Shown here one piece after another: positions 1 to 47,098 of a stretch of DNA of 47,098 nt. The position numbers and the translations under genes were made by a program. The notes beneath the pieces were generated by a model that did not search any database, was not told where the DNA came from, and saw nothing but the letters and a program-made list of their open reading frames with translations. The stretch spans positions 27,703-74,800 of the forward strand of contig DYMK01000006.1 in the NCBI GenBank assembly GCA_020721585.1, written 5' to 3'. How positions within the stretch are numbered: position 1 is the first letter of the stretch; every line of letters starts with the position of its first letter. The DNA comes from Sulfuricurvum sp. (GTDB taxonomy: Bacteria > Campylobacterota > Campylobacteria > Campylobacterales > Sulfurimonadaceae).

Positions 1-2
1 TT

Positions 3-314
3 GTTGCTCTCATGATGGCATTTGGTCTTGTTTCTGTGTTTGCTGCTGATGCTGCTAAAGTTGCTACTCCTGCAAAAGCTGATGCAAAAGTTGCTACACC
101 TGCAAAAGCTGATGCTAAAGTTGCTACACCTGCAAAAGCTGATGCTAAAGCTGCTACTCCTGCAAAAGCTGATGCTAAAGCTGCTACTCCTGCAAAAGCT
201 GATGCTAAAGCTGCTACTCCTGCAAAAGCTGATGCTAAAGCTGCTACTCCTGCAAAAGCTGATGCTAAAGCTGCTACTCCTGCAAAAGCTGCTACACCTG
301 CTAAAGCAAAATAA
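3..314 (+). CDS. Secreted Ala/Lys-rich decapeptide-repeat protein, 5' truncated
   Basis: The frame is open to the left edge: in-frame codons before the first ATG (12) read Val-Ala-Leu and continue into Met-Met-Ala-Phe-Gly-Leu. This looks like the hydrophobic core of a signal peptide ending near Val-Phe-Ala-Ala, so the true start is probably outside the window. The rest is about seven copies of a ten-residue unit, (V/A)ATPAKADAK, followed by two shortened units and the stop. The mature chain would be strongly basic, rich in Ala, Lys and Pro, and probably disordered. I do not recognise a family; such repeats resemble histone H1-like or cell-envelope Lys/Ala/Pro-rich proteins only in composition. 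Export is inferred from the hydrophobic start; the function is unknown. Confidence 0.7.
   Translation, partial: VALMMAFGLVSVFAADAAKVATPAKADAKVATPAKADAKVATPAKADAKAATPAKADAKAATPAKADAKAATPAKADAKAATPAKADAKAATPAKAATPAKAK
58..308 (+). repeat. In-frame 30-bp tandem repeat, about 7-8 copies
   Basis: The period is exactly 30 bases (two units per 60-base line). Each unit encodes (V/A)ATPAKADAK. The first three units have Val (gtt) and the later ones Ala (gct) at the first position; other differences are synonymous (act/aca, gca/gct). The array ends with two shortened Ala-Ala-Thr-Pro-Ala-Lys copies. Near-identity of the later units suggests recent unequal duplication and possible length variation among strains. 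Confidence 0.95.
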
Positions 315-326
315 TTCTATTTTTTC

Positions 327-354
327 TCAACCTACCTTAAGCAAGGTGGGTTGA
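327..354 (+). terminator. Hairpin terminator between the repeat gene and pssA
   Basis: An 11-bp stem (caacctacctt at 328-338 against aaggtgggttg at 343-353, with one G-U pair) closes over a 4-base loop; 327 and 354 can also pair. A T-rich stretch follows near 366-372. It lies between the stop of the repeat gene and the convergent pssA stop, so it may serve both genes. The U-tract is some distance from the stem, so termination is likely but not certain. Confidence 0.6.
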
Positions 355-370
355 TCCCCTTCTCGATTTT

Positions 371-922
371 TTAAAGATGTCTGATTTTGAGTTTGGAGTT
401 AAGTAAAATTCCAATAATAATCATACTCACCAATACCCCAATCCAGCTGATAAACGGTGTGCTAACGTACGCAATCCACAACAAAATCGCCCCCAATGGG
501 GTAGGGACACCGGTAAAATATTTCGCCACTTCCCCCGCATCGGCTTGGATGTTAAACTGAATAAGTCGTCGAAGTCCACTAATGACATAATAGATCGATG
601 CAACAGCGGTGATCCCCAACGCTATCCCCTCTAGGTGCGAGTAGACCGCTTGGAAAATCAAAAAGGTGGGAACCAAGACAAACGATAAAAAATCGGCAAA
701 CGAATCCAATTGAATCCCAAATTCGTTGGAGAGGGCATATTTTCGGGCAATTTTTCCATCAAAAATATCAAAGGCTCCCCCAATCCATGCCAAAATAATG
801 GCGTACCCAAAGTGGTTTTGACTAATGCAATACGTAGCGACCAATCCAGCGGTAATATTGACCATCGTAAAAAGATTTGCGAGATTAAAGTGACTCGTTG
901 CGCGCCATAAAAAGTTCATCAA
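371..922 (-). CDS. pssA: CDP-diacylglycerol--serine O-phosphatidyltransferase
   Basis: A 183-residue polytopic membrane protein with the CDP-alcohol phosphotransferase signature D-G-x2-A-R-x8-G-x3-D-x3-D, seen as DGKIAR...FGIQLDSFADF near residues 54-77. The enzyme joins CDP-diacylglycerol and L-serine to make phosphatidylserine, the precursor of phosphatidylethanolamine, in the inner membrane. Several hydrophobic segments follow the motif. The ATG start is preceded by a GGAG-like sequence (ggagttgatg on the minus strand). The class fits the short bacterial type II PssA; a phosphatidylglycerophosphate synthase (PgsA) is the main alternative, since the shared motif does not decide the substrate. 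It is a single gene, convergent with the repeat protein. Confidence 0.75.
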   Translation of the reverse strand: MMNFLWRATSHFNLANLFTMVNITAGLVATYCISQNHFGYAIILAWIGGAFDIFDGKIARKYALSNEFGIQLDSFADFLSFVLVPTFLIFQAVYSHLEGIALGITAVASIYYVISGLRRLIQFNIQADAGEVAKYFTGVPTPLGAILLWIAYVSTPFISWIGVLVSMIIIGILLNSKLKIRHL

Positions 923-966
923 TCAACTCCTGCTGTACAGATAAAGGGGGCTATTATAACCAATGG

Positions 967-2166
967 TTACAAAAAATGGAGCGTAATGGAGTAGTGATGC
1001 TTCGTTTGGGTAATGGTATAGGTAAATCGTAGTTCAAAACTCAGTCGCTTAAGTACCTTATGCCCGATTTTGGAACTAAAGAGATATTTTTCGCTCCCCG
1101 TATCATTGCCTATGGTGAGGGTGCGGTTTTTGTCATCGATGTCCAGATCAATCGTCCCCCCTTGCGGGGCGTAGGTCATCGCATTATCGATGAGGGCTAC
1201 TAATACTTTGGTCAACAATTTTTCGGGAACCATGACGTTGAAACTTTTAGTGGGGAGGGCTAATCGAAGCTGTTTTTGGTGCGCTAAAATATCCACTTTA
1301 CGGACAATGGTGTGTAATGCACCACTCATATCAACCGTTAAAGGGTCTTCGTAATCGGAACTTTCCAAAAAAAGAACATTTTTAAGCTCACTGCTTAAGC
1401 GTTCAATGTCTTGCCCAATGTCGGCAATAAATTGATCTTTTTTGTATCCCCCTTCGCCATAGACATCCAATCGTGACCGCATCAATGCCAAAGGGGTTTT
1501 CAGTTCATGGGCAGCTTCTTTGAATAACGCGCTCTCTTTACTCCTAAACCCCTCTAACCGTCGAATCAGCAACCCAAACGCGTCGGAGAGTTCCTTAATC
1601 TCACGGGTGGGATGTCCCAAATGAAGATCAAAAGGGTCTCCATGATTCCACTCCCCTATTTTTTGTGCCAAGAGGGCCAAAGGACGCATATAGTACGCCA
1701 GCAATATCCACGTAATCCCCAAAATGACCAACAACGAAAGCGCATAGCGCAACAGCAATTTATGGAGGTAGCTATCCACAGCATTGTCGACTTTGGTGGC
1801 ATCACTTACGGCATTCAGATAGATCCCATGGGGAAGTTTTAACGACGCACGGATGGGATGGAGGGGAGAACGAAGGGGATGATGCGAGACCGAAAATCGA
1901 ACATCATGGATGGGGGAGTGGTGCAAAATACGTTGATTATGGGGGATAGTCAACAAAAAAGTCAAATCACTGTGGAGCGATAAAGGCGCGTGAATGTATT
2001 CTTCATAGCTTTCTTGCAAGAGGTGATTGAGCGCTTGCCGGGCATCGGCTATTTTTTCTCCTCGCATGGTCTCCACCGCCACCATGAGATTAAGACCAAA
2101 GACGATGGAAATAACCCCAAAGAAGAGGAATAAAAGGGTAAATTTGAGCGATTTAGGGGTATTCAA
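967..2166 (-). CDS. Sensor histidine kinase, no adjacent regulator
   Basis: The frame opens at a TTG at 2202, but the TTG at 2166 is chosen because GGAAGG (2176-2181) lies 9 bases ahead of it; this gives 399 residues. Order: cytoplasmic tip, TM1, about 115 periplasmic residues, TM2 (LLVILGITWILLAYYM), a HAMP-like linker, the phosphoacceptor H-box (AAHELKTPLALMRSRLDVYG) and an HATPase domain with N-box (ALIDNAMTYAP). The G1 box is reduced to NDTG, and the usual G2 box GxGxGL is replaced by KIGHKVLKRL, so ATP-lid function may be unusual. It probably senses an envelope signal and phosphorylates a response regulator. No regulator lies beside it (pssA and greA flank), so it is an orphan kinase whose target must be elsewhere. 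Confidence 0.85.
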   Translation of the reverse strand: MNTPKSLKFTLLFLFFGVISIVFGLNLMVAVETMRGEKIADARQALNHLLQESYEEYIHAPLSLHSDLTFLLTIPHNQRILHHSPIHDVRFSVSHHPLRSPLHPIRASLKLPHGIYLNAVSDATKVDNAVDSYLHKLLLRYALSLLVILGITWILLAYYMRPLALLAQKIGEWNHGDPFDLHLGHPTREIKELSDAFGLLIRRLEGFRSKESALFKEAAHELKTPLALMRSRLDVYGEGGYKKDQFIADIGQDIERLSSELKNVLFLESSDYEDPLTVDMSGALHTIVRKVDILAHQKQLRLALPTKSFNVMVPEKLLTKVLVALIDNAMTYAPQGGTIDLDIDDKNRTLTIGNDTGSEKYLFSSKIGHKVLKRLSFELRFTYTITQTKHHYSITLHFL

Positions 2167-2304
2167 TGTGGCATCCCTTCCATGATTCGATACGTAATGC
2201 AAAACATTTTATTTTATGATAATACATTATGGATAAAAAAACACTGGAATGACCACCGAGATAATTTACCCTGATGTCACGATACACGATTAGGTGAGCT
2301 TTGG

Positions 2305-2310
2305 TATAAT
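2305..2310 (+). promoter_or_regulatory. Sigma-70-type -10 box for greA-argC-lpxH
   Basis: A perfect TATAAT preceded by TGG (extended -10) lies 30 bases before the greA start. No clear -35 is visible, which is usual in Campylobacterota, where the -35 region is weakly conserved. Confidence 0.6.
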
Positions 2311-2339
2311 GCCCTTTATTACTTCACGTGGAGCCAATT

Positions 2340-2837
2340 GTGGAACAAAAAGAGCCAATGACCAAATACGGATTTCAACGCTTATCCGATGAACTCAATA
2401 CCCTAAAAAATATCGATCTTCCTGAGGTTAATGCCGAAATTGACCGTGCCAAAGAGTATGGTGACCTTAAAGAGAACTCCGAATATCACGCCGCACGCGA
2501 AAAACAGTCTTTTATTGGGGTGCGTATCGCTGAATTGGGTGCGGTTATCTCCAAAGCCCAAATCGTTGACCCAAGCGCACTCGAACACGCCCGCGTGAGC
2601 TTTGGGTCTACGGTGGTTTTATGTGATATGAGTACCGATAAGGAAGTGACCTATACGATCGTGGGCGGGTGCGAGAGCAATCCTGACCAAGGGCTGATTT
2701 CGTTTAATTCCCCCCTTGCCAAACAACTTTTGGGGCATGAAGAGGGGGATGAGTTTGATGCACGACTCCCTAGCGGTGTCAAACGTTTCGAGGTTTTGGA
2801 GGTCAAATATCAGGAGATCGTCTTTGAAAGCCATTAA
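2340..2837 (+). CDS. greA: Transcription elongation factor GreA
   Basis: GreA binds the secondary channel of RNA polymerase and stimulates cleavage of backtracked transcripts. The N-terminal coiled coil carries the family motif EYGDLKENSEYHAAREKQ, whose acidic tip residues act at the polymerase active site. The C-terminal FKBP-like domain includes the FNSPLAKQLLGHEEGD stretch typical of the family. Of the possible starts, GTG 2340 has GGAG (2330-2333) six bases upstream and gives an N-terminus (M-E-Q-K-E-P-M) like other epsilonproteobacterial GreA proteins as I recall them; GTG 2328 is an alternative. Length is about 165 residues against about 158 in E. coli. It overlaps argC by 14 bases, implying co-translation. 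Confidence 0.95.
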   Translation: MEQKEPMTKYGFQRLSDELNTLKNIDLPEVNAEIDRAKEYGDLKENSEYHAAREKQSFIGVRIAELGAVISKAQIVDPSALEHARVSFGSTVVLCDMSTDKEVTYTIVGGCESNPDQGLISFNSPLAKQLLGHEEGDEFDARLPSGVKRFEVLEVKYQEIVFESH

Positions 2838-3837
2838 TGTCGGAATCATCGGAGTCAGTGGCTACACGGGGTTAGAACTGGTCAAAATGATCGTAGGTCA
2901 CCCTGTTTTTACCCTCACCTATTGCGCCAATACGGAAGGAGAGACCACCCTTAGCACCCTTCATCCCGCGTTATTGGGGGTGTGTGATAGGGTGGTGGAA
3001 AAAGTCGATTTGGAGCGTGCAAGCAAGGTATGCGATGTGATTTTTTTGGCATTACCGCACAAAACCGCGATGCAAACCGCGCAAGGGCTATTGCAACGGG
3101 GGGTTAAAGTGGTCGATCTCTCCGCCGATTACCGTCTAAGTCAAGAGAACTATGAAGCGTTTTATTGCGACCATGAAGACACCCCCAATCTCTCCCATGC
3201 CATCTATTCGATCCCTGAATTACATGGATTGCAAGCACAAGGGGCTTCCCTTATCGCCAATCCCGGATGTCATGTGACCGCAACGCTCTTAGCATTGGCA
3301 CCCTTTTTGGACGTGATTGATCTGAGTCAACCCATCTTTGTGGATTCCAAAACAGGGGTCTCAGGGGCAGGAAAATCGCCCAGTGCCACGGCTCATTATG
3401 TTGCGGTCAATGATAATATCCATTGCTACAATATCATCAAACACCGTCACGCCATTGAGATCGAGCAACACGCTTCTACGTTGTGCGGTCATACGGTAAA
3501 AGTGACGTTTGTCCCCTCGTTGGTTCCCATGACCCGAGGGATGTTGGCGTGCGTCTATGCGACGCTCAAAGAATCCTGTGACCCTTTGACCATGATGGAA
3601 CGTTTTTATGCGGGGAAACCCTTTGTCCGTCTCCGTAACGCACCGCCTCATACCAAACTCACCGCAGGAACCAATTTCGCCGATGTCTATGCTACTTCTT
3701 CGGGCAATGCGTTGGTGAGTATGTGTGCCATCGATAATTTGATGCGCGGGGCAAGCTCTCAAGCGTTGGTCAATGCCAATATCATGATGGGGTTGGACGA
3801 AACCTTAGGGATTCCCAAAATTTCTTATGTCCCCTAA
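2824..3837 (+). CDS. argC: N-acetyl-gamma-glutamyl-phosphate reductase
   Basis: NADPH-dependent reduction of N-acetylglutamyl phosphate to the semialdehyde, the third step of arginine synthesis, in the cytoplasm. The Rossmann fingerprint GIIGVSGYTGLELV is near the N-terminus and the catalytic Cys sits in ANPGCHVTATLLAL. The frame is open upstream to 2716, inside greA, but the TTG at 2824 has GGAG (2813-2816) seven bases ahead and starts exactly at the Rossmann strand; this gives 337 residues, normal for the family. It overlaps greA at its start and the next gene at its end (3827-3837), so the three genes form an operon although their functions are unrelated. Confidence 0.95.
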   Translation: MKAINVGIIGVSGYTGLELVKMIVGHPVFTLTYCANTEGETTLSTLHPALLGVCDRVVEKVDLERASKVCDVIFLALPHKTAMQTAQGLLQRGVKVVDLSADYRLSQENYEAFYCDHEDTPNLSHAIYSIPELHGLQAQGASLIANPGCHVTATLLALAPFLDVIDLSQPIFVDSKTGVSGAGKSPSATAHYVAVNDNIHCYNIIKHRHAIEIEQHASTLCGHTVKVTFVPSLVPMTRGMLACVYATLKESCDPLTMMERFYAGKPFVRLRNAPPHTKLTAGTNFADVYATSSGNALVSMCAIDNLMRGASSQALVNANIMMGLDETLGIPKISYVP

Positions 3838-4546
3838 ACAGCTCCATACGGGGGCGATTTTGGTCGCTGACTCCCATTATGCCCCATGGAATCCCCTTTT
3901 TTTCGATTTCTTAACCGCAATTGCACAGGGGAAAATCACCACCTCTCAACTTATCTTGATGGGGGACAATTGCGATTTACTCTTTGCCCCTATTCATGAG
4001 ACGCTGAGGCTCAATCACGACATTATCACCCTCCTCAATGCCCTCTCCCTCACCATCGAGATTATCTATTTGGAGGGGAATCACGATTTTCAGCTCACCC
4101 CCCTATTCCCCCATATTCGGGTCATCCCGCGCGCGCACCAACCCCTTGTTATGGAGTATGGTTCCAACACCATCGCCCTCTTACACGGCGACATTGGCGG
4201 TTCGTGGGGCTATGGTCTTTATACCGCACTGATCCGTAATCGCGCGATTTTGGTTGGACTCAATTGGCTTAATCAATGGCTTAAGGGGGCGATTATCGCC
4301 AAACTAAGCGCGCAAATGCAACGCAAACACCACGGATACGTGATTGATGATTTTAAGACCATCGCCTACCGCCCTCAACCGTGGCTAGCGGGGTGCAATT
4401 GGGTGATTGAGGGGCATTATCACCAAAATAAAACGTTTCATTGGGATGAGTATCACTATTGCAATCTTGGGGCGTTTACGGTGGGGGGGATGTATTATAC
4501 AATCACTTCGGAAAGTGCGTTGATTGAGGAATATCACTATAAATAA
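3827..4546 (+). CDS. Metallophosphoesterase, LpxH-like UDP-2,3-diacylglucosamine hydrolase
   Basis: A 239-residue calcineurin-like phosphoesterase with all metal-binding blocks in order: D-x-H (VADSHY), GDNxD-like (LMGDNCDLL), GNHDF, a histidine block (LLHGDIGG) and GHYHQ. This matches the LpxH branch, which cleaves UDP-2,3-diacylglucosamine to lipid X in lipid A synthesis at the inner membrane face. Length matches LpxH (about 240). The ATG lies within the end of argC (11-base overlap), so translation is probably coupled. Substrate assignment rests on motif pattern and length; another phosphoesterase activity is possible. Confidence 0.7.
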   Translation: MSPKQLHTGAILVADSHYAPWNPLFFDFLTAIAQGKITTSQLILMGDNCDLLFAPIHETLRLNHDIITLLNALSLTIEIIYLEGNHDFQLTPLFPHIRVIPRAHQPLVMEYGSNTIALLHGDIGGSWGYGLYTALIRNRAILVGLNWLNQWLKGAIIAKLSAQMQRKHHGYVIDDFKTIAYRPQPWLAGCNWVIEGHYHQNKTFHWDEYHYCNLGAFTVGGMYYTITSESALIEEYHYK

Positions 4547-4745
4547 CGGAAATCACGATGCGATCTGCGAGTATAAAAAAGATTGTACCGACCGCTCTGA
4601 AACCTATTTAGTGACCCTCACGTATCACTATACAACGAACGAACGCGCTTTGTTAGCCAAGAACATTGTGGGGATAACGTATTACCAAAGTTATTCTTCG
4701 TGTGGTCAAGCGACGTTTGGATGGCATGAAACGCTTTATGAATAA
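4524..4745 (+). pseudogene. Possible remnant of a small Cys/Tyr-rich protein
   Basis: Between the lpxH-like gene and dnaE one frame stays open for 73 codons. It reads like a polar, Tyr/Thr/Cys-containing protein tail (CEYKKDC..., YYQSYSSCGQATFGWHETLY). The only available start is a TTG at 4524 inside the preceding gene, with no ribosome-binding site and no signal peptide. It may be the C-terminal remnant of a lost gene, or chance. I do not recognise the family. Confidence 0.25.
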
Positions 4746-4813
4746 ATCGTTAAATCCGTTCTTAACCCCTCTCCCACTATAATCCCACACCCATTTTTCT
4801 GAAGGTTTTTTTG
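4547..4813. other. Intergenic region upstream of dnaE
   Basis: About 267 bases without a convincing gene. It contains the possible remnant described at 4524-4745 and the -10 box for dnaE at 4778-4783. No clear hairpin terminator for the lpxH-like gene was found. Confidence 0.5.
4778..4783 (+). promoter_or_regulatory. Predicted -10 box for dnaE
   Basis: A perfect TATAAT lies 30 bases before the dnaE ATG, after a C-rich stretch. No clear -35 element is seen. Confidence 0.6.
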
Positions 4814-7800
4814 ATGAGCGCGACACCCCCTTTTACCCATTTACATTTGCATACGGAATACTCTCTCCTTGATGGTGCCAACAAAATCTCTGCTTTAGCC
4901 TCTCGCGTCAAAGAGTTGGGGATGACCTCTGTGGCAATGACTGACCATGGAAATATGTTTGGGGCGATTGATTTTTATCAGCAGATGAAAAAAGCGGGGA
5001 TTAAACCTCTCATCGGGATGGAAGCGTACATCCATAATGGGGAAGAGTTGGGGGATAAAACGATCAAACAGCGGTTTCACGTCTGTTTGTTCGCCAAAAA
5101 TGAGGTGGGGTACAAAAACCTCATGTACCTCTCTTCCCAAGCGTATATCAACGGATTTTACTATTTTCCCCGTATTAATAAACACCTTTTGCGCGAAAAT
5201 TGTGAGGGGATTATCTGTACCTCGGCGTGTTTGCAAGGGGAGGTCAATTGGCATCTCAATACCAACAGCGAACGCAACGTGAAAAACGGGGCATTGGGAT
5301 ACGAAGAAGCCAAACGGATCGCCCTTGAATACAAGGCAATGTTTGGGGATGATTTTTATCTGGAGATCATGCGTCATGGGATTGCCGATCAACTGTTTAT
5401 CGATGAACAGCTGATTAAAATTGCCCAAGAAACGAACATTAAGCTCATCGCGACCAACGACACTCACTACACTTTCCCCGATGATGCCCAATACCACGAA
5501 GCGTTTATGTGTATCGGGATGAATAAACTCTACGATGACCCCAAACGGATGCGTCACTCGGTGCATGAGTTTTACATCAAATCCCCACAACAAATGGCAC
5601 GACTGTTTGCCGACATCCCCGAAGCGTTGCACAATACCCAAGAGATTGTGGATAAGTGCCAGTTGGAGCTAAAATTGGGGAATCCCACCCCGCCCAATTT
5701 TAAATTTACCGCCGAATACGCCCGTGAAGAGGGACTGACCATCGATGAAGATGCGGCGTATTTTATCCACCGATGCCGTATTGGGCTTGATGAGCGTCTT
5801 GTCCACGTTCCCTCTGAACGGCACCAAGAGTACCGTGATCGATTGGAATTTGAGATGCAGGTGATCAATCAGATGAAATTCCCCGGCTATATGCTGATCG
5901 TTTGGGATTTCGTTCGTGAAGCCAAGCGTATGGGAATCGCTGTTGGGCCGGGGAGGGGATCAGCCGCGGGAAGTTTGGTGGCGTACAGCTTGGAAATTAC
6001 CGACATTGACCCCATGAAATACGATTTGCTGTTTGAGCGTTTTTTGAATCCTGAACGGGTCTCGATGCCCGATATTGATATGGACTTTATGCAAGCGCGT
6101 CGCGGTGAGATCATCGATTACGTGGTGCGCAAATACGGTCGGGAACAAGTGGCGCAGATCATCACCTTTGGGTCGTTGTTAGCCAAAGGGGTTATCCGCG
6201 ATGTTGCGCGTGTTTTGGAAATGCCCCTTTCGCAAGCCGATATGATGGCAAAATTGATCCCCGATGAGCTGGGGATCACCCTCAATGGGAAGACCAAAGG
6301 GGGAGAATTCAAACCCGGTGCGTTTCAAAAAGAGCCAAAAATTTCCGAATTGGTCGAGTCCGATCCCCAAATCGCACGGGTGTGGGAGTTTGCCAAAAAA
6401 CTCGAAGGGCTTAAACGCAATGCAGGGATGCACGCCGCAGGAGTCGTTATCTCCAACGAACCCTTATGGAAAAAAACCCCCATTTACAAACCCTCAGGGG
6501 AGGAGACCTTCGTCACCCAATATTCGTTGAACTACCTCGAAGACATTGATCTGATTAAATTTGACTTCTTGGGACTTAAAACGCTCGATGTCATCGATAA
6601 TGCGATTAAATTGATCCAAAAACGGTACGACGTTGCGGTCAATTGGCACACCATTGATGAAAATGATCCCAAAGTTTACGACATTATCCAAAGCGGTGAC
6701 ACGATTGGGATGTTCCAAATCGAGAGTTCAGGGATGCAAGATCTCAACCGACGGCTTAAACCCAGTGTGTTTGAGGATCTTATTGCGGTACTGGCACTCT
6801 ATCGCCCCGGCCCCATGGAATCGGGAATGTTGGATGATTTTATCGAGCGTAAACACGGTCGCCAAGCCATCACGTACGTTTTTCCCGCATTGGAAAGTAT
6901 CCTTAAACCCACCTATGGAGTGATCGTTTACCAAGAGCAAGTTATGCAAATCGTTCAGACCATCGGGGGGATGAGCCTTGGCGGGGCGGACATCGTGCGC
7001 CGTGCGATGGGGAAAAAGAAACTCGAAGAGATGCAAAAATACAACAAAGAGTTCTCCCAAGGGGCGAGTGATCAGGGGCTTGATTACCAAAAAGCGTCCG
7101 AATTGTTTGACCTGATCGAAAAATTCGCGGGATATGGGTTTAATAAATCGCACTCTGCTGCGTATGCTATGGTCACCTTCCAAACCGCATGGCTTAAAAC
7201 CTATTATCCCCAAGAGTTTATGGCGGCATTGCTCACCTCAGAAAAAGACAACACCGATAAAGTAGTCAAGTACATCGAAGAGGCCAAACGGATGAAAATC
7301 TTTTTGGGTGCGCCGGATATTAACCACTCACAGCTGGAATTTTCCGCGATTAACAAAGACAACCAAGATCAAATCCTCTTTGGTCTTGGGGCGATCAAAG
7401 GGGTGGGGGAAGCGGCGGTAGAGTCGATTTTGGAAGCGCGTTCAGAGGGGATATTTGCCTCCATAGAAGATTTTATCAACCGTATCGAACCCCAAAAAGT
7501 GAATAAAAAGGTGATTGAGTGCATTATCAAAGCGGGGGGATTTGACCCCTTTGGCTACTCCCGTCGGGCATTGTTGGATCAAGTGGAGCTGATGGTCGAA
7601 ACCGCCAAAAAAGGGTCATCGTTAAAAAAAGATGCCCAATTTAGCCTTTTTGGGGATGATGAGAGCGTTACGGCAGTGGAATTACATCTCATCCATAAAG
7701 AGGAACACGACCTTAAAACCCTCCTTGAATACGAAAAAGAGACGTTAGGATTTTACGTCTCAGGTCACCCTTTGGATGGTTTTCGGGATCAAATGGAGAC

Positions 7801-8353
7801 CATTAGCTACACCCTCTCCTCGGATATGGACAATATTGCCGATGGTTCAACGGCAATCTTTATCGGAAAAGTGGAAGAGATCACCAAAAAAATCTCCAAA
7901 AAAGGGTCGCAATTTGGGTTAGTGAGTCTCATGGATTTTCACGGCAATATTGAGATGATGCTCTTTAGTGACAAGCTCGATGAACTAGAGAAGATGGATT
8001 TGGACGAACCCATCGCGTTTAAAGTAAAAATTACCCATACGGAGATGTTTACCCGCATCGGTGTTTTGAAGATTATGACCCTCAGTGAAGCAAAAAAAGA
8101 GTCCAAAAAAGTGGAGACCAAAATTATCGATAATCTTCCCCCCCAAGAGCCGTTGCAATTGCGCCTTCGACTCAGCGATGACCTTGAGATGCTTGAAAAA
8201 CTCTACACGCTGATCCGCCGTTATCCGGGAAAACGGGAGATTAAACTTATTATCGTCTCGAAATTGTGTGATGTGGTGATTGATTCGGCTATACGGGTTG
8301 ATAATCGGGTGATTGAGGAGTTAAGTGCATTAGGAGGGGTGGAGGTTATTTAA
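4814..8353 (+). CDS. dnaE: DNA polymerase III alpha subunit
   Basis: The replicative polymerase catalytic subunit. The N-terminal PHP domain starts with HLHLHTEYSLLDG and contains TDHGNMFG. The palm contains VGPGRGSAAGSLVAY and the catalytic acidic motif MPDIDMDF. The fingers and tandem HhH region follow (LYRPGPMESGML, GYGFNKSHSAAYA), and the C-terminal OB domain (IADGSTAIFIGKVEEI) precedes the tau-binding tail. The 1179-residue length is close to E. coli DnaE (1160). ATG 4814 is chosen over the adjacent TTG 4811 because GAAGG (4801-4805) lies 8 bases ahead. It is a single gene with its own promoter, convergent with murA. Confidence 0.97.
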   Translation: MSATPPFTHLHLHTEYSLLDGANKISALASRVKELGMTSVAMTDHGNMFGAIDFYQQMKKAGIKPLIGMEAYIHNGEELGDKTIKQRFHVCLFAKNEVGYKNLMYLSSQAYINGFYYFPRINKHLLRENCEGIICTSACLQGEVNWHLNTNSERNVKNGALGYEEAKRIALEYKAMFGDDFYLEIMRHGIADQLFIDEQLIKIAQETNIKLIATNDTHYTFPDDAQYHEAFMCIGMNKLYDDPKRMRHSVHEFYIKSPQQMARLFADIPEALHNTQEIVDKCQLELKLGNPTPPNFKFTAEYAREEGLTIDEDAAYFIHRCRIGLDERLVHVPSERHQEYRDRLEFEMQVINQMKFPGYMLIVWDFVREAKRMGIAVGPGRGSAAGSLVAYSLEITDIDPMKYDLLFERFLNPERVSMPDIDMDFMQARRGEIIDYVVRKYGREQVAQIITFGSLLAKGVIRDVARVLEMPLSQADMMAKLIPDELGITLNGKTKGGEFKPGAFQKEPKISELVESDPQIARVWEFAKKLEGLKRNAGMHAAGVVISNEPLWKKTPIYKPSGEETFVTQYSLNYLEDIDLIKFDFLGLKTLDVIDNAIKLIQKRYDVAVNWHTIDENDPKVYDIIQSGDTIGMFQIESSGMQDLNRRLKPSVFEDLIAVLALYRPGPMESGMLDDFIERKHGRQAITYVFPALESILKPTYGVIVYQEQVMQIVQTIGGMSLGGADIVRRAMGKKKLEEMQKYNKEFSQGASDQGLDYQKASELFDLIEKFAGYGFNKSHSAAYAMVTFQTAWLKTYYPQEFMAALLTSEKDNTDKVVKYIEEAKRMKIFLGAPDINHSQLEFSAINKDNQDQILFGLGAIKGVGEAAVESILEARSEGIFASIEDFINRIEPQKVNKKVIECIIKAGGFDPFGYSRRALLDQVELMVETAKKGSSLKKDAQFSLFGDDESVTAVELHLIHKEEHDLKTLLEYEKETLGFYVSGHPLDGFRDQMETISYTLSSDMDNIADGSTAIFIGKVEEITKKISKKGSQFGLVSLMDFHGNIEMMLFSDKLDELEKMDLDEPIAFKVKITHTEMFTRIGVLKIMTLSEAKKESKKVETKIIDNLPPQEPLQLRLRLSDDLEMLEKLYTLIRRYPGKREIKLIIVSKLCDVVIDSAIRVDNRVIEELSALGGVEVI

Positions 8354-8369
8354 CCCTCAGGGTGAGGGT
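8353..8369. terminator. Short hairpin between convergent dnaE and murA
   Basis: Arms accctca (8353-8359) and tgagggt (8363-8369) pair perfectly over a 3-base loop just after the dnaE stop. There is no T-tract on either strand, so an intrinsic terminator role is only tentative. Confidence 0.35.
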
Positions 8370-8386
8370 AATGATAAGAGACACAG

Positions 8387-9649
8387 TTATTCTTTGAGGC
8401 GTTGAATATTTGCTCCAAGGGCGCGTAATTTTTGTTCTAAATTCTCATAACCCCGATCAAGATGGTAGATACGGTGGACATTGGTCGTTCCCTCTGAAGC
8501 CATAGCGGCTAATACCAAGGCACTTGAAGCGCGTAGATCGGTTGCCATTACATCCGCACCAAACAAGGGTGTTCCCCCACTTACGGTTGCCGTATGACCA
8601 TTGAGCATAATGTCTGCTCCCAACCGTTGCAATTCACTCACGTGCATAAAACGGTTTTCAAAGAGACGCTCTTCGATGATGCTGGTTCCTTGGGCAAAAA
8701 TGGCTAAAGCTAAAAATTGCGCTTGCATATCGGTCGGAAACGCGGGGTATTCTTGGGTGATGATATGGACGTGCTTAAGCTCTTTGGCAGGGTGAAGGGT
8801 CATGGTGGTGTCAGTGACATCGATACGGCATCCCATTTGTTCGAGTTTGGCAGTGACTGCATTGAGATGGTCATGACGGACGTTTTCCAGCGTAACGGTT
8901 GAATTGGTAATGGCAGCCGCGCACAAATAAGTACCCGCTTCGATACGGTCAGGGATAATCTCGAAATCGACCATATCAATGGTTTTCCCTCCCGTTCCGA
9001 TGATGGTCAGTTCTGAACTTCCGATCCCTTGAATATCAATACCACTATCACGTAGAATTTCGCACAGTTGAACCACTTCAGGCTCTTTGGCACAGTTGGT
9101 CAAAACGGTTTTTCCATGCGCCAGTGCAGCCGCCATAACGATGTTGGCCGTACCCGTTACGGTGATTTTATCGAAGACAATGTGTGATCCTTGAAGTCCT
9201 TGGGGTGCGGATGCGTGGACGTATCCCGCATGGATGGTGATGATTGCTCCCATTTGTTCGAGCGCTTTAAGGTGCAAATCAATGGGGCGTTGACCAATGG
9301 CACACCCCCCCGGAAGGGAGACCTCACAGTGACCAAAACGGGCAAGGAGTGGCCCTAAAACGAGGATGGAAGCGCGCATGGTTTTGACAATGTCGTAGTT
9401 TGCCATGGTGTGATGGACGCTGGAAGTGTCCAGTGTTAACACATGATTTTCTAAGGTTTGGGTCGCACCCAAATTTTCGAGAAGCTTGAGCAACGTTTTA
9501 ATGTCGGCTACTTCGGGCGTATTGGTCAAGGTGACGGGATTGTGAGCCAAAAGGGTCAATGTAATGAGGGGAAGGGCAGCATTTTTAGCCCCTGAGATAG
9601 TGACCGTTCCACTAAGTTTGGTTGGGCCTTGAATTTGTAGATAGTCCAT
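8387..9649 (-). CDS. murA: UDP-N-acetylglucosamine 1-carboxyvinyltransferase
   Basis: Transfers enolpyruvate from PEP to UDP-GlcNAc, the first committed step of peptidoglycan synthesis, in the cytoplasm. The Lys-Asn pair of the active site is at 22-23 (SGAKNAALP), and the loop Cys that attacks PEP and is alkylated by fosfomycin is Cys116 in [15 protein letters not shown], so the enzyme should be fosfomycin-sensitive in principle. Two inside-out alpha/beta domains fit the 420-residue length (E. coli 419). ATG 9649 is preferred over GTG 9661 because a GGGGA sequence lies about five bases ahead of it. It is convergent with dnaE and divergent from the exonuclease gene. Confidence 0.96.
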
Positions 9650-9737
9650 GAAAATCCCCACTGGTAAAAAAGTGCGCCATTATAAGGTAATGTTGTTGAA
9701 AGTGTTATAATTTTCAAAAAAGGGTAAGGGTTAAACA

Positions 9738-10439
9738 ATGGTGATTTTTTTGGATACCGAAACGACGGGATTGCAAAACGGTGATCGTATATGTGCTATT
9801 GGTTTTGTGGAGGAGGGAACATCCCATTATGAGGTGATTCATCCTCAGAAAAAAATTCCCCCCTCAGCCTCTGCTATTCACCATATCACCAATGAGATGG
9901 TTGCCGATGCCCCCGTTTTTAACGTATCCCAAAGTTACCATAAACTCCAAGCGTATAATCTTTGTGAGAACGTTTTGGTCTCCCACAATGCCCCTTTTGA
10001 TCTGACAATGTTGGAAAAAGAGGGGATTGTTTGGCAGGGAAAAGTGATCGATACCCTTAAATGTTCCAAAGCGTTGATGGAGGATTTAGAGGGGTATAGC
10101 TTGCAATTTTTGCGCTATGAAGTGCGATTGTATCGTCAGGAAAAAGACTATTTTGGGGAGTATGGGGTAGCCATTATGCCGCATCATCCTCTCAGTGACG
10201 CGCTTCATACCAAGATGATGTATGAGTATCTTTTGGATTTGACGGATGAAGCGCAATTGATTGCTTTATCGAATCAGCGGTTATTGCTCACACGTCTCCC
10301 CTTTGGAAAATACGCCAAAAAACGCCTTGAGACCATTGCCCTAAAAGACCCCCGTTATTTGCAGTGGATGGTGGAGAGTTTGGTCGATATGGATGAGGAT
10401 TTGCGCTACAGTATTGAGTACTACCTAAGAAGGTTATGA
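9738..10439 (+). CDS. DEDDh 3'-5' exonuclease, DnaQ/ExoX-like
   Basis: A 233-residue exonuclease with the DEDDh residues in place: D-x-E (LDTETTG, residues 6-8), a middle Asp in SHNAPFDLTML, and the final H-x4-D (HHPLSD). After the nuclease fold comes LPFGKYAKKRLETIALKDPRYLQWM, which resembles the ExoX C-terminal domain (PFGK...YLxW). It should degrade single-stranded DNA 3'-5' in repair, or act as a proofreader; an epsilon-subunit role for DnaE is the alternative, but the ExoX-like tail argues for repair. Its stop overlaps the convergent GGDEF-EAL gene by 6 bases. Confidence 0.8.
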   Translation: MVIFLDTETTGLQNGDRICAIGFVEEGTSHYEVIHPQKKIPPSASAIHHITNEMVADAPVFNVSQSYHKLQAYNLCENVLVSHNAPFDLTMLEKEGIVWQGKVIDTLKCSKALMEDLEGYSLQFLRYEVRLYRQEKDYFGEYGVAIMPHHPLSDALHTKMMYEYLLDLTDEAQLIALSNQRLLLTRLPFGKYAKKRLETIALKDPRYLQWMVESLVDMDEDLRYSIEYYLRRL

Positions 10440-12854
10440 ATGGTTTACAATAAATGTTTTAAACGCCTCTAAGGGGAGGGGTTTGGAGTAGTAATACCCT
10501 TGAATCTCATCGCACTGATGCTCTTTGAGAAAATTCAGTTGTGCTTGTGTCTCAACCCCTTCGGCGGTTAACGCGAGATTAAACGTTTTGGCTAAGGCGA
10601 TGATGGCATTGACTACCGCAACGCTCTCCGATGAAAACGGCAGATCATCGACAAACGATTTATCAATTTTGAGTCGGGTAATGGGGAGCTTACGCAAATA
10701 ACTTAGCGACGAGTACCCCGTCCCAAAATCGTCAATGGCAATATCGACCCCTTTGGTGCGTAACGCTTGGAGGGTATGCAGTGCTTTATGTTGTTCGGTC
10801 GCCAAATAGCTTTCGGTGATCTCTAATTCCAGTTGTTGGGAGGCAATCCCTGTGGTGGTAATAACATTTTCGAGGGTTTGCACCATATCGCTTTTGTGGA
10901 GTTGGAGACTTGAGACATTAACACTGATGTGTTTTAAGAGGTACCCCTCGTCCATCAAATGGACAAAGTCGTGACACGCTTGGTGTAAAATCCACTCTCC
11001 CAAGGGTATGATAAGTCCTGATTCTTCCGCAAGGGGGATAAAACGGTCAGGATAGACCATCCCAAGGGTGCTACTGTCCCACCGAATCAATGCTTCTGCC
11101 CCCATAATTTTACCCGTATAGGGGGAGACTTTGGGCTGATAGAGGAGGTAAAACTCATGTTTGGTTTCTATAGCGGTTTTGAGGGCATGGAGATGGTCGT
11201 TATGTTTTTGGAGATGGATAGCAAGATCGGTGGAAAAAAAGCTAAAGGTATTGCGCCCTTTGTTTTTGGATTGGTATAACGCCAAATCGGCATATTTGAT
11301 TAACGAGACAAGATTTTCCCCATCCTCGGGAAAGAGGGAAATACCGATGCTAGCGGTGATAAAAATGGTATTTTCTGCCAATTCAAACGGAGTATTAAAA
11401 AGATGGACAAGGGTTTTTGCCAAATTAAGAAGGGTAGAAATATCGAAAAAATCTTCGATTAAGAGGGTAAATTCATCCCCTCCCATACGCGCTAAGAGGT
11501 TTTTTTGAGGTAAGGCTTGGGTGAGTCGAAAGGCGACGTTTTGCAACAGTTCATCGCCAATATCATGCCCTAAGGTGTCATTAATCGCTTTAAAATCGTC
11601 CAAATCCAAAAAAATCACCGCAAGGGTGGTGTTATGGCGTTGCGCTAGGGTAATGGCGCGTTCCAAAGAGGCATAAAAAAGTCGTCGGTTGGCAAGTCCG
11701 GTGAGGGTATCGGTGTTGGAGAGGTGTTCGAGCTGGTGTTGCGACGCTTGGAGTGCTTTTTCCCGTTTATCAATGGTTTGTGCCAATGCGTTGAGTTCGT
11801 GTGAGAGGGTTTGAAACTCATCATTGGTATGCAATGCAGGGCTATGGGTATAGTCATGTTGATCGATTTTTTGGATTTGACGCATAAGGGTATCCAGGGG
11901 TTGGGCTAATGTATGGTTAAGGATATAATGTGAAACCGCTAAAGCAATAAAAGCGATGGTGATCACCAAAAGTAAAAAAGTTTGTCGATTTTCACGCAGT
12001 GTAGTATCTAAAAAATGGTTATTTAAGCGTGCTACCACATAAAAAGGGGTAGGTGTTGGCATAGCGATACTGCCAAGATAGGGTTGATCGGCACGGGGAG
12101 TTTGGAGCGTTGCAGGGTTATAGTGGGGATCATTACTCCCAAAAAGATTGACATCTCCCCCCTCAGCAAGGGAGCTAAAATAGGCACTTCCCATGGTATA
12201 GGCAAGGGTGATAGAGACCAAATTTTGGTGCGTTTTGGGGTCTTTGAACGATTGATTGGCTTGGATGGTGAGGGTATTGGCATGCGTTTTGTAGCTGATG
12301 GGTGCGTTTGAATGGGGTGGTGCGATTCGTGACACATAGGGCTTAGGGAGATAGGTCGTTTGGTTTTCATAACGGCTTAAGCAGATGGGCTTTCCATGGG
12401 TATACGAGATCACATTCAGCTCATACCCCTTGGGTGTTTTGGTCACGTATGCGATGGGATCGTGGTTGTGATCGTAGGCAACAATTTCGCTATTGAGGGA
12501 GAGTTTGACCCGATAAAGCAATTGTTGCGCAATCTTTTTTTTCTCTTCATCTAAGAGTATAGCAGGATAATTTTGGGTGTCTTGGTAGTTATTAATGAGT
12601 TCGATTGAGGCGATAAAAGATTCATCATCTTGGATAAACAAGACCCCCTCTCGTAACTCTTTTTTGATCAAAGCAACCCGTGTAGTAAAATGGTCAAGGG
12701 TATAGTTTATCCGCTGTTGGGCTTGTTCGCGGTATTTTTGCGCTAAAAACGTGTTAAAGTAGATTTGTAAAATGGTCACCGTCATTACGATAGAGACGAT
12801 CAGGAAAAACGAAAGTTTATTGGCGAGATTAAACGATTTTGGTCGATACAGCAT
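10434..12854 (-). CDS. Membrane GGDEF-EAL c-di-GMP synthase/phosphodiesterase
   Basis: 806 residues: TM1 (about 14-33), a large periplasmic sensor region (34-290), TM2 (291-312), HAMP, a GGDEF domain with intact GGDEF at 458-462, and an EAL domain with EAL at 587-589, NVSS, ELEITES, DDFGTGYSS (708 on), KIDKSF, AEGVET and QGYYYSKPL. All catalytic phosphodiesterase residues are present. The inhibitory RxxD I-site before GGDEF is absent (PQKN instead). It can therefore in principle both make and degrade c-di-GMP, with balance set by the periplasmic domain. Its ATG overlaps the stop of the upstream binding-protein gene as TAATG, so the two proteins are made together; the binding protein is the obvious candidate input. 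Confidence 0.93.
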   Translation of the reverse strand: MLYRPKSFNLANKLSFFLIVSIVMTVTILQIYFNTFLAQKYREQAQQRINYTLDHFTTRVALIKKELREGVLFIQDDESFIASIELINNYQDTQNYPAILLDEEKKKIAQQLLYRVKLSLNSEIVAYDHNHDPIAYVTKTPKGYELNVISYTHGKPICLSRYENQTTYLPKPYVSRIAPPHSNAPISYKTHANTLTIQANQSFKDPKTHQNLVSITLAYTMGSAYFSSLAEGGDVNLFGSNDPHYNPATLQTPRADQPYLGSIAMPTPTPFYVVARLNNHFLDTTLRENRQTFLLLVITIAFIALAVSHYILNHTLAQPLDTLMRQIQKIDQHDYTHSPALHTNDEFQTLSHELNALAQTIDKREKALQASQHQLEHLSNTDTLTGLANRRLFYASLERAITLAQRHNTTLAVIFLDLDDFKAINDTLGHDIGDELLQNVAFRLTQALPQKNLLARMGGDEFTLLIEDFFDISTLLNLAKTLVHLFNTPFELAENTIFITASIGISLFPEDGENLVSLIKYADLALYQSKNKGRNTFSFFSTDLAIHLQKHNDHLHALKTAIETKHEFYLLYQPKVSPYTGKIMGAEALIRWDSSTLGMVYPDRFIPLAEESGLIIPLGEWILHQACHDFVHLMDEGYLLKHISVNVSSLQLHKSDMVQTLENVITTTGIASQQLELEITESYLATEQHKALHTLQALRTKGVDIAIDDFGTGYSSLSYLRKLPITRLKIDKSFVDDLPFSSESVAVVNAIIALAKTFNLALTAEGVETQAQLNFLKEHQCDEIQGYYYSKPLPLEAFKTFIVNHS

Positions 12855-13771
12855 TAAAAAATCGCTTTTATCTGGCGCACATTGTGAGGGGTGATCAATT
12901 GAACGGGGATGCGTATCTCTTTGGGAACTTTTTTCCCCTTAAACAACCGTTCTGCCACCGCAACGCTTTGCACTCCCCCCAAAGGAAAGAGGATAGAGGC
13001 ACTTTGTGTCCCCTCGTGAATCGCTTTTTTGGCTTCGGAGGTGTAGTCGCATCCCACGGTAATTAACGATTGTGGAGGGATACCATGACGATTCAATACC
13101 AGCCTCGCACCGCTGAGCATGCTGTCACTTTCTGAAAAAATGGCATCTATTGGGGTAGGGGAAGCTAGCAATGGTTCCATGACATGGATGGTGTCGCTAC
13201 GGAGATAATTCCCCCTCCGTTTGATTACATGGATATGGGGATAATGGGCCATCTCTTCCCTAAATCCTTGGGTACGAAGACGGGTGACATCGGTATTGGC
13301 AAGCCCTTCTAAAAGGAGGACGACCCCTTTTCCTTTGAGCCGTTGGGCGATGTAGCGCGCCCCTAATTGCCCAATTTTTCGATTATCCGAATGGATAAAG
13401 GTAGTATAGTCCCCCCCTTGGATACCCCGATCCAAAATGAGAACCTTAATCCCTTGGTGATACGCCTTGGCAATGATGGGGACGACCGCTTTTTCATCAT
13501 TGGTACCGACGATGATAAGATCCACTTGGCAATCAATAAAATGGTTGATCTGATGAATGAGTAAGGCGGTTTCTCCGTGTGCATCGCTGGAAAGGAACGT
13601 CCAATTGGGATGGGTTGCTACGGCTTTTTGAACCTCGGCTACTTGGGCTTTGCGAAAATCATTTGCGAGGGTATCTTGGGCAAACGCGATGGTATACCTT
13701 TGAGCAGCGATGAGGGGAAAAGGGAGAAAAAAAAGGACTAAAAAAGTAATATTCAAAACGAAAAAGGGCAT
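12854..13771 (-). CDS. Periplasmic sugar-binding-type protein (Peripla_BP_4 family)
   Basis: 305 residues with a hydrophobic signal peptide (FLVLFFLPFPLIAA) and a type I periplasmic-binding fold of the ribose/LuxP kind: YTIAFAQDTLANDFRKAQ, DLIIVGTNDEKAVVP, KVLILDRGIQGGDYTTFIHSDNRKIG, DAIFSESDSMLSGA. The ligand is probably a sugar or sugar-like signal; it cannot be fixed from sequence. No ABC permease or ATPase gene is nearby. Instead the stop (TAA) shares a base with the ATG of the GGDEF-EAL gene (TAATG). This argues for a signalling co-receptor like LuxP with LuxQ rather than an uptake protein. A TACAAT -10-like box lies on the minus strand at 13805-13810. Confidence 0.85.
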   Translation of the reverse strand: MPFFVLNITFLVLFFLPFPLIAAQRYTIAFAQDTLANDFRKAQVAEVQKAVATHPNWTFLSSDAHGETALLIHQINHFIDCQVDLIIVGTNDEKAVVPIIAKAYHQGIKVLILDRGIQGGDYTTFIHSDNRKIGQLGARYIAQRLKGKGVVLLLEGLANTDVTRLRTQGFREEMAHYPHIHVIKRRGNYLRSDTIHVMEPLLASPTPIDAIFSESDSMLSGARLVLNRHGIPPQSLITVGCDYTSEAKKAIHEGTQSASILFPLGGVQSVAVAERLFKGKKVPKEIRIPVQLITPHNVRQIKAIF

Positions 13772-13804
13772 AAATAATCCAAAAAAAGTGAAATGATTGT
13801 TGTG

Positions 13805-13810
13805 TCATTG
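13805..13810 (-). promoter_or_regulatory. Predicted -10 box for the binding-protein/GGDEF-EAL operon
   Basis: TACAAT on the minus strand, 34 bases before the ATG of the binding-protein gene, in the divergent intergenic region of about 140 bases. Confidence 0.35.
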
Positions 13811-13877
13811 TAGCATATCGGAGATGGATTTGAATGAAGTAACAAAAAATACCTACGAGTTTGTTTCGCTTTCGTAC

Positions 13878-13883
13878 TATAAT
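13878..13883 (+). promoter_or_regulatory. Predicted -10 box for the phasin-like/UbiB operon
   Basis: TATAAT 27 bases before the ATG at 13911. It lies inside the longer frame that opens at 13797, which supports the downstream ATG as the real start. Confidence 0.55.
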
Positions 13884-13910
13884 TCAGAGATACAATCCAA
13901 AGGAGCGACA

Positions 13911-14165
13911 ATGTTAAAAGATTTGGTCTATGCAGGGATGGGCGGGGCGTTATTGCTCAAAGAAAAAATGGAAGAGGAGCGTAAAAAACTTCACGAACTT
14001 AGTGGTGTCAATGCCGCCGATCCCCAAGCATTTTTAGAAAGCCTCAAAGCTAAAGGGGAGGAAGAGGAAAATCGTCTCAAAGAGGAACTCAAAACGACCA
14101 TTAAAGAGGTGATTGAAGAATTGGGATTGGTGACTAAAAAAGATCTCGAAGCGTTTCGATTGTGA
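13911..14165 (+). CDS. Small phasin/UbiK-like helical protein
   Basis: 84 residues, chosen to start at ATG 13911 because a strong AAAGGAG lies just ahead and a TATAAT box lies between this ATG and the earlier in-frame start at 13797. The chain begins with a small apolar stretch (LVYAGMGGALLL), continues as a charged amphipathic helix (KEKMEEERKKLHEL), and ends with IEELGLVTKKDLEAFRL. That ending resembles the LGVxTRxEV / LVSREEFD element of phasins and the UbiK accessory factor. Its stop overlaps the UbiB-family GTG (GTGA). I infer a membrane- or lipid-associated partner of the UbiB-like protein; the family call is tentative. Confidence 0.65.
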   Translation: MLKDLVYAGMGGALLLKEKMEEERKKLHELSGVNAADPQAFLESLKAKGEEEENRLKEELKTTIKEVIEELGLVTKKDLEAFRL

Positions 14166-15691
14166 AATTTTTCTACTCTCCTCTCCGTCTTTGGCGGGTT
14201 TTTCGACTTTTGGTGTCGTTTTATCTCCTTATCAAAAAGCGGGAACGGTTTATGGGATTTACCCCCCTTTCTCCCGTGGAATTATCCCATACCATTACGG
14301 CATTGGGGAGCAGTTTTGTCAAATTGGCACAGGTTTTAGCCACCCGTAACGATTTTTTTGAACCCCCGTATCTGGAAGTACTCAAAAAAATGCACGATGA
14401 TATGCCCCAAATGCCCTTGGCGGATTTTGAGGTGGTATTTCATCGGGCGTTTCCCACCTCCCCTTTTACCCAGTTTGATCCAGACCCTATTGCCTCAGCG
14501 TCGATTGGGCAGGTGCATAGCGGATGGATAGACAAACGTCACGTCGCGGTAAAATTGCGACGGTTGGGAATCGAAAAACACGTTCGTGCGGACATTGCCA
14601 TTTTGAACCGTTTTAATGCCCTCTTTCGACCTCTTTTTTCCCATACGACCCGACACTCGATTGAATCGGTCATTGCAGAATTTTCGGTAATGATTATCCA
14701 AGAGTGCAGTATGACCCAAGAGTTGGGCAATTTAGAAAAATTTTCGACACTCTACGCCCAATCGGGGGTGATTTTCCCCCGATCGTATCGGGAGTATTGC
14801 AGTGATGATGCGTTGGTGATGAGCTATGAAGAGGGGTGGCGGTTTGATGATAAAGTTTCCATTGCCAAAAGTGGGATCGATATTGCCCCCTTGATCGATA
14901 AACTGGTACGCTTTTACACCGATCAGATGTTGGTTCAGGGTTACTTTCATGCCGATCCCCACCCGGGAAATTTATTGGTCTCTCCTAAGGGTGAGTTGAT
15001 TTTATTGGATTTTGGGATGGTCAAACGGGTTGCCAAACCGACCCGTATTGCCATTATCGAACTGTTGCAAGCTGCCAATGCACAGGATTACGAAGCCTAC
15101 ATTAGTGCTTCCAAACGGTTAGGGACGGTCGCGTATGATGCCCCTGTGGCAGAATTAGCCGAATTTACCCAGCGGATGTTTGAGATTTTTGCCAATGATG
15201 CCCTTGATAGCAGCAGTATGCAAGCGTTGGCATTTGCGGTGATGGAGCAAACCCGTAATTTACCGTTTAAACTTCCCCAAGAGGCGATCTATATTTTACG
15301 GGTGAGTGCCATCATTGAGGGGTTGGGGACGACGTATATCGAAAATTTTAATGGGATCAAAGACATTCTCCCCATTTTGCAAAAAAATATCCCCCGAGCA
15401 TTGGGGATAAAAGGGTCATTGACCGAAACAATTTACGATGAGTTAGTGGGATTGCCCAGTGATTTACGGGCATTACGGGAAATCCTTCGTCGTGCCAGTC
15501 GGGGGGAACTGGTCATAGAACTTTCTGGCTTACAATTAGAGAACATTGAAAAAAAATTCTCAAAGGGTTTACGCCCCATCGTGATGAGTGTGGGGTTAGG
15601 ATTAGGGGCGATGGGGGCATGGATGATGGGTTATCCTCCCTTAGCGTATCTTTTATTGGGGGGAGCGATCTTCCGTTTAGGGTATCGATAA
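14162..15691 (+). CDS. UbiB/ABC1/ADCK-family atypical kinase-like protein
   Basis: 509 residues with the family blocks in order: the signature helix at about 46-62, where the usual KxGQ reads K54-L-A-Q57; the Ala-rich nucleotide loop (ASASIGQVHSG); the conserved Lys in VAVKLRR; the catalytic block GYFHADPHPGNLLV; and the metal-binding DFG (LLDFGMVKR). The C-terminus has two hydrophobic segments that should anchor it in the inner membrane. Family members act as ATPases supporting isoprenoid-quinone synthesis. Campylobacterota use menaquinone made by the futalosine route, so the exact client is unclear here. It starts with GTG overlapping the previous stop. The Gly-to-Ala change in KxGQ is notable. 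Confidence 0.85.
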   Translation: MKFFYSPLRLWRVFRLLVSFYLLIKKRERFMGFTPLSPVELSHTITALGSSFVKLAQVLATRNDFFEPPYLEVLKKMHDDMPQMPLADFEVVFHRAFPTSPFTQFDPDPIASASIGQVHSGWIDKRHVAVKLRRLGIEKHVRADIAILNRFNALFRPLFSHTTRHSIESVIAEFSVMIIQECSMTQELGNLEKFSTLYAQSGVIFPRSYREYCSDDALVMSYEEGWRFDDKVSIAKSGIDIAPLIDKLVRFYTDQMLVQGYFHADPHPGNLLVSPKGELILLDFGMVKRVAKPTRIAIIELLQAANAQDYEAYISASKRLGTVAYDAPVAELAEFTQRMFEIFANDALDSSSMQALAFAVMEQTRNLPFKLPQEAIYILRVSAIIEGLGTTYIENFNGIKDILPILQKNIPRALGIKGSLTETIYDELVGLPSDLRALREILRRASRGELVIELSGLQLENIEKKFSKGLRPIVMSVGLGLGAMGAWMMGYPPLAYLLLGGAIFRLGYR

Positions 15692-15704
15692 CAAGGAGCA
15701 TAAG

Positions 15705-16562
15705 ATGAACATAGCCATCAGTGGAAGCAGTGGATTTGTGGGTAGTGCATTAACAGAATTTTTGACGCACCAAGGGCATACGATCCTCCCTTTGCGGATT
15801 CGTCCAACGACCTCAATTGAGGAGATACACGCGGTTTTAGAAAAAAGCGAGGTGGTCATTAACCTCTCAGGGGCGAGTATACTGGGGCGATGGAGCGAGA
15901 AATATAAAAAAATACTGCGTCACAGTCGTCTGGATACCACCCAAAAAATTGTCGATGCGTTGAGGATGATGTCCCATCCCCCCCACACGTTTATCAATGC
16001 TTCGGCAGTGGGGATTTACGATTCGATCCATCACCACACCGAAGACTCTATCGAATTTGCCGATGATTTTTTAGCGACCTTGGTGCAGGAGTGGGAAGGG
16101 TGTGCATTGCGTGCGCAATCCTCCCAAACACGCGTGTGTTGCACCCGTTTTGGGGTCGTGTATGGCAAAGGTGGGGGGGCGATGGCAAAAATGCTCCCGC
16201 CATTTCGTTGGGGATTAGGGGGGAAAATGGGGAGCGCAGATCAGATGGTCTCGTGGGTGCATATCGATGATTTGGTGCGTATTTATGACCGTATACTCCA
16301 CACTCCTTCGCTTCAAGGGATTATTAATGTGACCGCACCCCATCCATTGACCAACCGTGACCAAACCGCTATCATGGGTCAATTGCTCCATCGTCCTACG
16401 TTCTGTACGATTCCTTCATGGGTGGTAAAAGCCCTTTTTGGCGAGGGGTCATCGGTGATGTTGGAGAGTAAAACGGTTACCTCAGCCGTATTGGAAGAAA
16501 TGGGATTTGTCTTTACCTATCCAACGTTTGAAAAGGCGTTTGGTGCCATTATCGCTTCTTGA
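15705..16562 (+). CDS. TIGR01777-family NAD(P)-dependent epimerase-like protein
   Basis: 285 residues of the extended short-chain dehydrogenase fold: the Rossmann motif ISGSSGFVGSALTEFL at the N-terminus, VVINLSGASILG, FINASAVGIYD (Ser and Tyr in the catalytic neighbourhood) and RFGVVYGKGGGAMAKMLPPF, then the YfcH-type tail with WVHIDDLVRIYDRIL. The family is close to E. coli YfcH and plant/cyanobacterial SulA. Its substrate is not known; a nucleotide-sugar or envelope-related role is only inferred. It starts 13 bases after the UbiB-like gene with AAGGAG upstream, so it probably belongs to the same operon. Confidence 0.85.
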   Translation: MNIAISGSSGFVGSALTEFLTHQGHTILPLRIRPTTSIEEIHAVLEKSEVVINLSGASILGRWSEKYKKILRHSRLDTTQKIVDALRMMSHPPHTFINASAVGIYDSIHHHTEDSIEFADDFLATLVQEWEGCALRAQSSQTRVCCTRFGVVYGKGGGAMAKMLPPFRWGLGGKMGSADQMVSWVHIDDLVRIYDRILHTPSLQGIINVTAPHPLTNRDQTAIMGQLLHRPTFCTIPSWVVKALFGEGSSVMLESKTVTSAVLEEMGFVFTYPTFEKAFGAIIAS

Positions 16563-16573
16563 ATAAACTATGT

Positions 16574-16579
16574 TAAAAT
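16574..16579 (+). promoter_or_regulatory. Possible -10 box upstream of the small unknown gene
   Basis: TAAAAT, 29 bases ahead of the ATG at 16609, in the 46-base gap after the epimerase gene. It may allow separate transcription of the following genes. Confidence 0.3.
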
Positions 16580-16608
16580 GGCACCAAAAGTACCCAAGGT
16601 GAGTTCCC

Positions 16609-16947
16609 ATGAAAATAGCCATTGCGTGTCAATCTCTTGTGTTGCAACGGGCATTGGAGCTTTTTTTAGCGCAACACCTAGCAACGCACGAGGAATGCGA
16701 TATGGTCATACTCGATACGATGGGAACCAACGAGAACGCATTGAACGTTTTTTGGATCACCTCCGATGAGAGGAGTGATCTGCGCGTACCCTTTTCCCAA
16801 GAACAATTGCTCCATGCACTTCACACAAAAATCGCACGTTTACAAAGTGATCCCTTTGAGCGATTGCAAGCGCGTCTTATCGCCTTAACAACCCAATATC
16901 AAACCAATCTTCTCAAAATCCTACAGGAATTTCATGAACAACACTAG
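16609..16947 (+). CDS. Small unknown protein, receiver-like N-terminus
   Basis: 112 residues, ATG with AAGGTGAG about eight bases upstream, and a 14-base overlap with rsmD, so it is likely to be translated. The first half (MKIAIACQSLVLQRALELFL..., DMVILDT) follows the alternating hydrophobic pattern of a response-regulator receiver strand and ends in an Asp-containing strand, but the conserved acidic pair and Lys are missing. The second half is an amphipathic helix pair (HALHTKIARLQSDPFERLQARLIALTTQY cut around 75-100), suggestive of dimerisation. I do not recognise it and assign no function. Confidence 0.65.
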   Translation: MKIAIACQSLVLQRALELFLAQHLATHEECDMVILDTMGTNENALNVFWITSDERSDLRVPFSQEQLLHALHTKIARLQSDPFERLQARLIALTTQYQTNLLKILQEFHEQH

Positions 16948-17521
16948 TACCTTAACCAAAAAAATTATCGCGGGAAAATTCAAAGGGAAAAGTTTAAAAC
17001 TCCCCTCCAAAGAGACGACCCGTAGCTCTAAAATGATTGTTGTCGAATCGTTTTTTAATACGTTGCAATTTGATGTCATTGATGCGGTTTTTGTCGAACT
17101 TTTTTCAGGGAGTGGCTCTATTGGCTTAGAAGCGTTGAGTCGGGGAGCCAAAAAAGTGATTTTTATGGAAAAAGACAAAGACGCGATCAGAGTATTACGC
17201 AGTAATATTGCCCAAACCGATCCCAGTCGATGCGAAGTCGTGGAAGGCAATAGCTTCATCACCATTGCCGAAGTCAAAAAACGGCTGGAGCGATTGGGTG
17301 AGGGGGCATTTATCTACATCGATCCCCCTTTTTCGATTCGGGAGGGGATGGAGAGTATTTACGATCAGACTTTAGCGATGATTGCTACTTTGAGCCTTGA
17401 TACGGTTCATTTGATCACCATTGAACACATGAGCGAATTGGAACTCCCTGAGTCTATTGGGGTCTTTAATCGGATTAAAACCAAAAAATTTGGTAAAACG
17501 ACCCTCAGCTATTATGCGTAA
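16934..17521 (+). CDS. rsmD: 16S rRNA (guanine966-N2)-methyltransferase
   Basis: 195 residues of a class I SAM-dependent methyltransferase: the RsmD N-terminus (IIAGKFKGKSLKLPS, TTRSSKMIVVESFFN), the SAM-binding motif I (VELFSGSGSIGLEALSRGA), FMEKDKDAIRVL and the catalytic motif IYIDPPF. It methylates G966 of 16S rRNA in the 30S subunit. ATG 16934 overlaps the previous gene by 14 bases and has AGGA upstream. Its end overlaps the permease start by 8 bases. Confidence 0.92.
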   Translation: MNNTSTLTKKIIAGKFKGKSLKLPSKETTRSSKMIVVESFFNTLQFDVIDAVFVELFSGSGSIGLEALSRGAKKVIFMEKDKDAIRVLRSNIAQTDPSRCEVVEGNSFITIAEVKKRLERLGEGAFIYIDPPFSIREGMESIYDQTLAMIATLSLDTVHLITIEHMSELELPESIGVFNRIKTKKFGKTTLSYYA

Positions 17522-18329
17522 CAAAACAAATAGCGCACTGTGGATAAATGCCCTTGTGTTGGGGTTTATCCTTATCGCTTCTTTTTTGGGTTCGTTTTTG
17601 ATTGGTATTGACCCCAATTATTTGGATAAACACGCCATTTTACTCCCCCCCTCGTGTGACCATTGGTTGGGAACCGATCGATTGGGACGCGATTTGTTGG
17701 CACGCTTATTGGAAGGGGGAAGTATCTCGTTGATCATCGGATTAAGCAGTGCGACATTATCTACCTTTATTGGGGTGTTGTATGGGGTGAGTGCCGCGTT
17801 TTTACGGGGGGGGTATGACAAACTTTTTATCGTTATGGTTGACCTTTTTTTGACCTTTCCTACCCTCTTTTTGTTATTAACGCTCGCCAGCTATGTCAAT
17901 GCGTCGGTGTGGGTGTTGATTTTTATCATCTCCCTTACGGGATGGATGGGAACCGCACGATTGATCCGTTCGGAGAGTTTTGCGATTGCCTCTAAACCGT
18001 ATATCCGCATTCTTCAACTAGGTGGTGTCTCTCCCGTGAAAATTATGCTCAAATATTATGCCCCCTTATTAGCTCCACTGGTTTTGGTCAATTTTACCTT
18101 TGGGGTTGGGGGGGCGATTTTAGCCGAATCGGGACTGTCGTTTCTGGGATTGGGGATTACCGCCCCTCAGATGAGTTGGGGAAGTATCTTAAGCAATGGT
18201 AAAGAGGTGATGGACATTGCGTGGTGGGTGAGTTTTTTCCCCGGATTACTGATCTTTTTGGTCACATTTTCACTCATGAATCTCTCCAATGCCCTCCAAA
18301 AACGGTGGAGTCAAAAAGAGGTACGATAA
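17514..18329 (+). CDS. ABC transporter permease, DppC/OppC type
   Basis: 271 residues, taking ATG 17514, which overlaps the rsmD stop; the frame is open further upstream but only inside rsmD. It has an OppC-type N-terminus (TM1, then HWLGTDRLGRDLLARLLEGG), several TM helices, and the EAA-like loop (SFAIASKPYIRILQLGGVSPVKIMLKYY) that contacts the ATPase. It should be one of two permeases of a peptide/nickel importer in the inner membrane. No DppB, binding protein or ATPase gene is present in the window, so its partners must be elsewhere. Substrate unknown. Confidence 0.88.
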   Translation: MRNKTNSALWINALVLGFILIASFLGSFLIGIDPNYLDKHAILLPPSCDHWLGTDRLGRDLLARLLEGGSISLIIGLSSATLSTFIGVLYGVSAAFLRGGYDKLFIVMVDLFLTFPTLFLLLTLASYVNASVWVLIFIISLTGWMGTARLIRSESFAIASKPYIRILQLGGVSPVKIMLKYYAPLLAPLVLVNFTFGVGGAILAESGLSFLGLGITAPQMSWGSILSNGKEVMDIAWWVSFFPGLLIFLVTFSLMNLSNALQKRWSQKEVR

Positions 18330-18344
18330 CATCCGTTATCGTAC
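18321..18344. terminator. Perfect 10-bp inverted repeat covering both convergent stop codons
   Basis: gtacgataac (18321-18330) and gttatcgtac (18335-18344) are perfect reverse complements with a 4-base loop. The stop of the permease gene lies in the left arm and the stop of the yfiR-like gene in the right arm. The symmetry suits a bidirectional terminator or mRNA 3'-end stabiliser, but there is no long T-tract. Confidence 0.6.
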
Positions 18345-18872
18345 GATTCGCGCCATCTCAAAAAGAATATCAGGAAAACTAAAACGTCCATCCTTCATCG
18401 CTTTGGCATTCATCAAAATCACAGGGGAACGTTCCATCTGAACGGAAAGTAGTATCCCATCATCCCCTAATTTATCCGCATCGTACAATGCCGTAATCGT
18501 ATCGGCAGCACTTGCGGTATTATGTACTTTTTTAAGTTGAGAGAGAGACCCTTTGAGGGCATAGATGAAGTGAAAGGATTGTGAATCATCCAGTTGATCA
18601 AACGAGAGGGTGGTAACTTGAATGGGGTGACCATTGATTACTCCATGAGATTTACCCAACAAAATTTTCACACACATCGAAGCGGTCTCTTCATCCCCAC
18701 GATCGTAGGCAATAAGAATTTTCATGGGAGCTTTAGGCTTGGTAAATGCGAGATTTTTTTCCAATAAGGCAATCTTTGGAAGTAAATTTAACTGGGTTCT
18801 TAATAAAAAAGGGTCATACGATGCTGCTAATGCTAGTGTACTGAAGGTCAGTACCATGAGGATATGTTTCAA
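18336..18872 (-). CDS. YfiR-like periplasmic protein (DUF4154-type)
   Basis: 178 residues with a signal peptide (ILMVLTFSTLALAAS) and a YfiR-like layout: an early helix (FLLRTQLNLLPKIALLEKNL), the strand MKILIAYDR, a central segment ending in FIYALKGS, and the closing pattern SPVILMNAKAMKDGRFSFPDILFEMARIV, close to YfiR's final inxxaakxxglxxsxxlLxlAxvv. In Pseudomonas, YfiR restrains the diguanylate cyclase YfiN from the periplasm. Its TTG start overlaps the TonB receptor stop (TTGA) and has GGGGGA upstream. A divergent YfiN-like GGDEF-EAL gene lies 2.8 kb away in the same locus. Only one Cys is visible, so the disulfides of P. aeruginosa YfiR are not conserved. Family call is moderately sure. 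Confidence 0.65.
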   Translation of the reverse strand: MKHILMVLTFSTLALAASYDPFLLRTQLNLLPKIALLEKNLAFTKPKAPMKILIAYDRGDEETASMCVKILLGKSHGVINGHPIQVTTLSFDQLDDSQSFHFIYALKGSLSQLKKVHNTASAADTITALYDADKLGDDGILLSVQMERSPVILMNAKAMKDGRFSFPDILFEMARIVR

Positions 18873-20932
18873 AACGTCCCCCTTAAGGTAATGAGATACG
18901 TACGCCCCATCCCCGGATAATCGCTGCTGTAGGTATTTATGGGCGAAGGGTACAGTTGCGTTTGATTAAACATATTTTTCACCGAGAATTGAATTTCACT
19001 GTGCAACTGAGGTAATGTGTATCCAACCGTACCATCCATACTACTTACCTCCTGCATACTGGGACGTGGGTCAAGTGAGTAGCGTGTAATTTTGCTTTGC
19101 CAGCGTCCTGAGAGGGAAGTATACCAATTTTGATCCCAATTATACGTAACAAATCCCGATACCGTATGCATATGAGCATCCGGAAGGGTCGCGCCATTGG
19201 CATGCCCTATAATACGGGTATAGGTGGTATAAAACGAGAGGGTATCATATCGCTTGCGCCACTCGGTCTCAAATCCTGTAATGGTGCTACTTAAACCATT
19301 AATATACTTAAATCCATTACTTCCATCAGGAAGAAGCGTGCTTTGAAGAAAAATTTGGTTTTCATTTTTAAGCTGAAACAAATTCATTGAGAGCGTATGG
19401 TTCAGCCCAAAGTTATGAATAAATTGGGTTTCGTATGCCATGACGCTTTCAGCTTTCAGATCAGGATTTCCCCATCGAGCGTTATTATTAAGGGTAAACA
19501 TCTCTTGCCATGAGGGGTTTCGATGAGCGCGGGAGACAGAGAATTTCAGTACATTATCGGGATTAATGGTATAAATGGTCGCAATACGGGGATCCCATCG
19601 GGGGGCTAATTGATTATGTTTGTTCAGTGTTAACGAAAAATACCCCATCCACGAACGGCTTAAGGGGTGTTCGTAAGTGAGATAGGCAGAAAAATCATTC
19701 ATCGCACTGTGGGGTTCCATAAACGGACGTGTCGCAGAGTAATCGACCAATCCCACCCCCGTGGAACGATCGGTATTAATCGTAGTCTCTTCGATGAGGG
19801 AACTGCGTGATTTTTTGATCCCAAAGGTTCCCTCGCCCCCTCCGATGATCCCCGTAAGGGTGTTACTCACCCAATAGGTACGGATCATGGTCTCATTAAC
19901 GCTGTAAAAACCATTAGGGTAAGTAATAGGAAGAAAAGGGGCAGTAATAGAACGAAGAACAATGCCTTGGGGTGCAACAAGACCGTAACTGCCAAAATGG
20001 TCTTGTATCATCGACCCTTGCAATGTGCCGCTAAACTCCCCTATGTTGTAGTGGGAGCCTAGTCGAAGAGAGCTTTGGTTCACATTATAATGATCCTCAT
20101 TCGATGCGAGCGCGTAGTTCATCCCCCCGCCCGCTCCGTGGCGATAGAGTGAAAATCGTCCATCGGCGAAAAACGATCCTTTGCTAAGAGTCGCGGAAAG
20201 CACCGTCGTGTCGGTTCCCAGTGGCGCGCTTCCCGATTGGGAGAGGGGTGCATTAATTGCGCCAAAAATATTGTTAGCAAGTCCATCTTTGCCATAGTTA
20301 AGGGCAAGCGTGTTATGGAGTGTGTAGACATCAATACCAAAAGCAAAATCATCACGGGTAGCGTTATATGCTCCCCCCACTTGAGAGCTTCCGTAGCTTC
20401 CTGCTGAGGCGAACCAACGGCCACTTTGATCGGCAGAAGGCTCTTTTTTGTAGGTGGTGACGACGATCGATCCTGCGTATCCCCAATGCCCATCGCTGTA
20501 TCCCCCAGGACCACGTACTACTTCGATCCGTTTTATGAGATCAATGGGCATCGAAAGATACGCGCTATAGCCATCGAAGTTGAGATCATTGACCTCTATT
20601 CCATCGATGATGAGTTTGCTCTGACCGTATGCGCTAGAGTTGGAACCTCGGATGATGGGATTAAATAAGGAGACATTATCAGTAGAGATATTGACCCCTG
20701 CTACGAGAGAGAGGGCATCTTTGAGTGAATTTGCCCCCGCATGGGAGAGTTCATCTCCCTCAAATACGCTCATGATAAAAGGGAGATAGTCGATATTCGC
20801 CCGCTGTACGGTGGCAGTTTGGGTAATCTCGGTTAGCTCATGGGTCAGATCTTGCAATCCATTGGACTCTTCTTCTGTGGCAAAAACGGCAAAGGGGATA
20901 AGCAACAATGCCAAAGAAAAACGGGTCCTCAC
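18869..20932 (-). CDS. TonB-dependent outer-membrane receptor
   Basis: 687 residues: a signal peptide (FSLALLLIPFAVFA), an N-terminal plug domain (MSVFEGDELSHAGANSLKDAL, ...IIRGSN, KLIIDGIEVND, IKRIEVVRGPGG) and a 22-strand-type barrel with alternating aromatic strands ending in the terminal aromatic residue (TYLITLRGTF). It should import or sense a ligand across the outer membrane using TonB-ExbBD energy. The ligand is unknown; siderophore, vitamin B12 or a self-made acyl signal are possible. The GTG start overlaps the stop of the acyltransferase gene (GTGA) and its stop overlaps the yfiR-like gene, so all three are co-translated. Confidence 0.92.
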   Translation of the reverse strand: MRTRFSLALLLIPFAVFATEEESNGLQDLTHELTEITQTATVQRANIDYLPFIMSVFEGDELSHAGANSLKDALSLVAGVNISTDNVSLFNPIIRGSNSSAYGQSKLIIDGIEVNDLNFDGYSAYLSMPIDLIKRIEVVRGPGGYSDGHWGYAGSIVVTTYKKEPSADQSGRWFASAGSYGSSQVGGAYNATRDDFAFGIDVYTLHNTLALNYGKDGLANNIFGAINAPLSQSGSAPLGTDTTVLSATLSKGSFFADGRFSLYRHGAGGGMNYALASNEDHYNVNQSSLRLGSHYNIGEFSGTLQGSMIQDHFGSYGLVAPQGIVLRSITAPFLPITYPNGFYSVNETMIRTYWVSNTLTGIIGGGEGTFGIKKSRSSLIEETTINTDRSTGVGLVDYSATRPFMEPHSAMNDFSAYLTYEHPLSRSWMGYFSLTLNKHNQLAPRWDPRIATIYTINPDNVLKFSVSRAHRNPSWQEMFTLNNNARWGNPDLKAESVMAYETQFIHNFGLNHTLSMNLFQLKNENQIFLQSTLLPDGSNGFKYINGLSSTITGFETEWRKRYDTLSFYTTYTRIIGHANGATLPDAHMHTVSGFVTYNWDQNWYTSLSGRWQSKITRYSLDPRPSMQEVSSMDGTVGYTLPQLHSEIQFSVKNMFNQTQLYPSPINTYSSDYPGMGRTYLITLRGTF

Positions 20933-21528
20933 GCACTCTCCTTAGAAAAAGTTGGATCATTATTGATTTTAAGATTAATAGGACAGTGGTTTGGTATTGT
21001 ATGCTTTTCAATAGGATCAAGTCCCAAGTAAAGTCCTGTATACTTTTGAGGAGAACCTATCAAACGATAACCCAATTTAGCATATTCAAGAAGGCGTAAA
21101 AAGGTAGGTTCTACTGCTGCAATTAAACGTACAATATTGTACATATTGGCGATACGATTAACTTCTTTATCAATTGCTTTAAGTGCTTGAATACTTTTTT
21201 TTAAAGTTCGATGGGGTGGAATAACCGTCATACGCGAAATTTCAGCAGTTTGAGTTGACGGTTCAAATACTTCTATATCAATATCCATAGCTTTAAGAGT
21301 AGGAAGATTAATGGAAGCATTTGGGAGAATAAGTCGACAGGAACCAATTAAAGTGCTTTTTTCCCAAATTCCTAAAAAAACTGCATGATCATCATATTGG
21401 TCGTGTTCTATAGGAACACCATCTTCACGAGGAATGAAAAAATTTAACTCTTCAACAAATACATCGTGTCGTTGTCGCAAGATAGCATCTCGTTCATCTT
21501 TTGTTGAAGCAGTTCTACAAGTAATCAT
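20929..21528 (-). CDS. LuxI-superfamily N-acyltransferase (autoinducer-synthase/FeeM-like)
   Basis: 199 residues from ATG 21528, which has AAAAGGGACG just upstream; the frame opens earlier at 21570. The pattern of invariant LuxI-family residues is present with matching spacing: Arg20, Phe24, Asp43, Asp46, Arg65 (CRLILP) and Glu96 with Arg99 (AEISRM). The usual Trp is Phe30. These correspond to Arg24, Phe28, Asp45, Asp48, Arg70, Glu101, Arg104 and Trp34 of acyl-homoserine-lactone synthases as I recall them. The GNAT-like family also includes FeeM N-acyl-amino-acid synthases and exosortase-associated acyltransferases. It should transfer an acyl chain from acyl-ACP or acyl-CoA to an amine. No LuxR-type gene is nearby. 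First gene of the operon with the TonB receptor and yfiR-like gene. Confidence 0.7.
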   Translation of the reverse strand: MITCRTASTKDERDAILRQRHDVFVEELNFFIPREDGVPIEHDQYDDHAVFLGIWEKSTLIGSCRLILPNASINLPTLKAMDIDIEVFEPSTQTAEISRMTVIPPHRTLKKSIQALKAIDKEVNRIANMYNIVRLIAAVEPTFLRLLEYAKLGYRLIGSPQKYTGLYLGLDPIEKHTIPNHCPINLKINNDPTFSKESA

Positions 21529-21559
21529 TACGTCCCTTTTTTGGCTGAATTGTGGTTGA

Positions 21560-21565
21560 AATATA
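21560..21565 (-). promoter_or_regulatory. Possible -10 box for the acyltransferase-TonB-yfiR operon
   Basis: TATATT on the minus strand, 31 bases ahead of the ATG at 21528, in the divergent intergenic region. Confidence 0.35.
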
Positions 21566-21628
21566 GTCAAATAGCCTTTAAGTACGACTGAAAAAGGGCA
21601 TTAAAGAGGGATTAAATAAACTTTAGAC

Positions 21629-21634
21629 TAAAAT
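21629..21634 (+). promoter_or_regulatory. Possible -10 box for the YfiN-like GGDEF-EAL gene
   Basis: TAAAAT on the plus strand, giving an expected leader of about 60 bases that contains the hairpin at 21645-21662. Confidence 0.3.
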
Positions 21635-21644
21635 AACACCCTTT

Positions 21645-21662
21645 ACGAATAAAAATATTCGT
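21645..21662 (+). promoter_or_regulatory. Inverted repeat in the leader of the GGDEF-EAL gene
   Basis: acgaata (21645-21651) and tattcgt (21656-21662) are perfect reverse complements with an AAAA loop, placed between the predicted -10 box and the start codon. It could be an operator for a dimeric regulator or an RNA hairpin; the T-tract expected of a terminator is missing. Confidence 0.4.
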
Positions 21663-21701
21663 TGATGAGGATGATTTAAATCATTTATAGAAGGCACATT
21701 G

Positions 21702-23630
21702 ATGGCATATATGGCTAAAGCTCCGCTCTCCAATAAAATTGTTATCTCTCTTGTTGTGATGTTTTTAGTGATTGCTGTGACCCTTGGGGTAGTCGTGAGT
21801 ATGGTTTTTGAAAATACCATCTTAGCATCCGAAAAGCAAAAAGCTGATCTCTTAGTTAAAACTATCGAAAAGCCAATGCAAATTGCTTTGTACCTCAAGT
21901 TTTACGATCAGATTGCTGAAAAAGTTACCCCTGTGATTTTGGTTCCAGATGTGACAAAATTAGTGGTTTCTGATCATAAAGGGAAAGTACTCTATACCTA
22001 TGAAAGTAAGGCAGTAGGAAGTGGACGGCATGAACCCATTGTCCTTGAGCGTAAGATGTACGAACCCCTTTCCAAAAATAAGCTGATGGGGACAATCACC
22101 TTAAGTTACAGTGATTTAGCGTACGATGCAACCCGACATTCTATTCTTGAAATTGTCTATGGAGTAGCATTCCTTATGGCTGTTCTCTTTTTTGTCGCAG
22201 CGTGGTGGATCCGCTATCTTCTCTCCCCTTTGAATATTATCGCGACAAAAGTTCGGGATTATACCCCTGGGAATGCTGTAGTGCTTGATGAGCATGGGAG
22301 TGTAGAGATCGAACAAATTGTAAGTGCTTTTAATACTATGCAAGAAACCTCACAAGACTATTTTTGGCAAATCGAATCAATCAATGCCTCATTAGAGCAA
22401 ATAGTGGAAGAAAAAACCCATAAACTGGTCGAACAATATTATACCGATCAATTAACCGGCTTGCCCAATCGATACCAACTGCAAGAGCGATTGCAACACA
22501 ATGATGTGGTCGCTTTGGCCATTTTGAATATTGATGACTTTAGAGAGCTTAATGACTTTTTTGGAATTGTCATTGGGGATGAAATGCTGGTTCATATGGG
22601 GGAATGGCTTAGAGAGGTCTCTTCCTTGTGTTACCGCCTTGGGGGAGATGAATTTGCGATTCTCTTTACCGAAACCGCATTGAATCAGATGGAACTGGAG
22701 CATCGCTTAATGCGTCTTATTGGGTTGTTGGATGCTAAAACGTTTACGATTAATACCGATGAGAGTCTCCGATTACGGGTGACGATTGGGGTCACTTTAG
22801 GGGCTGAAAAGGCGTTAACACGGGCGGATATCGCCCTTAATCGAGCTAAAAAAGATAAAAAACAGGTCGCTTTTTACAACCAAGATGAAGGGGTCGAAGA
22901 GCAGTATCGCTCTAATATGCTCATGGCGGCTAGCGTTAGAAAAGCACTTTTTGAACATCGATTTGTGTGCCATTATCAACCCATTGTAAATTTAAAAACG
23001 GGCATTACTGACAAATATGAAACGTTGATCCGCATGCTGGATGAAGAGGGGAATTTGGTTCCCCCAATGAAATTTCTCCCCATTGCTAAACAAACGAAGC
23101 TTTATCCTCAAATTACCCTTGAAATGGTGTCTCAAGCGTGTACTCTTTTTGCCACACGAACCGAAGAGTTCTCTATGAACGTCTCCGATAGTGATATTCG
23201 TAACGTGGAAACCGTCCAAGAAATTATTAAAATCATCACCAATACGGGAGTCGCCTCTCGGGTGGTTTTTGAAATTTTGGAATCTGAGGGGATTGAAAGT
23301 TACGATGATGTTTCGCTCTTTATTGAACAAGTCAAAGCACTGGGGGCGAAAATTGCGATTGATGATTTTGGAACGGGCTATTCTAATTTTGAAAATATTC
23401 TAAAACTCAATGTTGATTATGTCAAAATAGATGGTTCGTTGATACGAGGAATTGCTAATCATCAACGTCACCGTATTATCGTAGAGACCATCGTTGATTT
23501 TGCTCGTAAAATTGGGGCAAAAACCATTGCCGAATTTGTCTCCGATGAAGAGACGTATGAAGCTATTTGTACCCTTGGAATAGATTATTCTCAAGGCTAC
23601 TTTACCGGTAAGCCAATCCCCCTTCCTTAA
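21702..23630 (+). CDS. YfiN-like membrane GGDEF-EAL protein
   Basis: 642 residues from ATG 21702 (AAGG seven bases ahead). TM1 (13-36), about 110 periplasmic residues (KADLLVKTIEKPMQIALYL..., KLVVSDHKGKVLYTY) that resemble the CHASE8 sensor of YfiN/TpbB, TM2 (149-171), HAMP, GGDEF with the motif intact at 314-318, and EAL. The EAL motif reads E440-T-L442; Glu and Leu are kept, and NVS, FEILES, DDFGTGYSN, KIDGS and QGYFTGKP are present, so phosphodiesterase activity is plausible. The RxxD I-site is missing (EVSS). Divergent from an operon encoding a YfiR-like protein and TonB receptor, which are its likely periplasmic and outer-membrane inputs. Confidence 0.88.
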   Translation: MAYMAKAPLSNKIVISLVVMFLVIAVTLGVVVSMVFENTILASEKQKADLLVKTIEKPMQIALYLKFYDQIAEKVTPVILVPDVTKLVVSDHKGKVLYTYESKAVGSGRHEPIVLERKMYEPLSKNKLMGTITLSYSDLAYDATRHSILEIVYGVAFLMAVLFFVAAWWIRYLLSPLNIIATKVRDYTPGNAVVLDEHGSVEIEQIVSAFNTMQETSQDYFWQIESINASLEQIVEEKTHKLVEQYYTDQLTGLPNRYQLQERLQHNDVVALAILNIDDFRELNDFFGIVIGDEMLVHMGEWLREVSSLCYRLGGDEFAILFTETALNQMELEHRLMRLIGLLDAKTFTINTDESLRLRVTIGVTLGAEKALTRADIALNRAKKDKKQVAFYNQDEGVEEQYRSNMLMAASVRKALFEHRFVCHYQPIVNLKTGITDKYETLIRMLDEEGNLVPPMKFLPIAKQTKLYPQITLEMVSQACTLFATRTEEFSMNVSDSDIRNVETVQEIIKIITNTGVASRVVFEILESEGIESYDDVSLFIEQVKALGAKIAIDDFGTGYSNFENILKLNVDYVKIDGSLIRGIANHQRHRIIVETIVDFARKIGAKTIAEFVSDEETYEAICTLGIDYSQGYFTGKPIPLP

Positions 23631-23652
23631 CTAGCGAAAATCTAGCTCAAGG
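23625..23652. terminator. Imperfect hairpin between convergent GGDEF-EAL and dut genes
   Basis: ccttaactag (23625-23634) can pair with ctagctcaagg (23642-23652) with one mismatch and one bulge over a short A-rich loop. It includes the stop codon of the plus-strand gene and lies just outside the dut stop. Confidence 0.4.
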
Positions 23653-23659
23653 TGATAGT

Positions 23660-24349
23660 TTACGCCAAGGGATAAAGGGCGGTGAGGGTTTGGTACAGTT
23701 CTTTGGGGGTCATGTTGGGTTCATCTTCCCATGCGCGCTTCATCACGGCATTGTCTTCCATCCCCTCCCAAATTTTGCGATACGTCCCTTCTTTGTAGCC
23801 ATGATCTTGACGGAATTGGTTGAGGATATTTTTCCCCACATAGAGGCGATAGAGATCTGTGACATTCAGTCCGCCCACGTAGGCTAACTCAAAAAACTCC
23901 TCAATCATTGCCCCTACCATCTCCGCTGAGAGGGGGATCAACGAAAGACGCATCACGTTTTCAATCCGCATCAGTAAAATCTCATCGCTGCCAAAGGGGA
24001 GGGTTTCCTCCACGCTCAGTCCCTGAAATTCGGGGGTTTTGGCGATTCGTTGCGCCAATTCTTCGACACGTTCAGCACCACTACGGGCATTAAACATCAA
24101 TACCAAACTCATCACAAAATGCCACACATCGACAATCTCGATTTGAAGATTGTCATAATCGGTTTGTTGATCAATACTTTTCCAATGTTTCCACCCAAAC
24201 GAATCAATCATTTCAGCCGACTCCATGGTGATACACCGTTGCCAATTGATTTTTTTACCCTTATTGGTCATCCCATTTTCCCACCCTTGACCACTGGTGG
24301 AATCGTTGAGGGTTTGTTGAAGTGTAAACATTGAGAGCAATTTATCCAT
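23660..24349 (-). CDS. dut: Dimeric dUTP diphosphatase
   Basis: 229 residues of the all-alpha dimeric dUTPase/MazG-like superfamily rather than the usual trimeric beta enzyme. The metal-binding motifs are ITMESAEMIDSFGWKHWK and IEIVDVWHFVMS, with paired acidic residues on two helices. It hydrolyses dUTP to dUMP and pyrophosphate, limiting uracil in DNA and feeding dTMP synthesis. Campylobacter uses the same dimeric type. ATG with GGAAT upstream, 27 bases after ttcA; last gene of the long minus-strand run. Confidence 0.9.
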   Translation of the reverse strand: MDKLLSMFTLQQTLNDSTSGQGWENGMTNKGKKINWQRCITMESAEMIDSFGWKHWKSIDQQTDYDNLQIEIVDVWHFVMSLVLMFNARSGAERVEELAQRIAKTPEFQGLSVEETLPFGSDEILLMRIENVMRLSLIPLSAEMVGAMIEEFFELAYVGGLNVTDLYRLYVGKNILNQFRQDHGYKEGTYRKIWEGMEDNAVMKRAWEDEPNMTPKELYQTLTALYPLA

Positions 24350-24376
24350 TTCTATTCCTTCAAAAAATAAGCTACT

Positions 24377-25135
24377 TTAGCAATTCCAACGCGCAGGATC
24401 AAAAAAAGTATCATCACTGATATGACCAAACGCGGAATTGATCGACACAAAGATGTCGGGATATTTGGCTTCCATTTCGTGCAACATGGTTTTCATGCTC
24501 GCACGTGCATGGGGCATTTTGACATCAAAACGCATCGAAGGACACGCTTCATCTCCGATGGTGGGCATACCATTGTCCAATGCACACGCAGACAATTGAC
24601 GTTCACGTAATTGAATAAGGGGACGAATGACGATGAGACCATTGCCAGCTTGGTATTTGGGGGCAAGGGCGCGCAAGTGACCATTGTAGATCATATTCAT
24701 AAAAAAGCTCTCCGCCGCATCATCGAGATGGTGACCTAAGGCGACTTTATTACACCCATATTCTTTGGCAACGCTGTACAAAGCACCCCGTCGCATACGG
24801 GAAAAAAAACTGCAAAAAGAGGAGTTTTGACGAATTTTTTCTTCGGCAATTTCGTAGGTATTGGTCTCATAAATACGATGCGGGATACCATGCTCTGCGC
24901 AATGGTCACACAATGCGGTTAAATCTTCTCCCATTCCATACGTCACCGTCACCGCGATAATCTCAAAAGCAAACGGGGCGCGACGCTGTTGCTCCATCAT
25001 CGCATGGATCATCGTGAGGGAATCTTTCCCCCCACTTAGCCCCACAAGGATTTTATCCCCCTCTTGAATGAGTCCAAAAGTGGCATTGGTTTTCCCAATT
25101 TGGCTCATGATTTTTTTGCTGAGTTTAATGGCCAA
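24377..25135 (-). CDS. ttcA: TtcA-family tRNA 2-thiocytidine synthetase-like PP-loop protein
   Basis: 252 residues with the PP-loop SGGKDS (34-39), which adenylates the tRNA base, and the GHHLDDAAES block. TtcA thiolates C32 of tRNA using an Fe-S cluster bound by a CxxC pair and one further Cys. Here the first Cys of the pair is present (Cys108 in SSFCSFFSRMRRG) but the second position is Phe111, while Cys198 (DEACPSM) is kept. Another CxxC is at 76-79 (LCDHCAEH). The cluster ligands may therefore differ, or the protein may act on another substrate. Its start overlaps the mtnN end by 11 bases. Confidence 0.75.
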   Translation of the reverse strand: MAIKLSKKIMSQIGKTNATFGLIQEGDKILVGLSGGKDSLTMIHAMMEQQRRAPFAFEIIAVTVTYGMGEDLTALCDHCAEHGIPHRIYETNTYEIAEEKIRQNSSFCSFFSRMRRGALYSVAKEYGCNKVALGHHLDDAAESFFMNMIYNGHLRALAPKYQAGNGLIVIRPLIQLRERQLSACALDNGMPTIGDEACPSMRFDVKMPHARASMKTMLHEMEAKYPDIFVSINSAFGHISDDTFFDPARWNC

Positions 25136-25817
25136 GACGGTGTACCATCGCTAAAATAAAGGTTGCACTTACCGCCGCTGAGGTTTGCAAAAACGCATCG
25201 AAATCCTCACTGGCTTCCCCATTTGCCGTATCACTAATGGCGCGGAGGACAAAACAGGGAACACCAAAATTGTGACACACGCACGCAACGCTCCCCCCCT
25301 CCATCTCTAGTGCATCGGCGTTAAAGGTTTCATGAATCCACGATTTTCGTTCACTGCTGGCGACAAATTGATCTCCGGTAGCGATAATCCCCTCATAAAG
25401 ATCGATCCCCATATCAATCGCCACTTCGGAGGCTAAAGAGCGTAAAGCTGGATCGGTAGGTACCATCAAAGTTCCCTCAGGGATAAATCCGTAAGGGTGA
25501 CCAAAGGCTACGATGTCGACATCGTGTTGACACAATTGACTTGCCATAATCAAATCACCAATCTTAAGCTCAGGGCTAATCCCCCCAGCAACACCGCTAA
25601 ACAAAAGGGCATCAATCCCAAAACGCTCACACATCACCGAAGCGGTGATCGCAGAAAACACTTTTCCAATTTTGGAATAGGCTAAAACCAATTCATGACC
25701 ACCGTAGTGACCCGTATAAAAAATATTTCCTGCGTGTTCAAGGGTCTTGTACGATTCGAGGTGTTCTAAAATTGGGGCGATCTCTTCGCGCATCGCACCC
25801 ATAATGGCTATTTTCAT
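25125..25817 (-). CDS. mtnN: MTA/SAH (aminofutalosine) nucleosidase
   Basis: 230 residues of the PNP/UDP phosphorylase family: GAMREEIAPILEHL, FSGVAGGISPELKIGDL, the catalytic and nucleoside-binding block ALEMEGGSVACVC and the Asp in LRAISDTANG. It cleaves 5'-methylthioadenosine and S-adenosylhomocysteine. In Campylobacterota the same enzyme also cleaves 6-amino-6-deoxyfutalosine in menaquinone synthesis (MqnB activity), so both roles are likely. ATG with AAGGAA upstream. It sits between a carbon-nitrogen hydrolase and ttcA, in what I recall as the conserved order with fabD. Confidence 0.92.
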   Translation of the reverse strand: MKIAIMGAMREEIAPILEHLESYKTLEHAGNIFYTGHYGGHELVLAYSKIGKVFSAITASVMCERFGIDALLFSGVAGGISPELKIGDLIMASQLCQHDVDIVAFGHPYGFIPEGTLMVPTDPALRSLASEVAIDMGIDLYEGIIATGDQFVASSERKSWIHETFNADALEMEGGSVACVCHNFGVPCFVLRAISDTANGEASEDFDAFLQTSAAVSATFILAMVHRLGH

Positions 25818-25827
25818 TGGTTATTCC

Positions 25828-26586
25828 TTAACTATTTTTAGCGATGTATCGCTCTACTTTTAACAAACCGTGGTTCAATTCAACGACGCGAGAGGCTTCT
25901 TCAAACAAAGGCAGTTCATACTCACACTCCCCCGTGGGGGTAATTACACGACTTCCCCCCCAAAAACCCAATCCATCTTCAAATCCAACACGATTAACAA
26001 AGACCACGTACGCTTTGGTCAATAATGCCAAGGATTTCAACAACGCATCCCACTGAGCAGTAATCATTAATCCCTCATCCCTAAAATCCCTCGCGGGCGA
26101 AGCTGCCAGAACGTAAATAATATCAACCTCCAAAAGGGCAATATGGGCAAAGGTCTCCGCCCGCCACACGTCTTCACAGACCACCATAACGCACGAACCA
26201 TGCATCGTTTCAAACGCACGTATCGACTCCCCTTGAGCAAAATAACGCCCCTCTTCAAACATCCCATAGGTCGGGAGATGATTTTTATGGTGAATATGAA
26301 GTAACGCTCCTTGGGAAAAGTACAATGCACTGTTATAGACTTTCCCCTCATCCCACATCGCTGCACCTACGGCAATGTCGCACGTCAAACTAGCCTGTGC
26401 TAAGAGGGAGAGTTCTTCACGGTTCCACGCATCTTCAAACAATTTATCTTTGAGCAAATAGCCACTCAACGCCAGTTCGGGAAAAAGGATTACGTCTGCT
26501 TGGGGATGGGATTCTACAGATGCCACAACCCGTTCCAAATTAGAACGGTTCAGTTGGGGGGAGAATTGGATCAACGCTACCTTCAT
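25828..26586 (-). CDS. Carbon-nitrogen hydrolase (nitrilase superfamily)
   Basis: 252 residues with the complete Glu-Lys-Cys triad: Glu37 in LFPELALSGY, Lys101 in HHKNHLPTYG and Cys137 in VVCEDVW. The sequence resembles the glutaminase half of NAD synthetase and other stand-alone amidases. It hydrolyses an amide; the substrate cannot be given from sequence. The ATG overlaps the fabD stop by four bases (ATGA), so it is translated with fabD and mtnN. Confidence 0.85.
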   Translation of the reverse strand: MKVALIQFSPQLNRSNLERVVASVESHPQADVILFPELALSGYLLKDKLFEDAWNREELSLLAQASLTCDIAVGAAMWDEGKVYNSALYFSQGALLHIHHKNHLPTYGMFEEGRYFAQGESIRAFETMHGSCVMVVCEDVWRAETFAHIALLEVDIIYVLAASPARDFRDEGLMITAQWDALLKSLALLTKAYVVFVNRVGFEDGLGFWGGSRVITPTGECEYELPLFEEASRVVELNHGLLKVERYIAKNS

Positions 26587-27518
26587 GCGAGTGCTTCACA
26601 CACCTTTTCAAGGGTTGCCATATCCGATACATTAAGGGTCTCTACGTTGGGTGCATTGCGTTTATTCAACCCCTTAAGCACCGCACCATTCCCAAATTCG
26701 ATCATCACATCAATCTCATCAGCGATCGCTTCAATCGATTGCTTGTATTGCACCGGTTGAATGAGTTGAACTTTGAGCAGTTCAATCGCCTCGTGTTTGG
26801 TTGCGTATTTTTGGGTTGATGCGTTGGAAACGATGGGGGCAGAAAACGTCTCACTCACCATCATCTCCATCACTTTTCCCAAGGGTTCCATCGCACTAGA
26901 AAGGAGCGGACAGTGGCTGGCAATCGACATATTGAGCAATAATGCCCGTTTTGCTCCCGCTTCTTTGAACGTGCTTTCCATACTCCGTAGATCTTCTTTG
27001 ATCCCTGCAACGACCAATTGACCGTTTTGGTTAAAATTAGCCGGCCATACTTGCTTTCCTTCACTTTGGGCTTGGGTACACAAGTGTGCTACTACGGCAT
27101 CTTCCAGTCCCAAAATTGCCATCATCCCTGCATCCACATTCACACACGCCGCTTGCATCAATTTTCCGCGCTGATGCACCAATTCGACTGCATCAACATA
27201 ATCAAGTGCGCCTGAAGCACACAGCGCGCTAAATTCACCCAACGAGTGTCCCAAAAAGAGGGTCGCTTGGGTAGGATGCGCCGCTTGAAACAATCGGTAC
27301 GCAATGATAGAGACCAACAAAATAGCCGGTTGGGTGTAAGCGGTCTCATTGAGCTGCTCATTCTCTTCAAAAAGGAGTTGAGAAAAATCAACGCCAATAC
27401 GCTCTCCCGCTTTGTGAAACATTTCACGGGCCAATTCACTGTTTTCGTAAAAAGATTTTCCCATTCCAATGGCTTGAGAACCTTGACCGGGGAAGATCAT
27501 TGCTATTTTTTTTGACAT
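26583..27518 (-). CDS. fabD: Malonyl-CoA:ACP transacylase
   Basis: 311 residues. The oxyanion motif FPGQGSQ is at 9-15, the nucleophilic Ser92 is in GHSLGEFSAL, and the substrate Arg region is in VHQRGKLMQAA. The later His is in SHCPLLSSAM. It loads malonyl groups onto acyl carrier protein for fatty acid synthesis. ATG with GGAG upstream, two bases after the preceding gene's stop, hence an operon with the NtrC-like gene. Confidence 0.95.
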   Translation of the reverse strand: MSKKIAMIFPGQGSQAIGMGKSFYENSELAREMFHKAGERIGVDFSQLLFEENEQLNETAYTQPAILLVSIIAYRLFQAAHPTQATLFLGHSLGEFSALCASGALDYVDAVELVHQRGKLMQAACVNVDAGMMAILGLEDAVVAHLCTQAQSEGKQVWPANFNQNGQLVVAGIKEDLRSMESTFKEAGAKRALLLNMSIASHCPLLSSAMEPLGKVMEMMVSETFSAPIVSNASTQKYATKHEAIELLKVQLIQPVQYKQSIEAIADEIDVMIEFGNGAVLKGLNKRNAPNVETLNVSDMATLEKVCEALA

Positions 27519-27520
27519 TA

Positions 27521-28285
27521 TTACTCCTTCATTTCTAAATGGTACGCGGCGTGATCGGCAATTTTTTTACGTAGGGTGTTACGATTAAGTCCTAATTTAT
27601 CGGCCAATTGCAATTGTGATTTGAACCGTTTCATCCCCGCTTTAATGAGGGGAACTTCAAAAAGGGGCAAAAAACGTCGATAATCATTATTTCCCCCCAA
27701 TTTTTGAACCAAAAATCCCTCCATAATCGTCATAATATCCTCTTCTTCAATACTACCAAGCAACGATTGAAGATAGACTTGTCGTCGTAACGAAAGGGAA
27801 TTATCGCTCACATCGGGGGAGAAATCAAGCGCAATGGGGGAAAGTGTTCCCAAAACTTCCTGCGCCTCTTTGGCAAACAAAGCAGCTAATAATTGCGTAT
27901 CTTCAGGACGTTCACGTAAGGGGGGAATGACAAGACGAATGGAAAAAATATTCTCTAATTGTTCGGGGGAAAAACGGTATTCACCTGTGGCAATAATGCG
28001 GGTTTTAGTTCGGCTTAGGGTCTCTTCAAACCGTTTTAAATTAGGAATATCATCTATTTTATGGACAATGAGTGTACTATTTTTGACCAAAGCATCAAGC
28101 AGTTCATCAAAATTTTTCGCATCAATCACAGGAGCATGAGGTAAAATATAACGAGCAAGAGAACGTTTACCGGTTCCACGCGCACCAATAATAATGGCAC
28201 TCACCGATAAACCTTTTAACAAATTAGCGGTTTTAAACGCCTCAAGTGAGGCGTTTGAAGCGGTTACAAAATTAGTGACATCCAC
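27521..28285 (-). CDS. Degenerate NtrC-type AAA+ protein with Fis-type HTH
   Basis: About 254 residues from GTG 28285; the frame is open to 28351, and ATG 28333 would overlap slyD by 62 bases. An N-terminal segment like that of sigma-54 activators (FVTASNASLEAFKTANLLK) leads to a Walker A (GARGTGKRS), a weak Walker B (LIVHKIDDIP), the family motif IPPLRERPEDTQLLA and a C-terminal Fis-type helix-turn-helix (QLADKLGLNRNTLRKKI). The GAFTGA loop needed to contact sigma-54 is absent, as is a receiver domain, and the ATPase is shortened. It probably binds DNA but is unlikely to open sigma-54 promoters. It sits between slyD and fabD, adjacent in Campylobacter as I recall. Confidence 0.75.
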   Translation of the reverse strand: MDVTNFVTASNASLEAFKTANLLKGLSVSAIIIGARGTGKRSLARYILPHAPVIDAKNFDELLDALVKNSTLIVHKIDDIPNLKRFEETLSRTKTRIIATGEYRFSPEQLENIFSIRLVIPPLRERPEDTQLLAALFAKEAQEVLGTLSPIALDFSPDVSDNSLSLRRQVYLQSLLGSIEEEDIMTIMEGFLVQKLGGNNDYRRFLPLFEVPLIKAGMKRFKSQLQLADKLGLNRNTLRKKIADHAAYHLEMKE

Positions 28286-28793
28286 AGCCGTGGTTACCAC
28301 CGCTTCCGCAACATCCGCTATCTTCAACAGCATTTTCTGCAGGAATACCACTCATCGCTTCTTCAGCTGTCGCATCACGAATCGCTTGAACCGTGACAGT
28401 AAACATCAAATCTTTTCCAGCAAGGGGGTGATTAAAATCAATCACAACGCTATCGTCATTGATTGCTTTCACGATCACTTGAACCGTTCCACCATCTTCA
28501 CCCTGACCGTACAATGTCATACCAACATTCAAATCAAGCCCTGCGAATTGTTCACGAGGAAGCTCTTGTTGTGCTTCTTCATTGTAATCACCATACGCAT
28601 CGCCAGCTTTTACTAACACATCAGCTTTTTCACCCATGTTCATGTTGGCAATCCCGTTTTCTAATCCAGGGATAACTTGCCCTTTTCCAAACATAAATAC
28701 CAACGGTTGACCACCGACATTGCTGTCTACCACACTCGCTCCATCGCGAACTTCATACTCGATCGAAACGATCTGATTTGCTTCAATTGCCAT
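28272..28793 (-). CDS. slyD: FKBP-type peptidyl-prolyl isomerase SlyD
   Basis: 173 residues: the split FKBP domain (VSIEYEVRDGASVVDSN, PLVFMFGKGQVIPGLENGI) with the inserted IF chaperone domain between (DAYGDYNEEAQQELPREQF...). The C-terminal tail is rich in Cys and His (CCGSGGNHGCGCH), the metal-binding region that in E. coli delivers nickel to hydrogenase. It is a folding catalyst in the cytoplasm. The tail is short but keeps four Cys and two His. The start has a SD-like GGCAGATCA, and the gene has its own short upstream gap (28794-28869). Confidence 0.93.
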   Translation of the reverse strand: MAIEANQIVSIEYEVRDGASVVDSNVGGQPLVFMFGKGQVIPGLENGIANMNMGEKADVLVKAGDAYGDYNEEAQQELPREQFAGLDLNVGMTLYGQGEDGGTVQVIVKAINDDSVVIDFNHPLAGKDLMFTVTVQAIRDATAEEAMSGIPAENAVEDSGCCGSGGNHGCGCH

Positions 28794-28869
28794 TGATCTG
28801 CCTTACAAATTTTAAGATAACGCGATTTTAACATATTTAGCTATAGATAGCCTGAAGAGCCATCCATAA

Positions 28870-29763
28870 CTATTTCAACTTAGAGAGCCTTTTTGAGGCT
28901 TCCATCGCTGCACCCGAACCTGCATAGCGTGAAACCGTTGCCCCATAAAAATCTCTTGCTTTGGCGACATCTCCCATTTTTTCCAGAGCAATACCACTGT
29001 GGAGTAAAAGGGTGGGCATCACAACCGTTTTTTCATTTTCAGAGGCACTTTGTTTATAATATCCCATCGCCTCTTTGTACTGTTGCTGATCAAAATAAAT
29101 TTCCCCTATCCAAAAATTAGCTTCAGCCGATTTATACTTTTTTTGGATCATCGCTTCAAACGCTTCTTGTGCTTGAGGATAATTTTTTTGACCTAAGAGT
29201 CTTTTGCCCTCTTTTTCAAGACTTACATTATCCCCTTTTTTAGCTTTTTCAGATGAAATCACTGCTTTTGAATTCGATGACGCTGGAATAGCAACTTTTA
29301 ATTGCTTCATAAGAGTAGCAAACTCCTCTTTGCTTATATACGCGTTATTAATCCCATCTACGCTTTGTGATAACTCTTCAATCAGTAATTTCAAACGAAT
29401 AATATTTTCACCATCCGTATTGTTTTGATTAATGAGGGTATCAATTTTTTGGGATCGGTTTTGGTCACTGAGAGAATCTGTCACTTTTTTTAAAAGTAAT
29501 TTTTGTTCATTTTGTGCTTGTGCAAGTCCTTCGATAATGGCTTGTATCCCATCTAAGCGTTCAGCAACCGACTCGACTTTGGCATTTTGCAAACTGCTTT
29601 TACTGGCAATCCCTTGAATCTCTTTTTTGTTCTCTAAGAAAAGTTTTTCTTCTCGAGTAAGACCATAGGGATTGGGATTATTAAGATCCCCCGCTCCAAA
29701 AGCAGAAGGCTCTTCCGCACGTAAAAAAGCGGAAAGAAGGATAATAGCTAGAACAACACGCAT
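28870..29763 (-). CDS. cpoB: Tol-Pal system protein CpoB/YbgF
   Basis: 297 residues: a signal peptide (VLAIILLSAFLRAEEP), a coiled-coil region, and a C-terminal TPR domain (KGDNVSLEKEGKRLLGQKNYPQAQEAFEAM... cut; NFWIGEIYFDQQQYKEAMGYYKQSA). In E. coli CpoB links Tol-Pal constriction to peptidoglycan synthesis. It follows pal with no intergenic base, as in the canonical tolQRAB-pal-cpoB order. Periplasmic. Confidence 0.9.
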   Translation of the reverse strand: MRVVLAIILLSAFLRAEEPSAFGAGDLNNPNPYGLTREEKLFLENKKEIQGIASKSSLQNAKVESVAERLDGIQAIIEGLAQAQNEQKLLLKKVTDSLSDQNRSQKIDTLINQNNTDGENIIRLKLLIEELSQSVDGINNAYISKEEFATLMKQLKVAIPASSNSKAVISSEKAKKGDNVSLEKEGKRLLGQKNYPQAQEAFEAMIQKKYKSAEANFWIGEIYFDQQQYKEAMGYYKQSASENEKTVVMPTLLLHSGIALEKMGDVAKARDFYGATVSRYAGSGAAMEASKRLSKLK

Positions 29764-30264
29764 TTAGGGAAGCTTGAAATCAACACGACGATTTTTAGCC
29801 CAGCACTCTTGGGTTTTATCAGCACACACAGGATTGCTTTCACCCAAACTGGTCATACTAATCGATTCTGGGTTAACACCCTCTTCAAGCAACGCTGATT
29901 TAACGGCATTAGCACGTTTCAAGCCCAATGCAAGGTTATACTCATCGCTCCCAAATTCGTCACAGTTACCTTCAAGTTTAACTGCTTTGTTTTTGACCAA
30001 TTCACCATCCGTTTTCACAATGGCTTGCATATCAGGACGAATGTCAAACTTATTGTAATCAAACAAAATGCTGTTAACCGTTTTAACATCAGTACCAATA
30101 GCAGCGGTATCAACAGGGTTAGTATTATTCGTAACAGGAGGAATAACCGCCGTATTTTGCGCAACAGAGTGATCATTCACCGTTGTATCGATTGTTGGTT
30201 GTTTGGTACAACCGCTAAAAAACAATAATCCCAAAACCGCACTCATATAGGCAACACGTTTCAT
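29764..30264 (-). CDS. pal: Peptidoglycan-associated lipoprotein Pal
   Basis: 166 residues. The lipobox LFFSGC at the end of the signal peptide gives an outer-membrane lipoprotein. The OmpA-type peptidoglycan-binding domain includes FDYNKFDIRPD, VKLEGNCDEFGSDEYNLALGLKRANAVKSAL (read in pieces) and the conserved NRRVDF end. It anchors the outer membrane to peptidoglycan and to TolB. The ATG is preceded by a GGAG-like sequence. Confidence 0.95.
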   Translation of the reverse strand: MKRVAYMSAVLGLLFFSGCTKQPTIDTTVNDHSVAQNTAVIPPVTNNTNPVDTAAIGTDVKTVNSILFDYNKFDIRPDMQAIVKTDGELVKNKAVKLEGNCDEFGSDEYNLALGLKRANAVKSALLEEGVNPESISMTSLGESNPVCADKTQECWAKNRRVDFKLP

Positions 30265-30317
30265 TGAAAGCTCCTAAGTATAGTATTTACGTTAAAGTAT
30301 AGCCAAAAATAAATAAA

Positions 30318-31547
30318 TCACCAATCCAGCGACTGGATTCGTCCAATGCTTAATGGAAAAGTAAAACTTTTATTGAGTCCTAATCGGATAATGCCCACCA
30401 AGCTCCGTAATCCTTCGTGCTTGATATGCAAAATGGCTTCCCCATCATACGAAAAACGGGGATAATCATTATTTCCACTAGTGGTGAGCTGTTTAATTCC
30501 ATTATTTCCCAAAGAGGCTAAATGGAGATCAAACGATCCCCCCTCATCCCGTGTTTTATAGACGACAAATTGGTGATAGGCACTAAAAGAGGAGTTATTT
30601 TTCCCCTCAAAGAGCAGCTGAGTCACCGCAGAACTCCCTATTTTCTGAGCAAAAACATTGGGTTTTCCAAAACGATTCGAGACAAAAGCGATGGTATCAT
30701 TTTCCATAAACTGACCATTCACATCAATTCCGGAATAATCGGTTAACCTTTTTTTCTCATGGGTACTTAGATTATAGAGATAAATATCCGGTTGCCCTTT
30801 GGGTGCTAAGGTTAAAAGCAATTTATTCCCATCTTCACTCACATCCGAACATACCGCCATTCCATCGGAAGAGACCACAAAGGTTTTCGCCCCCGATGCC
30901 AAATTCACCCGATAAATCGTAGGGGAAAAATCACTCAAAGAGGTGTAATAAAAATCAGTTTGCTCACGATTGGCCCATTTAGCAAATCCATACATCCCCC
31001 CACTAAGTATTATCCGTTGATACGCAAGGGTATAATCCGCTGCAATGATTTCCGAATGCCTTGCCCCTTTGGATCGTACCAATAACACTTTACGCTTCAT
31101 CCATTCTACGGGCATTCCCCCCATTTTGGTATTAATATCATACGCAATGGAGTGAGCTAAAAAAACCAACATCTCCTGTTGTTTTAAAAAATAGGTTTTG
31201 GCAAAAAGATTTTCATTATTTTGAAGCAAGCGAACCTCCGCTTTGTATCCACCAGCTCCATCGTTAGTCAAACGATACCGAAGCGTATAGCCCATATCAC
31301 TACGGTGGGTAGCACTTTCAAAAGGTTGTGCGCTATAGCTATCATTGACATCAAATAGCGCAATCACTTTCATATCGGCACTGAGCATCTTATGAAATTT
31401 TTGTCCATCCAGTTCCAATTCACCACTGCTGTTTTCGATGTTAAGTTGAGGAAGACGCTCCTCCCCTACCACTTTGGTCACTTCAATAGCCCCTTCAACT
31501 CCCCATAAATAATAAGTAAACATTAAAACTAAAAATATAAACTTCAA
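30318..31547 (-). CDS. tolB: Tol-Pal translocation protein TolB
   Basis: 409 residues: a signal peptide (FIFLVLMFTYYLWGVEG), an N-terminal alpha/beta domain, and a C-terminal beta-propeller built of WD/PD40-like repeats with motifs such as DIYLYNLSTHEKKRLTDYSG, FVSNRFGKPNVFA, ..FDLHLASLGNNGIKQLT and FSYDGEAILH. TolB shuttles between Pal and TolA in the periplasm. It starts 4 bases after tolA, within the operon. Confidence 0.93.
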   Translation of the reverse strand: MKFIFLVLMFTYYLWGVEGAIEVTKVVGEERLPQLNIENSSGELELDGQKFHKMLSADMKVIALFDVNDSYSAQPFESATHRSDMGYTLRYRLTNDGAGGYKAEVRLLQNNENLFAKTYFLKQQEMLVFLAHSIAYDINTKMGGMPVEWMKRKVLLVRSKGARHSEIIAADYTLAYQRIILSGGMYGFAKWANREQTDFYYTSLSDFSPTIYRVNLASGAKTFVVSSDGMAVCSDVSEDGNKLLLTLAPKGQPDIYLYNLSTHEKKRLTDYSGIDVNGQFMENDTIAFVSNRFGKPNVFAQKIGSSAVTQLLFEGKNNSSFSAYHQFVVYKTRDEGGSFDLHLASLGNNGIKQLTTSGNNDYPRFSYDGEAILHIKHEGLRSLVGIIRLGLNKSFTFPLSIGRIQSLDW

Positions 31548-31551
31548 AATA

Positions 31552-32370
31552 TCATTCCTTTGCTGTTAATGTGCATGTTAAAACTCCTTCTTTGCCATCT
31601 GGAGTTTCTGGAAAACGAATTGAACTAAGACGATCTTTTAACAAATTAACCTCTACATTAAATGATTGATTTTTAGAACTTCTCAATATCTTAAAATTTA
31701 TCATTTTACCCATGGCATCAAGTCTTAATAAAATAACTGATGATTCACCACTACTACCGGTTGGAGGGTAAAAATATCTTTTTACGAGTCCTTGAATTTT
31801 TGCCATATATTTATCAACATTTGCTCCAGTTGAAGCAGAAATTACTTGAACATCTGACTTTACCAAATCAAGACTTTTTGCTTTTTCAAACAATTGAGAC
31901 GATCGTTTGGAGGAGAGAACCTCTTTTTCCAATGCGTTTAACGCTGCTAACTCACTACTATTTTTTTTCGTAGGTTTAGGGGGACGGGTTGTTTTGACGG
32001 TTGCAAAAAGATCGTTAATTTCAGGTTGTGCTGTTTTGACCTTACTGCTAGAGCTTTTCTCTTGGGGAAGACTTTTAAGCGGTACGGTCTCTTTTTTAGG
32101 TAACACCATCTCTTTGTGTTCTGGCTTTGTTTCGTGAACTTTTTCGATTGGCTTTTCGTGTAATTTTTGGGGTTGTGTTGAAACTTCTGTTTTGCCTAAG
32201 GATGAAGAGGTTTCTAACGAAATGGCAACAAAGTTACTTTTAGATGCTGCATACATAATGGGAGGGATGATAAGAGTTGCTTGCCAGAGGATAACTGCCA
32301 GTACGATAAAAAATAACCCAAAAGAAGCAATTCCACTAAGGAAAAAAAGACGCTTATTATCCAACCACAT
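31552..32370 (-). CDS. tolA: TolA/TonB-type energy-transducing protein
   Basis: 272 residues from ATG 32370; a TTG at 32394 would extend it by eight residues and overlap exbD. Neither start has a clear ribosome-binding site. The domain order is an N-terminal TM anchor (LFFLSGIASFGLFFIVLAVILW), a Lys/Glu/Pro-rich spacer (PIEKVHETKPEHKE, PPKPTKK) that spans the periplasm, and a C-terminal TonB/TolA-like domain (YMAKIQGLVKRYFYPP, GKMINFKILRSS, FPETPDGKEG). Together with the ExbB/ExbD pair it transmits proton-motive energy to TolB-Pal. The region is more AT-rich than its neighbours. Confidence 0.85.
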   Translation of the reverse strand: MWLDNKRLFFLSGIASFGLFFIVLAVILWQATLIIPPIMYAASKSNFVAISLETSSSLGKTEVSTQPQKLHEKPIEKVHETKPEHKEMVLPKKETVPLKSLPQEKSSSSKVKTAQPEINDLFATVKTTRPPKPTKKNSSELAALNALEKEVLSSKRSSQLFEKAKSLDLVKSDVQVISASTGANVDKYMAKIQGLVKRYFYPPTGSSGESSVILLRLDAMGKMINFKILRSSKNQSFNVEVNLLKDRLSSIRFPETPDGKEGVLTCTLTAKE

Positions 32371-32377
32371 ACAAATA

Positions 32378-32767
32378 TTAATTACGCGTTGCAAGCGAAA
32401 TATTGGTTAAACCTGCCCGCTTAACGCCACTAATCACCCCCATCACATCCCCATAGTCCAAGGTATGATCGGCACTAATACGTACCACGCTCTCTCGTGG
32501 AAACTCACTGGAAAAAAGGGCGAAATTATCACTAAAGGTATCAAACTCAAACGATTTTTTATTGACCGTAATACGTTTGTTCTCTGTAATAACAATCTCT
32601 ATGGCTTTTTTTTCTTTGATTTCGGTTTGGGCAGACCCTTTAGGGAGTTTGATCAGTTCTTCATAGATAATCGTCGGAGAAATAACCATCAATACCGCCA
32701 ATAAAACCAACATAACATCCACCAAGGGGGTAATGTTTAATTCAGGTTTTTCATCCCAATCAACCAT
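32378..32767 (-). CDS. exbD: ExbD/TolR-family protein
   Basis: 129 residues: one TM helix near the N-terminus with the conserved Asp in the ITPLVDVMLVLLAVLMV motif (residues about 12-28), which is part of the proton path, and a periplasmic domain (VRISADHTLDYGDVMGVI). It forms the proton channel with the ExbB/TolQ protein. Its position before tolA, tolB and pal indicates TolR function; as I recall, the group often labels these genes exbB/exbD. Confidence 0.92.
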   Translation of the reverse strand: MVDWDEKPELNITPLVDVMLVLLAVLMVISPTIIYEELIKLPKGSAQTEIKEKKAIEIVITENKRITVNKKSFEFDTFSDNFALFSSEFPRESVVRISADHTLDYGDVMGVISGVKRAGLTNISLATRN

Positions 32768-32769
32768 TT

Positions 32770-33336
32770 TTACCCTTTTCGTGAAAGGAGCATATCACTT
32801 TGCATCCGTATGACCGTTACCACATCAAAAGAACGTCGTTTTAACATTTGATGATACGTATACGCAAAAATAGCGACAAAAATACCCGAAGCAGTCGAAA
32901 TAAGAGCATCCGAAACCCCTATGGCAATAATACTTGTCGTTCCCGCAGAACCACCAATGTGTTTAAACGTATCTAAAATGGAAATAACCGTTCCAAATAA
33001 CCCAATAAAAGGGGTCGTTGATGCAACTACAGACAAAGCGGTCAACCCTTTGGTTGCCTCTTTGGTGGCGGCATAATAGGTTAAATCAAAAAGTGATTGG
33101 GTTAAAGAGGCAGCAGTCTTAACAAAGTGAAACAAAAAAGATGCTTCATTCAAGCGATCCGCTCCCATCAATAACGCTTCAAGGTTTTTATTTTCAACCG
33201 TTATCCATTTATTTAAGGAAAACCAACGATACATAAAAATCCAATTAATCACAATAAAATAGAGAGAGAGAATGATTAAGACACCCAAACTAACTGGGTG
33301 ACTTTTAGTAATAAAGAGAGAAAGAGCAGTAAACAT
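32770..33336 (-). CDS. exbB: ExbB/TolQ-family proton channel protein
   Basis: 188 residues from ATG 33336, just after the atpC stop at 33344; the longer frame to 33396 would overlap atpC in another frame. Three TM helices: one near the N-terminus (VSLGVLIILSLYFIVINWIF), and two at the end containing the conserved MotA/TolQ/ExbB segment LSVVASTTPFIGLFGTVISILDTF and ..ISTASGIFVAIFAYTYH. It makes the motor complex with ExbD to drive TolA. It starts the Tol-Pal gene set directly after the ATP synthase genes. Confidence 0.9.
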   Translation of the reverse strand: MFTALSLFITKSHPVSLGVLIILSLYFIVINWIFMYRWFSLNKWITVENKNLEALLMGADRLNEASFLFHFVKTAASLTQSLFDLTYYAATKEATKGLTALSVVASTTPFIGLFGTVISILDTFKHIGGSAGTTSIIAIGVSDALISTASGIFVAIFAYTYHQMLKRRSFDVVTVIRMQSDMLLSRKG

Positions 33337-33343
33337 AACTTTT

Positions 33344-33739
33344 TTAGTGACTATAGGAATGCGCTGCGGATTCCAATCGGGCAGAGACCGAAGCAATCAT
33401 GGCATGAGAATCAGCAATACCACTAATAAGAGATTTAGCTTCTTCAAGAGCAAGCGCAATTCCACTCTCACTATCACCACGAATAGCAACAGCACCATCA
33501 ACCAAGACGATTACTTTTCCGTTCGCGACTTGAATAACACCCCAGTTAACCACAATGGACTCTTTTTTACCATCTTCTTTGACAACATCAACCACTCCTG
33601 CTTTAAGGAGCGTTGTCAAGGCTACGTGTCCTGCAAGAACCCCAAATTCCCCCTCTTCACCAGGAACCGTTACACTCATAACGGGACCATTGAAAATAGG
33701 GCCACTTGGCGTTAGCACTTCTAAATTTAGAGCATCCAT
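33344..33739 (-). CDS. atpC: ATP synthase epsilon subunit
   Basis: 131 residues. The N-terminal beta-sandwich carries the family stretch VTVPGEEGEFGVLAGHVALTTLLKAG, and the C-terminal helical region is present (ALALEEAKSLI...). It forms part of the F1 central stalk and restrains ATP hydrolysis. It follows atpD within the operon, 20 bases away, with GGAAT ahead of the ATG. Confidence 0.95.
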   Translation of the reverse strand: MDALNLEVLTPSGPIFNGPVMSVTVPGEEGEFGVLAGHVALTTLLKAGVVDVVKEDGKKESIVVNWGVIQVANGKVIVLVDGAVAIRGDSESGIALALEEAKSLISGIADSHAMIASVSARLESAAHSYSH

Positions 33740-33759
33740 TTCATTCCTTTAAAAAGCAA

Positions 33760-36062
<2,303 letters not shown>

Positions 36063-36071
36063 CAAAAATCC

Positions 36072-37589
36072 TTATGCTTGAACGAAAGTAGTTTTAAACT
36101 CTTCGATCGCTTTTTTCATCATCCCCATGGTCTCATCATCAATTTTTGAGGTTGTTCGGATATTCTCAAGAATTTTTGGGTAACTTGCATCGATAAATGG
36201 ATAAAGATCTGCTTCAAATTGAACAACCGCTGAAACGGGAAGATCATCAAGATACCCTTCATTCCCTGCAAAAATAATCAATGCCTGTTTTTCTGCAGGA
36301 ATTGGAGAATAAGGAGGTTGTTTCAATACTTCTACCATGCGTTGACCACGTTCAAGTTGCTTACGACTTACTTCATCCAAATCCGAAGCAAATTGAGCAA
36401 ACGCTTGAAGCTCACGGTATTGTGCCAAATCAAGACGCAAGGTTCCAGCAACTTGTTTCGTTGCTTTAATTTGCGCCGCACCCCCAACACGAGAAACCGA
36501 AAGACCTACGTTAATCGCAGGACGGATACCCGCATTAAACAAATCGGTTTCTAAGAAAATTTGACCATCGGTAATTGAGATAACGTTGGTTGGGATATAC
36601 GCCGCAACGTCACCCGCTTGTGTTTCGATAATGGGCAATGCGGTCAATGAACCTGCACCCAACTCATCATTTACTTTTGCCGCACGCTCCAACAAACGGG
36701 AGTGGATATAGAAAACATCTCCTGGATACGCTTCACGGCCTGGAGGACGACGAAGGATCAATGACATTTCACGATACGCTACTGCGTGCTTGGAAAGATC
36801 ATCATAAACGATCAAACCATGACGTCCAGAATCACGGAAGTATTCACCCATGGTCACACCCGCATACGGAGCAAGGAATTGCAACGCTGCTGATTCAGAC
36901 GCAGAGGAAGAAACGATAATGGTATATTCCATCGCACCCGCTTCTTCAAGACGACGCATAACTTGCGCTATCGTTGATTCTTTTTGACCAATAGCAACAT
37001 AGATACAAATAACACCATTACCTTTTTGATTGATAATCGCATCAAGTGCAACAGTCGTTTTACCTGTTTGACGGTCACCAATAATCAACTCACGTTGACC
37101 ACGTCCAATCGGAACAAGACAATCGATTGCTTTAATCCCTGTTGCCATTGGTTCATGTACCGATTTACGTGCCATAATCCCTGGAGCTTTTTCTTCAATA
37201 AAACGCGTTTGTGTTGTTTCGATAGGTCCTTTGCCATCAATAGGCTCACCCAAAGCATTCACAACACGACCAAGAAGTGCTTCACCAACAGGGACTTCCA
37301 ATAAACGTCCTAGACGCTTAACACTCATCCCTTCACGAAGCAATTTAGCACGACCAAGAACAACAATCCCAACACTGCTCTCCTCAAGGTTCATAGCAAG
37401 ACCTTGTGTCCCATCCTCAAATTCAACCATTTCACCGGCCATAATATTATTAAGACCATAGACTTGAGCAATTCCATCTCCATATGAGACGATTTTACCA
37501 GTTTCATTAATATCTACGTTTAGTTCGAAGTTTTCAATTCGTTCTTTAATAATCGAACTGATTTCATCCGCTTGTACTTTTGCTACCAC
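36072..37589 (-). CDS. atpA: ATP synthase alpha subunit
   Basis: 505 residues. The Walker A is GDRQTGKTT (171-179) and the family signature is [14 protein letters not shown]. It is the regulatory nucleotide-binding subunit of F1, alternating with beta. ATG with AAAGGAG upstream. It lies 22 bases after atpH. Confidence 0.98.
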
Positions 37590-37610
37590 TAGTTTCTCCT
37601 TTCGCGAGGG

Positions 37611-38147
37611 TTAAATTGATTTTAAAATATGTTCTGTCATTTGTGCATTAAGACGACTTTTTGAAAAATCAATTTCAACATTAAGTCCATCCACAACTAC
37701 ACGAACACCATCACACGCCGATTCTACAAATGTCAAAGCGATAGAAGCACCCATTTTGCTCCCCAAATCCTGCGCAATAGAATCAATTGCACCTTGATCT
37801 ATCGTAGACACACTGTAAATTCGACCATTATACACACGTTTCATAGCACCGATTTGACGTTTCAACTCGTGTGCAATAGCAGGAATCAACAACAAACGCC
37901 CATTCTCACCCAAAAGCTTAATGAAATTGACCATTTCATCGCTTTTAAGGCTCTCTACCATCCCCAAAATCAGGTCTGTTTTAGCCGAAGTTGCAATATC
38001 ATTACTGTGCATAATTTGAAGAAATTTAGGTTCTTCAAAAGCAGTTGCCAAAACCGTAAAAAGATCCGAAGCATTATCCAACGAAACAGCATCTAACAAT
38101 GAAACAAGGGATTTAACGTAACGTTTAGCAATCATTTCGTGCTTCAT
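37611..38147 (-). CDS. atpH: ATP synthase delta subunit
   Basis: 178 residues. The N-terminal helical domain (IAKRYVKSLVSLLDAV) and C-terminal region (KMGASIALTFVESACDGVRVVVDG) match the OSCP/delta family, which connects F1 to the peripheral stalk. The start directly follows the atpF stop. Confidence 0.93.
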   Translation of the reverse strand: MKHEMIAKRYVKSLVSLLDAVSLDNASDLFTVLATAFEEPKFLQIMHSNDIATSAKTDLILGMVESLKSDEMVNFIKLLGENGRLLLIPAIAHELKRQIGAMKRVYNGRIYSVSTIDQGAIDSIAQDLGSKMGASIALTFVESACDGVRVVVDGLNVEIDFSKSRLNAQMTEHILKSI

Positions 38148-38663
38148 TTACGCCACCTTCTTTTTCAAAATTTCAACCATAGCATCACTGTTCATACTCT
38201 CATCACTTGCTGACATAACATCTGCCATGATTTCAGTCACTACGCTACGAACCATTTGACGTTTTTCAAGATCCATCAAAGCAATGCTTTGTTTTTCTAT
38301 CAGCTCAGCTTCTTGCTCACCTTGTGCAATAATCTTATCATTCAAGATTTTACACTCTCTCTTCGTTGCTTCATTCAGTTCATTCACAAATTGAATCGCT
38401 TCATCAACTTTTAATTCCGCAGCTTCTTTAAGATGCTTGGACTCACGAAGACGTTCTTGAACTTTTTCAAGCTCACCTGCAATACCTACACTGCGACCTC
38501 CAAAATAACTTTTGATAGGCTCAGCTAAAATGTAGTAAAGGATACCTACAAAGATAAGGAAGTTAATGGTTCGTTGAACAATATCCGTTGAACCTTCATG
38601 TCCAGCATCCGCTCCAAAAAGATACGCACTAAGAACAAAGACGGTTATGACTATTTTACCCAT
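38148..38663 (-). CDS. atpF: ATP synthase b subunit
   Basis: 171 residues. The N-terminal part has a signal-like hydrophobic stretch (VITVFVLSAYLFGADA) and then a second hydrophobic segment (TINFLIFVGILYYILAEPI), which is the membrane anchor; the rest is a long charged coiled coil (QERLRESKHLKEAAELKVDEA...). As part of the peripheral stalk it holds F1 stationary. The extra leading hydrophobic segment, as I recall, is typical of Campylobacterota b subunits and may be a cleaved signal peptide. Confidence 0.92.
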   Translation of the reverse strand: MGKIVITVFVLSAYLFGADAGHEGSTDIVQRTINFLIFVGILYYILAEPIKSYFGGRSVGIAGELEKVQERLRESKHLKEAAELKVDEAIQFVNELNEATKRECKILNDKIIAQGEQEAELIEKQSIALMDLEKRQMVRSVVTEIMADVMSASDESMNSDAMVEILKKKVA

Positions 38664-38672
38664 AGTTCCTCC

Positions 38673-39095
38673 TTATATCTGATGAAGCTTAGCAGAAACT
38701 GCCGCTTGAAATTTAGGTACTTCCAGACGAAGGGTTTCACGCAATTGTGAACGCTCTTCAGCCATCGCCTCTTCGAACTTAGCATACTCTAACGCTAGTT
38801 CAGCACGTTTTGCTTCAATTTTGCTACTCACCAAAAGCTTGGCTTCCATAACAACTTTTTCTCTCATCGCGTGCGCTTGCAACTTGCCATCACTAACGAT
38901 CTTCTCAGCCTGAGCATGAAATGCAGCAATCTCAGCGTCATTGTTACCAACTTCGTCAAGATCTTTTTTAATATCCGCATCCCTTTTTTCCATATAGCTA
39001 AAAAGAGGTTTATAAAGCAAACTATTTAACACAGCAATCAGGACAAGGAAGACAATCAGGGTGCTGACTAACAGCATCGGACTTATATCTAACAT
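38673..39095 (-). CDS. atpF': ATP synthase b' subunit
   Basis: 140 residues: an N-terminal TM anchor (MLLVSTLIVFLVLIAVLNSLLY) followed by a polar coiled coil (KRDADIKKDLDEVGNNDAEIAAFH). With the b subunit it forms a heterodimeric stalk like that of photosynthetic bacteria and chloroplasts. It starts the ATP synthase cluster, 65 bases after parB. The ATG has GGAGG a few bases ahead. Confidence 0.93.
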   Translation of the reverse strand: MLDISPMLLVSTLIVFLVLIAVLNSLLYKPLFSYMEKRDADIKKDLDEVGNNDAEIAAFHAQAEKIVSDGKLQAHAMREKVVMEAKLLVSSKIEAKRAELALEYAKFEEAMAEERSQLRETLRLEVPKFQAAVSAKLHQI

Positions 39096-39160
39096 ACCAC
39101 CTCCTAAAAGTTATGAGATTATACACCTCTTAAATTGAAGGGACAGTTAAACGGAGGGTT

Positions 39161-40009
39161 TTATCCTAAAAGTGTGGACAAAAAAGCATCAATTTGATCG
39201 TTATCGTTAAAATCGATCATCAGTTTTGACCCTTTTTTAGAGCTTTTTAAGCCCATCTTTGCCAACTGAGATTGCAGTTTTTTAAAATCCAATTCAAGGG
39301 AAGATTCTAAAGATAAAGGGGAGAGACGATCAGAAGTTTTCATATTTTTAACCATTTTTTCGACATCACGTACACTTAATTTTTGCCCCATAATCGAATC
39401 AATCAAGAGTGCTTGCTCTTTTTCACCAAGTCCAACAATAATTTTTGCATGACCCGCAGAGATTTTTCCTTCCAGTATCGCTTTTCTCCCTTTGTCTCCC
39501 AATTGTAACAATCGCAAGGTATTGGTAATTTGGGTACGACTTTTATGGACAGTTAAGGAAAGTTGTTCGTGCGTCAACTGATGAACATCAATTAATTCTT
39601 GATACGCTTGTGCCAAATCAATAGCATTTAATTCATCCCGTTGAATATTTTCGATTAGGGCATGCTGACGCATTTGTTCATCGCTAACCGAAACCAAAAT
39701 GGCTTTGATGGTTTTGAGTTTGGCTAATTTACTGGCACGAAATCGTCGTTCACCGGCAATGATGACATATCCATCAATGTCTTCTTTGACGACAATGGGT
39801 TGCAATAGACCATAGGTTTTAATCGATTCGGAAAGTTCCGCTAGAGATTCAGGATCAAAATGTTTTCGGGGTTGATATGGATTGGGACGAATTTTAGACA
39901 ATAAAAGTTCATCAACCCCTGCACGCGAGGGAAGTTCATTTTGGTATGCTTCATCAATTTCACTGAGTAATGCCCCTAAACCGCGCCCTAGTGCAGCTGT
40001 TTTTGCCAT
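39161..40009 (-). CDS. parB: Chromosome partitioning protein ParB
   Basis: 282 residues. The N-terminal nuclease-like/CTPase domain has PNPYQPRKHFD and GERRFRASKLAKL; the central HTH region includes LTHEQLSLTVHKSRTQITNTLRLLQL. The C-terminal dimerisation region is present. It binds parS sites and slides with CTP to form the segregation complex for ParA. It starts 12 bases after parA. No convincing parS site is visible in the window. Confidence 0.95.
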   Translation of the reverse strand: MAKTAALGRGLGALLSEIDEAYQNELPSRAGVDELLLSKIRPNPYQPRKHFDPESLAELSESIKTYGLLQPIVVKEDIDGYVIIAGERRFRASKLAKLKTIKAILVSVSDEQMRQHALIENIQRDELNAIDLAQAYQELIDVHQLTHEQLSLTVHKSRTQITNTLRLLQLGDKGRKAILEGKISAGHAKIIVGLGEKEQALLIDSIMGQKLSVRDVEKMVKNMKTSDRLSPLSLESSLELDFKKLQSQLAKMGLKSSKKGSKLMIDFNDNDQIDAFLSTLLG

Positions 40010-40021
40010 GAAAAACCCTTT

Positions 40022-40804
40022 TTATGCAATGATAGCATACGCCAAATCTTGATACGCTAATGAGCCAGCAGATTTGATATCGTACAAAATAGCAGGTTTT
40101 CCAAAACTGGGAGACTCTGCCAACTTAATATTACGGGGAATAACAATAAATGTATCTTCATCCGATTTGAACAATTTACTGTGAAAATGTTGTTGTAAAT
40201 CGGCAAAAACTTGTCGAGAAAGGTTGTTTTGCGAGCTGTACATGGTAGGTAAAAACCCTTTAATACTGAGCTTTGGATTGATGGTTTTGCGTACCAATTT
40301 GACCGTATTGAGCAATTGTGCCAACCCCTCAAGGGCAAAAAATTCGCATTGGATGGGAATAATCACCGAATTAGACGCAGAAAGGGCATTAATGGTCATA
40401 GGTCCAAGGGCAGGAGGAGAGTCAATGATAACATAGTCATATTCTTCTTTAACTTGGGCAATGGCACGCTTTAAAATAAGTTCTCGCCCTTTGGAATTAT
40501 CGGTATCATAATACTCTTTTTCAATCCCTACCAAACCAATATTAGAAGGAGCAATGAAAAGTGTGGGTAATTGCGTTTTTAAAATAATTTCTCGTAATTT
40601 TTTGGCACCAATCAAAACATGATAAATATTAAACTCATAATTATTACGATGATACCCCAAGGATGTCGTTGCGTTCGCTTGAGGATCAGCATCAATCAAT
40701 AATACCTTTTTACCCGCGACTGCCAACGAGGCAGCTAAATTAACCGCGGTCGTTGTTTTACCAACGCCCCCTTTTTGGTTTGCAATTACAATTACTTCGC
40801 TCAT
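40022..40804 (-). CDS. parA: Chromosome partitioning ATPase ParA
   Basis: 260 residues. The deviant Walker A is [14 protein letters not shown] near the N-terminus; Walker B-like and A' blocks are [13 protein letters not shown] and [17 protein letters not shown]. It binds DNA non-specifically with ATP and moves ParB-parS complexes. Its ATG overlaps the birA stop by four bases. Its position beside atp genes and birA matches the order recalled for Campylobacter. Confidence 0.96.
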
Positions 40805-41439
40805 CGTAGGCTAAATATCCTTTGTCCGTTACATTCAAGAGAGCCATCTGTCAATAAAATAGCGTCTTGTAAATTAATCATTGTGTTCATAATGGAGTGG
40901 GTTGAAAAAGATTTACTTCTTTCAAATTCTATCTCGAATTTACTAAATATCTGCTTCCAAGAGGGGTACTTTTCCAAACGATTCAGATAAAGAGGGGTTA
41001 ACGTTTGAGGCATCATGCTAATATCACTAACCCCAAAATTTTCCACCGCGTGTTGAAGGTTTAATCCCATACCACACACCAGCGATTTTCCCACAACTGC
41101 GGTGATAACGCCCCCTACTTTTTGGTCTTCCAGATAAAAATCATTGGGCCATTTAAGCCATATTTGAGACCCTAACTCCATTAAAAGTTCTTTCAAAATC
41201 ATAGCAAAATAGATTGATGAAGATTCTAAGGGTAAATCATGGGGCAAAGCCTCACGCTTCAGTGCTAACGAGATAAAAAGATTGCCCTCTTGACCAATCC
41301 AGTGATTTCCGCGTGATCCAATCCCATGCGTTTGAAGAGTGGCACCCACACACACAGGAGATACAAGTGTATGATTTTTTAATCCTTCGATCACATACCG
41401 TTGTGTCGAATCAATCGTATCAAACCAAACTATTTCCAC
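40801..41439 (-). CDS. birA: Biotin--[acetyl-CoA-carboxylase] ligase, catalytic domain only
   Basis: 212 residues. The biotin/ATP-binding block is reduced to [14 protein letters not shown], matching the GRGRxGR motif loosely, followed by [22 protein letters not shown]. It attaches biotin to the carrier domain of acetyl-CoA carboxylase. The N-terminal helix-turn-helix of E. coli BirA is absent, so it is not a repressor. It starts with GTG and overlaps fmt by 20 bases. Confidence 0.9.
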
Positions 41440-42331
41440 AGCTCAATCGTTTTCCATTGACGTAATTACTCGCTGATGTCTCTTGCTTAGAAGGGGCTTG
41501 AAGGGTGAGTAAACGAAGAGAGCCTTGGCTACATTGAACCACAATACCATTTGGCTCAATTGCAACAATCTCCCCTGCGTTACCAACACTTTGAGTCTCT
41601 TCTAGCATCATCGCTTTAATTTTAAGCCCTGATTGGGTAAAAATACCCGGCCATGGGGTAAACGCACGATAACGATGGTAAATCTCTTGGGCATTTTCAA
41701 AGGCGATTAGACCATCGGCTTTGGCAATTTTTTTGCAGTGGGATACAGCAGATTCCTCTTGCACGTGGGCAGTACAACGATCCCAATGACGGATAACGTC
41801 CAATGTTAAGTTCGATGCCATTACTGTGAGTCGCTCATACAGTGATTCGACCATCTCATCAGGGTCAATGCTAAGTCGTTCACTTTTAATAATCGCTCCC
41901 GTATCCAACCCCTCATCCATCCACATGGCACTGATCCCACTATGGGTATCATTATTCAACAAAGATTGTTGAATAGGGCTTGCCCCACGATAGGCGGGGA
42001 GAATCGAGGCATGAAGATTAATACACGGGACATAGTCCAAAATGGCTTTAGGGAGAATTTGTCCATACGCAGCGACAATAATGAGATCACACGCAATGGC
42101 TAAAACCTCTTCAATCGTATGAGGATCCCGTAAACGGCTTGGTTGATACACAGGGATTTCATGGCTGTTTGCCAAAACTTTTACGCTCGAAGGGGTTAAA
42201 ACCGCTTTACGCCCTACGGGCTTATCGGGTTGCGTGTAGACCCCAACGACCTCAACCTCCTCTGCTGCAATAAGGGTTTGCAAAATGTGGGTCGCATACT
42301 GGGGCGTTCCCATAAAAAGGACACGGGTCAT
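41420..42331 (-). CDS. fmt: Methionyl-tRNA formyltransferase
   Basis: 303 residues. The formyltransferase fold begins VLFMGTPQYATHILQTL; the catalytic region is LIIVAAYGQILPKAIL with CINLHASILPAYRGASPI. The C-terminal OB-type domain (FTPWPGIFTQSGLKIKAM) binds tRNA. It formylates initiator Met-tRNA. The ATG overlaps proB by four bases. Confidence 0.96.
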   Translation of the reverse strand: MTRVLFMGTPQYATHILQTLIAAEEVEVVGVYTQPDKPVGRKAVLTPSSVKVLANSHEIPVYQPSRLRDPHTIEEVLAIACDLIIVAAYGQILPKAILDYVPCINLHASILPAYRGASPIQQSLLNNDTHSGISAMWMDEGLDTGAIIKSERLSIDPDEMVESLYERLTVMASNLTLDVIRHWDRCTAHVQEESAVSHCKKIAKADGLIAFENAQEIYHRYRAFTPWPGIFTQSGLKIKAMMLEETQSVGNAGEIVAIEPNGIVVQCSQGSLRLLTLQAPSKQETSASNYVNGKRLSCGNSLV

Positions 42332-43095
42332 ACGGTTCCCCCTTGAAAAAGGGTTCCACCACGATGGTGATGATCCAAAAGAAACGATCGGGCATTGGTC
42401 AGATCAAATCCACTGCTTAAAAACATTGCACCCCCCCGCTGAAGGAGAAAATCGGCCGCTTTAAGTTTGGTCACAATCCCACCCGTTGCAAAATCGTGAT
42501 GGGGGGTTACCTCTTTGGTTAATTCCTCGTGGCTAATCACTGCAACATGAGAACGTACCTGCGCATCACTGTGGGTTCGAGGGTCTTTGGTGTAATACGC
42601 ATCAATATCGGATAAAATCACCAACATATCGGCATCAAAATGGTACGCTGCGTAGGCTGAGAGTTGATCATTGTCCCCTAATACCAGCTCTTCGGTGGCA
42701 GTTGCATCATTTTCGTTGATGATAGGGATAACCTCGTGCGCCAAAAGGGTCTCTATGGTATCTTTTACTTTTTGAGACTCCTCTTGGGTATTAAAATTGG
42801 CTGCTGTGACCAAAATTTGGGAGGGGATGAGACCGTAAGGTTCAAATAATTTACGGTATTTTTTCATCAAAATAGGTTGGCCAATGGAGGCCAATGCTTG
42901 CTTATTGGAAAGGATTTTTTTATCCAACTTAAGCTCCGTATAACCCGCGGCCACCGCGCCGGAAGAGACCAAAATCACCTCATACTGTTGTTTTAACTCA
43001 GCGATAAAATCGACCAACGCCCCCATCCGCTCTTTGGCGATTTGATCGTGTTCACTTAAAACGGCACTGCCAACTTTTAACACCAATCGCTTCAT
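42328..43095 (-). CDS. proB: Glutamate 5-kinase, without PUA domain
   Basis: 255 residues of the amino-acid kinase fold: LVLKVGSAVLS at the N-terminus, VSSGAVAAG, INENDATATEELVLGDNDQLSAYAA (in parts) and LSDIDAYYTKDPR. It phosphorylates glutamate in the first step of proline synthesis. The C-terminal PUA domain of E. coli ProB (367 residues) is missing; short forms are common in this group as I recall. Its ATG overlaps the obg stop by four bases. Confidence 0.95.
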   Translation of the reverse strand: MKRLVLKVGSAVLSEHDQIAKERMGALVDFIAELKQQYEVILVSSGAVAAGYTELKLDKKILSNKQALASIGQPILMKKYRKLFEPYGLIPSQILVTAANFNTQEESQKVKDTIETLLAHEVIPIINENDATATEELVLGDNDQLSAYAAYHFDADMLVILSDIDAYYTKDPRTHSDAQVRSHVAVISHEELTKEVTPHHDFATGGIVTKLKAADFLLQRGGAMFLSSGFDLTNARSFLLDHHHRGGTLFQGGTV

Positions 43096-44186
43096 TTTCG
43101 CTCCGAAACGACCATTTGATAAAGTGCATAGGTCAATGGCTTAATATTAAGATTAATCGCCGAAGAGATAGGGACGATGAATGCGGGCAACGTTTGATCA
43201 TAGAAACCCGTATCAAAACTCTCTTGCTCATAGATAGGATATTCGGTGGTAAAGCCAAAACGGCTTTTAGTCACACCCTCTAATCCAACCAAGGTTAAAA
43301 AATGATTGGTTTTTTCGATCACTTCTTCAGGGGTCATCGCATCACAACGGGTCAATGCAATCGCATAATTACGTTCTGCCAAAAGTGCCGAAAAAAGTTC
43401 AAGCTCTTTTTTAAGGGTCTCATATTGGTATTGTAATTCGTGATATGAGGCTAAATCGATCATAAACAAAAGGGTCTTGGTACGCTCAATATGGCGCAAA
43501 AATTTCAGCCCCAACCCTTTACCCTCAGACGCACCTCCGATAATTCCCGGAATATCTGCCATAATGTACGAATCATAATCTATGGTGATTTGACCCAGTT
43601 TTGGCGTGAGGGTCGTAAATTCATAGTTTGCCACTTCAGGACGAGCGTTTGAGACTGTTGAGATAAGGGTCGATTTCCCCACATTCGGAAATCCTACCAA
43701 TCCCACATCGGCAATAAGTTTAAGATCAAGCTTCACCACTCTTACCGTTTCAGGTTCCCCCGGTTGCGCATACATGGGCTTTTGGTTGGTCGAAGATTTA
43801 AAGTGAACATTGCCTAATCCCCCCTTACCACCGGTGAGAAACAATACCTCTTTTCCATCTTCAAGTAAATCCAGTAAAATTTCTCCCGTCTCCACATCCA
43901 CCACTTGAGTTCCAGGTGGGACAATGACCACTAAACGTTCGCCCTGTTTTCCTGCCATATTTGATCCCGCTCCCGGTTGACCTTTGCCAGCTTTGAGGTT
44001 TTTATTCCCTTGGAAGTGGGCAAGAGTATGGGTATTGTTATCTACTCTAAAATAGACATCGCCCCCTTTACCGCCATCGCCCCCATTGGGTCCCCCTTGA
44101 AGAACGTATTTTTCCCGTCGAAAACCAACGCACCCTGCGCCACCTTTACCAGAAGAGAGAGTGAGTTCTACGCTATCATTAAACAT
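43092..44186 (-). CDS. obg: Obg-family GTPase (ObgE/CgtA)
   Basis: 364 residues. The glycine-rich Obg fold is at the N-terminus (SGKGGAGCVGFRREKYV, GGDGGKGGDVYF), the G1 box is GFPNVGKST, the G2/G3 region includes ADIPGIIGGASEGKGLG, and the G4-like TRCD is present. It acts in 50S ribosome assembly and stress control. It is separated from rpmA by about 130 bases that include a terminator, so it heads its own transcription unit with proB, fmt and others. Confidence 0.96.
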   Translation of the reverse strand: MFNDSVELTLSSGKGGAGCVGFRREKYVLQGGPNGGDGGKGGDVYFRVDNNTHTLAHFQGNKNLKAGKGQPGAGSNMAGKQGERLVVIVPPGTQVVDVETGEILLDLLEDGKEVLFLTGGKGGLGNVHFKSSTNQKPMYAQPGEPETVRVVKLDLKLIADVGLVGFPNVGKSTLISTVSNARPEVANYEFTTLTPKLGQITIDYDSYIMADIPGIIGGASEGKGLGLKFLRHIERTKTLLFMIDLASYHELQYQYETLKKELELFSALLAERNYAIALTRCDAMTPEEVIEKTNHFLTLVGLEGVTKSRFGFTTEYPIYEQESFDTGFYDQTLPAFIVPISSAINLNIKPLTYALYQMVVSERK

Positions 44187-44287
44187 TGAATATCCTTAGG
44201 GGTTATTTTCTTAAAATTACATTTTGATCCATTCATCAAAAATACACTGTTAAAAAAAAAGCACTGTTATTTGGAAAAAGTATAAGA

Positions 44288-44308
44288 ACCAAGCACAATG
44301 TGCTTGGT
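44288..44308 (-). terminator. Rho-independent terminator of rplU-rpmA
   Basis: A perfect 10-bp inverted repeat, accaagcaca (44288-44297) and tgtgcttggt (44299-44308), follows the rpmA stop on the minus strand. Downstream on that strand the sequence is T-rich (tcttatactttttcc). This separates the ribosomal protein pair from obg. Confidence 0.75.
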
Positions 44309-44316
44309 GAGAGAAA

Positions 44317-44574
44317 TTAAGCGGCAGGTATTACTGAAACTTGTTTACGTTTTTTATCTTTGCGTTCAAACGCAACAACGCCATCAACCAATGCGTACAA
44401 AGTGTGATCTTTGCCCATACCGATGTTTTTACCTGGGTGAACTTTGGTTCCACGTTGACGGATAATAATATTACCCGCACGTACCACTTCACCACCGTAT
44501 TTTTTGACACCTAATCGACGTCCCGCTGAGTCGCGGTTATTCTGTGTACTACCCTGACCTTTTTTGTGAGCCAT
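44317..44574 (-). CDS. rpmA: 50S ribosomal protein L27 (bL27)
   Basis: 85 residues. The N-terminal [29 protein letters not shown] pattern (in parts) is diagnostic; this tail reaches the peptidyl-transferase centre. There is no cleavable Firmicutes-type leader. It lies 19 bases after rplU and ends with a terminator hairpin. Confidence 0.98.
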
Positions 44575-44593
44575 GCTATTCTCCTACTCTCGG

Positions 44594-44902
44594 TTACGCG
44601 TTGATCGCAGTGATACGAACACGTGTGTGATCTCTACGGAAACCACGTTTTACTTTACTGTCTTTACGACGACGTTTTTTGAAAATTACCACTTTACGGT
44701 CACGACCCTCATTGATCACTTCGGCCATAACAACGGCACCCTCTACAAATGGAGTACCCGTACGAAGTTCGCCGTTATTCACCGCAAGAACTTCTTTGAT
44801 TTCGATGGCAGTCTTAGGATCAAGTCCCATTTTATCGAACAAAAGGATATCACCCTCTTGAACTTTGTACTGTTTACCACCATTTTTAATGATTGCGTAC
44901 AT
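44594..44902 (-). CDS. rplU: 50S ribosomal protein L21 (bL21)
   Basis: 102 residues from ATG 44902 ([14 protein letters not shown]), with AGGA six bases ahead; an ATG two codons earlier is less well placed. The conserved [10 protein letters not shown] and the C-terminal [22 protein letters not shown] (in parts) identify it. It binds 23S rRNA in the 50S subunit. Confidence 0.98.
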
Positions 44903-44939
44903 TAGCATTCCTTACCTATAAGTCTACAAAAAGTTGCGA

Positions 44940-44945
44940 ATTGTA
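44940..44945 (-). promoter_or_regulatory. Predicted -10 box for rplU-rpmA
   Basis: TACAAT on the minus strand, preceded by TTTGGA, 37 bases ahead of the rplU start. It fits the usual Campylobacterota -10 with AT-rich sequence upstream. Confidence 0.5.
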
Positions 44946-45010
44946 TCCAAACAATATTTAAGCTTAAATTAAAATGGAAAGAGAATTTTCAAACCACCCC
45001 TAAAAACCCC

Positions 45011-45565
45011 TTATTTTGGAATACCTACGACTACCATTCCGCGTAAATCGCCTATTTTGTACCGTTTAGCATTATCCTCAGGATACAACGCATTGATCGC
45101 TTTGGCAACTGCTGGCTTCACATTTTTTCCATGACATTGCAAACAGAGTGGATTTTTAATCACAATGGGTTGATAATAAAGATACCCACCATCAGCTTGT
45201 GAAATAACTTCATACTCAGGCAGTGGTTTTTTGGCTTCTTTAAGATGATTCCATCGAACCAATATTTTGGTCTCCTCTTCACTTGCTAAATTTTGGGGAT
45301 TACGATTGTGAACACTCACTCGCTTCAGGGTAACATTGTTCTCCTCTGCCACTTTTTGGGTTAACACTAACCCATTTTGGGAACAAAAATTGACTCCACT
45401 GACAATTCCTTTAGTCTGAATACGTTCTTGTAAATGATTTCCTAACGTTTGAAGTAATTCACTTGAGACCTTTTTCCCTTTTTCTACTGCTTGTAACTGG
45501 GTAAGAGGTTCGGCCAAAACCAATGTCGAAAAGAGTGCCATTGCACTCAATGCATATCGTATCAT
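45011..45565 (-). CDS. Periplasmic Tll0287-like haem protein (DUF3365)
   Basis: 184 residues: a signal peptide (ALSAMALFSTLVLAEP), then the Tll0287-like domain with one c-type haem motif, CLQCH (in PLCLQCHGK), and the conserved preceding stretch RNPQNLASEEE. The family is seen in periplasmic redox and sensor proteins. It may take part in electron transfer or redox sensing; the partner is unknown. The ATG has AAGGA ahead. A TAAAAT box lies on the minus strand at 45604-45609. Confidence 0.85.
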   Translation of the reverse strand: MIRYALSAMALFSTLVLAEPLTQLQAVEKGKKVSSELLQTLGNHLQERIQTKGIVSGVNFCSQNGLVLTQKVAEENNVTLKRVSVHNRNPQNLASEEETKILVRWNHLKEAKKPLPEYEVISQADGGYLYYQPIVIKNPLCLQCHGKNVKPAVAKAINALYPEDNAKRYKIGDLRGMVVVGIPK

Positions 45566-45603
45566 CTGTTTATCCTTTTTTGGGGTGTGTATAAATATCT
45601 CGA

Positions 45604-45609
45604 ATTTTA
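45604..45609 (-). promoter_or_regulatory. Predicted -10 box for the haem protein gene
   Basis: TAAAAT on the minus strand 38 bases before the ATG at 45565. Confidence 0.4.
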
Positions 45610-45698
45610 CCTTATTTCACAATGATACAGCTTGACTTTACGCAAATAACCTGAAAAAATTTTAAAAGAAAAGAGAATACCCTTTAGTTTTTTTGAGC

Positions 45699-45704
45699 TA
45701 TAAT
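45699..45704 (+). promoter_or_regulatory. Predicted -10 box for the lysis cassette
   Basis: TATAAT preceded by a T run, about 87 bases before the endolysin ATG. The leader is long enough for post-transcriptional control. Confidence 0.55.
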
Positions 45705-45791
45705 TATTCACGCACATTGCATGAGTATAACCGTACACTATCGTGAGGTTAATTTTTGGAATGTTCAAAACAATATAAGGATGGAAAAATC

Positions 45792-46241
45792 ATGGTATCA
45801 AGTAAAGGTGTAATCGAATTAATCAAAACTTCAGAAGGATTCAGCGCTAAGCCCTATTTGTGTCCTGCAGGTGTAGCAACCATCGGATATGGTTCAACGT
45901 TATACCCAGATGGAACACACGTCACGATGAGCGATCCTGTTATCGATTTGGATACAGGAGAAGCAATGTTGCTTGAGACCCTTAAAAGTTATGAATCAGC
46001 GGTCGCTAAAGCCGTTACTGTACCTTTAAATCAAAATCAATTCGATGCGTTGGTTGACTTTGCTTACAATGCAGGAGCAGGTAACCTTCGTTCTTCTACT
46101 TTGCTTAAAAAACTTAATGCTGGAGACTACGCAGGTGCTGCCGATGAGTTCGGCAAATGGGTTAAAGGGGGAGGAAAAACCCTTCCTGGCCTAGTTAAGC
46201 GTCGTGAAGCGGAGCGAAAGCTATTTACTACGGCGGTCTAA
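45792..46241 (+). CDS. Phage-type endolysin, GH24 lysozyme
   Basis: 149 residues from ATG 45792, with AAGGATGG seven bases ahead; the frame is open further upstream. The GH24 catalytic spacing E-x8-D/C-x5-T is met by Glu15, Cys24 and Thr30 (EGFSAKPYLCPAGVATIGYG), and the typical NQFDALVDFAYNAGAG and LVKRREAERKLF follow. It cleaves peptidoglycan beta-1,4 glycosidic bonds. It has no signal or SAR helix, so it would need the holin that follows to reach the wall. The Cys instead of Asp occurs in some GH24 enzymes. First gene of a four-gene cassette. Confidence 0.92.
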   Translation: MVSSKGVIELIKTSEGFSAKPYLCPAGVATIGYGSTLYPDGTHVTMSDPVIDLDTGEAMLLETLKSYESAVAKAVTVPLNQNQFDALVDFAYNAGAGNLRSSTLLKKLNAGDYAGAADEFGKWVKGGGKTLPGLVKRREAERKLFTTAV

Positions 46242-46242
46242 A

Positions 46243-46467
46243 ATGGCCAATTTTTTTAAAAGTGCTTTTACCGAAGTGGATAACGAAACGTTTGATATTT
46301 CAAAAGTTTTGGGTGCACTTTCGATTTTAAGTGCTATCTTTTTAGAAGGGTGGCATGTGGTTGTCCATAATGCCCCCTTTGTTATGCAAGATTTTGGTAT
46401 TGGTACTGGTGCGTTATTCGCGGGATTAGCAGCCGTCTTTGGCTTCAAAAAAGATAGTCCACACTAA
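46243..46467 (+). CDS. Small holin-like membrane protein
   Basis: 74 residues, ATG 46243 one base after the endolysin stop. Two predicted TM helices (ISKVLGALSILSAIFLEG and FGIGTGALFAGLAAVFGF) joined by a short loop, and a charged C-terminus (KKDSPH). Size, topology and position between endolysin and spanins indicate a holin that releases the endolysin through the inner membrane. Its stop overlaps the next ATG (TAATG). Confidence 0.75.
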   Translation: MANFFKSAFTEVDNETFDISKVLGALSILSAIFLEGWHVVVHNAPFVMQDFGIGTGALFAGLAAVFGFKKDSPH

Positions 46468-46808
46468 TGTTTGGGCTATTAACTTCCCTTTCTCCCCTTA
46501 AAATGGGGTTGATTTTGGCAGCTGTTGCCTATGTTGGTTATTTGAATTTTTCGATCAGTTCCCTTAAAGGGGACGTAGCATCAGAAAAAGCTAAACGGGT
46601 CAGCGTAGAGCACCAGCTTGCTTTACAATCCCAAATTATTGAGAGCAATCGTGTGGAGTATGAGAAAAAAATGGCTGCACTCCCCCAAGCGATGGCTAAA
46701 ATTGAGACAAAATACAAAATTGTTTACCGCAATATCGAAAAAATACGAGGAGATAAAAATGCAACCTGTGCGAATAGTCTTAATAACCTTAATACTTTTC
46801 AGTATTAG
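46467..46808 (+). CDS. Rz-like i-spanin
   Basis: 113 residues: one N-terminal TM anchor (PLKMGLILAAVAYVGYLNF) followed by a periplasmic coiled coil (SSLKGDVASEKAKRVSVEHQ...). The ATG overlaps the holin stop. This is the type II inner-membrane spanin of the Rz kind, which fuses inner and outer membranes in the final step of lysis. The o-spanin gene starts within its last 50 bases in another frame. Confidence 0.7.
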   Translation: MFGLLTSLSPLKMGLILAAVAYVGYLNFSISSLKGDVASEKAKRVSVEHQLALQSQIIESNRVEYEKKMAALPQAMAKIETKYKIVYRNIEKIRGDKNATCANSLNNLNTFQY

Positions 46809-46992
46809 TGGATGCGCTCCGAAGTGTTTGCCCATTCCACAGCGATGTATCGTTCCTGAAGTAGAAGAGCCTATCATCGATAACACCTATTATGATGATA
46901 ATGCTTCGATCATTGCTAAGGCATTGAGTAATTATGTCAAGATGAAAGAATACGCTGATAAACTCAAAGAGAGTGCTAAAGTGTGTCAGTAA
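46759..46992 (+). CDS. Rz1-like o-spanin lipoprotein
   Basis: 77 residues. ATG 46759 with GAGGAG six bases ahead. A signal peptide ends in the lipobox SISGC (ILFSISGCAPKC), so an outer-membrane lipoprotein is expected; the mature part is Pro/Cys-containing (CLPIPQRCIVPEVEEP). It begins inside the i-spanin gene in the +1 frame, the usual Rz/Rz1 overlap, but extends beyond it. The longer frame to 46618 has no supporting ribosome-binding site. Confidence 0.72.
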   Translation: MQPVRIVLITLILFSISGCAPKCLPIPQRCIVPEVEEPIIDNTYYDDNASIIAKALSNYVKMKEYADKLKESAKVCQ

Positions 46993-47098
46993 AAGCTATG
47001 TACGTACCAAAATAGACAAAATTCAGTCAAATAATTTGGCTGGAATGTACACTATTACTCTCTCAGCAAAGACCCTTGTTTTTGGAATTTTTTCGTAC

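Follow-up and report, generated by a model that had tools for sequence, protein, structure and literature searches.

A four-gene locus of Sulfuricurvum sp. is best explained, in our judgement with about even confidence, as a YfiR-YfiN[PAS]-type signalling module leading from the outer membrane to c-di-GMP, with a TonB-dependent receptor that would stand in for YfiB and an acyltransferase that would be tied on, its product serving as the signal. The module itself, with a TonB receptor in YfiB's place, is well supported. That the acyltransferase product is the ligand of the receptor is the leading reading, which fits the data, is unproven and seems to us close to evenly balanced. In the known YfiBNR system, YfiN is under repression by periplasmic YfiR, which an outer-membrane protein sequesters. 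For the locus described here, the gene layout, the protein families, the predicted YfiR fold, the predicted membrane and PAS-HAMP architecture, the linkage and the single origin of the acyltransferase association were read from sequence and structure prediction.

Organization of the locus

The locus lies within a stretch of 47,098 nucleotides (the window), numbered from its first letter. Its features are:

18336-18872, minus strand: YfiR-like periplasmic protein (178 aa, TTG start, signal-peptide-like hydrophobic N-terminus)
18869-20932, minus strand: TonB-dependent outer-membrane receptor (687 aa; Pfam barrel and plug)
20929-21570, minus strand: N-acyltransferase, Acetyltransf_5/LuxI/FeeM superfamily (ATG at 21528 as probable start)
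21571-21698: divergent intergenic region of 128 bp, separating the GGDEF-EAL gene from the acyltransferase operon
21699-23630, plus strand: inner-membrane GGDEF-EAL protein (Pfam, N-terminal model)
ending at 18329: peptide-type ABC permease gene, convergent neighbour of the module
3' end at 23660: dUTPase-family gene, convergent neighbour of the module

The three minus-strand genes are read in the order acyltransferase, TonB receptor, YfiR-like protein, and the GGDEF-EAL gene is divergent. As the preliminary description had reported, the open reading frames overlap by 4 bases at each of the two junctions, GTGA (20929-20932) between acyltransferase and receptor and TTGA (18869-18872) between receptor and YfiR-like gene. 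In relatives, too, the module genes overlap or are closely spaced, with start-stop overlaps in many loci. The four-gene set is bounded by convergent genes on both sides. Conservation of the intergenic region 21571-21698 is weak among relatives, and their comparison revealed no clear conserved motif in it. The window also encodes a second HAMP-GGDEF-EAL protein of 806 aa (10434-12854, minus strand), 8 kb from the module; its immediate neighbours include no recognised receptor or YfiR gene.

A predicted YfiR fold beside a YfiN-like GGDEF-EAL protein

The YfiR-like protein gave no match to the NCBIfam profiles, and Pfam DUF4154 (PF13689) matched neither in the window nor elsewhere in the organism's own genome. 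We modelled it with AlphaFold2 from a family alignment of 39 sequences (mean pLDDT 80). Results of a Foldseek comparison with the PDB showed that the best 15 matches were all YfiR (E 8e-6 to 1e-4, TM 0.51-0.61), with unrelated proteins beginning at E 1e-3. VIA-align gave Z 12.2-12.9 to YfiR over 141-146 residues, 12.9 being the value for 5eb1, against 11.3 for the top non-YfiR protein, a modest margin in which the leading rows were nonetheless all YfiR. Fold comparison alone succeeded here, as a profile search of PDB sequences with the family yielded nothing useful and hhalign found no significant match between the family profile and the single E. coli YfiR sequence. A sequence bridge is provided by the homologue at locus L131, found with the family profile, which matches DUF4154 at 4.5e-7. 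The label "YfiR-like" of the preliminary description is therefore upheld by the predicted fold and by this bridge, even though DUF4154 misses the window protein itself. Close orthologues (54-66%) occur in 16 genomes of the same genus. P. aeruginosa YfiR has intramolecular disulfides; the window protein has a single cysteine, so such disulfides are impossible there. In three more distant loci (L192:1429-2973, L193:1-2013 and L205:67-1980), DUF4154 lies within far longer open reading frames, apparently fused to a kinase- or cyclase-like part.

The GGDEF-EAL protein is predicted to consist of a transmembrane helix, a PAS/Cache-like periplasmic domain (residues ~36-140), a second transmembrane helix, HAMP (171-216), GGDEF (248-388) and EAL (412-639). 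Pfam recognised EAL (6e-60) and GGDEF (5e-21) over the cut-off and HAMP below it. The N-terminal 242 residues were modelled at pLDDT 87.5 as helix, PAS/Cache-like periplasmic domain, helix and HAMP, and the nearest solved or modelled entries were WalK, the LapD-type periplasmic domain (4u64) and CitA. CitA was also the template of the published model of the YfiN PAS domain (PMC3375315). When the N-terminus alone was compared with the NCBIfam YfiN/DgcN model, it matched below the cut-off (E 7.7e-6), and hhalign of the sensor profile with the single E. coli DgcN sequence gave no significant match. The periplasmic domain had earlier been called "CHASE8-like"; Pfam CHASE8 did not match the sensor, and a definite CHASE8 domain is not supported, the sensor giving instead the sub-cut-off YfiN match and the PAS/Cache-like model.

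In the window protein no GGDEF or EAL motif residue has been lost, and the family as a whole retains nearly all of them; therefore, either enzyme activity may be the output of the module. The protein does not qualify as LapD, either by its score against the LapD equivalog (162.8 of 1020 bits, below cut-off) or by its catalytic motifs, which are intact where LapD has degenerate catalytic domains. In two Sulfuricurvum-type genomes, the place of the acyltransferase is taken by a histidine kinase (L031:6371-7831 and L040:4443-5903) with an N-terminus similar to the GGDEF-EAL sensor, which suggests that one receptor-YfiR pair may feed two outputs.

The preliminary description had the TonB receptor replacing YfiB, and the arrangement agrees with it: a protein with a predicted YfiR fold lies beside a YfiN-like c-di-GMP protein, with the receptor where YfiB would be. 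No OmpA/Pal-like YfiB is found in the operon, the neighbours being the TonB receptor, the ABC permease and the dUTPase. The likeness to YfiBNR of Pseudomonas aeruginosa and E. coli, and to HmsCDE of Yersinia, comprises the periplasmic YfiR fold, the adjacent genes, the outer-membrane partner and an inner-membrane TM-PAS-TM-HAMP protein with GGDEF. Unlike those systems, the window has a TonB receptor instead of the OmpA/Pal-like lipoprotein YfiB, an additional EAL domain and a linked acyltransferase, and its YfiR-like protein is missed by DUF4154 and carries only the one cysteine. According to Malone et al. 2012, the YfiR-YfiN[PAS] core is modular: YfiB is often absent, mostly so at larger distance, and the outputs include GGDEF-EAL or histidine kinase (PMC3375315).

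The receptor and its possible ligands

The receptor is recognised by Pfam over both cut-offs (TonB_dep_Rec, PF00593, 4.1e-18; Plug, PF07715, 8e-15, from residue 51), no N-terminal signalling (STN) domain was detected in it, and TonB is present. It stays under every NCBIfam receptor cut-off, and its best match there, a siderophore receptor subfamily, is also below the cut-off. TonB receptors mainly import metal chelates. Considering this and the subfamily match, the enzyme might make or tailor a metal-binding lipid that the receptor imports, with YfiR and the GGDEF-EAL protein reporting receptor use. We regard such an acylated metallophore as quite improbable, as no genes for siderophore biosynthesis, a periplasmic binding protein or a metal ABC transporter were recognised in the conserved loci, whose neighbours were mostly read by eye, and as those neighbours vary between genera.

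An N-acyltransferase related to LuxI and FeeM

The acyltransferase (ACYLTRANSFERASE) passed the Pfam cut-off for Acetyltransf_5 (PF13444; 2.3e-10, 41.5 bits against 22.4). It was borderline below that for the FeeM N-acyl amino acid synthase (PF21926; 26.0 bits against 27) and below those for Autoind_synth/LuxI (PF00765; 20.2 bits against 24) and exosort_acyl (TIGR03694; 8e-18, 64.7 bits against 111.95). Membership of LuxI, as previously proposed, is thus not sustained at the Pfam cut-off, and the safest label is N-acyltransferase from the superfamily to which LuxI, FeeM and the PEP-CTERM-linked enzymes belong. Compared with the PDB, the family profile matched the AHL synthase 3p2f (E 6e-5). 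With the LuxI AHL synthases and the FeeM/exosortase-type N-acyl amino acid synthases the enzyme shares the superfamily and the conserved R...E.D..D...E.SR residues, the invariant positions of its own family being R34, E55, D57, D60, E110, S112 and R113. It differs from them in scoring below all three cut-offs and in having neither a LuxR partner nor an exosortase in its own genome.

A LuxR-type partner in the genome is usual for LuxI, if not obligatory. The LuxR-type receptor domain (Autoind_bind) is absent from the organism's own genome and from 59 relatives (0/60). Two relatives of the acyltransferase outside the module (L121:6957-8424 and L123:7755-9283) adjoin a gene of the leucine carboxyl methyltransferase family (PF04072, 8e-29 in L121), a hint that the product may be a methylated acyl-amino acid.

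Conservation of the four-gene linkage

Counting the window, 15 orthologous Sulfuricurvum loci extend far enough upstream to be compared, and 11 of them have all four genes; the enzyme is missing from the other four (L031, L033, L034 and L040). In L037 the acyltransferase lies beyond the GGDEF-EAL gene. Across 151 genomes of the family we obtained 36 strong acyltransferase matches, 33 of them at most 6 kb from a YfiR homologue; two of the remaining three are at contig ends and one is unlinked. The four genes also occur together in further genera and families of this order (Sulfurimonas, Nitratiruptor, Hydrogenimonas), usually in tandem as acyltransferase, receptor, YfiR, GGDEF-EAL.

A genome scan queried with the acyltransferase sequence alone, the query being a subset of the acyltransferase alignment, returned 29 Campylobacterota loci beyond Sulfuricurvum (Sulfurimonas, Nitratiruptor, Hydrogenimonas and relatives), which partly repeat genomes of the earlier counts. 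In these loci, receptor, YfiR and GGDEF-EAL genes follow the acyltransferase gene unless the contig ends, with the receptor of L156 broken near a contig end. The 16 acyltransferase matches outside Campylobacterota had no receptor or YfiR neighbours. Co-occurrence in Campylobacterota had been set beforehand as the test on which the idea could fail, and conserved linkage of all four genes was found in relatives. The four-gene arrangement is far beyond chance.

The Sulfuricurvum flanks, a peptide ABC permease and a methyltransferase, are likewise conserved, as they would be if a functionally unrelated acyltransferase were kept in place by vertical synteny. We rejected such hitch-hiking, which we hold to be very improbable, because the linkage is conserved in changed surroundings: the association extends across families with different flanks, the GGDEF-EAL gene being either divergent or tandem, and start-stop overlaps join the genes in many loci.

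Modules without the enzyme and the origin of the association

Next to the more distant YfiR-like proteins of Campylobacterota, too, a TonB receptor is encoded together with an output protein that has GGDEF, GGDEF-EAL or histidine kinase domains. In one batch (L208-L227, table read by eye), the receptor was at most 2 genes from the YfiR gene in 20 of 20 loci. The linkage of receptor, YfiR and output is general in Campylobacterota. In one genome, a classical triad of TonB receptor, DUF4154 and GGDEF genes directly adjoins a triad of receptor, YfiR-like and GGDEF-EAL genes (L061:191-3824).

On the receptor tree, all receptors linked to an acyltransferase in the module fall into one group (SH-aLRT 84). 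The acyltransferase association has one origin on this tree and has been long retained; the enzyme later dropped out about seven times from modules that kept receptor, YfiR and output. L159 was not counted as a loss, as the genome scan matched an acyltransferase gene there. Degraded acyltransferase remnants with stop codons lie upstream of the receptor in L132 (G075) and L133 (G053), where the receptor, YfiR-like and GGDEF-EAL genes are open.

The losses of the enzyme with the rest of the module kept imply that the receptor may have another ligand. The module could be an environmental sensor, its receptor binding an exogenous compound (a nutrient, a siderophore or a metabolite of another species) and signalling through YfiR to the GGDEF-EAL protein, with the acyltransferase making an acyl-amino lipid or surfactant for a biofilm or membrane response rather than supplying the ligand. 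In agreement with this are those same losses, the widespread occurrence of receptor-YfiR modules without the enzyme, and the fact that relatives of the enzyme are tied to PEP-CTERM/exopolysaccharide loci and make surfactant-like N-acyl amino acids (PMC7293339). Two observations speak against it, and we consider it unlikely: across several families the enzyme is the first gene of the receptor operon and not part of a lipid or exopolysaccharide cluster, and in the pooled set it diverges in step with the receptor and not with the output protein.

This last observation comes from a comparison of distances. Given YfiR and GGDEF-EAL distances, acyltransferase and receptor distances had a pooled partial r of 0.75 (p 0.001, within-clade permutation), with values of 0.71, 0.32 and 0.34 within the three clades. 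Acyltransferase distances showed no correlation with YfiR distances in the partial-distance test, and they tracked those of GGDEF-EAL in the most diverse clade only. The pooled within-clade test gave a chain from acyltransferase to receptor to YfiR (0.46 and 0.62); the expected link, co-variation of YfiR with the sensor, was not seen in it. The weak acyltransferase-receptor signal is suggestive only, because neighbouring genes may move together by joint transfer.

A possible route from an acyl product to c-di-GMP

We counted the lack of a LuxR-type receiver, the one origin and the overlapping or close genes in favour of the enzyme making the ligand, a reading that stays unproven because receptors persist without the enzyme. 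In the mechanism that we prefer, the acyltransferase would join a fatty-acyl group to an amino compound, and the acyl product would exit the cell, bind the receptor and perhaps be taken up by it. On the inner face of the outer membrane, the occupied receptor would bind or release the YfiR-like protein differently. The YfiR-like protein would in turn change its grip on the GGDEF-EAL protein, at the PAS-like domain of the latter, and HAMP would relay the change to the catalytic domains, altering c-di-GMP. What we infer is every interaction in this chain, the enzyme's product, its role as ligand and the direction in which c-di-GMP would change. Taken as a whole it would be a quorum-type system, in which a TonB receptor, in place of a cytoplasmic LuxR, perceives an acyl molecule made by the cell, with a YfiR-like relay to a membrane c-di-GMP enzyme, in a lineage without LuxR-type receptors in its sampled members; to this we give tentative credence, somewhat short of an even balance.

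Relation to known systems and significance

Part of the YfiR-TonB pairing has already been noted by curators, as shown by the existence of three NCBIfam models: the TOL_0243 YfiR-like protein (NF053591) and the TOL_0244 receptor (NF053590), a similar pairing with consecutive locus numbers, and HK_near_YfiR_like (NF053592), a sensor kinase named after its YfiR-like neighbour. Campylobacterota relatives, for example L061, match these families below the cut-off; in the window, the receptor reaches 34.8 of 645 bits, the sensor 14.2 of 194 bits, and the YfiR-like protein has no match. Unlike the trio, whose models name no acyltransferase, the window has GGDEF-EAL as output and not a kinase. We found no paper that joins YfiR with a TonB receptor in one system, in a search that covered subscription journals little. 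The ScrABC operon of Vibrio parahaemolyticus resembles the module in having a signal-making enzyme, a signal-binding periplasmic protein and an inner-membrane GGDEF-EAL protein that changes c-di-GMP (PMC11315295). It differs in lacking an outer-membrane receptor and in its components, an aminotransferase (ScrA) and a periplasmic binding protein (ScrB), and the likeness is one of functional analogy only.

The survey of 2012 (PMC3375315) shows a gap, YfiR-YfiN[PAS] modules without YfiB, for which the TonB receptor is a candidate outer-membrane input. In Campylobacterota, whose sampled genomes yielded no LuxR-type receptors, the four genes also offer a concrete candidate for acyl signalling that can be put to the test. 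If the acyl product is indeed the ligand, these sulfur-oxidising chemolithotrophs would have a new way of perceiving acyl signals, and a signal made by the cell would be linked directly to c-di-GMP.
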